Origin: Flavobacteriales bacterium
GTDB lineage: Bacteria; Bacteroidota; Bacteroidia; Flavobacteriales; BACL11
Assembly: GCA_002696275.1 (NCBI GenBank)
Contig: NZRO01000027.1
Span: 1 to 39,352 of the forward strand
Length of the DNA: 39,352 bases
Direction of reading: 5' to 3'
Notes under the pieces: generated by a model
Told to the model about the DNA's origin: nothing
Databases searched by the model: none
The model's input: the letters and a program-made list of their open reading frames with translations, nothing else
Part shown: positions 1 through 39,352 of the stretch, one piece after another
Layout of the letters: every line of letters begins with the position of its first letter
How positions within the stretch are numbered: the stretch's first letter is position 1
Program-made: the position numbers and the translations under genes

Positions 1-18
1 TTTAAAAGAAAAGATAAG

Positions 19-714
19 ATGGAAAATGGATTCTTGAAGATGCTCAGACTTGAGGCCAAAAACTCAAACAATAAAGTTGCTGAGGAGTTTATGAATAAGT
101 ATATATATCTTGTTGAGAAGTTTATGCCTTTAAAAAATACAATTGATAAAAACTGGGGGAAAGAAATTGAAGATATTAAAATTAAACCTCCTAATTTACT
201 TCAATTTCAAATAAATGAAAGAAATATTCTTGCTACAGATATTTCTGATAAAATTCATGTTATATCTGGATTATTATTAGAAATAGGTACTTTTAAAAAA
301 GTTAGATCATGGTCTAATGAGGAAGTAAAAGATCAAATGACAGCTCATATATATAATGAATTTAAAAAGATGGGGATAAATTTAAATCTGAAAACGGCGA
401 TTTATATAGAGAGTTTATTTTCTTTTGTAAATGCTGAAAAAATTTCTAAGCTAAATATCAAAAGTATTGATCATGAAACTAAAATAGGATGTTGGATAGT
501 TACAAAACATATCTCCCCAGGTTTTTGGGCCAAGACTATGGAAGATGAAGGAAGTTATGAAATTTATAAACAGACTGATAAAGAACTCGAATTGGAAATG
601 CTTCATCCTAAAGAAGATATTCCTGATTTATTAAGTTGGAACTGTAAAAAGTGTAATGAAGAAAATGAAGGATCATTTGATAGTTGTTGGCAATGTCAAA
701 CTTTAAACGAATAA
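19..714 (+). CDS. Hypothetical protein with C-terminal RanBP2-like zinc finger (possibly 5'-truncated)
   Basis: Function is unknown. The protein is about 231 residues. Residues 1-200 are a mixed helical region I do not recognise. The last 25 residues hold W-x-C-x2-C-x10-C-x2-C (SWNCKKCNEEN ... CWQC), which fits a RanBP2-type or bacterial C-terminal zinc ribbon, usually a protein- or RNA-binding module. The frame stays open from base 1 to the ATG at 19, so the true start may lie left of the window and this ATG may be internal. A tiny ORF starting with a signal-peptide-like sequence begins 2 nt after the stop. The zinc finger is directly visible; any role is open. Confidence 0.7.
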   Translation: MENGFLKMLRLEAKNSNNKVAEEFMNKYIYLVEKFMPLKNTIDKNWGKEIEDIKIKPPNLLQFQINERNILATDISDKIHVISGLLLEIGTFKKVRSWSNEEVKDQMTAHIYNEFKKMGINLNLKTAIYIESLFSFVNAEKISKLNIKSIDHETKIGCWIVTKHISPGFWAKTMEDEGSYEIYKQTDKELELEMLHPKEDIPDLLSWNCKKCNEENEGSFDSCWQCQTLNE

Positions 715-715
715 A

Positions 716-763
716 ATGAAAAAACTATTACTACTATCCTTTGCTATTTTTATACAAATCTAG
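716..763 (+). pseudogene. Signal-peptide-like gene remnant
   Basis: An ATG 2 nt after the upstream stop opens a 15-codon ORF reading MKKLLLLSFAIFIQI and then TAG. The sequence is a typical N-terminal signal peptide with nothing behind it. A one-base shift near codon 14 would extend it by only a few residues before TAA. It is best read as the decayed start of a secreted or lipoprotein gene, though a real short hydrophobic peptide cannot be excluded. Confidence 0.3.
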
Positions 764-829
764 TGGATCTACTCAGTCTTCTTAATAAATAAATCAATAA
801 TCTCAAGAATAATAGAAATTTTATAAATT

Positions 830-1246
830 ATGAAAAAAGAGAATGTTTATGGAAGTTTTGGTAGTTATATTCTTGATAGAGGGGGATATCTTATTATATC
901 TTTTTTATTTGTTCCTATCTTAAAGGTGTTAGTACATTATTCAATGTACGCAGAGCGATATCCTTTACAAGTATTGGAGACATCTGGATTTAGAAAAAGA
1001 GGTTATGAGACAAGAGGTTATGAGACAAGAGGTTATGAGCCAAGAGGTTTTAATGGAGAATATAAATACGAAAACTCTACTTCATCACCTGATTTTTCAG
1101 AAATACCTGGGGATAGAAAGCCTATAGAGGATCATCTTGAATTAGTTTTTGATGTTGATGGTAAGCTGGAGATATTTATCCCTTTAGTTATTATATATAT
1201 ATTTGTATGGTTTTTAAATTATAAATTATGGAAAATACAGTCCTAA
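830..1246 (+). CDS. Two-TM membrane protein with RGYETRGYE tandem repeat loop
   Basis: This is a 138-residue protein of unknown function. Hydrophobic segments lie at about residues 19-36 and 112-131, so both ends probably sit on the same side of the inner membrane. The loop between them carries a 5-residue tandem repeat (RGYET RGYET RGYEP RGF), encoded by a nearly perfect 15-bp DNA repeat. The rest of the loop is acidic (PIEDHLELVFDVDG). Its 3' end overlaps the next gene by 19 nt in another frame, which suggests co-translation. The neighbour also has GY-rich repeats, so the two may form a cell-envelope pair; that is inference. Confidence 0.6.
   Translation: MKKENVYGSFGSYILDRGGYLIISFLFVPILKVLVHYSMYAERYPLQVLETSGFRKRGYETRGYETRGYEPRGFNGEYKYENSTSSPDFSEIPGDRKPIEDHLELVFDVDGKLEIFIPLVIIYIFVWFLNYKLWKIQS
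998..1050 (+). repeat. 15-bp in-frame tandem repeat
   Basis: Three and a half copies of AGAGGTTATGAGACA begin at 998, 1013, 1028 and 1043. The first two are identical, the third has one ACA-to-CCA change, and the fourth is partial. They lie inside the 830-1246 gene and encode the RGYET units. Slippage could change the copy number by whole codons. Confidence 0.85.
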
Positions 1247-1476
1247 ACAAGATTATTACATTATTTATTATATCTATTTTCTTTATCTCATGTACTGAAT
1301 ATGCGGATGGTTATAAAAATGGTTATAAAGACGGAAATCATAAAGGTTATGAGGAGGGAAAGTTAGATGGTTATGAGCATGGTAAGTTAGATGGTCATCA
1401 GAATGGCTGGAATGAGCGTCAAAATCAAGGTTTTTTTTGCAATGAATGTAATGATGTTAGATTTGAGTACAGATAG
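1228..1476 (+). CDS. Small lipoprotein with GYxxG repeats
   Basis: This is an 82-residue protein. Residues 7-22 form a lipoprotein signal peptide ending in a lipobox-like IFFISC, with Cys22 the likely lipidated residue, so the mature protein should sit in the outer or inner membrane. Residues 27-60 repeat a 4-residue [GY]xxG pattern (DGYKNGYKDG, then KGYEEGKLDGYEHGKLDG), similar in look to the Yae1-like GY(x)nG repeats. The C-terminus has two cysteines in FFCNEC. It overlaps the preceding membrane-protein gene by 19 nt. No function can be assigned. Confidence 0.6.
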   Translation: MENTVLNKIITLFIISIFFISCTEYADGYKNGYKDGNHKGYEEGKLDGYEHGKLDGHQNGWNERQNQGFFCNECNDVRFEYR

Positions 1477-1520
1477 ATAATTTATTAAAAGTAATATATT
1501 TTAAAAAATAATAGATTACT

Positions 1521-1660
1521 CAGAAAACCAAAACTTTTTCTTAAGTTTGTTTTAGTTGATTGGTTAGCGGTGCAAAAAGTGGTGCAAATTTTATTTCTAA
1601 AGCTTACTGTAATCTAGTGAAATGAGTGTTGGTTGTAATCCTGCTATCCCGACTTTTTTC
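1521..1660 (+). repeat. Interspersed repeat, copy A (full, tRNA-3'-like end)
   Basis: This is a full copy of the recurrent intergenic repeat. It has a TAAGTTTG box at 1542-1549, a conserved middle (GGTTAGCGGTGCAAAAAG), and a 3' end that can form a T-arm-like hairpin (1628-1644, loop TTGTAAT, stem GTTGG/CCTGC with one mismatch). TATCCCG, A and a T-run at 1654-1659 follow. No matching 5' acceptor strand is present, so it is not an intact tRNA. It occupies most of the 241-nt gap between the GY-repeat lipoprotein and the T9SS repeat protein. Confidence 0.7.
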
Positions 1661-1684
1661 TCTCCTTATTTTCATAAATTTTCA

Positions 1685-1692
1685 TATTTTTG
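1685..1692 (+). promoter_or_regulatory. Bacteroidota-type -7 box TATTTTTG
   Basis: TATTTTTG matches TAnnTTTG, the -7 element of Bacteroidota sigma-ABfr promoters, and lies 25 nt before the ATG of the T9SS repeat protein. No clear -33 TTG was seen at the usual distance, so this is a moderate call. Confidence 0.4.
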
Positions 1693-1717
1693 TATTATTT
1701 AACTCAATAACATAATT

Positions 1718-3685
1718 ATGAAAAATTTATACTTACTAAATATTCATCTATTATTAATTATTTTCTTTTCTTGTCCGTTTTTTTTAATAGGCCAAATTCA
1801 ATTAGGACAAGATATCTTTGATGGAAATATTAAAAATTATGGAGGAAATGCAACAGCATTAAGTAGTGATGGAAGTATTGTTGCTGTTGGAGGTTTGAGT
1901 CTACAAGGAACTTTTCTTAATGCATCTAAAGTACGTATTTATTCTTTTAATGGAATTAGTTGGAGTCAACTTGGACAAGATATAAATGGCGAAGCTTATG
2001 GAGATTATGCTGTAATTGTTTCACTTAGTAGTGATGGGAGTGTGGTTGCTATTGGTGCTCCTGATAATGATGGAAATGGTTCAAATTCAGGTCATGTAAG
2101 AATATATAGTTATAATGGTGGGTCTTGGGTGCAAATGGGTCAAGATATAGATGGTGATAATGCATCTGATGAGTTTGGACATTCAGTATCTATGAGTGCT
2201 GATGGAAATACTGTAGCTATTGGTGCACCTCAGAATGATGGAAATGGTTCAAATTCAGGTCATGTAAGAGTATTTAGTTATAATGGTGGATCTTGGGTTC
2301 AATTAGGACAAGACATTGACGGTGAAGCTAATTCTGATCAATCAGGATATTCGGTATCTTTAAGTTCTGATGGAAATAAAGTTGCTATTGGAGCAAGACA
2401 TAATGATGGAAATGGTTCAAATTCAGGTCATGTAAGAGTATATAGTTATAATGGTGGGTCTTGGATTCAATTAGGTCAAGATATAGATGGTGAAAATAAT
2501 GGAGATTTATCTGGAGGGTCAGTATCTTTGAGTGCTAATGGAAATTCAGTTGCTATTGGAGCTGTTAATTCTACAGTAAATGGATATAACACAGGTCATG
2601 CAAGAATATATACTTATAATGACACCTCTTGGATTCAATTAGGGCAAGATATTGATGGTGATACTGCTTATTCTTATTGTGGATGGTCAGTATCTATGAG
2701 TGCTGATGGAAACATAGTTTCTGTTAGTTCACCCGGAGGAACCTATAGTAATTTTGCTATTCCTGCTCGTGTACGTGTTTATGATTTAGCTTGTTCCTCT
2801 GCTCCTGTTACAGGAGTATTAGTTGATGATATTATACATGATAGAGCTAGATTCAACTGGGATGATATGAATCAGGGTTCTTGTTCTGTGGATCAGATAA
2901 GGATTCGTTATAGAGAAATTCATACAAATTCTTGGTCTACCAAGACAATGGGAGCACCAGTAGGTAACAGTGCTCCAGCTTTAAATACATCCAAATTAGT
3001 ACTAAATTTAACACCAAATACTCAGTACGAGTACGACTTTAAAATCTGGTATCAAGATGGAACTGTTATAAATTGGCACGCGAATGGCACGTTTACTACA
3101 TTATCTCAGTGTGATAACGTAATGAATGTTACTGCAATTCCAGACAATAATACCAAGACAACATTCTGTTGGACTCCAGTATCTACATACTCTTTCGTAA
3201 GATTGAAATATAGAGAAAATGTACCAGGATCTTCATTCTCTAATATTGGAGGAATGGGAGTTATGTCACCAACACTTTGTAAACAGAAGAATGGAATTAC
3301 CCCAGGATCTCAATATAGAGTTATGTGGAGAACTTGGTGTAATCCTGCTGGTGGTCCGTATAGATCGACACAGTGGGATGGTCCAGTTATTTGGGATCAA
3401 CCAACATCAATAAGAGTTGGTGGTGGATCATTAATTAATAATTTAGAAATTTACCCAAACCCAACTAGAGATATATTTAATATAGGTTTTACATCAGATT
3501 ATAAACAATCTATAGAGATAAGAGTAGTCAATTTGGTTGGAGAAATTATTTTTACAGAGAACTTAGATAACTTTGTTGGTGAATACACTAATATGTTTTA
3601 CTTAGAAGAATATCCAAAAGGAGTTTATCTTTTAGAATTAGATACCGATAATGGAACAGTCAACAAAAAATTAATTCTACAATAA
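1718..3685 (+). CDS. T9SS-exported repeat protein (FG-GAP/beta-propeller-like) with Fn3-like domains
   Basis: This is a 655-residue secreted protein. It has a signal peptide at residues 1-26 (hydrophobic core, then FFLIGQ). About six repeats of roughly 56 residues follow at about 27-345, each with the pattern S-x-DG-x-x-VAIGA...NDGNGSNSGHVR-[IV]-[YF]-SYNGGSWVQLGQDIDG, which looks like FG-GAP or WD-like propeller blades. Two fibronectin-III-like stretches (about 355-460 and 465-570) come next, then a T9SS type A sorting domain (IYPNPTRDIFNIG to KKLILQ, last about 80 residues). It is probably exported across the outer membrane and either attached to the surface or released. A TAnnTTTG box precedes the gene and copies of the interspersed repeat flank it on both sides, so it sits as a one-gene cassette. 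The ligand is unknown. Confidence 0.85.
   Translation: MKNLYLLNIHLLLIIFFSCPFFLIGQIQLGQDIFDGNIKNYGGNATALSSDGSIVAVGGLSLQGTFLNASKVRIYSFNGISWSQLGQDINGEAYGDYAVIVSLSSDGSVVAIGAPDNDGNGSNSGHVRIYSYNGGSWVQMGQDIDGDNASDEFGHSVSMSADGNTVAIGAPQNDGNGSNSGHVRVFSYNGGSWVQLGQDIDGEANSDQSGYSVSLSSDGNKVAIGARHNDGNGSNSGHVRVYSYNGGSWIQLGQDIDGENNGDLSGGSVSLSANGNSVAIGAVNSTVNGYNTGHARIYTYNDTSWIQLGQDIDGDTAYSYCGWSVSMSADGNIVSVSSPGGTYSNFAIPARVRVYDLACSSAPVTGVLVDDIIHDRARFNWDDMNQGSCSVDQIRIRYREIHTNSWSTKTMGAPVGNSAPALNTSKLVLNLTPNTQYEYDFKIWYQDGTVINWHANGTFTTLSQCDNVMNVTAIPDNNTKTTFCWTPVSTYSFVRLKYRENVPGSSFSNIGGMGVMSPTLCKQKNGITPGSQYRVMWRTWCNPAGGPYRSTQWDGPVIWDQPTSIRVGGGSLINNLEIYPNPTRDIFNIGFTSDYKQSIEIRVVNLVGEIIFTENLDNFVGEYTNMFYLEEYPKGVYLLELDTDNGTVNKKLILQ
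2066..2560 (+). repeat. 168-bp internal tandem repeat of the propeller-like gene
   Basis: The string AATGATGGAAATGGTTCAAA recurs at 2066, 2234 and 2402, exactly 168 bp (56 codons) apart, with long near-identical stretches after it. More diverged units lie before and after. The DNA-level similarity points to recent duplication or gene conversion among blades. Confidence 0.8.
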
Positions 3686-3712
3686 AAATTATTTTTAAAA
3701 GTTTTTTCTAAT

Positions 3713-3850
3713 CAGAAAATCCAATTAATTTTTTAGGTTTGTTTTAGTAGATTGATTAGCGGTGTAAAAAGCGGAGCAATTTTTAGTTTGAAAGCTTGCT
3801 GTAATCATGTAAATAGGGTGTAGGTTGTAATCCTGCTACCCCGACTTTTT
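3713..3850 (+). repeat. Interspersed repeat, copy B (full, best tRNA-3'-like end)
   Basis: This is the clearest copy. It has TAGGTTTG at 3734-3741, then GATTGATTAGCGGTG in the middle. A T-arm-like hairpin at 3820-3836 has stem GTAGG/CCTGC (one G-T pair) and loop TTGTAAT. TACCCCG (3837-3843), A and TTTTT (3846-3850) follow. An additional inverted pairing links TAGTAGATT with AATCCTGCTA with one bulged C. The copy separates the T9SS repeat gene from the 3' end of the truncated AAA+ gene. Confidence 0.75.
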
Positions 3851-3874
3851 CATTTAACAATCAATTATTTATGA

Positions 3875-4534
3875 TTATAGTCCTTCGGATCTTTTATTTG
3901 ATAAATTAGTAGGTAGATTGCTAGGTCCAGTATTTATAGGATGTATTGTTGAATCTCTATCATCCCTATCAGGACCAACATAGTAATGCCTGTCAAGTCT
4001 TCCAGCCCTTAGAACAGCAGAATCTATTTTACCCATTTTATTTGTGGCAGCTATTATAAAAACATCTTGTCCTCTACAATTGTTGAATTGAACAAGCCAT
4101 TCATTTACCTCTGATGCATAATGATGTCCAATTTCAGAGTTTTCTCTACCTGGAATCAATGCGTCAATTTCATCTAGAAATAAAACAGTTGGAGAGTTTT
4201 CTTTTGCAAAATCAAAGAGTTGTTTTATTTTTTCTTGACCACCATGAACATATTTACTTCCTACATCTGATGGACTTACCTTAATAAAATTAAAGCCAAT
4301 TTCTTCAGCAAGTTTTTCTGCAAAAAAGGTTTTACCACCTCCTGGTGGACCATAAAATAAAATTGCATTTGGAGGTTCAATTCCATAATCTTTAAAACTT
4401 TCAGGATCTTTTAAAGGGTCAATAACCTCATCTCGTATCATTTGCTTTAAATCATGCATTCCCTCAATGTCCTTAAAAGGATCTTTTCGGACAGGGATAT
4501 CCTTATCTATTATTAATAGCTTTGTTAATTTCAT
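3875..4534 (-). CDS. AAA+ ATPase, truncated C-terminally
   Basis: This is a 219-residue ATPase of the FtsH/CDC48-like classical AAA group. Walker A GPPGGGKT is at 62-69, Walker B LFLDEID at 118-124, sensor-1 region AATNKM at 162-167, and the arginine-finger region LRAGRLDR at 176-182. The protein ends soon after YYVGP, so the helical lid subdomain and any partner domain are missing. The stop lies about 25 nt from the end of repeat copy B, which suggests the gene was cut when the repeat junction formed. I chose the ATG at 4534 because it follows the stop of the upstream DUF2007 gene by 1 nt, giving translational coupling; an upstream in-frame start would overlap that gene. It may be inactive, or act only in complex with another AAA protein. 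Confidence 0.8.
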   Translation of the reverse strand: MKLTKLLIIDKDIPVRKDPFKDIEGMHDLKQMIRDEVIDPLKDPESFKDYGIEPPNAILFYGPPGGGKTFFAEKLAEEIGFNFIKVSPSDVGSKYVHGGQEKIKQLFDFAKENSPTVLFLDEIDALIPGRENSEIGHHYASEVNEWLVQFNNCRGQDVFIIAATNKMGKIDSAVLRAGRLDRHYYVGPDRDDRDSTIHPINTGPSNLPTNLSNKRSEGL

Positions 4535-4535
4535 A

Positions 4536-5186
4536 TTACCTGAATGTCCAGTAAATCCAATATATAGTAGCAACAATTCCAATCAAGAAAATGATCTGAC
4601 CTTGCTTTCTTGTCTTTTGGTCATAAGCATAAACCTGTTGACCTGTGGGAACAGTTTTCTTAAAACTCCAATGAAACCATCCGATGAATATACCAAGTAG
4701 TCCTCCAAGTATTGCACTAATGAAGCCAAATATTAGCCATCCGATATGTCCTTTTTCTGGCTTTTTTAAATCGTCAATTCTTTTTTGTTTTATTTTCTCA
4801 ATTTTTTCTTTGCTAATTTCTTTTCCTCTGTCTTTTAGAATTTTCTGTGAAAGCATAAAATCTTCTTTGCTCCACTCGTCTGATTTTTCAATAATTTCAA
4901 CCAATTCATTGTCTGTAAAGTCATACAGGTAATAGTCGTTAGGAAATTTGTCAACAATCTGTTCTGCCTGTTTTTCTAAAATCTGATTGGCTCTTCCAAG
5001 ATCACTCTGCTTGACTTTAATCCTAACTTCATTCTGTAACGTATTTCCTGAGAATGTAATATCAAGAGGAGGAGAAGTATCCTCTATTTGAACTTTGACA
5101 CCATTCTTCTTTAAAGAATAGATTAGTTCCTGAGCATTCTCGAGTGAGTTAAATTTATGAAGTGTTATGAATTTATCTTCTTTCAT
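4536..5186 (-). CDS. DUF2007-type protein with C-terminal transmembrane segments
   Basis: This is a 216-residue protein. Residues 1-75 (ITLHKFNSLENAQELIYSLKKNGVKVQIED ...) look like the DUF2007 putative signal-transducing fold common in Bacteroidota. Residues 85-140 are charged and helical. Two hydrophobic segments follow (about 148-172 and 196-214), the last near the C-terminus (IYWIYWTFR). It is probably an inner-membrane protein with its N-terminal domain in the cytoplasm. It is the first gene of a two-gene minus-strand unit with the truncated AAA+ ATPase, 1 nt apart. The family assignment is from the sequence pattern; the role is unknown. Confidence 0.65.
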   Translation of the reverse strand: MKEDKFITLHKFNSLENAQELIYSLKKNGVKVQIEDTSPPLDITFSGNTLQNEVRIKVKQSDLGRANQILEKQAEQIVDKFPNDYYLYDFTDNELVEIIEKSDEWSKEDFMLSQKILKDRGKEISKEKIEKIKQKRIDDLKKPEKGHIGWLIFGFISAILGGLLGIFIGWFHWSFKKTVPTGQQVYAYDQKTRKQGQIIFLIGIVATIYWIYWTFR

Positions 5187-5311
5187 TTTAAATATGAGTT
5201 AACTTTATGTTAAGGCAAATGTAGATAGAATTACTAGAAATACCAATTAATCTTATAAGTTAGAACAAGCGAATGGCCTATAGAAACTGTTTCAAAAATG
5301 CTTGGATACAA

Positions 5312-5350
5312 CAAGTTTGTTTTATTAGATTGATTAGTGGTGCAAAAAGA
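5312..5350 (+). repeat. Interspersed repeat, copy C (5' part only)
   Basis: The stretch AAGTTTGTTTTATTAGATTG followed by ATTAGTGGTGCAAAAAG matches the 5' half of copies A and B. The tRNA-like 3' half is missing or degraded; only a weak trace (GTGTAATCA) remains before the next gene. It lies between the 5' end of the DUF2007 gene and the start of the LRR gene. Confidence 0.6.
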
Positions 5351-5392
5351 ATTTTTTTGTAATTTTGATTGTGTAATCAATTATCTTAAATT

Positions 5393-6256
5393 ATGGATAT
5401 TTCCGATCTTCTAAATAAATACTCTTTATCATCTATTCAAGATGTAGAAACAATTAAATTATCTACTCATAGATCTCTTTGGGATAATATAGAGTTAGAA
5501 AAAATATTACCATTAAATTCATTATTATCACTTAAATCAGCGCTTCCAAAGCAGAAATTATCAAATTTCACTAGTTTAAGGGAGTTGGATGCGAGTACAT
5601 TAAATATGGAGGATATAAATCCCGAATTTTTCAGTCAATGCTCTTTGGAGAAATTTGAATTTAGAAATGGAAAAATTCGATTGCAAAAATCTTTTTTAGA
5701 ACTAAAAAAGTTAAAAGAGATCCTATTTTTTGATGTTAAAATATCTTCATTACCAAAAGATATTGGAGAGTTAAAAGCATTAGAAAACATACGGCTAGGT
5801 TATACAAACATTAAAAAACTACCAGACTCTATATCTAATCTTCAAAATCTCCAATCCTTACATGTTTGGAATAAATTAGAAACTTTGGAAAATATAGTTT
5901 TACCTAATAGTCTTTTAGAATTAGATTGTAGGGGAAGTAAAATAACATCTATACCTGAAGATGTTTTTAAACCCTCCAAGTTAAGAAAAATAGATTTTGG
6001 GAGTAATCCAATTACAAATATACCTCTTATAAAAAATGAGAATATTCAATTTTTTCGGATTTCTGCGACACCAGTTGGGGTTTATAAAGCAAATATTGAT
6101 AAAATTAAGAAATTTCTGCCAAATAGTGATATAGAAGGAGGACGATCTGGAACGTATTTTGCTGATATAGATGGATTTGTTTATTTATCTCACTGCAAAA
6201 AAGGACCTACTGGTGGATACTTTTATAAAAAAGATTTTGAGAAATTTAAAATATAG
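5393..6256 (+). CDS. Leucine-rich repeat protein (cytoplasmic)
   Basis: This is a 287-residue protein without a signal peptide. About seven leucine-rich repeats of 20-24 residues cover residues 60-230, with units such as LKKLKEILFFDVKISSLPKD, LENIRLGYTNIKKLPDS and LRKIDFGSNPITNIP, typical of the IxxLP bacterial type. The last 45 residues (SGTYFADIDGFVYLSHCKKGPTGG...) form a small C-terminal domain I do not recognise. Such LRR proteins usually bind other proteins. It is the only gene between repeat copies C and D, so it behaves as a single-gene cassette. Confidence 0.75.
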   Translation: MDISDLLNKYSLSSIQDVETIKLSTHRSLWDNIELEKILPLNSLLSLKSALPKQKLSNFTSLRELDASTLNMEDINPEFFSQCSLEKFEFRNGKIRLQKSFLELKKLKEILFFDVKISSLPKDIGELKALENIRLGYTNIKKLPDSISNLQNLQSLHVWNKLETLENIVLPNSLLELDCRGSKITSIPEDVFKPSKLRKIDFGSNPITNIPLIKNENIQFFRISATPVGVYKANIDKIKKFLPNSDIEGGRSGTYFADIDGFVYLSHCKKGPTGGYFYKKDFEKFKI

Positions 6257-6320
6257 ATCTGAAGTGTATGAAAAAACTGTTTCTAATTTTTTCTGAGCTT
6301 TCTTTTAATCTGTAAAGATT

Positions 6321-6410
6321 TTAAGTTTTAATCCTACTTCTAGACTTTTTTGTCATCATTATTTGTTTACTGTATGATTTTTGTATCCTGTTACCTCGAC
6401 TTTTCTTTTT
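6321..6410 (+). repeat. Interspersed repeat, copy D (two 3'-end remnants)
   Basis: Two successive 3' ends resemble the tRNA-like end of copies A, B and E: AGTTTTAATCCTACTTCTAG then ACTTTTTT (6324-6351), and TATCCTGTTACCTCGAC then TTTT (6384-6404). The 5' half is not recognisable. This could be a scar of two junctions or of a deletion between copies. It sits between the LRR gene and the 3' end of the nuclease-like gene. Confidence 0.5.
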
Positions 6411-6412
6411 CA

Positions 6413-6979
6413 CTATTTTAGATTTAAAGCTCTGTGTAATGATGTATAGTGACCTCTTTCATTAGATCTTGAATTAAATATAATTTCCTCTAAAGTGTTA
6501 CTAGCTTTAACTTCTGATTGAATAATTTTAATAAGAGAATCCCATTCATTTTTTTCTGCTGAGAATGTCTTAAATGATATCATGAAATCAAAATTTCCCC
6601 CATGCCTAAATAACCTCCCTGGTAAAGGATAGTGTTTTCTATTACCAATTAAAATACCATATCGAAGATATGGATGTACATTTTTATGAGTTTGAGATTT
6701 TTTACTATAAGTAATTGCATCATGAGTAGTTATAGAATTAATCTTTGCCTCAATTATAACCCTAGGATTCCATTCATTATTTCCCAACTCTTCTGAAATT
6801 AAAATATCAGTTTCATACTTCATAAACTTTGGTTTAATTGGATCATTACCATTATATTTTAGAATTTCACTAGAATAAGGTAATTTATATCCATCTCTAA
6901 CTCTCAATTTATCATTAACTTTTCGAAGATCATTTTCCATCTTACTTATAATTGTCTTAACCCATTCTTTTTCGTTCAT
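6413..6979 (-). CDS. PD-(D/E)XK nuclease-like protein
   Basis: This is a 188-residue protein. Residues 55-80 read YETDILISEE...PRVIIEAKI, which fits a PD-(D/E)XK nuclease core with Asp58 and the Glu77-x-Lys79 pair. A helix (HDAITYSKKSQTHKN) and a strand (LRYGILIG) follow, as expected in restriction-endonuclease folds. No methyltransferase is adjacent. It could be an orphan restriction-type enzyme, a phage-defence nuclease or a DNA-repair enzyme. It lies alone between repeat copies D and E, read opposite to the repeats. The fold call rests on motif spacing; the target is unknown. Confidence 0.6.
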   Translation of the reverse strand: MNEKEWVKTIISKMENDLRKVNDKLRVRDGYKLPYSSEILKYNGNDPIKPKFMKYETDILISEELGNNEWNPRVIIEAKINSITTHDAITYSKKSQTHKNVHPYLRYGILIGNRKHYPLPGRLFRHGGNFDFMISFKTFSAEKNEWDSLIKIIQSEVKASNTLEEIIFNSRSNERGHYTSLHRALNLK

Positions 6980-7040
6980 CGTATTATTTCAATTTTATTA
7001 AGGTAAAATTAGTTAATTATTTTAGAAAATATTTTTTCAC

Positions 7041-7173
7041 CAAGAAATCTAATTTATTTTTAAGTTTGTATTAGTAGATTGATTAGCCCTGAAGAATAGG
7101 AACGATTTTTAGTTGAAATATTCCAATCATGTAAAAAGGTGTTAGGTTATAATCCTACTACCTCGAATTTTTT
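7041..7173 (+). repeat. Interspersed repeat, copy E (full)
   Basis: This copy has TAAGTTTG at 7061-7068, then TTAGTAGATTGATTAGC as in copy B. The middle is diverged, followed by AATCATGTAAAAAGG and a T-arm-like end (GTTAGG, loop TTATAAT, CCTAC), CTACCTCGA and a T-run to 7173. The leading segment ATCTAATTTATTTT (7047-7060) matches the same position in copy B. It fills the gap between the nuclease-like gene and the 3' end of the acidic protein gene. Confidence 0.7.
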
Positions 7174-7189
7174 CTTATATAGCTCCTAA

Positions 7190-7552
7190 TTATGTCCAAT
7201 CAAATCCATCATCTCCAATATATTCACAAACCTCCCATTCAATATTAAACACTTCTTCAAAGAATCTAATTCTTTGTAGAAAAGCATCAATAAATTCAAT
7301 ACGAGATTCACCCGCACTTTGTGCAATTGCTATTAGATCCGATTCTGTTCCTTCATACTCAAATTTTACAATACCTGTTTTATAATCATATTCCATCATA
7401 TAAGCGGCACCATAATCATCAACATGACCGGTATCAAAAAATTCGTCGCAGTATGTATATTCATAGTCTTCCTCATCAACACCTTCAGTGTCAAAATCTG
7501 GATTAAGATACTTTAAAGTTTGATTGGCTTTGGAAATAATTTTGACTTTCAT
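7190..7552 (-). CDS. Small acidic hypothetical protein
   Basis: This is a 120-residue, strongly acidic cytoplasmic protein with no signal peptide. The middle is rich in D, E and Y (VDEEDYEYTYCDEFFDTGHVDDYG) and the C-terminal half looks helical (IEFIDAFLQRIRFFEEVFNIEWEVCEY). I do not recognise a family. Acidic small proteins of this kind can be DNA mimics, antitoxins or immunity proteins, but nothing in the sequence decides this. It follows repeat copy E and is read toward it; the restriction-modification operon lies on the other side, divergently oriented. Confidence 0.55.
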   Translation of the reverse strand: MKVKIISKANQTLKYLNPDFDTEGVDEEDYEYTYCDEFFDTGHVDDYGAAYMMEYDYKTGIVKFEYEGTESDLIAIAQSAGESRIEFIDAFLQRIRFFEEVFNIEWEVCEYIGDDGFDWT

Positions 7553-7712
7553 TTTTTATAATTTTTACAAAATTAAAAAATACTTAATAGGTGACTATAA
7601 TTATTACTTCTTAATTTAAAAAATTATAATTTAGCAACATATTATTTGATATCATTTTTAGTAGTAAGCAGAAAAGTATTAAAATCACTTAGAAAAAACA
7701 TATTAATTGATA

Positions 7713-8498
7713 ATGATTACAAAAGAAGATTTTAAAAATTATAGACAGCAACTAGGATTCACAAATCAACAAACAGCTAAAAAATTTTTTGCAGGAAAGG
7801 ATATTCTCCCTACAGTTGATTTTAACTACATTAATTTATTTAATACAAGGCTTTCAGAGATTATAGAAAAAATTAACACAATCTCTCATCATTCTATAGA
7901 ACATGAATCTATTAACTTATTTAATAGAGAAAATATTTATAATGTATTTGAAAAATTAAAAAAAAACCAAATAATTCCTAAACTAAACAATCAAGGAAGA
8001 AGGCCTGAACAAGTTTATTTTTCTTGGATGAGAGGATATGTTATTTCAAATTATTTTTTAAGAGCATTATCAATTATATTTGAAGTTAATATTACAGATA
8101 TTGATTTAATTGGGGATGACGATCTGATTAATATTGACACATTTAAAAGAACACCCAAGGCAGATTTAGAAGTGAATCTGAAAAATAACAGTAAAATTAG
8201 ATTAGAGATTCAATCTGGTTTTCAAGGAGTAAACGACATAAAACAACATAAAGTTTTAGAAGCTAAAAGAATATTTGAATCAGAATCTATTTCTTCATTA
8301 GCCATTCATTTTGATCTTTTTAACGGACAAGTAGCTTTTGTGAAACTTGATGAAATTGAAGAAGATAGTGTTAATTGGATTACAAGGCAGCAGATGGAAG
8401 GGCAAACCGTTTTTAATATAGACCAGAATTATTTTGTTTGGAAATTAATAGATAAGCCTCCTAAATTTAGAGATTTATTTTTTGGGAATCATGAGTAG
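7713..8498 (+). CDS. Restriction endonuclease-like subunit 1 (PD-ExQ type)
   Basis: This is a 261-residue protein, first gene of a three-gene operon that ends with a C5-cytosine methyltransferase. Residues 148-168 (PKADLEV...KIRLEIQSG) give a nuclease-like active site with Asp151 and Glu165-x-Gln167. Glutamine in place of lysine is known in BglII-type enzymes. A helix with DIKQHKVLEAKR follows, then a strand. The N-terminal 100 residues probably bind DNA. The start is set at ATG 7713; a TTG two codons upstream is also in frame. The next gene overlaps it by 8 nt and encodes a protein with the same domain order, so the two look like paralogous subunits. The recognition site is unknown. Confidence 0.65.
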   Translation: MITKEDFKNYRQQLGFTNQQTAKKFFAGKDILPTVDFNYINLFNTRLSEIIEKINTISHHSIEHESINLFNRENIYNVFEKLKKNQIIPKLNNQGRRPEQVYFSWMRGYVISNYFLRALSIIFEVNITDIDLIGDDDLINIDTFKRTPKADLEVNLKNNSKIRLEIQSGFQGVNDIKQHKVLEAKRIFESESISSLAIHFDLFNGQVAFVKLDEIEEDSVNWITRQQMEGQTVFNIDQNYFVWKLIDKPPKFRDLFFGNHE

Positions 8499-9150
8499 AA
8501 TTTATACTGAATTAAGTAACCTGTTTAAGTATAACTTAACTAATGTTGCTAAATCATTAGGGTATAGTAAATATAATCTTTTAATTCTTGCAAAAGATTT
8601 TAAAACCCTACAGCTTGAATTTCCGGAAGTTTGGAATTCTCTTATGAGCTGTAGACATCAAAAAGATAAAAGAACAATAACAGAATATGCTTTAGATTTA
8701 GTTGCATCTTGGGTCTATGAAGATGTTATTTTGAGTGAATTGTCAAAATTCTTTGATATTGAATTAAATGGTACAGATAAAAAAAGAGAAATCCTTTCTT
8801 CAAGTAAGGTAAAAACAGACGCTGATTATTTAATTACAAGTAATGGTAACTCAACAACATTAGAACTTGTTAATTCATATACGAATTATTGGAAATCAAG
8901 TGGCAAAATTGATTTAAGAGATAATAAATTCAAAAAATTAGAAAGAAATAACTCATTACTTGTCTGTATTGATATTTTTAATAAAGATTTTTTTATACTT
9001 GATGTGAAAAAGAATAAAACACTATTTAAATATATACCATATCACGAACTATGGGGAAAACCTGCTTATCAGCTAGATATTAATAATATGGAGACAACTC
9101 GCTTAAGTTTAAAAAATTTAACTTCTGAATTAAATAAAAAAATATTTTAA
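8491..9150 (+). CDS. Restriction endonuclease-like subunit 2 (degenerate active site)
   Basis: This is a 219-residue protein. Residues 68-127 align by eye with the core of the preceding gene product: a helix (LVASWVYEDVILSELSKFF), then DADYLI (Asp112), STTLELVNSY (Glu125-x-Val127) and LLVCIDIFNKDFFILDV. The third active-site residue is Val rather than Lys or Gln, so this subunit may be weak or inactive and serve specificity or dimerisation. The N-terminus (NLTNVAKSLGYSKYNLLIL) looks like a helix-turn-helix. ATG 8491 overlaps the upstream stop by 8 nt, and the stop overlaps the methyltransferase start as TAATG. It is probably the partner of subunit 1; this is inference from context and similarity. 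Confidence 0.6.
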   Translation: MSRIYTELSNLFKYNLTNVAKSLGYSKYNLLILAKDFKTLQLEFPEVWNSLMSCRHQKDKRTITEYALDLVASWVYEDVILSELSKFFDIELNGTDKKREILSSSKVKTDADYLITSNGNSTTLELVNSYTNYWKSSGKIDLRDNKFKKLERNNSLLVCIDIFNKDFFILDVKKNKTLFKYIPYHELWGKPAYQLDINNMETTRLSLKNLTSELNKKIF

Positions 9151-10295
9151 TGCAGAGTATTTCAGTAATAGATTTGTTTTCAGGTGTAGGTGGACTTAGT
9201 TATGGTTTTTATAATGACAAAGATTTTAGAGTGATTGCTGCGAATGAAATACTTCCAGATATGGCAAAAGCATATTCTCTCAATCACCCGGATGTTAAAA
9301 TGTATAATAGTGATATTAAAAATTTTGGGATTGATATATTGAAAGCTGATCTAAATATTGAAAGTGAAGATATTGATTTGATTATTGGGGGTCCTCCGTG
9401 TCAAGCTTATTCTACAGTTGGGAAAAGAATAATTGACGATCCTAGAGGAAAGTTGTTTCAAGAATATTTTAGAGTTTTAAAAGAGTTAAAACCAAAAGCA
9501 TTTTTGTATGAAAATGTTAAAGGATTACTTTCAATGCAAAAAGGCTGTTTACTTCCAGAAATCTTAACCTTATTCAGATCATTAGGATATAAAGTTGAAT
9601 TTAAAGTGTTAAATTCCGCGGATTTTGGAGTGCCTCAGATTCGTGAAAGAGTGATTATTTTTGGAACAAAGTTAAATCACTCATTTTCTTACCCAGAGCC
9701 CACACATTTTAATAAAAACAAAACACTTGATTTATTAAACACAAATCAACAGCCTCATTTAACACTTTCAGACGCTATTAGTGATTTACCATTCATTAAA
9801 ACTAATGACCAGTCATTTAATTATTCTTCAAAGCCAAAAAATAATTTTCAAAAACTTATGAGAAAAAATGCACCTGAAAAACTAATGGATCATAATTCTC
9901 CAAAAAATAACAAGAATCTTATTAAACTAATGAAGTTATTACCTGATGGTGGAAGCCCAAAAGATATACCGGAAGAATTAAGACCTAAAAGTGGATTTGG
10001 AAACACTTACTCTAAGCTTTGGTGGAATAGGCCTAGTACTACTATTACAAGAAATCTAAGCACCCCTTCTTCTTCAAGATGTATACATCCAAAAGCACAT
10101 AGACCTCTAACTACAAGAGAAGGAGCTAGAATTCAGTGTTTTCCTGATAATTATATTTTCTATGGATCAAGATCTTCCAAAAATCTTCAGATTGGCAATG
10201 CTGTACCTACATTTTTATCAATAGTTTTGAAGGATTCGATTAAAGAACATTTCTCTATAGATTTAGTTAAGAATAAGCTTAAAAGATTTAATTAA
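9150..10295 (+). CDS. DNA (cytosine-5-)-methyltransferase, type II R-M
   Basis: This enzyme transfers a methyl group from S-adenosylmethionine to C5 of cytosine in a specific site and protects host DNA from the two upstream endonuclease-like subunits. It is a full-length 381-residue protein with the standard motifs: I (VIDLFSGVGGLSYGF, 6-20), IV with catalytic Cys84 (GGPPCQAYSTVGKR), VI (YENVKG, 120-125), VIII (PQIRERVIIFG, 162-172), a target-recognition region at about 185-300, IX (RNLSTPSSSR) and X (QIGNAVPTF). Its start codon overlaps the upstream stop by one base (TAATG), so the three genes are translationally coupled. Only one methyltransferase is present. Confidence 0.92.
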   Translation: MQSISVIDLFSGVGGLSYGFYNDKDFRVIAANEILPDMAKAYSLNHPDVKMYNSDIKNFGIDILKADLNIESEDIDLIIGGPPCQAYSTVGKRIIDDPRGKLFQEYFRVLKELKPKAFLYENVKGLLSMQKGCLLPEILTLFRSLGYKVEFKVLNSADFGVPQIRERVIIFGTKLNHSFSYPEPTHFNKNKTLDLLNTNQQPHLTLSDAISDLPFIKTNDQSFNYSSKPKNNFQKLMRKNAPEKLMDHNSPKNNKNLIKLMKLLPDGGSPKDIPEELRPKSGFGNTYSKLWWNRPSTTITRNLSTPSSSRCIHPKAHRPLTTREGARIQCFPDNYIFYGSRSSKNLQIGNAVPTFLSIVLKDSIKEHFSIDLVKNKLKRFN

Positions 10296-10403
10296 ATTAT
10301 AAAATGTAGTGTAATGACTCTTTCTTAAATAACAAATTACAAAATGAAATGACTTTAGTTGCATTTAGAATATTAGAAATTCATTTTTTTGTATTATTGT
10401 AGT

Positions 10404-10910
10404 ATGAAAAATGAATTTATAAAAGATCAGTTATGGAATGCTGCTTGGAGAGCTTCTACACAAAGAGCAAATATTTATTTACAGAATAATAATCAAGAAA
10501 CCTTAAAAAAATTTAGAAAAGATATTAAAAAAAATGTTTTAGAATTTATTGATGATAATATAGATGTATTATCAGAAGAAAAGTTGATGCATAAGATTGA
10601 ATCTTTATCAAAGAAATATTCTGTAGATGGGATTAGTTTTAAAATAGGCCATAGTCAGAAATTATTAAATTTAATGTTAAAGTATTATTGGTGTTTAGGG
10701 TGGTTAAATTATACTCCACCTCATTGCCCTATTGATAGAATGATACTTGTAGCTGCGAAAGTTAAAATTAATGGAAGAACACCTTCCTGGACAAAATTAA
10801 GATCAATAGTTGAATACAAAGAAATGATTGAACAAATTAAATTCAATGAAGGGGTCCAGTGTTTGTCTGAATGGGAGTTAAATAAATATCAAAAATTAAT
10901 TAAAAAATAA
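10404..10910 (+). CDS. Hypothetical protein next to the R-M operon
   Basis: This is a 168-residue, mostly helical, basic protein with no signal peptide or membrane segment. The most striking part is KLLNLMLKYYWCLGWLNYTPPHCPIDRMIL (residues about 84-113), with a PPHCPID motif that I recall from small proteins of unknown function near defence genes; that recollection is weak evidence. The start is the ATG at 10404, not an in-frame TTG upstream, because ATG follows an 18-nt leader shared exactly with another gene (see 15795). It lies 108 nt downstream of the methyltransferase and could be an accessory gene of that system. Confidence 0.55.
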   Translation: MKNEFIKDQLWNAAWRASTQRANIYLQNNNQETLKKFRKDIKKNVLEFIDDNIDVLSEEKLMHKIESLSKKYSVDGISFKIGHSQKLLNLMLKYYWCLGWLNYTPPHCPIDRMILVAAKVKINGRTPSWTKLRSIVEYKEMIEQIKFNEGVQCLSEWELNKYQKLIKK

Positions 10911-10940
10911 TTATAGTTTAGCAAAACTAGAGTATTATTA

Positions 10941-10969
10941 GTGTATATGGGGATAGAAGATACACTTTT
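10941..10969 (+). terminator. Weak stem-loop with short T-run
   Basis: GTGTAT (10941-10946) and ATACAC (10960-10965) can pair around a 13-nt loop and are followed by TTTT. The stem is short and AT-rich, so this is a low-confidence terminator after the 10404-10910 gene. Confidence 0.25.
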
Positions 10970-11018
10970 GGCCCAGTATTAGAATTTGTAATTTTAGAAT
11001 GTTTAATAGGATACTTTT

Positions 11019-11336
11019 ATGATAAGTAATATTGAAAAGGCGACTCCAAAATTTAGTGAAATTGGTTCTTCTTTTCCAATAGATGTGTATATGGAAGATA
11101 TTATTCATCAAAAAGAGGATCCTTTATTTACAGAAAATTTAAGTGTCTTTATTTTTGCTTGTCTAATAACTCTATTTTCTTTTTATTTAATTATAGGTTA
11201 CAAAAGAGATATCAATTGGATTAGAAAATTAATGCGTTGGAAAAATATTTGGTGGTTACTTATAACAGTACCGCTCGTAATGATAGTAAAGCTAATTGAC
11301 TTTTTGATTTTTTGGTATTGGTGGAATTGGTCTTAA
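11019..11336 (+). CDS. Small membrane protein, two TM segments
   Basis: This is a 105-residue protein with a soluble N-terminus of about 40 residues and hydrophobic segments at about 43-60 and 77-101. The second is very rich in tryptophan (IFWYWWNWS at the C-terminus). KRDINWIRKLMRWKNIWW between them is positively charged, so the loop probably lies in the cytoplasm. No family is recognised. It is the last gene before repeat remnant F. Confidence 0.5.
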   Translation: MISNIEKATPKFSEIGSSFPIDVYMEDIIHQKEDPLFTENLSVFIFACLITLFSFYLIIGYKRDINWIRKLMRWKNIWWLLITVPLVMIVKLIDFLIFWYWWNWS

Positions 11337-11349
11337 TGTTTTTTAGAAC

Positions 11350-11378
11350 ATTGATTAACGGTGAAAAAACGGAGTAAT
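11350..11378 (+). repeat. Interspersed repeat, copy F (middle part only)
   Basis: ATTGATTAACGGTGAAAAAA followed by CGGAGTAAT matches the middle of copies A and B (ATTGATTAGCGGTG, GCGGAGCAAT). Neither the TAnnTTTG box nor the tRNA-like end is recognisable here. It separates the membrane protein gene from the Kazal-like lipoprotein gene. Confidence 0.5.
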
Positions 11379-11471
11379 ACAATTATATAAAAGTTTAGTT
11401 TTGAAAAACATTATCACTGAAAAAAATTTTTATCCTAATTTTTTTCTGTTCAAAATTCACATAAATTTTTT

Positions 11472-11479
11472 TAAGTTTG
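11472..11479 (+). promoter_or_regulatory. Bacteroidota-type -7 box TAAGTTTG
   Basis: TAAGTTTG matches TAnnTTTG and is preceded by a T-rich run, as in the 5' end of the interspersed repeat. It ends only 4 nt before the ATG of the Kazal-like lipoprotein gene, so it would give a leaderless or nearly leaderless mRNA. It may instead be a relic of the repeat. Confidence 0.35.
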
Positions 11480-11483
11480 TTGT

Positions 11484-11723
11484 ATGAAAAAACTAATATA
11501 TATATTTTTAGGATTAACTTTAACAATTGGATGTAGTGATGAAAATGAAATTTTAGGAACTTGTTATGTGTCTCCTAATCCAGAGATGATTTGTACTGAA
11601 GAGTATAATCCTGTCTGTGCTTGTAATAACTTGGTTTATGGGAATTCTTGTGAAGCAGAAAAAGCTGGAAATCTCCATTATAAATCAACTAACAAAGATA
11701 GTGGAGAAGTCTGCGTTTATTAA
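11484..11723 (+). CDS. Kazal-type protease-inhibitor-like lipoprotein
   Basis: This is a 79-residue protein. Residues 1-17 form a lipoprotein signal peptide (LTLTIGC, Cys17 lipidated). The mature part has a Kazal-like pattern: Cys37-x7-Cys45-x6-Tyr52-x3-Cys56 (CTEEYNPVC ... VYGNSC), with Cys27 and Cys77 flanking. The usual cysteine 2-3 residues after Cys56 is absent, and an extra Cys47 is present. Kazal domains inhibit serine proteases such as subtilisins, so it could protect the cell surface from its own or foreign proteases. It lies between repeat remnant F and the first MORN gene. The fold call is good; inhibition is inferred. Confidence 0.65.
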   Translation: MKKLIYIFLGLTLTIGCSDENEILGTCYVSPNPEMICTEEYNPVCACNNLVYGNSCEAEKAGNLHYKSTNKDSGEVCVY

Positions 11724-11865
11724 TTATATAAATAATAAAAAACTATTACTAATCTTATTATGTGTTAACTTGGTATCAGTTTCGTACTTTTATAACAATA
11801 TAAAATATTTGTGTATAATTAGTTAATATAATTCTACAATTAAAATAATTTAAAAAATAAAAACT

Positions 11866-13086
11866 ATGTCTATGACAATTGATTGGGAATATTTTTTCCC
11901 AGATGTTCACTTTAATTTTGAATCACTCACAACACGAAACTTTTATAGCATTAAATCCGATGATTTTAAAAAAATACAAACTGAAAATGGATATTGGTGT
12001 CCCCAAAAAGACTTTGAATTCCATTTACATAAGTTGAAAGTTGATCCAAAATATTTTGATGAAAAAAATATAGGATTGTTTCCTAAGGATTTTAGTAAAC
12101 CATTATATTCAATTCAAAGATTTGAAGAAGCGAGAGTAGAATTATTAAATCGTATAAGAATCATAGATGGCGAAGGAATAGTTGGATATGATGAAGACAA
12201 TTTTGAAGAATTACAAACTTTTAAGATAATATTGGAAGGTATTGATAAAGTTGTAGAAGTTGATAAAGGAACTATTGGATGTAGCGAAAATAAATACCAT
12301 ATTAGAACTAAAAGAAATTTGATTAGTTGTCATAGATTCAATGCAATTTATATTTTATATGATTGGCTTTTAAGTTTATATCCAGTGGGAGGGTATAAAA
12401 ATAATTGGCAGATTTTTGCATATGGAATATCTGAGTATAATGATACATTTTCATATGTTGACACTTTTTTACACAATGTTGATTTTCCTATTCCAGGGGT
12501 CTTAAATCTGAATTTAGATATCAATAGTGATAAAACATATCCTAGAACTAAAACTGCATTTGATGTTAGAGAATACCTAAAAGAATGGAATCCTTTTATT
12601 GAAGATAATGGAGTAAATATTTTACAAGAAATAACTCAGAAAATGATAGATGATGGATATTCAGGAAAAGGAACTCAGATTTGGACTACAGGAGTTGAAT
12701 ACACAGGAGAATATTTAGATGGTAAAAGACATGGACAAGGAACAATGAATTTTGCTTCAGGTAATAAATATGAAGGAGAATGGAAGAGTGATGAGAGAAA
12801 TGGAGAAGGAACTTTTACTTTTGCTGATGGACGTATGTTCGTAGGTGAATTTAAGGGTGATAAGATGCACGGACAAGGAACTTTTACTTGGGCTAATGGA
12901 GATAAGTATGTTGGTAAATTTAAAGATAGTAAGATGCACGGACTAGGAACTTTTACCTGGGCTAATGGACATGAATATGTAGGGGATCATAAAGATGGTA
13001 AAAAGCACGGTCAAGGAATTTTTACTTATGCAGATGGAACAATAAAAAAAGGTCTCTGGGAAAATGATGAGTTTTTAGAAGAATAA
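11866..13086 (+). CDS. MORN-repeat protein with novel N-terminal domain
   Basis: This is a 406-residue protein without a signal peptide. Residues 1-255 form a globular region I do not recognise (rich in W, F, Y; ENGYWCPQKDFEFHLHKLKVDP). Residues about 267-402 contain six MORN repeats of 23 residues (YxGEWKxxxxxGxGTxTxxxGxxY), nearly identical in places (MHGQGTFTWANGDKYVGKFK). MORN repeats often bind membranes, lipids or other proteins. The linker MIDDGYSGKG before the first repeat resembles MIQQGFNGKG in the second MORN gene at 14400, so the two share the C-terminal module but not the N-terminus. No operon partner is obvious. Confidence 0.75.
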   Translation: MSMTIDWEYFFPDVHFNFESLTTRNFYSIKSDDFKKIQTENGYWCPQKDFEFHLHKLKVDPKYFDEKNIGLFPKDFSKPLYSIQRFEEARVELLNRIRIIDGEGIVGYDEDNFEELQTFKIILEGIDKVVEVDKGTIGCSENKYHIRTKRNLISCHRFNAIYILYDWLLSLYPVGGYKNNWQIFAYGISEYNDTFSYVDTFLHNVDFPIPGVLNLNLDINSDKTYPRTKTAFDVREYLKEWNPFIEDNGVNILQEITQKMIDDGYSGKGTQIWTTGVEYTGEYLDGKRHGQGTMNFASGNKYEGEWKSDERNGEGTFTFADGRMFVGEFKGDKMHGQGTFTWANGDKYVGKFKDSKMHGLGTFTWANGHEYVGDHKDGKKHGQGIFTYADGTIKKGLWENDEFLEE

Positions 13087-13123
13087 AAATGAGGAAACAA
13101 ATTGTTATTATAACTCTTTATAA

Positions 13124-13501
13124 TTAATACATATTATTTACTCTTGATTCAAATCTACCTGTCTTTCTATATTCATCGTTTGGTACTCCTAACTCAAACC
13201 ATGATTCTTGGCCTTTTTCTCTTGAATCCGAATATACGGATGTCTCATAACATCCTTCTTCCAACATAAGATCATATAGTGCATCTTCACCATAAACCTC
13301 TATGTTATGTTTATTTTCTGTGAACTCAGCATCCCAATCTTCCCAAATATTTTCTAATAAATATTCAAATAATTCTTCCTCAGTATTACCTTCGTATGGA
13401 GGATCACACTTTCTTAATTTTTCAACATCAACCTCAATTGGTTCTGTTGCTTCCCATATAGTATATCTCTCTACTTTTCTAATGTGTAATTTTTTGTTCA
13501 T
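13124..13501 (-). CDS. Small acidic hypothetical protein
   Basis: This is a 125-residue acidic cytoplasmic protein. Its N-terminus is basic (MNKKLHIRKVERYTIWEA) and the rest is rich in E and D (EEELFEYLLENIWEDWDAEF). I do not recognise a family. It is convergent with the first MORN gene (37 nt between stops) and lies 43 nt after the stop of the minus-strand secreted-protein gene. It resembles the acidic protein at 7190-7552 only in composition. Confidence 0.5.
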   Translation of the reverse strand: MNKKLHIRKVERYTIWEATEPIEVDVEKLRKCDPPYEGNTEEELFEYLLENIWEDWDAEFTENKHNIEVYGEDALYDLMLEEGCYETSVYSDSREKGQESWFELGVPNDEYRKTGRFESRVNNMY

Positions 13502-13544
13502 AATTTATTATTATTTTTTATTTCTCAAATTCTGTTATCAATTA

Positions 13545-13946
13545 CTAGAATCTTATATAACCATCCATAGAGATATAATCTACAATTTCATAGTCATAGT
13601 TGTACTCAAGTAATAATATAGTTAGGTAATATGATCCATTTGGAGGATAAGTACACCAGCCAGTTTTAGAAACATCATAATAATAATGTCCGGATTCAAG
13701 TGGGTCTAGTGCATACTCATATAGTTTGTAACCACTGATTGTTCCTCCATTATATGGATACTTTGTGGCCCATAGGGCAACTTTTAGTGTTCCAGATGTT
13801 CCTCCATTATTTTGATTTTGAATTTTATCTCCGTATAGTTTTACATATTTACCATCTATTTTATAACCCCAATTTCCAGATAAATTTTGAGCACTTATTC
13901 CGGCACATAATAATATTGATAATAAAAATAATAGTTTATTTTTCAT
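13545..13946 (-). CDS. Small secreted hypothetical protein
   Basis: This is a 133-residue protein with a signal peptide at residues 1-19 (LLFLLSILLCAGISAQ), so it is exported to the periplasm or beyond. The mature part is rich in G, Y and N and probably all-beta (NLSGNWGYKIDGKYVKLYGD, then LKVALWATKYPYNGGTISGY). No T9SS tail is seen. Function is unknown. It lies 43 nt upstream of the acidic protein gene on the same strand. Confidence 0.6.
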   Translation of the reverse strand: MKNKLLFLLSILLCAGISAQNLSGNWGYKIDGKYVKLYGDKIQNQNNGGTSGTLKVALWATKYPYNGGTISGYKLYEYALDPLESGHYYYDVSKTGWCTYPPNGSYYLTILLLEYNYDYEIVDYISMDGYIRF

Positions 13947-14048
13947 AATTTTTTATAACAAATATATTATAATTTATTAGTTTCATTTAAAATTTGAAAC
14001 ACTTTTTCTTTTAATTTCGTTTATAATTATAATTAAAATATAATTAAT

Positions 14049-14219
14049 ATGATTAGATTAATAAGAATATTAGAGATCCCTATTTACCTGTTAGTGATAT
14101 CTATGGCTGTTTGGGAGATAGAAGGAAATATAGCTGTATCAATTTTTTTAGTTGTAGTTTCAATGGTTAGATTATTTACAAATATTATTACAGATGAATT
14201 TGTGTACAAAAGATCTTAA
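14049..14219 (+). CDS. Small hydrophobic membrane protein (56 aa)
   Basis: An ATG at 14049 opens 56 codons to a TAA at 14217. The product starts MIRLIRILEIPIYLLVISMA and has two hydrophobic stretches (residues 8-22 and 29-46) with charged ends (FVYKRS), typical of a small inner-membrane protein. No family is recognised. It lies between the divergent secreted-protein gene and repeat remnant G. Confidence 0.45.
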   Translation: MIRLIRILEIPIYLLVISMAVWEIEGNIAVSIFLVVVSMVRLFTNIITDEFVYKRS

Positions 14220-14280
14220 TCATCTAAAAATTAATTTTTTTAAATTATAATTTTGATGTTGATTATCTGATTTGAATCGA

Positions 14281-14330
14281 ATTTTGTTTTAATATATATA
14301 AGCTTTAGTTTGTAATGCTACTCGACTTTT
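14281..14330 (+). repeat. Interspersed repeat, copy G (shortened)
   Basis: ATTTTGTTTTAATATATATA, then AGCTTTAGTTTGTAATGCTA and CTCGACTTTT resemble the ends of the repeat with much of the middle missing. The order (GTTTT, AGCTT, GTAAT, GCTA, CTCGAC, T-run) matches copies A, B and E. It lies just upstream of the second MORN gene and is the last copy seen in the window. Confidence 0.5.
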
Positions 14331-14399
14331 CTATCCTGTTCTCTAAATACATAAGAATTTTTTTTAATAAATTTGTCAAAACTTAAATTTATTAAAAGT

Positions 14400-15755
14400 A
14401 TGGCATGGACTAATTTACATAATTTAATGTATTACTTATTTGGAATATCACATCTAACTAATGCTAAGGTAAGTGATGAAGAGAAAGAAGCGGCAATTAA
14501 AATTGCAAAGGAATATTTTGATGAGAGCGCTGAGTTTGAGTCCATTTATAGAGAAGTGCAAGGGGAATATCTAAAAGATATGGGATTTCCTAACCACACA
14601 AAAGAAGGATGGATTAAAGTACAAAAACAAACATTATCATGTGCTAAAGCATTTGCAACAAATTCACCAGGAGACGCTACTGACAATATCTCTTTTTTAC
14701 TTAAAGATACAATAGTCTTATTTAAGTCTAAAGGAGATTTTAGCGAAGCAGAAAAGAAAATGATAGATAGTCTTGCAAAACACTGGGGTGTAAATAAAGA
14801 CTGGTTATACGATGGTGAGATTGAAGCTGAGGATAATTTAGATGAAATAATTGAAGATTATCTAGTAAATTACAATGAGGAATCAGTAGATAATGAAATG
14901 TCTGAAGTTAAGGTGACAATGGAAATGATCCAACAAGGTTTTAATGGTAAAGGCTTGTTTGAGTCCCCGGATGGATCAAGATATGAAGGATCTTTTAAGG
15001 ATGGGAGATTTAGTGGTGAGGGAAAATTACTTTGGCCAGATGGTGAAAATTATTATGGTGAATGGAAAGAGGGTAATCCGGATGGTAAAGGGATTTATAA
15101 TTTTGCTAATGGAGATGTTTATGAAGGAGACTATAAAAACGGTAAGAGGAGTGGAACAGGAAAGTTTACTCATGGACCTGGGGATTGGGAAGGAGATGTA
15201 TATGAAGGCGAATGGAAGAATGATCAGAAAAATGGGAATGGGACTATTAAATTCGGTGGAGGAAAATTCAAGGGAGAAAAATATGATGGTCAGTGGAAAG
15301 ATGGTAAACGTAACGGAAAAGGTTCTTATCATTTTTCTGATGGAACAAGTTTTATGGGAATCTGGAAAGATGGAGAACTTGTTGAAAAAGAAGTAAAATT
15401 AAAAAATAAGAATACAGAAGAAGAATCCTCGGTTGATAAAATTATTAGAGAATGGAACTCCGAAGGTATTATAGAAATTAAAAAGAGCGATTTTATTCAC
15501 CACCTTTCAATTATATTTCCTGAACTTAAAGAAAATACTATCAAAACAATGATTACAACTATGATAGTTAATAAACGAACACGAACCTATTATCATGGTT
15601 GCAAAAAACCTAGAAAATGTTCTTCTGAGATTAAATATGATTTTTTGTATGTTAATGATGACAATTATTTAACTAAATATGAGGAAGACAAGCATGGTTT
15701 ATGGGAAATTTATAAGAGGAATGATGGTAAATTAGATGTAAGGTTATTTTCCTAG
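14400..15755 (+). CDS. TerB-like and MORN-repeat protein
   Basis: This is a 451-residue protein. Residues 75-135 (NISFLLKDTIVLFKSKGDFSEAEKKMIDSLAKHWGV) are a helical region resembling TerB-like domains. Residues about 172-312 have six MORN repeats (GSRYEGSFKDGRFSGEGKLL and similar). Residues 313-451 form an unrecognised C-terminal domain containing a CKKPRKC segment. The start is set at ATG 14400; an in-frame TTG at 14373 is less likely. The MORN linker resembles that of the gene at 11866. TerB domains are associated with membrane-linked stress or phage-response systems, but the role here is unknown. Confidence 0.65.
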   Translation: MAWTNLHNLMYYLFGISHLTNAKVSDEEKEAAIKIAKEYFDESAEFESIYREVQGEYLKDMGFPNHTKEGWIKVQKQTLSCAKAFATNSPGDATDNISFLLKDTIVLFKSKGDFSEAEKKMIDSLAKHWGVNKDWLYDGEIEAEDNLDEIIEDYLVNYNEESVDNEMSEVKVTMEMIQQGFNGKGLFESPDGSRYEGSFKDGRFSGEGKLLWPDGENYYGEWKEGNPDGKGIYNFANGDVYEGDYKNGKRSGTGKFTHGPGDWEGDVYEGEWKNDQKNGNGTIKFGGGKFKGEKYDGQWKDGKRNGKGSYHFSDGTSFMGIWKDGELVEKEVKLKNKNTEEESSVDKIIREWNSEGIIEIKKSDFIHHLSIIFPELKENTIKTMITTMIVNKRTRTYYHGCKKPRKCSSEIKYDFLYVNDDNYLTKYEEDKHGLWEIYKRNDGKLDVRLFS

Positions 15756-15794
15756 GAATTATTTCATTCGTCATAATTTTTGTATTATTGTAGT

Positions 15795-16295
15795 ATGAAA
15801 AAATTATTTTTTATTCCCATAATTATTTCTTTTGTTTCTTGTTCATCAATACAAACGATGCAAATAGGACAGTTAAACATGATATCTACAAGAAATATTG
15901 ATAGCAATTTTGACTATTCTCAGATCTCAACATATTCAGGAAGTAGTCAAAAAGAACTAAGAACAACCAAAGCTATTTCGGTGGAAGATGCTGTTAATTC
16001 CGTAGTTAAGAGTGTTCCGGGAGGAGAATTTTTAATGAATGTTAAACTCTATCGTGTTAAGCGAGGTGATAATTATTTTTATTCGGTTGAGGGTGATGTA
16101 TGGGGAAAAAAGGAGTCTGTAAGTTATAGAGGTTTTAAAGAAGGTGATAATGTTGTATGGTCTACAATTAAAGGGGTAAAAACAGGTGTCATAAAATCTC
16201 TAAGAAATGATAACATCTGTTTAATTTTAATAGATGGTACTGACAAAATTATAGAAATTTCTTATGATAAGATTTCAAAATATATTAAAGAATAA
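15795..16295 (+). CDS. Hypothetical lipoprotein
   Basis: This is a 166-residue protein with a lipoprotein signal peptide (residues 1-16, IISFVSC, Cys16 lipidated). The mature part starts SSIQTMQIGQLNMISTRNID, a pattern I associate with small Bacteroidota envelope lipoproteins. The C-terminal half is beta-rich (VVWSTIKGVKTGVIKSLRND). Function is unknown. The start is ATG 15795, preceded by the 18-nt leader TTTTTGTATTATTGTAGT that is identical to that of the gene at 10404. It is convergent with htpG. Confidence 0.55.
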   Translation: MKKLFFIPIIISFVSCSSIQTMQIGQLNMISTRNIDSNFDYSQISTYSGSSQKELRTTKAISVEDAVNSVVKSVPGGEFLMNVKLYRVKRGDNYFYSVEGDVWGKKESVSYRGFKEGDNVVWSTIKGVKTGVIKSLRNDNICLILIDGTDKIIEISYDKISKYIKE

Positions 16296-16518
16296 ATTGT
16301 TATTTTAAATAGAACTTATCTCTTGGTCCATTCTTGAAATTCGTCTTTGTCTATTTGTATACTATGAAGCAAATTCAATCCAATAACACATGTTATTAAA
16401 TGTATTGTCAATAACTTGTAATGTACTCATTATTTTTTTCCCATCTATTGGGTAGTTATCTGTTTTTCTATTTCAATATAATATTCTTTTAATAATTTGA
16501 TTATAAAAATCAATACTA

Positions 16519-18420
16519 TTATTTGATTAACGAAACACTTCTGGAAATGAAAGATGTCAGTTTTTCACCTTTTAACATTCCTTGAGATAGTAATGCAAGA
16601 TCAAGTAATTGATTTATTAGTTCGTTTCTTTTTTTCTTTGATTTTTCAACAAGAAGAATTGAAATTAATTCATGGTTTGCATTTACATCTAAATTATATG
16701 ACTCAGGTATTAATCCAAACATTTGCATTCCACCAGAACCAGATAATTCTTGCTGTTCTTTCATCCTCCTCATATATTCACTTTGAGTTATTATAATTGG
16801 TGATTCATTAGAATCCATGCTTTGAATTTTTACAGTAAATTTTTCTTTATCTACTATTTCTTCAATCATCTTTTGAATTTTTTCTTCTTCTTTATTTGAT
16901 AGCTTGGAGATATTTGTGTCATCTTTTTCAATCAGTTTATCAATGATATCAGCATCAACTCTCGTAAATTGAATATCAGTATTTTCAGATTCTATTCTAC
17001 TAATAAGATGGCTAACTAATGGACCTCCTAATGATAGAACTTGATATCCTTTATCTCTAGCGGTCTTAACAAAACTATGCTGTTCTTGTGTATTATGGCT
17101 ATATAAAACTATTATTTTTCCATCCTTATTTTTCTGATTATCTTTAATTTTTTCAATGAATTCACTCAATGTATAGTATTCATTTTCTGTGTTCTTATAT
17201 AAAGCAAATTCACTTGCTTTTTGGAAGAATTGTTGTTCTGTAAGCATTCCATACTCGATAAATGTTTTAATATCATCCCATTTGTTCTCAAAATCATTTC
17301 GATCTTTTTTGAACATCTGATTAAGTTTATCAGCTACTTTCTTTGTTATATGTTTCGATATTTTTTTGACATTTGAATCCGCTTGAAGATAAGATCTAGA
17401 TACATTTAATGGAATTTCAGGAGAATCAATCACCCCATGTAAAAGTGTTAAAAATTCTGGTACAATATTTTCTACATTATCAGTAATAAAAACTTGATTA
17501 CTATAAAGATTAATTTTATTTTTTTGAACTTCTAAATTATTTTTTAATTTAGGAAAATATAATATTCCAGTTAGATTAAAAGGGAAATCTACATTTAAAT
17601 GAATGTGGAATAATGGATCCGCAAATTCCATTGGATAAAGTTCTTTATAAAAACTTTTATAATGTTCTTCTTTTAAATTAGATGGTCTTTTCTTCCAAGT
17701 TGGATTCGTGTTATTTATAATATTATCAGATATCTTTTCAATTTTTTCTAAATTCCCTTCTTTATCTTTTTTACCTTTTGGGTCATCAATTAGTTCTTTT
17801 TTCTCACCAAATTTAATTTTAACTGGTAGGAATTTGCAATATTTATTTAATATTGAAGATATTCTTTCTTTTTCAAGAAACTCTAATGAATCATCGGCTA
17901 TATGTAAAATCACATCAGTTCCTTTAGTTTTTTTCTTAACTTTCTCCATAGTATAATTTGGAGACCCGTCACAGATCCATTTCACTGGTATACTGTTTGG
18001 AAGTTGGCTTTTAGTGATTATTTCAACTTCTTTTGCAACCATAAAGGCTGAGTAAAAACCTAGGCCAAAATGTCCTATAATGGAATTTTTTTTATCAGCA
18101 TCTTTATATTTATTTACAAACTCTTCAGCTCCAGAGAATGCAATTTGATTAATGTATTTATCTAATTCTTTATCTGTCATCCCAATTCCATTATCTCTAA
18201 TAGTAAGTGTTTTAGATTTCTTGTTTAAAATCACTTCGACTTTTAGTTTTGATATGTCAGAATTTAGTTCTCCCACAGTTTTTAGAGTTTTCATTTTTTG
18301 TGTAGCGTCTACAGCGTTAGATACTAATTCTCTTAAAAATATCTCGTGATCTGAATAAAGAAACTGCTTAATTATTGGAAATATATTCTGAGTTTCTACA
18401 TTTATTTTACCTTTCTTCAT
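16519..18420 (-). CDS. htpG: Chaperone protein HtpG (Hsp90)
   Basis: This is the bacterial Hsp90, a cytosolic homodimeric ATP-dependent chaperone that helps late folding and recovery of client proteins. It is a full-length 633-residue protein. N-terminal GHKL ATPase motifs are present: ELVSNAVDAT (about 31-40), DNGIGMT (about 76-82) and GHFGLGFYSAFMVA (about 115-128). The middle domain carries the PLNVSRSYLQ region with the catalytic arginine, and a C-terminal dimerisation domain follows. It ends convergently with the lipoprotein gene. An inverted repeat 65-78 nt upstream of the start (18485-18498) may be a heat-shock or stress operator. The M48 peptidase and DUF898 genes lie upstream on the same strand but 91 nt away. 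Confidence 0.96.
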   Translation of the reverse strand: MKKGKINVETQNIFPIIKQFLYSDHEIFLRELVSNAVDATQKMKTLKTVGELNSDISKLKVEVILNKKSKTLTIRDNGIGMTDKELDKYINQIAFSGAEEFVNKYKDADKKNSIIGHFGLGFYSAFMVAKEVEIITKSQLPNSIPVKWICDGSPNYTMEKVKKKTKGTDVILHIADDSLEFLEKERISSILNKYCKFLPVKIKFGEKKELIDDPKGKKDKEGNLEKIEKISDNIINNTNPTWKKRPSNLKEEHYKSFYKELYPMEFADPLFHIHLNVDFPFNLTGILYFPKLKNNLEVQKNKINLYSNQVFITDNVENIVPEFLTLLHGVIDSPEIPLNVSRSYLQADSNVKKISKHITKKVADKLNQMFKKDRNDFENKWDDIKTFIEYGMLTEQQFFQKASEFALYKNTENEYYTLSEFIEKIKDNQKNKDGKIIVLYSHNTQEQHSFVKTARDKGYQVLSLGGPLVSHLISRIESENTDIQFTRVDADIIDKLIEKDDTNISKLSNKEEEKIQKMIEEIVDKEKFTVKIQSMDSNESPIIITQSEYMRRMKEQQELSGSGGMQMFGLIPESYNLDVNANHELISILLVEKSKKKRNELINQLLDLALLSQGMLKGEKLTSFISRSVSLIK

Positions 18421-18476
18421 TTTTTTATTGTTTAATTATACATTATATTATGAAAAAACTATACCACACATTAAAA

Positions 18477-18498
18477 ATGACAAAATGACATTTGTCAT
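18477..18498 (-). promoter_or_regulatory. Inverted repeat upstream of htpG, candidate operator
   Basis: ATGACATTTGTCAT (18485-18498) is a perfect 6-bp inverted repeat with a 2-nt spacer. A further ATGACA direct copy begins at 18477. It is 65-78 nt before the htpG start codon, in the gap after the M48 peptidase gene. The symmetry fits binding by a dimeric regulator; which one is unknown. Confidence 0.45.
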
Positions 18499-18511
18499 TA
18501 TTAAATAATTT

Positions 18512-19579
18512 CTAATTCTGAAGTTTTTTAAAAATTGAGGTTAAGTTATTATTTGTTTTTATTTCATAAACAGATTCTGAAATGATTTTTTTTATATTTT
18601 TTTTTCTGTTCTCAGTTAAAGGGTGTGTTTGTATAAATTCCATATTATTAGAATTGTCGACTTTTTCTAGTTGCTCAAACAGTTCAATTATCCCATTTGG
18701 ATTAACATTATTTTTAATTAGAATTTTTAATCCATACTTATCAGCTTCATCCTCAAATTCTCTTGAGTAAGAAAGTGACTTAAGGTGATGTGCGTTCTCA
18801 ATTAATATTGACATAATTCCGTTTATATCACTAAATATTAGTGATATTATCATATATCCTGAAATATCTCTACAAAGTCCCTTGATTGAATGGCGTTTGT
18901 TAACATGTGCCACTTCATGCCCAATTAAAGCTACAAGTGCATCATAACTTTTCATTCCTTTTAATATTCCTGTATAAATTACAATTTGTCCATTTGGTAA
19001 GGCAAAAGCGTTGATTTCATCTGATTTAACTACAGAAAATTTCAACGGTTTTGTGTTTTCTAAATTTAGTTCTGAAGCAAACTGTTGCAGATACTTTGTT
19101 TTTTCTGTATCTATAGATGATTCAAAAATGTAGGTGTCCATAACAATTTCACCTAGTTGATTATCAAAACTATCTGGTAGAAGACTTACTAATTGATCAG
19201 AAATTCGTGGTAAGGCGTAGAAATACATTAAAGAAATTAATGATAGAATACAAATTGAAATAATGGAGATCTTTGTAAAACTAAGATTTGTTAGTCTTGT
19301 ATGTAGATTTAAAGCTTTATTTCTCTTTAAAACTTGATAAAATTTTCGAATGAAATTTTCATCTTCAATCTTCAATATTGCATCAAGGTTTTTTTTGTTT
19401 CTTATTTCAATTAAATTGTGATAGCTATCAAATTGTATGTCTGAAATGTCCCAAAAAAATAAATCTCCATTTTCAGTTTGAAAACAGATTTCATTGTTTG
19501 AATTAATAAATTTTACTGAAGCTTCAAGTGAAGCGGAAGATATGCCATTAAAATATTTTCCTTTGAATTTTTTCAGCAT
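18512..19579 (-). CDS. M48 family zinc metallopeptidase, membrane-anchored
   Basis: This is a 355-residue protein. Residues 1-95 form a small beta-rich domain (GKYFNGISSASLEASVKF). One TM helix lies at about 104-125. Residues about 145-355 are an M48 (Ste24/HtpX-like) peptidase with HEVAH (zinc ligands and catalytic Glu) and the downstream Glu ligand in REFEDEADKYG. It probably cleaves misfolded membrane or periplasmic proteins. It starts 9 nt after the stop of the DUF898 gene, and DUF898 with M48 is a pairing I have seen in other bacteria, so the two probably act together. The catalytic domain is certain; the substrate is unknown. Confidence 0.88.
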   Translation of the reverse strand: MLKKFKGKYFNGISSASLEASVKFINSNNEICFQTENGDLFFWDISDIQFDSYHNLIEIRNKKNLDAILKIEDENFIRKFYQVLKRNKALNLHTRLTNLSFTKISIISICILSLISLMYFYALPRISDQLVSLLPDSFDNQLGEIVMDTYIFESSIDTEKTKYLQQFASELNLENTKPLKFSVVKSDEINAFALPNGQIVIYTGILKGMKSYDALVALIGHEVAHVNKRHSIKGLCRDISGYMIISLIFSDINGIMSILIENAHHLKSLSYSREFEDEADKYGLKILIKNNVNPNGIIELFEQLEKVDNSNNMEFIQTHPLTENRKKNIKKIISESVYEIKTNNNLTSIFKKLQN

Positions 19580-19588
19580 TATTATAAA

Positions 19589-20590
19589 TCAAACACCAAA
19601 GACATCTATCGCCTCTTCACCTGTAGCGTCAATATATTCCTCCTCTGTTTGAAGAACTGTATCTATATCAATATCACCTTTCAATTTTACATTATCACAA
19701 ATAAATTTATTAGTTCTTATTTGTACCCATGGTAGTCCAATTCCTAGTGTAAATATTATTATTAATAAATTAACTAAAATTAGTTCAAAGAAACCACCAG
19801 CAGTTGCAGTTGATCTACAAGTAATATTTTTCTCATCTTTTTTCATTTTCAAATTATTCCAGTAATAATTAAATAAATCACGATTAAACCAAAACGAATA
19901 AATACCGAAAGTAATTAAAGTAAGAAAATATCCTTTAATGATAATCCAAAAAAAATCACTACCGTTACAATCATTCGAAAATTCAATATCACCATATCTA
20001 AAGTTTTCGTGAGTATATTTTCGAATATTCATAGAAAACCAAGAAGAATACAATCCAAGAGTTATTATAGTTAGAAAAGTACCTATTAAGAACTTTACAA
20101 TTAATTCACCACGGTTACCTCTATACCCAAAACGAACACCTCTGTAAGAAGTTCTACTCATACTGTATTTTAGAGAGCCATGTATAAAAAATGGGGGAAT
20201 AGCAACATAACTTAGAATAATAAATATAATTGCAAATATTGGATTGATTAGTCCAAAAAGAAAAATGATAAAATACCAAGCAATAAAGAGTAAAATTGCT
20301 TTTATAAATCCAAGAAATAATTCCCAACCTGTTCCAGAATAATGAAAACGTTCATTATTTAAGGATGTTTGTCCATAAATATATTTAAGTTGTTTTACTC
20401 TTGCCCAAGGAAAATAAATTCCGAGAGTTATTAAAGTTAATAGCCAATTAACTATCGTAATCTTGAAGAATTCTGAGCCTTTACCAAAAAACTCAAGTTT
20501 ATAACTTTTTGTATTGGTTGCCGCATCTTCTGTGCCTGATTTATTTATTTCAGCATTAGAAACTGTATTTGATATTTTTTCCTCTTTCAT
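19589..20590 (-). CDS. DUF898 (YjgN-type) membrane protein
   Basis: This is a 333-residue inner-membrane protein with about six or seven hydrophobic segments. A motif of the form L-T-L-I-T-L-G-I-Y-x-P-W-x-x-[VN]-[RK] recurs about four times (LITLGIYFPWARVKQLKYIY, IITLGLYSSWFSMNIRKYTH, ITFGIYSFWFNRDLFNYYW, IFTLGIGLPWVQIRTNKFIC), as in DUF898 proteins. The N-terminal 25 residues are polar and the C-terminus is acidic (EEYIDATGEEAIDVFGV). It is the first gene of a two-gene unit with the M48 peptidase. The biochemical role of the family is not known to me. Confidence 0.85.
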   Translation of the reverse strand: MKEEKISNTVSNAEINKSGTEDAATNTKSYKLEFFGKGSEFFKITIVNWLLTLITLGIYFPWARVKQLKYIYGQTSLNNERFHYSGTGWELFLGFIKAILLFIAWYFIIFLFGLINPIFAIIFIILSYVAIPPFFIHGSLKYSMSRTSYRGVRFGYRGNRGELIVKFLIGTFLTIITLGLYSSWFSMNIRKYTHENFRYGDIEFSNDCNGSDFFWIIIKGYFLTLITFGIYSFWFNRDLFNYYWNNLKMKKDEKNITCRSTATAGGFFELILVNLLIIIFTLGIGLPWVQIRTNKFICDNVKLKGDIDIDTVLQTEEEYIDATGEEAIDVFGV

Positions 20591-20751
20591 TTTGTTTTGA
20601 GATTAGTTCTTATTTTTAAATTATTTAATATATTTAAACTTAATTACATTGCTAATATATTAAAAATATTATTTTATTTTAGAATTGTGATTATAATGGG
20701 ATTGAGTCTTAACAATATTCTCTTAATTTTACACATTTTATATATAAAATT

Positions 20752-21303
20752 TTAAAAATGAATTTGCAAACCAATTAAAATAATCCCCCCAGAATATTTT
20801 TCATTAATATATTCTTGACTTGTACTTATACCACTACTAAAATCTGAAATAAGTTCATTTAGATTTATTGAAGTTGTCGTTTTGGTTTCTTCTCTATTGT
20901 AATTATAAATTAAAAGTTCAGAATTAATTGATAAGAATTTATATAAGAATATTTCACCTCCGATACCAAATTTAATATTTCGTCCGTGTTTGATTTTACC
21001 TCTATGTTTATAAGTAAAATACAGATCTAATTCTGGACCTAAATAAATTCTATTTACTAAACTTATCCCTTCGCTATTTATTTCTGTTCCTAAGTATAAA
21101 TTATTTAAGATTACATATCCTAATGACAATGATAAAGATTGATCTGTTAGATATTCTGGTTTTGAATCATACATATAATTAGATAGTCCCAAAATTATTT
21201 TATCTCTTTTTATTTCACCCTTTTGGTTGATGTCTTTACTCTTACTTTTTTCTTGTGCAAATAATAATGACGGAAGAATAAGTAAGAAAATTAGTTTTTT
21301 CAT
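20752..21303 (-). CDS. Outer-membrane beta-barrel-like protein
   Basis: This is a 183-residue protein with a signal peptide (MKKLIFLLILPSLLFAQ, residues 1-17). The mature part has alternating strands ending in an aromatic C-terminus (LIGLQIHF), as in small Bacteroidota outer-membrane barrels. I set the start at ATG 21303; an upstream GTG in frame would add six residues before the signal peptide. It is divergent from the MFS transporter gene. Function is unknown. Confidence 0.65.
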   Translation of the reverse strand: MKKLIFLLILPSLLFAQEKSKSKDINQKGEIKRDKIILGLSNYMYDSKPEYLTDQSLSLSLGYVILNNLYLGTEINSEGISLVNRIYLGPELDLYFTYKHRGKIKHGRNIKFGIGGEIFLYKFLSINSELLIYNYNREETKTTTSINLNELISDFSSGISTSQEYINEKYSGGIILIGLQIHF

Positions 21304-21439
21304 TTTTAAATATTTTTTCACAAAAATATTTTATATAAATTTTAATATTATGCTTAGCATAAGACATCATTTTAACTTTTTGTTTAACTCTTTAATTATT
21401 TAATAAAACTTTTTCTGTAACAAAATCTAATTAATTTTC

Positions 21440-21447
21440 TAGTTTTG
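21440..21447 (+). promoter_or_regulatory. Bacteroidota-type -7 box TAGTTTTG
   Basis: TAGTTTTG matches TAnnTTTG and lies 22 nt before the ATG of the transporter gene. The 14 nt before it (ATCTAATTAATTTT, 21425-21438) nearly equal the same position in repeat copies B and E, so the repeat 5' ends probably carry the same promoter type. Confidence 0.45.
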
Positions 21448-21469
21448 TCTCCTTAAGAAATGTATCTAA

Positions 21470-22681
21470 ATGATTAAAAAATTAAACAACTATTTGAAGA
21501 TTGAAAGAAATGTTCTTGTATTAATAAAGTCACAGTTTTTTTTACAACTTATTGCTACTTCTTTTTTCTTAATTTTAAACATTTATTTGTCTAAAAATAA
21601 TTTTTCAGATTCTGATATCGCTGATTTAATTTCGTATCGATTTTTAGCAGTAATTCTATTATCTTATCCATTAGGATATTTTATTAGTTCTAAAAGATTA
21701 AAGATTTTTTTTGTTCTATCTAGTATACTATTGCCTATAGTTGCAATTTCACTTGTATTAATGATTCAATATTCAGTATATGAACATTTAAAAACAATTT
21801 TCTTTATTTGGGGGATTTTATTTACTATGTTTCAAGTTTCTGTACTTCCTTACATTATGAGGCATTCTTCAAAAGAAAATCAAACCTATTCTATTTCTTT
21901 GAGTTTTGCAACTCATAGTATTGCAATGGTAATTTCTGGATTATTAATCTATATGTCATCTAACTTCTTTTTAATTGACGAAGGAACTATTTTGATGAAA
22001 ATTTCATTTTTAGGGTTTGTTTCCGTTTTTTATTCACTTCAAATAAATGAACCTGATTTACCTTATAATAAAGACAGAGAAAATAGAAAATATAATTGGA
22101 AATTAATTTTACAATGCGTTTTTCCTACTTTAGTTATAGCCATTGGAGCGGGACTTACTATTCCTTTTATTAATTTGTTTTTTTTTCACAGTTTTAATAT
22201 TGACTCTGCTGGATTCGCACTTATTGGTGGTGTAACAAGTTTTTTAGTTGCTTTTTCGTCACTAATTGTGCCTTTTGTTAAAAAACAGTTTGGTTTTCAG
22301 AAGTCTATAATAAATACACAATTAATAGCAGTTTTAGCTTTAGTTTCTTTATCTACGACTGCTTATTTTAATGAGTATTCTTTTGTAGTGTATTTTGCTA
22401 TATTTTTTTATGTAATGAGAGCTCCATTAATGAATATGGCAGCTCCACTAACTTCGGAATTAACAATGATTTATGTAGGTAAAAGTAATCAAGAAATGCT
22501 TAGTGCAATTGTAGCTGCAATTTGGAGCGGAAGTTGGTTTTTTAGTTCTCAAATCTTTAAAATACTTGTTGATTCTGATTATAATTATTCTGAAATATTT
22601 TACATTACCTCTGCTTTATACTTATTAGGTATATTTTTATATTATTTACTTATTAAAAAATTTATTAATAAGAAGTATTAA
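21470..22681 (+). CDS. MFS-type transporter
   Basis: This is a 403-residue integral membrane protein with about 12 hydrophobic segments and a basic C-terminus (KKFINKKY). The architecture of two six-helix halves fits the major facilitator superfamily. Charged loops follow helices 2 (ISSKRLK) and 6 (EPDLPYNKDRENRKYNWK). The cargo cannot be read from the sequence. It is followed 58 nt later by the desaturase gene on the same strand. Confidence 0.8.
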   Translation: MIKKLNNYLKIERNVLVLIKSQFFLQLIATSFFLILNIYLSKNNFSDSDIADLISYRFLAVILLSYPLGYFISSKRLKIFFVLSSILLPIVAISLVLMIQYSVYEHLKTIFFIWGILFTMFQVSVLPYIMRHSSKENQTYSISLSFATHSIAMVISGLLIYMSSNFFLIDEGTILMKISFLGFVSVFYSLQINEPDLPYNKDRENRKYNWKLILQCVFPTLVIAIGAGLTIPFINLFFFHSFNIDSAGFALIGGVTSFLVAFSSLIVPFVKKQFGFQKSIINTQLIAVLALVSLSTTAYFNEYSFVVYFAIFFYVMRAPLMNMAAPLTSELTMIYVGKSNQEMLSAIVAAIWSGSWFFSSQIFKILVDSDYNYSEIFYITSALYLLGIFLYYLLIKKFINKKY

Positions 22682-22739
22682 TTTTGTTATCTTATAAAAT
22701 AAAAGATTAATTTTGCTTAAACAATAAAAACTAATAAAA

Positions 22740-23843
22740 TTGAAAAAATCACACTCAAAATATAATTGGACTATGGTTTTTTTTCTTACAATTTTTCCTC
22801 TAGTTGGGATTGTAGGAACATCATTTTATATATATTTTTACGGTGTAGTTTGGCAAGAACCAATTTTACTTCTTTCCTTCTGGTTTATATCTGGAATGGG
22901 AATAACAATGGGATATCATAGATTATTTTCTCACAAATCTTATCAAACAAATGTTTTTTTAGAGTGGGTGTTAATGATTTTTGGATCTTTAGCTCTTGAA
23001 AATACTATCTTAAAATGGTCTTCCGATCATAGAAAACACCATAATAAACCTGAGTCTGAAGACGATCCATATTCTATTACTAAAGGATTCTGGTATGCCC
23101 ACATTGGATGGGTTGTTGAAAATACAGATGAGGAAAAAAATAAAATTATGGGAGTAAAGGATTTAGAAAAAAAATCTGCTGTTAGATTTCAATCTAAATA
23201 TTACCTATATATCGCAGTTGTATTTGGTTTTATTGTTCCCTTTCTAATTGGATTAAGTTATGGTAGACCCATAGGTGCAGTTTTATGGGGGAGTTTTTTA
23301 AGGATTACTTTAGTTCATCATGCTACTTTTTTCATCAATTCTTTATGTCATTATGTAGGCAGAAGAACTTATGATTTAGAATCAACAGCAAGAGATTCTT
23401 GGTTTATGTCTTTATTTACTTTTGGAGAGGGGTATCATAACTATCATCATAAATTTCCATCCGATTTTAGAAATGGAATTAGTTGGTTTGCTTTTGATCC
23501 AAGTAAATGGTTTATAAATATATTATCTTTTACAGGAATTACAAAAAACTTAAGAAGAACAAAGGAATATTTAATTTTTAAGAGTAAGTTTGAATCTATA
23601 CATAAATCTATGAATACAATTCTATTTAGTATTGATGAATCTCATAAATCGTTTTACGATGAAAAAATTAAGACTTTGATTCAATCTGCAAATGAAATTA
23701 TAAATGCTTGGAAAGAATCTGATAAAATTATGTCTGATATGTCTACTTTTAAACAATATAAGTCAGAATTAAAAAAGATTTATAAAGACTTAAAAAAAAT
23801 ATCTAAGAATCTTAAAAAAGAAAGCTTGGTTTTATCAAGTTAA
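22740..23843 (+). CDS. Fatty acid desaturase (acyl-CoA delta-9 desaturase type)
   Basis: This enzyme introduces a cis double bond into acyl chains, using a di-iron centre and electrons from a reductase, and so adjusts membrane fluidity. It is 367 residues long with four hydrophobic helices. The three histidine boxes of the membrane desaturase family are present: GYHRLFSHKS (HX4H), SDHRKHHNKP (HX2HH) and GYHNYHHKFP (HX2HH). The C-terminal 85 residues are an extra helical, lysine-rich tail not needed for the core. The start is TTG 22740, since the next ATG (22773) would trim 11 residues from a conserved-looking N-terminus. It probably works at the cytoplasmic face of the inner membrane. Confidence 0.9.
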   Translation: MKKSHSKYNWTMVFFLTIFPLVGIVGTSFYIYFYGVVWQEPILLLSFWFISGMGITMGYHRLFSHKSYQTNVFLEWVLMIFGSLALENTILKWSSDHRKHHNKPESEDDPYSITKGFWYAHIGWVVENTDEEKNKIMGVKDLEKKSAVRFQSKYYLYIAVVFGFIVPFLIGLSYGRPIGAVLWGSFLRITLVHHATFFINSLCHYVGRRTYDLESTARDSWFMSLFTFGEGYHNYHHKFPSDFRNGISWFAFDPSKWFINILSFTGITKNLRRTKEYLIFKSKFESIHKSMNTILFSIDESHKSFYDEKIKTLIQSANEIINAWKESDKIMSDMSTFKQYKSELKKIYKDLKKISKNLKKESLVLSS

Positions 23844-23864
23844 TTATTAAAATACATATAAAAA

Positions 23865-25043
23865 ATGAAAGATGTAGTTATCGTGTCAGCTGTAAGAACA
23901 CCTATTGGTAGTTTTGGAGGAAATTTGTCCTCAGTTTCAGCTACAAATCTAGGATCAGTAGCAATTAAAGGAGCAATTGAAAAATCTGGTTTATCTGTAA
24001 ACGATGTCCAAGAAGTATTTATGGGAAATGTGTTACAAGCAAATTCAGGTCAAGCTCCAGCAAGACAAGCAGCTATTTTTGCAGGACTATCAAAGGATAT
24101 TCCTTGTACAACAATCAATAAAGTATGTTCATCAGGTATGAAGTCTGTAATGTTAGCTGCACAGACTATTAAGTCTGGAGATAATGATATTGTAGTAGCT
24201 GGCGGTATGGAGAATATGTCATTAGTACCTCATTATTTTGCCAAAGGAAGAACTGGTCAAAAACTAGGAGATATGAAGTTGATTGACGGAATGGTTAAGG
24301 ATGGTCTTACAGATGTATATAATAAAGTTCACATGGGGAATTGTGCAGAGATTTGTGCAAAAGAAATGAATATCTCTAGAGAAGAGCAGGATAACTTTGC
24401 AATTGAATCTTACAATAGGTCTACAAAATCATGGCAGGAAGGTAGGTTTTTTGATGAAATCGTTCCTGTATCTGTTCCTCAAAGGAGAGGTGAGGATTTA
24501 GTTGTGTCTGAGGATGAGGAATATAAAAATGTAAAATTAGAGAAAATACCAGCTTTAAAAGCTGTTTTTGACAAAGAAGGAACTATTACAGCTGCAAATG
24601 CTTCTACTTTGAATGATGGAGCTTCTGCATTAGTTTTAATGAGTCAAGATAAGGCAAATGAGCTCGGAATAACACCAATTGCTAAAATAGTCTCTTATGC
24701 TGATGCAGCACAAGAGCCAGAGTGGTTTACAACTGCACCTGCAAAAGCTGTACATTTAGCAATTTCAAAAGCTAACCTTAAAATATCTGATGTTGATTAT
24801 TTTGAGTTAAATGAAGCTTTTTCTGTAGTAGGAATTGCAAATATGAAGCTTTTAGGTTTAAATTCTAACAAGGTAAATGTAAATGGAGGAGCAGTTTCCT
24901 TAGGTCACCCACTAGGAAGTTCAGGTTCTAGAATTTTAGTAACCTTATTAAATGTCTTAAAACAGAAAGATGGAAATATCGGAGTTGCAGGAATATGTAA
25001 TGGAGGTGGAGGAGCTTCAGCTGTTGTTATAGAGAGAATTTAA
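23865..25043 (+). CDS. Acetyl-CoA C-acetyltransferase (thiolase)
   Basis: This enzyme condenses two acetyl-CoA to acetoacetyl-CoA or cleaves 3-ketoacyl-CoA. It is a full-length 392-residue protein of the thiolase II type. Catalytic residues are visible: Cys88 in NKVCSSGMKS, His348 in SLGHPLGSSGSR and Cys378 in ICNGGGGAS. The N-terminus VIVSAVRTPIGSFGG is typical. It lies 21 nt after the desaturase gene, and the next gene starts directly after its stop. Whether it serves degradation or biosynthesis is not decided here. Confidence 0.95.
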   Translation: MKDVVIVSAVRTPIGSFGGNLSSVSATNLGSVAIKGAIEKSGLSVNDVQEVFMGNVLQANSGQAPARQAAIFAGLSKDIPCTTINKVCSSGMKSVMLAAQTIKSGDNDIVVAGGMENMSLVPHYFAKGRTGQKLGDMKLIDGMVKDGLTDVYNKVHMGNCAEICAKEMNISREEQDNFAIESYNRSTKSWQEGRFFDEIVPVSVPQRRGEDLVVSEDEEYKNVKLEKIPALKAVFDKEGTITAANASTLNDGASALVLMSQDKANELGITPIAKIVSYADAAQEPEWFTTAPAKAVHLAISKANLKISDVDYFELNEAFSVVGIANMKLLGLNSNKVNVNGGAVSLGHPLGSSGSRILVTLLNVLKQKDGNIGVAGICNGGGGASAVVIERI

Positions 25044-25808
25044 ATGAAATTTGGAGTGTCCATTCTTTCGATCGTTCCGATGAGATCAGAACCTTCTGAT
25101 TTATCAGAATTGGTTAATCAGATACTTTTTGGTGAACAATATAAAATTCTCGAACAAAGAAAGAAATTTTCTAGAATTAGGTTATCGCATGATAGATATG
25201 AAGGATGGATATGTAATAAACAAGTTAATGAAGTAGATAAGGAAACTTATAAGAATTTATTATCTACAAAGAAGATATACACTACAGATATACTTGATAT
25301 TATTAAATCTGATTCTTTTCAAACTATTGTATTGGGAAGTGTTTTACCAGAGTTGAATAAATACAAATTCTCCATTTCTTCAAACACATATTCGTTTGAG
25401 GGAGAGTGGTCTTCTAAATTAACAGATAAACAAATGATTGTAGAAAATGCAATGATGTTTTTAAATTCTCCTTATTTGTGGGGAGGTAGAACTCCATTTG
25501 GTATTGATTGTTCTGGTTTTTCTCAGATAGTATATAGATTTAATGGAATAGATTTGCCTAGAGACGCTTATCAACAAGCTGAGATAGGTACAACATTAAG
25601 TTTTGTAGAGGAGAGTGAAGCTGGTGATTTAGCTTTTTTTGATAACAATGATGGAAAAATAATTCATGTTGGAATAGTTCTTGAAAACAATCATATCATA
25701 CATGCTTCAGGTAAAGTAAGGATAGACAGGATAGATCAACAAGGAATTTTTAATGTTGAAGAAGGTATACATACACATAAGTTACGATTAATTAAAAGTA
25801 TAATTTAA
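25044..25808 (+). CDS. NlpC/P60 (C40) peptidase with N-terminal SH3-like domain
   Basis: This is a 254-residue cysteine peptidase that probably cleaves peptidoglycan peptides. Residues 1-60 (VSILSIVPMRSEPSDLSELV) look like a bacterial SH3 domain, and 125-254 are the C40 domain with Cys156 (GIDCSGFS), His208 (IIHVGIV) and His220 (IIHASG). No signal peptide is visible, so it may act on cytoplasmic muropeptides, as in recycling, or be exported by another route. ATG 25044 follows the thiolase stop without a gap. It is convergent with mqnE. Confidence 0.9.
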   Translation: MKFGVSILSIVPMRSEPSDLSELVNQILFGEQYKILEQRKKFSRIRLSHDRYEGWICNKQVNEVDKETYKNLLSTKKIYTTDILDIIKSDSFQTIVLGSVLPELNKYKFSISSNTYSFEGEWSSKLTDKQMIVENAMMFLNSPYLWGGRTPFGIDCSGFSQIVYRFNGIDLPRDAYQQAEIGTTLSFVEESEAGDLAFFDNNDGKIIHVGIVLENNHIIHASGKVRIDRIDQQGIFNVEEGIHTHKLRLIKSII

Positions 25809-25829
25809 TTTATATAGCTGTAGGTGACT

Positions 25830-26948
25830 TTAATATTCTCTAATGATGTTGTATACAGTATCTCTTTCGACAGCTTTTCTACCCACTGAGTTTATTAAAT
25901 AAACAATTTCTTCTGGGCTCATTGTAGGGTTTTGATCTTCTACTCCTGCCATCGAATAAATCTTGGTTGTATCGTGAATAGTTCCGTCTATATCGTTTAC
26001 ACCAAAAGCTAATAAGTTCTGAGCTGTTTTCTTACCAATCATAGGCCAATATGCCTTTATGTGTTGAAAATTATCTAGATAGATTCTACTGAAAGCAAAA
26101 AATCTCAAATCATTAATTACTGAACCTTCTTTAATATGAGACATTTGATTGTTTCCGTTTCTGAATTTTAATGGAATAAAGGCATTAAAACCTTTTGTTT
26201 TATCTTGTAATTTTCTTAAACTATCTAAATGATCAATTAAAATTTTATCTGTTTCATAATGACCATATAGAATAGTTGCATTCGATGGCATTCCAATGTT
26301 ATGTGCTGTTTCGTGTATCTCTAGCCATTGTTCAGAGGTGCATTTATCTTTACAAATCTTATCACGTATTTCTTTATCAAAAATCTCTGCACCACCTCCA
26401 GGTAAGGAATCTTGTCCTGCATCTTTTAAAATCTGTAATCCCTCTTTATAAGATAGTTTCGCTTTTCTACACATATATTCTAATTCAACTGCTGTAAAAG
26501 CTTTTACGTGTAAATTAGGTTTGACTTTTTTCACTTCAGTTATTAAAGAAACAAAATAATCTAATCCCATTTTTGGATGTACTCCTCCAACTATATGAAC
26601 TTCAGTAATATCTTGATCTTCATGATCAAGAATTTGTTTAATCATTTCCTCTTGGGTAAATTCCCAAGCTTCAGATTTCTTGCTTAACTTTCTAGAATAA
26701 GCACAGAATTTACAATCAAATACACAAATATTTGTTGGTTCAATATGAATATTTTTATTGAAGTATGTTATGTCTCCATGTTTTCTTTCTCTTATCTCAT
26801 TTGCAAGAAAACCTAACAATGGGAGAGGAGCTTCATTGTAAAGAATTAATGCTTCTTTGTTATTTATTCTTTCTTTATTTTGAATTTTTTCTACAACAGT
26901 AGAAAGATCAGAAGAAAGTACCGGAGATATGATTTGTGAACTTATCAT
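25830..26948 (-). CDS. mqnE: Aminofutalosine synthase MqnE (radical SAM)
   Basis: MqnE joins a radical-SAM adenosyl group to 3-[(1-carboxyvinyl)oxy]benzoate to make 6-amino-6-deoxyfutalosine, an early step of the futalosine route to menaquinone. It is a 372-residue protein with a CX3CX2C cluster site at Cys75, Cys79 and Cys82 (ICVFDCKFCAYSRK), preceded by NIHIEPTN. The motifs HIVGGVHPK and LPGGGAEIF (around 190-200) are shared by MqnE and MqnC. MqnC is the main alternative; the CVFDCKFC and HIVGGVHP motifs favour MqnE. Its start overlaps the stop of the M43 gene by one base. No other mqn gene is in the window. Confidence 0.88.
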   Translation of the reverse strand: MISSQIISPVLSSDLSTVVEKIQNKERINNKEALILYNEAPLPLLGFLANEIRERKHGDITYFNKNIHIEPTNICVFDCKFCAYSRKLSKKSEAWEFTQEEMIKQILDHEDQDITEVHIVGGVHPKMGLDYFVSLITEVKKVKPNLHVKAFTAVELEYMCRKAKLSYKEGLQILKDAGQDSLPGGGAEIFDKEIRDKICKDKCTSEQWLEIHETAHNIGMPSNATILYGHYETDKILIDHLDSLRKLQDKTKGFNAFIPLKFRNGNNQMSHIKEGSVINDLRFFAFSRIYLDNFQHIKAYWPMIGKKTAQNLLAFGVNDIDGTIHDTTKIYSMAGVEDQNPTMSPEEIVYLINSVGRKAVERDTVYNIIREY

Positions 26949-28297
26949 TATTGTGATAAAATTACTTTTTCAATTCTTTTTCCTTTAGAAGAAGTTATTT
27001 CTATAAAATATATCCCGTTTTCAACATTAGAAAGGTCTAATGAAAAAGGTAGGTTAATATTGTTAGATAATAAAATTATATCGCCTAATACATTTCTTAC
27101 AAGTATTTTTTCAATTGTAATGTTTGATAAATTTTGAATTAATATTTTTCCGTTAGAAGGATTTGGGTAAATTCTAATTTGATTATTGTTCAATAGATTA
27201 TTATTGCCAACTATTCCTGTACAATTTACTAGGGCAGGAGAATTTTTCAATGAACTTCTATAATTGTTCATTGTTCCATTCATTACAGATGATTGTTTAT
27301 TTGTAAACATCCACACATCTGATGAATAAGACATGAAATTTTCATCCATATCTAAAACATTAGTATTAAATACGTTACTGTAACTTAAATCATTACATGT
27401 ATTATTATTTGTTGAGCTATTTACTGAACCCCAATATATTCCTTCTGAAGCAGGTGTATCATCAATATTACCTCCCCACCATACATCATCATTATCACAA
27501 CATGTAGGATTACCATTATTATCGGTTTCTTCACAAAAAGTATGTAACAATCCAAGATAATGACCTATTTCGTGTGTAGTAGTTGATCCATCATTACTTG
27601 CCGCTGAAGCTCCAATTGTTCCAAAATATTGAAAATCAACAACTAATCCATCTCTCCACATTTGATTAGACCAAAGGCTACCTGGTAGATAGGCATATCC
27701 TAGTGTCATTCCACCTGATGGTGATACAGCTAAATTACATACCCAAATATTTAAATATTTTTCAGGATCCCAACCATCTTTACCTCCAGTACTATTTCGT
27801 TTCATATCATTCGCTTCTGAATCTGGGTCAAAATCACTTTTTGTAGTAGGAGTCCTAGTGACCCCATTGGTTGGATTTCCATTTTCGTCTGAATTCGCTA
27901 GACAAAATTGTATTTGAACATCTGCTGCATAATTAATAAATGTGTTTCTTGGTGGGTTAGGAAAAGCAGGATTTGTTTTACTAAAATCTTCATTTAAAAT
28001 TCTTATTGCATCTTCTATCTGTTCATTCGAAATATTTGTTCCCGACCCAATATTAGTATGAGTATTTTTATAAATTACATGTACAACTATTGGGATTGTA
28101 ATGATATCCTTTTGTTTATTTATATTCTCATCAACCCACTTATTATTTTTTATAGCAGTTTCATGAAAAAGATTTTCATTTCTCTCATTTTCTTCAAATA
28201 ATTTATTCATTAAAAATGTTGTATTACACTTTTTATTCTGAGATAAAACAGAATGAGAAATAAAAATAATTGTAAATATTAATATTTTTTTTATCAT
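26948..28297 (-). CDS. Pappalysin-like (M43) zinc metalloprotease with T9SS tail
   Basis: This is a 449-residue secreted protease. The signal peptide is residues 1-20 (ILIFTIIFISHSVLSQ) and a propeptide runs to about 60. The M43 catalytic domain has HEIGHYLGLLH at 242-252 (zinc ligands His242, His246, His252; catalytic Glu243) and a Met-turn region (ENFMSYSSDVWMF). The last 75 residues are a T9SS sorting domain (RIYPNPSNGKILI to KVILSQ). It is probably exported by T9SS to the surface or medium. It lies 8 nt after the stop of a second M43 gene; its stop overlaps the mqnE start by 1 nt, so the two may be co-transcribed despite unrelated roles. Confidence 0.9.
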   Translation of the reverse strand: MIKKILIFTIIFISHSVLSQNKKCNTTFLMNKLFEENERNENLFHETAIKNNKWVDENINKQKDIITIPIVVHVIYKNTHTNIGSGTNISNEQIEDAIRILNEDFSKTNPAFPNPPRNTFINYAADVQIQFCLANSDENGNPTNGVTRTPTTKSDFDPDSEANDMKRNSTGGKDGWDPEKYLNIWVCNLAVSPSGGMTLGYAYLPGSLWSNQMWRDGLVVDFQYFGTIGASAASNDGSTTTHEIGHYLGLLHTFCEETDNNGNPTCCDNDDVWWGGNIDDTPASEGIYWGSVNSSTNNNTCNDLSYSNVFNTNVLDMDENFMSYSSDVWMFTNKQSSVMNGTMNNYRSSLKNSPALVNCTGIVGNNNLLNNNQIRIYPNPSNGKILIQNLSNITIEKILVRNVLGDIILLSNNINLPFSLDLSNVENGIYFIEITSSKGKRIEKVILSQ

Positions 28298-28305
28298 AAT
28301 CAGAC

Positions 28306-30150
28306 TTAATTTATTGCCATTTTATTATAGATGACATGTTCATTTTGTGATAGTTTTAAGATGTATAAACCTTGTTTCAAATTATTAAATTCAAAAGATG
28401 ATGTCAATGATTCTTTTTCTTCAATTAACTTTCCCTCTAAATTAAATACTTCTGCAAAAATAGGCATACCAAATTTAAAATTATCGTTTTTAATCTTTAT
28501 AATTCCATTACTTGGATTAGGAAAGAAATATGTGTTTAAATTGTGTTCTTTATCAATAGATAATGCACTGATACAAAATTCAACTGTATCTGAATATGTA
28601 AATGTTGTTATACTTGATATTTCAATGTTGTTAAATTCTTTATTTATAGTTAAGTATCCGTTTCCATAATTACAACAAATACCATCACCTTCAGTATCAT
28701 TGATTATTAATTTATAACACGCGTCTTCTAAACAGTAATTATTTGTATATAGAAAATTACTAATTAAACTATCTTCCGAATCTATTTCGTTATTATTTTC
28801 ATCTATAAGAATCCAGGAATTTTCGTTTGCATAATTATCAGTAAGTAGATTTATATTAACACTTGTACCAGATGAAGTTTGAAATAATTTTGTATCTATA
28901 TTGTTCGAGAGATTTATATCTGTTGTATTGTTTGGTAAAATCAATTCTACATCAATGATATGAGAACTTCCTCCAATTGGTAAACCAGAAAGCAAAATAG
29001 ATGTTGACTGTTGCGGGAGTAGATTTCCACTCCAATATTGATATTGATAATTAGAAGCATTTATTTTATACTTAATTACTGCAGTATATAAATTTTGAGA
29101 AGACTTGTTTGTTATTTTTACTTCTGGATAAATAGGATTGCTACATCCATTAATTTCATTTATTGGATAAAGTATTTCTACACTGGCGTCTGAATTTGTA
29201 TTTATTATTTCATCACATCCAATTTGATTAATTAAATCTGGTCTGTAGTTACTTATAGAGGACCAAACTCTATTTCTCTGCCCAATGGTAAATGAATTCA
29301 TACAGGCATCATCCGAATAATCCATAAAATTCATAAACATATCCCCATTATTATTACAACTAATACTTGGATGGGTTTTACAACCAAAATTAGCTTCTTC
29401 TTGAGTTGGAGTATCATTTACCCAGTCATCACCACAATAATTATCTCCCCATAAATGAAATAAATTAAAATAATGCCCCAATTCATGAGTAGTTGTTCTT
29501 CCTAAATTATATGGGGAAATGGCAGTTCCAAGTGTTCCAAAATGCCTGTAATCAACAACAACTCCATCAGTATAAATACTTCCTGCGTCAGGAAATTGCC
29601 CCCATCCTAAAATTCCTCCTTCGATGTTAGTAATCCATATATTTAAATATCTTTTTGTGTCCCAAGCGTCAGATCCTCCCATGTTGTTATAATGAATAGA
29701 GGTGTCGTATAAGTTGAAAGAAGTAATATTAGTATATTTTCTAACAATACCAGTTGTTGGGTTGTTTTCTGGAGTTCTCTTTGCTAAACAAAAATTAATT
29801 TGCATACTAGATACTATTGAATTAAAATCAGATGGAATTTGAAAGGCGTCAGAATTGGTTCTGTTAAAATCATCATTCATTACTTCAAGTTGACTAAGAA
29901 TCTGTGCGTCTGAAATGTTCTGGATAGGTGTATTGTATAATACATGAAAAACTACTGGAATACTCATACTTTGTTTGTATACAGATATATTTTCTTCTGA
30001 TATTTTTTTTTCTACTTTATCTCTTTTTATTTTATAATTTATTTTTTTAGATAAGAAACTATTCATTTTTTCAACACTTCCACAAGTTCTCTGAGAAATA
30101 GAGTTGAAAGAGATGGTAAAACAAATTATTATAGATAATATTTTTCTCAA
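28306..30150 (-). CDS. Large pappalysin-like (M43) metalloprotease with T9SS tail
   Basis: This is a 614-residue secreted protease. It has a signal peptide (residues 1-20, ending SFNSISQ) and an M43 domain with HELGHYFNLFH at 222-232. The Met-turn region is NFMDYSDDACM. A beta-sandwich like CARDB follows (about 320-410, ISNPIYPEVKITNKSSQNLY-like strands), then another beta region with cysteines (CLEDACYKLIINDTEGDGICC). A T9SS tail (YFFPNPSNGIIKI) ends it. It is a paralogue of the next gene; both catalytic domains share SxTTTHE[IL]GHY spacing. It probably degrades extracellular protein. Confidence 0.88.
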   Translation of the reverse strand: MRKILSIIICFTISFNSISQRTCGSVEKMNSFLSKKINYKIKRDKVEKKISEENISVYKQSMSIPVVFHVLYNTPIQNISDAQILSQLEVMNDDFNRTNSDAFQIPSDFNSIVSSMQINFCLAKRTPENNPTTGIVRKYTNITSFNLYDTSIHYNNMGGSDAWDTKRYLNIWITNIEGGILGWGQFPDAGSIYTDGVVVDYRHFGTLGTAISPYNLGRTTTHELGHYFNLFHLWGDNYCGDDWVNDTPTQEEANFGCKTHPSISCNNNGDMFMNFMDYSDDACMNSFTIGQRNRVWSSISNYRPDLINQIGCDEIINTNSDASVEILYPINEINGCSNPIYPEVKITNKSSQNLYTAVIKYKINASNYQYQYWSGNLLPQQSTSILLSGLPIGGSSHIIDVELILPNNTTDINLSNNIDTKLFQTSSGTSVNINLLTDNYANENSWILIDENNNEIDSEDSLISNFLYTNNYCLEDACYKLIINDTEGDGICCNYGNGYLTINKEFNNIEISSITTFTYSDTVEFCISALSIDKEHNLNTYFFPNPSNGIIKIKNDNFKFGMPIFAEVFNLEGKLIEEKESLTSSFEFNNLKQGLYILKLSQNEHVIYNKMAIN

Positions 30151-30185
30151 AATTTCAATTTTAGTACAGCAAATTTAATTACATT

Positions 30186-31262
30186 TTAATCTTCGGTAAT
30201 ATAATCTACATCAGAAAGTGTCTTTAGGAACGCAATTAAATCATTTAATTCTTGATTTGTTAGCTGTAGGCCAACTCCTATCTTTTTCATTAATGGATCA
30301 ACTGTTGAAGAATAATGACCACCATCATTATAATGAGACACAACTTCTTCTAATGTAGAAAACCTACCATCATGCATATATGGAGCTGAAAATTCAACAT
30401 TTCTTAAACTTGGTGTTTTAAATTTTCCGTTATCACCTGGGTTGTTAGTGATATCTCCTAATCCATTGTCTACAAATGGTTCCTCAGAATCTAAACCATT
30501 GTTATGAAATAAATTATCAGTAAATAACATAGTTCCATGACAATGAAAACAATCTCCTTTTTCTGAATTAAAGATGGCGTAACCATTTAGCTCTGATGAA
30601 TTTAAACTCCCGTCTCCTCTATAAAATTTATCAAATTTACTATTTGAAGAAATTAGACTTCTTTCAAATTGTGCGATAGCTTTGACTACATGAATTGAAT
30701 CAATATAATCTATATTAAATGCATTCATGAATAACTGTCTATATTGTTCATTTCCATTTAATGTATTTTCAACATTTTGCCACGTGTTATTCATTTCTTT
30801 TGGATTTGTTATAGGTTCAAAAGCTTGAGATTCTAATGTTAATGCACTTCCATCCCAATTGAATGAATTACTCCATAAACTATTAGTAATTATTGAAGCG
30901 TTTCTTGTTCCCTGTAATCCATTAAATCCAATACTTGTTTTGTTTGGGTCACTAAAATTTGATGACTTTAAATGACAGCTTGAACAAGAGATAGTTCCAT
31001 CTACACTTAATATTGGGTCATTAAATAGTTTCTTACCTAAATTTACACCTTCTACTGTTAAAGGATTTTCTATTGGGATCTGTGGTGTTGGAAATCCACT
31101 TGGCTGATCAATATTATATTCTGTAACAGTATAATATTCACATGAGCCATTATCAATCTCAGCCTTGGAATCATAATTTAATGCAAGGACATCTGTACAT
31201 CCTTCTTTTTTACATGAAGATAAAAATAAAATAATTAAAAAATAAAAAAAGTATTTATTCAT
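30186..31262 (-). CDS. MbnH/MauG-type di-heme cytochrome c peroxidase, lipoprotein
   Basis: This is a 358-residue protein with a lipoprotein signal (LFLSSC, Cys17). Residues 21-42 carry a short module, GCTDVLALNYDSKAEIDNGS, also found twice in the neighbour. The rest is a bacterial cytochrome c peroxidase fold with two c-type haem sites, CSSCH (93-97) and CFHCH (238-242), and the typical MHDGRFSTLEEVVSHY region. It sits 3 nt after the stop of an MbnP-like gene. In methanobactin systems MbnH, a MauG-like enzyme, oxidises a tryptophan of MbnP to kynurenine; this pair probably does a similar protein modification for metal handling. That role is inferred from the family. Confidence 0.8.
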   Translation of the reverse strand: MNKYFFYFLIILFLSSCKKEGCTDVLALNYDSKAEIDNGSCEYYTVTEYNIDQPSGFPTPQIPIENPLTVEGVNLGKKLFNDPILSVDGTISCSSCHLKSSNFSDPNKTSIGFNGLQGTRNASIITNSLWSNSFNWDGSALTLESQAFEPITNPKEMNNTWQNVENTLNGNEQYRQLFMNAFNIDYIDSIHVVKAIAQFERSLISSNSKFDKFYRGDGSLNSSELNGYAIFNSEKGDCFHCHGTMLFTDNLFHNNGLDSEEPFVDNGLGDITNNPGDNGKFKTPSLRNVEFSAPYMHDGRFSTLEEVVSHYNDGGHYSSTVDPLMKKIGVGLQLTNQELNDLIAFLKTLSDVDYITED

Positions 31263-31265
31263 AAA

Positions 31266-32174
31266 TTAATCATTCATATTTTGAACATTAAAAACATTGT
31301 ATTCTCCATTTTCTTTGAGTTTTTGTTGTAATTCAGCATTCCCCATAATTCCATCTGAATTAATAGTGATGTTATTAGGGTTACTATACCAATTATTTAT
31401 ATCCATTGATATTCTAATATTATGTGTTGAACCATCTTCATTAGAAATAATATTGACAGGAAAAGATTTTGATAAAGAATAATCTATGCCATCTAGTCCC
31501 CCAGTATGTGTTGCATAAAAACTTGTTTCATTATCAAATTTTCCTTCAAGTTTCATATAATGATAACCACCCCCCATAAAGTCAGGCCAAAACATTTGAG
31601 TATGAAAATCTTCATCAATAAATGAATTACTAATATTATTCTCAGATTTTAAACCAAATACAAATTCTAAATTTTCATATTCTCCTGCACTAAGAATACC
31701 TGGAATAAAAAGGTAATTAGAATTTTCATTATCAGAACTAGTAAAATGAAAATTAGATAATGTTTTTAAAGTGTTCCCATTGTTATCTGATAATTTAATA
31801 TCAGTAATTAAATAATATAAATTTAATATATTAAAATTTTGACCTGAGTTTGTACTAAACCAATCACTGTAACCTGTGAAGGAGTCAAATATTAATGGTG
31901 TTCCATCAATGTGATTGTAAAATTCAATCATTACATTATCTTTTAAATATAAACACAAATTAGAATCATGACAATTGGCGATTGGATCAAAATTTGTAGC
32001 GAGCGGATCTGTGCATCCATAAATAAGAAAACAAGAACCATCATCAATATCTGCATTTGGATTATAATTACATGCTTGATCATCGGTACAACCACAAATT
32101 AATTCTTCATCTTTAGGACACGATGTAAAAAGGATTAAAATAGAGAAAAGTATAGGTAATTTTAATGTTTTCAT
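31266..32174 (-). CDS. MbnP-like lipoprotein
   Basis: This is a 302-residue protein with a lipobox (LFTSC, Cys19). Residues 27-75 contain two GCTDxxAxNxxxxA modules (GCTDDQACNYNPNADIDDGS; GCTDPLATNFDPIANC). Residues 80-302 match the MbnP family in outline: IEFYNHIDGTPLIFDS, YYLITDIKLS, a Trp-rich MFWPDFMGGGYHYMKLEGKF, and GGLDGIDYSL near the end. It is the first gene of the unit that continues with the MbnH-like peroxidase. The partner enzyme may modify one of its tryptophans to build a copper-binding site; which one cannot be told here. Confidence 0.78.
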   Translation of the reverse strand: MKTLKLPILFSILILFTSCPKDEELICGCTDDQACNYNPNADIDDGSCFLIYGCTDPLATNFDPIANCHDSNLCLYLKDNVMIEFYNHIDGTPLIFDSFTGYSDWFSTNSGQNFNILNLYYLITDIKLSDNNGNTLKTLSNFHFTSSDNENSNYLFIPGILSAGEYENLEFVFGLKSENNISNSFIDEDFHTQMFWPDFMGGGYHYMKLEGKFDNETSFYATHTGGLDGIDYSLSKSFPVNIISNEDGSTHNIRISMDINNWYSNPNNITINSDGIMGNAELQQKLKENGEYNVFNVQNMND

Positions 32175-32297
32175 TTACATTTTATTTTTTGCTAATATAC
32201 GCAATACTGATAATCATATTTTATTAAAAAATTAAATTATTATTCATTAAAACAAACTGTTTTAAATTTCATTTATTTTAATAATATTTGCTTAAAT

Positions 32298-34751
32298 ATG
32301 AATTTCCAAATAAAATATGTAGATGTTGTTTTACCTTTACCATTGCAGGGTACTTTTACTTATTCTTTGAGAGCTGGAGATGAAGTTGAAATTGGACAAA
32401 GAGTAGTTGTACAGTTTGGAACAAGAAAATTATATACAGCAGTTGTAATAGACGTTCATGAAAATGAGCCAAATCTATATAAATCAAAGGATATTCTTGC
32501 AATATTAGAAGAAGATCCAATTGTAAATTCTATTCAACTTAAATTTTGGAAATGGATTTCTGAATATTATATGAGTAATATTGGTGATGTAATGAATGTT
32601 GCATTACCATCTTCTTTAAAACTAGCTTCAGAAAGCAAGATAATTATACATCCAAATTTTGATGGAGATAGTACAGAATTAAATAGTAATGAGAATAATA
32701 TTTTAAATAATTTGTCTATAAAAGAGGAGTTAGTTTTGAGTGAGGTTGAGGACATTATTGACACATCCTCTATTTTTCCTTTGATAAATGAGTTGATACG
32801 TAAAGAAGTAGTTCAAATCAAAGAAGAATTACACGACAAATTCAGAAGAAAGAAATTATTGTTTGTAGAGTTAATTGAAGGAGATACAAATATTTATTTG
32901 GAAAAAGTAAAGTCTGCTAAAAAACAAGAGCAATTGTTGCTTTTTATAATTCAACTTAGTAAAAAGTTTCCAAAGAAAAAATGGACTGTTTCTGAAGTTT
33001 TAGCTAAAAGTAACATTAGTAGAGCCGTATTGAATGCCTTAGTAGATAAACAAATACTTAAAATAGAGAAGAAAGAAATTAGCAGACTTATTACTTATAA
33101 AGACAAATTAGAAAAACTTAAAGTTCTTTCAGATAAACAGTTTCAAGCATATAGAGATATAAAAACTTCTTTTATAAATAAAGATGTTTGTTTATTGCAT
33201 GGAGTTACATCAAGTGGAAAAACAGAAATATATATAAAACTGATACAGGATCAATTAGATAAAGGAAAACAGGTTTTATATTTATTACCAGAAATAGCTT
33301 TAACTACTCAGATTATAAACAGACTTAAAATATATTTTGGAGACAAGGTTGGTGTTTCTCACTCTAGAATGAATAATAATGAAAGAGTAGAGATTTGGAA
33401 TGCGGTAAAAGAAAAGAATTCTAAAAAAACTCAATATCCAATCATAATAGGTGCTAGGTCTTCCTTATTTTTACCATTTAATAAATTAGGTTTGATTATA
33501 GTAGATGAAGAACATGAACCAAGTTTTAAACAACATCAGCCTTCTCCAAGATATCATGCTCGAGACGCATCCATTTTTTTAGCTCATTTGCATTCGGCAA
33601 AAGTTTTACTTGGTAGTGCTACTCCATCACTAGAGAGTTATTACAATACCCAGATTGATAAATACGCCTTGGTTGAATTAAATTCTAGATTTGCTGATAT
33701 ACAGTTACCAGAAATTCATACTGTTGATATCAGAAAAGCATATTTAAAAAAGAAAATGCAATATCATTTTTCTCCTTTTTTGTTGCAAAGTATGAAGATC
33801 GCTTTAGATAATGGAAAGCAAATAATTTTGTTTAAAAATAGAAGAGGATATGCTCCTATGTTAGAATGTAATTTGTGTGGTTGGTCGCCAACATGCATAC
33901 ATTGTGATGTAAGTTTAACTTATCATAAGTTTAATAATAAGTTAAGATGTCATTATTGTGGATATGAAGAAGATAAAAAGCAGATATGTAGTTCTTGTGA
34001 TAGTAATGAGATGATAGATAAAGGTTATGGAACGCAGCAAATCGAGGAGGAGTTAAAAGTTTTGTTTCCAGATGTAAAAAGTAGAAGGATGGATCATGAT
34101 ACTACCAGAAAAAAGAATTCCTATTCCGCTATTATAGATGATTTTGAAAGAGGAAATATAGATATTCTTATAGGAACTCAAATGGTGACTAAGGGTTTAG
34201 ATTTTGATAATGTAGCTTTAGTAGGAGTTTTAGACGCAGACGCGATGTTAAAATTCCCAGATTTTAGAGCTTTAGAGAGAGCTTATCAATTGATGAGTCA
34301 GGTAGCAGGTAGATCAGGTAGGAAAGGGGAGAGAGGAAAAGTAGTAATTCAAACTTATGATGAAAACCATGAAATCTTACAACAAATAAAGAATCATCAA
34401 TACAAATTAATGAGTCAACAACAATTAGAGGAAAGAAGATTGTTTAAATATCCTCCATATTGTAGACTTATCTTAATAAATATGCAACATAAATATCAAA
34501 ATAAACTTGATATATTATCTAAAAAGTTTGCAAATAGCTTGAAAAATAGTTTTGGATCTAGAGTTTTAGGTCCTGTGGATCCTGGTATTATTAGAATAAG
34601 AAATTATTATCATAAAAATATAATGTTGAAAATAGAATCAGATTCTTCTATTAAAAAAGCTAAAGAAATACTGTCGAAAACAATAGAAGTCTATAAAGGT
34701 TTAAAAGAATTTAGATCTATTAGGATAAATATAGATGTGGACCCCTATTAA
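32298..34751 (+). CDS. priA: Primosomal protein N' PriA (replication restart helicase)
   Basis: PriA recognises stalled replication forks and reloads the replicative helicase. It is a full-length 817-residue protein with an N-terminal 3'-OH-binding domain (residues 1-105), Walker A GVTSSGKT at 302-309, Walker B DEEH at 403-406, and a zinc-binding insert with eight cysteines (CNLCGWSPTCIHC ... CHYCGYEEDKKQICSSC). Helicase motifs V and VI follow (GTQMVTKGLDFDNV, QVAGRSGRKGERG). The start ATG lies about 120 nt from the divergent MbnP-like gene. It is a core gene. Confidence 0.97.
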   Translation: MNFQIKYVDVVLPLPLQGTFTYSLRAGDEVEIGQRVVVQFGTRKLYTAVVIDVHENEPNLYKSKDILAILEEDPIVNSIQLKFWKWISEYYMSNIGDVMNVALPSSLKLASESKIIIHPNFDGDSTELNSNENNILNNLSIKEELVLSEVEDIIDTSSIFPLINELIRKEVVQIKEELHDKFRRKKLLFVELIEGDTNIYLEKVKSAKKQEQLLLFIIQLSKKFPKKKWTVSEVLAKSNISRAVLNALVDKQILKIEKKEISRLITYKDKLEKLKVLSDKQFQAYRDIKTSFINKDVCLLHGVTSSGKTEIYIKLIQDQLDKGKQVLYLLPEIALTTQIINRLKIYFGDKVGVSHSRMNNNERVEIWNAVKEKNSKKTQYPIIIGARSSLFLPFNKLGLIIVDEEHEPSFKQHQPSPRYHARDASIFLAHLHSAKVLLGSATPSLESYYNTQIDKYALVELNSRFADIQLPEIHTVDIRKAYLKKKMQYHFSPFLLQSMKIALDNGKQIILFKNRRGYAPMLECNLCGWSPTCIHCDVSLTYHKFNNKLRCHYCGYEEDKKQICSSCDSNEMIDKGYGTQQIEEELKVLFPDVKSRRMDHDTTRKKNSYSAIIDDFERGNIDILIGTQMVTKGLDFDNVALVGVLDADAMLKFPDFRALERAYQLMSQVAGRSGRKGERGKVVIQTYDENHEILQQIKNHQYKLMSQQQLEERRLFKYPPYCRLILINMQHKYQNKLDILSKKFANSLKNSFGSRVLGPVDPGIIRIRNYYHKNIMLKIESDSSIKKAKEILSKTIEVYKGLKEFRSIRINIDVDPY

Positions 34752-34786
34752 TAAATCTTAATTATTTATTTTCAAAGATATTTCTT

Positions 34787-34818
34787 GAAAGTAGTTTGAG
34801 TATCAGTTTTAAACTTTC
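34787..34818. terminator. Possible bidirectional stem-loop between priA and the LRR gene
   Basis: GAAAGTAGTTT and AAACTTTC can form a stem of about 8 bp with a 2-nt bulge in the 71-nt gap between convergent stops. There is no strong T-run after it, so the call is weak. Confidence 0.25.
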
Positions 34819-34822
34819 ATTA

Positions 34823-35437
34823 TTACTGTATAAATATTTTCTTTTCAACACTTCCATCTGAATAGAAGTAAATTAGAGGAGTATTTGGCTTTGCTCTTGT
34901 ATTTTTACCTTGAAGATTAGTTATTTTTATTAGTTTTTTTTCAATAGAAGTAGGTTGGATATTAGTAGGATTACAATTATTACTAAATGTGGTCCATGTG
35001 TCCACAGCAAATGTATATTCGCAGTAAGCAACATCATCTACATCGATACACATTAAATTTGGGTTGTTAAAAGACATGAAATACCATAGCCCTGTATTGT
35101 TTCCGTTTTTTAAATTTATAGAAATCAGTTGATTATCTGAACAAGTCACTTCAAATAATTGACTGTTATTTACTAGATTTAAATTTGTAATATTATTATC
35201 GTAACAAAACAGAGATCTTAATGATATAAATTCTTCAATTCCAGTTAAGTCTGTTATATTATTCCCATTAATTTGTAGTTCTGTTATAGTATCAATTGCG
35301 GAAGTTTCAACAACTCCATCAATCACGAAATCATAACCTAAATTTAAAAGAGCTAATTCAAAATTCTGATCAGGAATATTAGTGTATTGTCCAAATAAAA
35401 ATATAGGAAAAAATGCTAATAAGATAAAATGTTTCAT
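34823..35437 (-). CDS. Small secreted leucine-rich repeat protein
   Basis: This is a 204-residue secreted protein. The signal peptide is residues 1-16 (FILLAFFPIFLFGQ). The mature N-terminus, NIPDQNFELALLNLGYD, is the usual start of short Bacteroidota LRR proteins. Residues 55-130 hold about three LRR units (ITELQINGNNITDLTGIEEF, LRSLFCYDNNITNLNLVNN and so on). The last 40 residues (IEKKLIKITNLQGKNTRAKP ... VEKKIFIQ) look like a short T9SS-type tail. The protein probably binds other surface molecules. It is convergent with priA and lies downstream of the FAD-oxidoreductase gene. Confidence 0.75.
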   Translation of the reverse strand: MKHFILLAFFPIFLFGQYTNIPDQNFELALLNLGYDFVIDGVVETSAIDTITELQINGNNITDLTGIEEFISLRSLFCYDNNITNLNLVNNSQLFEVTCSDNQLISINLKNGNNTGLWYFMSFNNPNLMCIDVDDVAYCEYTFAVDTWTTFSNNCNPTNIQPTSIEKKLIKITNLQGKNTRAKPNTPLIYFYSDGSVEKKIFIQ

Positions 35438-35469
35438 AAATTATTTTTTATCAAATTTACGAAAAATTT

Positions 35470-37011
35470 CTAACAATGTTCTGCGCATTTTTCTCCGTCA
35501 ATCGCGGCAGAAATTATTCCTCCGGCATATCCAGCTCCTTCACCACATGGATACAAGCCTTTAATTTGAGGATGTTGATAGGTATTTTTATCTCTTGGAA
35601 TTCTTACTGGAGAAGATGATCTGCTCTCTGGAGCATGTACTACCGCTTCATTTGTTAGGTATCCTTTCATTTGATTATTAAATTGATTGAATCCTTGCTG
35701 AAGGTTTTCGTATATAAAATCAGGAAGAACTTCTGAAAGTTCAATAGAAGTTGTACCTGGGTGATAAGAAGTCTTTGGAATATTGGTAGATAATTTTCCT
35801 TTAGTAAAATCTACTAATCTTTGAGCAGGAACTTTTTGAGTCTTTCCTGCAATTTCCCAAGCTTTCTGTTCTATCTCTTTTTGAAATTGTACCCCAGCTA
35901 AGGGGCCATATTTACTGTAATTTTCAAAGTCAGATTTTTTTAATTCTACTACAATTCCTGAATTAGAAGTAGGATAATCTCTTCTTGAGGGAGACCACCC
36001 ATTTGTAACTACTTCGTTTTGAGAAGTAGCACAAGGAGCAATAATTCCACCTGGACACATACAAAACGAATATACACCTCTGCCATTTACTTGTTTTACA
36101 AGAGAATAGGGTGCGGGTGGTAGAAATTCACCTCTTGTTTTACATTTATATTGTATTTGATCAATTAATTCCTGTGTATGTTCAACTCTTACTCCTAAAG
36201 CAAAAGATTTCTCCTGAATCTCAATTTCTTTTTTATGTAATAATTCAAAAATATCTCTTGCTGAGTGACCTGTAGCAAGTATAACTTTATTAGAGTGGAT
36301 AGTATTCCCATTTAATAAAGTTACACCATCTACCTGATTATTTTTAATGATAATATCTATTACTCTAGAGTTGAATAATACTTTACCTCCATATTCTATT
36401 ATTGTTTGCCTTATTTTCTGAATAATTTTAGGTAATTTGTTTGTTCCTATATGAGGATGGGCTTCTATTCGAATTTCAGGTGTTGCACCATGCATAATTA
36501 ATACATCTAAAATTTTATTTACATCACCTCTTTTTTTACTTCTAGTATATAGTTTGCCATCAGAATAAGTTCCTGCTCCTCCTTCACCAAAGCAATAATT
36601 TGAATCTTCATTTACAATGTGATTTTTAGTAATATTAGCAAGATCTTTCCTTCTGCTTCTTACATCTTTACCTCTTTCAATAATAATTGGTTTTATTCCT
36701 CTTTCCAGAAATTTTAGAGCTGCAAATAAACCTGCTGGACCTGCTCCTACAATTATCACCTCTTCTTTGTTTTCTACATTTTTATAAATAGAGAATATCT
36801 CCTCTTTTTTAACAAAATCCTGCTGAATAAAAATTCTTAATTTAAGATTAATTTTAATTTGTTTTTGTCTTGCGTCTATAGATCTTTTTAATACTTCAAT
36901 ATATTTAATGTCAGAAAGTTTTAATTGTAATTTCTTAGATATAATTTTTTTTAAAACATCAATATTTTCAGCAAACTTTGGCTCTATCTTTAATTGTATC
37001 ACTTTAATCAT
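35470..37011 (-). CDS. FAD-dependent oxidoreductase (COG2509-like)
   Basis: This is a 513-residue flavoprotein. The N-terminal 80 residues resemble a small preceding domain found in this family (IKVIQLKIEPKF...). The Rossmann FAD-binding site is VIIVGAGPAGLFAALKF (85-101), followed by the Glu of IIIERG. Near the C-terminus GEGAGYAGGI contacts the flavin. Cysteines in FCMCPGGIIAPCAT may take part in catalysis. The substrate is unknown; it could be a dehydrogenase or a redox enzyme of hydrophobic substrates. It is transcribed from the gap upstream of the subtilase gene. Confidence 0.85.
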   Translation of the reverse strand: MIKVIQLKIEPKFAENIDVLKKIISKKLQLKLSDIKYIEVLKRSIDARQKQIKINLKLRIFIQQDFVKKEEIFSIYKNVENKEEVIIVGAGPAGLFAALKFLERGIKPIIIERGKDVRSRRKDLANITKNHIVNEDSNYCFGEGGAGTYSDGKLYTRSKKRGDVNKILDVLIMHGATPEIRIEAHPHIGTNKLPKIIQKIRQTIIEYGGKVLFNSRVIDIIIKNNQVDGVTLLNGNTIHSNKVILATGHSARDIFELLHKKEIEIQEKSFALGVRVEHTQELIDQIQYKCKTRGEFLPPAPYSLVKQVNGRGVYSFCMCPGGIIAPCATSQNEVVTNGWSPSRRDYPTSNSGIVVELKKSDFENYSKYGPLAGVQFQKEIEQKAWEIAGKTQKVPAQRLVDFTKGKLSTNIPKTSYHPGTTSIELSEVLPDFIYENLQQGFNQFNNQMKGYLTNEAVVHAPESRSSSPVRIPRDKNTYQHPQIKGLYPCGEGAGYAGGIISAAIDGEKCAEHC

Positions 37012-37100
37012 TTTACAAATGTATAGATTTATAATTAAGATTTTATTTACTATTGTTTACATTCTCATTATTTGCTAAATGAATTTTCTGTAAATAGCGT

Positions 37101-37108
37101 TATATTTG
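37101..37108 (+). promoter_or_regulatory. Bacteroidota-type -7 box TATATTTG
   Basis: TATATTTG is an exact TAnnTTTG match 16 nt before the ATG of the subtilase gene. A TTTG at 37071-37074 is too far upstream to be a standard -33 element. Confidence 0.5.
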
Positions 37109-37124
37109 CACAAAACACATTTAT

Positions 37125-39352
37125 ATGAAAAAAATAATATTACTTTCAATAACATACTTATTTATCATCACTGGATTTTCTCAGCAAATAGAATTTAAAT
37201 TAAAATCTGGAGATTTTACTGTTCCAAATAAATTAACCACAGATATTTTTGACAATGGAGAATATAGGATGTTGTTTTTTAGTGATATACCTACTACAGA
37301 TCAGAAACTACAACTTGAGAGAATTGGTGTAGATTTTTTATATTACTTACCAACAAATATTTTTGTTGTATATTTAAATGACAATTTATCAATATCCACA
37401 TTAGAAAAGTATAATATTGTATCTTGTAATTCTTTATTACCAGAGTACAAGATTGATGAAAAGTTAAAGAAGAAAGAATTTCCTGAATGGGCTATCTTAG
37501 GAGAAATACTTCATTTAAAATTGTTAATATTTAAAAATGTTAATATTGAATCTATATTTGAAGATTTAAACACACATTGTGAATCAATTAATGAAGTAAA
37601 TGATCTTTCAAATTCAGTAACAGTATCGATTAATAAAACAAAATTAAATCTTTTATCAGAATTAGAATACATATCCTATATAGAACCTATAGATCCCCCG
37701 CCAACTAAAGAAAATGATTTAGGTAGAACTTTACATAGAACAAATGTTATTGATACTGAATATAATACTGGTAGAAAATATAATGGTGATGGTGTTAATG
37801 TTATGATGCATGATGATGGATATGTAGAGCCTCATATTGATAGAAAAGGAAGAGTAGACGAGCAATTCTGTAATTCATGTAGTTCAAGCTCTGGAGACAG
37901 TCATGGAGATCATGTTTCCGGTACTATAATGGGAGCGGGAAATCTCGATCCTAAAGGTAGAGGAATGGCTGATGGTGCTTTTTTATATGTTTTGAATTAT
38001 ACTACTAACAATTATTATAATTACGTTCCAAATTTATATTCAACATATGATGTTGTTATTACAACAGCTTCTTATAGTAATGGTTGTAACGCAGGATATA
38101 CATCATTAGCTAGCGACTTGGACGAACAAAATAATGTATATCCATCATTACTGCATGTTTTTTCTGCGGGTAATAGTGGAAGTTCTGATTGTGGTTATGG
38201 AGCTGGATCAGGTTGGGGTAATGTTACAGGTGGTCATAAACAAGCTAAAAATGTTATTGCTGTCGGAAATTTAGATTACAAAAGTGATTTAGCTTCTTCT
38301 TCTAGTAGAGGTCCTGCTGCGGATGGTAGAATTAAGCCTGATATTTGTGCTCAAGGAACTAATGTTTATTCTACATATCCTAATTATACTTATCAATCAA
38401 TTACTGGAACATCAATGGCTTGTCCAGGAATATCAGGTGTTTTATCTCAATTATATCAGGCCTACAAGGAATCTAACAATGGAAATAATCCTTCATCTGC
38501 ACTAATGAAATGTATATTACTAAATACTGCTGATGATATTGGAAATCCTGGTCCTGATTTTCAGCACGGTTGGGGACAAGTCAATGCTTACAGAGCGACA
38601 AAAGTCATTGAAAATTCTAATTATTTAAATTCTAGTGTTTCTCAAGGAAATACTAATAATCATAGCTTAACTATTCCATCTGGATTAAGTCAAGTTAAAT
38701 TAATGATTTATTGGCATGATAAGGAAGGGAACACTTCAGCGTCAACCTCATTAGTAAATGATTTAAATTTTTCTGTTACGAGTCCTGATGGTGCCAATTT
38801 TCTTCCATATGTATTAAATCCCTCACCATCCTCTACATCATTAAACCAAAATGCAACAAATGGAATTGATAATTTAAATAATATGGAACAAATAGTATTA
38901 AATAATCCTATATCAGGTAACTATGATTTACAGGTAAGTGGTTGGACAGTACCATACGGACCACAAGAATATTTTATTTCATATGAATTTATCTCTGATA
39001 ATGTTGAAATTACTTACCCTATTGGTGGTGAAGGTTTAGTGCCTGGAGAATATCTTGTTATTAGATGGGATGCTATTGATAATAATCAAAACTTTACTAT
39101 CGAATACTCCAACAATAATGGATCCTCATGGAACACAATATCAAATAATGTTTCAAGTGATTTAAATCACTATGTTTGGACAATTCCAAATGCAATTACC
39201 AATCAAGCAAAAATCAGAGTTTCTAGAGGAAATACAATTAGTGAAAGTAATGAAGTGTTTACTATAGTTGATGTTCCTACAAACTTAAGTGTTTTTTGGC
39301 CATGTCCTGATTCTATATATGTTAGTTGGAACTCTGTCTCTGGAGCTTCTTC
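37125..39352 (+). CDS. Subtilisin-like serine protease (S8), cut by window end
   Basis: At least 742 codons are open from ATG 37125 to the window end, so the 3' end is missing. Residues 1-20 are a signal peptide (IILLSITYLFIITGFSQQ). A propeptide-like region runs to about 200. The S8 catalytic domain has Asp in NVMMHDDGYV, His in DSHGDHVSGTI and Ser in TGTSMACPG, plus an oxyanion-hole Asn (FSAGNSGSSD). The catalytic domain and following beta-sandwich resemble the KP-43-like subtilases. Later residues (ITYPIGGEGLVPGEYLVIRWD) suggest Ig/Fn3-like domains, and a T9SS tail is expected beyond the window. It is probably an exported protease for extracellular protein breakdown. Confidence 0.88.
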   Translation, partial: MKKIILLSITYLFIITGFSQQIEFKLKSGDFTVPNKLTTDIFDNGEYRMLFFSDIPTTDQKLQLERIGVDFLYYLPTNIFVVYLNDNLSISTLEKYNIVSCNSLLPEYKIDEKLKKKEFPEWAILGEILHLKLLIFKNVNIESIFEDLNTHCESINEVNDLSNSVTVSINKTKLNLLSELEYISYIEPIDPPPTKENDLGRTLHRTNVIDTEYNTGRKYNGDGVNVMMHDDGYVEPHIDRKGRVDEQFCNSCSSSSGDSHGDHVSGTIMGAGNLDPKGRGMADGAFLYVLNYTTNNYYNYVPNLYSTYDVVITTASYSNGCNAGYTSLASDLDEQNNVYPSLLHVFSAGNSGSSDCGYGAGSGWGNVTGGHKQAKNVIAVGNLDYKSDLASSSSRGPAADGRIKPDICAQGTNVYSTYPNYTYQSITGTSMACPGISGVLSQLYQAYKESNNGNNPSSALMKCILLNTADDIGNPGPDFQHGWGQVNAYRATKVIENSNYLNSSVSQGNTNNHSLTIPSGLSQVKLMIYWHDKEGNTSASTSLVNDLNFSVTSPDGANFLPYVLNPSPSSTSLNQNATNGIDNLNNMEQIVLNNPISGNYDLQVSGWTVPYGPQEYFISYEFISDNVEITYPIGGEGLVPGEYLVIRWDAIDNNQNFTIEYSNNNGSSWNTISNNVSSDLNHYVWTIPNAITNQAKIRVSRGNTISESNEVFTIVDVPTNLSVFWPCPDSIYVSWNSVSGAS

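Follow-up and report, generated by a model that had tools for sequence, protein, structure and literature searches.

The window, a stretch of 39,352 nt from a Flavobacteriales bacterium (contig NZRO01000027.1), contains two endonuclease-like genes followed by a single C5 cytosine DNA methyltransferase gene, and raises the question of whether the two nuclease-like products together form one enzyme or whether one of them has been added to a system that is complete without it. The genes, here RE1 (7713–8498), RE2 (8491–9150) and MT (9150–10295), are arranged head to tail on the forward strand. Overlaps of 8 and 1 nt had been proposed in an earlier note and were confirmed, the first at 8491–8498 (ATGAGTAG) and the second at position 9150 (TAATG). 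RE1 is 261 aa long when counted from the ATG at 7713, with an alternative TTG at 7707 adding two codons, while RE2 and MT are 219 and 381 aa, respectively. MT contains the motif GGPPCQ and matched Pfam DNA_methylase (PF00145, 2e-74) and TIGR00675 (dcm, 2.8e-66). The earlier description of the locus as a restriction-modification (R-M) operon with one C5 methyltransferase is supported. RE2 is a real coding gene. Its codon-usage score was above zero in frame 0 alone, as in the neighbouring genes, and the chance of a 219-codon open frame at its composition is about 2e-10.

The fold model of RE1 (pLDDT 88.3, pTM 0.86) had Hjc resolvases (Z 8.1) and DpnI (Z 7.2) as its best structural neighbours, followed by RecU and other nuclease folds. 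As Z values of 7–8 are moderate, the assignment of RE1 as a nuclease draws jointly on the fold, on the motif D151...E165-x-Q167 (8163–8213), which is invariant across the aligned relatives, and on the conserved pairing with MT. RE1 is accordingly best described as a predicted PD-(D/E)XK nuclease with a complete catalytic motif; the D..ExQ form of this motif is known from BglII. The window RE1 deviates from the family invariants at a single position, L43F. Searches of Pfam, NCBIfam, PHROGs and PADLOC returned nothing usable for either RE1 or RE2, and neither protein matched a PDB entry by sequence.

When one genome per species was scanned with an alignment of two RE1 proteins as the query, 20 relatives of RE1 (42–75% identity) were found, and three more came from IMG/VR. 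The 23 relatives span Bacteroidota, Campylobacterota, Pseudomonadota, Planctomycetota, Ignavibacteriota, Fibrobacterota, Chlorobiota, Microgenomatota and others, with organism names as given in the records; some of the carriers are MAGs and two loci (L024 and L025) are truncated. Two further candidates (L003 and L004) were discarded as they were short matches in frames with stops. A C5 methyltransferase gene directly adjoins RE1 in 22 of the 23, and both gene orders occur. In the closest relative, found in a Bacteroidales MAG (L006), RE1 and MT are 75% and 76% identical to the window proteins and the two genes are separated by 12 nt. RE2 was absent beside all 23 RE1 relatives, L006 included, when the loci were searched using tblastn and their ORFs using unfiltered phmmer. 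Because the relatives of RE1 are paired with MT and lack RE2, RE1 and MT are the unit that spreads, to which RE2 has been added in the window's lineage. RE1 and MT would thus make up a complete type II system. The target-recognition region of MT resembles that of relatives without RE2, and is 72% identical to the L006 protein compared with 75% for the N-terminal part. Conservation of this region matches that of the remainder of the protein, and there is accordingly no indication that the arrival of RE2 altered the target.

Some of the RE1-MT pairs were found in distinctive settings. In two Bathymodiolus symbionts, the pair (L020, 5974–7841; L023, 5974–8009) is embedded in the operon for respiratory complex I, flanked by nuoK-like and nuoL-like genes (names assigned by eye) with overlapping ends. 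In L007, by eye, the gene after MT (7915–8310) resembles Vsr, of very short patch repair, and the one after that is recombinase-like.

A candidate target came from two Helicobacter loci (L029 and L030), where an RE1 relative and an adjacent C5 methyltransferase gene are located between typA and a catalase-like/hof cluster. From the gene order on the H. pylori map, we take this to be the position expected for jhp0435. The RE1 proteins at these loci are 46–47% identical to that of the window, the gene order is reversed (MT first) and RE2 is missing. In H. pylori, jhp0435 encodes M.Hpy99XI, which produces m5C at ACGT (PMC3936762), and ACGT (HpyCH4IV) sites occur at 0.05–0.11 of expectation (PMC3849833). 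The family resembles Hpy99XI/HpyCH4IV in the locus of these two members, in its most likely target and in strong avoidance of ACGT, with the Helicobacter genes equated to these enzymes by gene position rather than by sequence. Placing the pair at the M.Hpy99XI locus leads to a testable prediction, namely that ACGT should be purged around the carriers. Around 22 carrier operons (222 kb), ACGT was found 19 times against 341–350 expected under a Markov model (the expectation varies with pooling) and was the most depleted of the 16 palindromic tetramers. In control Bacteroidota genomes and plasmids without RE1, which apart from Chlorobium were not matched phylum by phylum, 737 were observed against 845 expected (Mann–Whitney p 7e-9). 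The target of the RE1-MT family is therefore most likely ACGT, which gives a family without a Pfam or NCBIfam match a strongly supported target. The specificity rests on the relatives, and for the window's own genome we infer it from them.

The matched comparison in Chlorobium involved a MAG (G102) that carries an RE1 relative between transposase genes (L022, contig C23, 4383–5168). In the sampled genome ACGT was found 8 times against 544 expected, while in two congeners (G141 and G197) it was not among the depleted tetramers. The C-to-T product ATGT/ACAT was raised in G102 (0.96 vs 0.76–0.79). No relative of MT was found in the G102 genome, and five positions that are otherwise invariant are changed in its RE1. 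This RE1 is a relic or else a solitary endonuclease that the host tolerates. A precedent for the latter is PacI, a solitary endonuclease in a genome that lacks its sites (PMC3488263). G102 resembles it in having no detected MT and almost no ACGT, and differs in being a MAG, in the five changes and in the few ACGT sites that remain.

In the window's own genome (773 kb), the observed/expected ratio for ACGT was 0.49, and in two congeners it was 0.32 and 0.24. The system was absent from all five congeners examined. As the depletion is equal or stronger in congeners that lack the system, no purge of ACGT can be attributed to the operon, and the depletion in the window genome was dropped as proof of the target. 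When the genome was compared with its congeners for other purged motifs, nothing strong was found. Avoidance of recognition sites increases with the residence time of an R-M system (PMC4687349), and for this reason a recent arrival of the operon is the simplest reading of the missing purge, with a changed or weakened enzyme as the alternative. The hosts thereby form a natural series of ACGT purging, from the window genome (no extra purge) through typical carriers (approximately 5% left) to the Chlorobium without a detected MT (approximately 1.5% left). In the genus of the window as a whole, both ACGT (0.24–0.49 of expectation) and CpG (about half the expected level) are scarce, though the congeners lack this R-M system; this is perhaps the trace of a system that has been lost.

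The relationship of RE2 to RE1 was examined using an HMM of the RE1 family. RE2 scored 11.0 bits and ranked first among 2,206 unrelated ORFs, and this score was reached by 6 of approximately 19,000 scored shuffles in each of two kinds of shuffle. In the reverse search, RE1 relatives ranked second and third, behind RE2 itself. The cores are collinear, with A111-D112 of RE2 aligned on A150-D151 of RE1 and E125 on E165. The RE2 counterpart of the catalytic motif is D112...E125-x-V127 (8824–8871), with Val127 at the third catalytic position, where RE1 has Gln167 and Gln or Lys would be expected, and RE2 retains 12 of the 52 invariant residues of the RE1 family. The earlier note had treated the two products as paralogues, and this stands in part: remote homology is probable, but the resemblance is weak and an HHalign comparison of RE2 with RE1 was non-significant (probability 0.2%). 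On the basis of these alignments, RE2 is probably a remote homologue or paralogue of RE1. It is unlikely that the two are unrelated by descent and resemble each other by chance or through a shared order of helices and strands. The HHalign value would fit this, as would the single-sequence model of RE2, which had no confident fold (pLDDT 38.6), but the first rank against the RE1 profile, the reverse search and the collinearity across the whole core all count against it. Such an alternative concerns ancestry only and is compatible with any of the roles considered below for RE2.

A recent duplication of RE1 as the source of RE2 is very unlikely because the divergence between them is large, yet RE1 is still 75% identical to its relative in L006. 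A distant branch of this nuclease group may instead have been the source of RE2. Searches of overlapping sets of genomes from the phylum (395), family (52) and order (396) yielded no relatives of RE2, and neither did plasmids, phages or IMG/VR viral contigs. One candidate (L027 in G088, 8e-4) was discarded as it is a 462-aa protein without further resemblance.

The earlier note had proposed that RE1 and RE2 are the two halves of a heterodimeric endonuclease of the BbvCI kind, and this was not supported. BbvCI and Bpu10I are type IIT heterodimers that recognize asymmetric sites and have two different catalytic sites (PMC4081073). The window operon shares with them the two endonuclease-like genes side by side, and differs in that the family site inferred here, ACGT, is a palindrome that a homodimer could read, that RE2 is missing in all relatives and that its motif is incomplete. 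Like the window operon, BslI has a single methyltransferase. BslI is an alpha2:beta2 enzyme of the palindromic type IIP in which both subunits constitute the enzyme (PMC4081073). Two different subunit-like genes are again present, whereas 22 relatives of the window operon have one only. In LlaJI, one of the subunits is McrB-like; a family-profile search found no McrB-like domain in RE1 or RE2. The likeness to LlaJI is in the two linked restriction genes of its R-M cassette (PMC1459862, PMC3488263). Two linked restriction genes are thus a known arrangement (PMC4081073, PMC1459862), but in those systems the active enzyme consists of both subunits, and in the relatives of the window operon RE1 alone is retained. 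An obligate heterodimer or heterotetramer of RE1 and RE2, as in BbvCI or BslI, would account for the adjacent and overlapping genes, the probable remote homology and the retention of the motif D and E in RE2. We consider it very unlikely, as all 22 RE1-MT pairs in the relatives are direct neighbours without RE2, the window RE1 keeps the invariants apart from L43F while RE2 has lost most of them along with the third catalytic residue, the recognition region of MT is unchanged relative to relatives without RE2, and the host genome shows no new purged motif when compared with its congeners.

Two other roles for RE2 deserve more weight. It may have been carried along as an additional, independent endonuclease or as what is left of a different R-M system, with a neutral or unrelated function, which we regard as a serious possibility though not quite an expectation. 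The incomplete catalytic motif is consistent with this, as are the non-significant HHalign comparison and the finding of neither a conserved partner nor a relative in any collection searched. However, the frame is intact, codon usage is normal and the overlaps are tight on both sides, and an additional nuclease cutting at a different site would require a methyltransferase of its own. Alternatively, RE2 could be a nuclease homologue with little or no catalytic activity that moderates restriction by binding either RE1 or the RE1 site, for instance through RE1:RE2 pairs. Establishment of the operon in a genome still rich in ACGT sites would then be easier. Val127 in place of Gln or Lys and the position of RE2 within the operon, between RE1 and MT and overlapping both, point in this direction, and ACGT in the host, relative to expectation, is at about 8 times the level around other carrier operons. 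We view this as possible but doubtful, since the ACGT level is explained by recent acquisition alone (the system being absent from the five congeners) and ACGT is similarly rare or rarer in two of them. The more specific proposal that RE2 is a pseudo-nuclease from the same operon that joins RE1 and throttles or alters its cutting, as a built-in brake on a type II enzyme, seems to us rather unlikely.

Overall, we consider it probable that RE1 and MT form a complete and ordinary type II R-M system directed at ACGT, and that RE2 is an inserted extra gene that the system does not require. MT would produce m5C in ACGT and so protect the site, and RE1, which is expected to act as a homodimer, would cut unmethylated ACGT. 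RE2, probably a relative that has diverged far from RE1 and whose catalytic site is incomplete, would have entered the operon of this lineage between RE1 and MT, overlapping both. It would most likely be either an accessory, as a partner tempering RE1, or dispensable, both of which are likelier than an obligate half. The tight overlap of RE2 with both neighbours counts against an inserted, non-obligate gene, as it can hint at a shared function. With RE2 in place, the RE1-MT operon is well suited to testing whether a system of this type is altered by the addition of a nuclease-like gene.

Three further features were noted in the region around the operon. An ORF of 188 aa just upstream, on the reverse strand (6413–6979), includes by eye a D...ExK-like motif (YETDILI...VIIEAKI) and had no family match; it is possibly another nuclease-like gene. 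An intergenic repeat of approximately 150 bp is present in three copies (1517–1660, 3701–3870 and 7034–7172), with fragments at 5315 and 11341. No full-length copy was found elsewhere in approximately 735 kb of the same genome, and the repeat matched neither Rfam nor a tRNA. Its presence may indicate that the operon lies in a region that is cassette-like or prone to recombination. Finally, a 33-nt direct repeat with 91% identity between its copies (10386–10418 and 15777–15809) is located at the starts of two unrelated genes, and is perhaps a shared promoter and start region.
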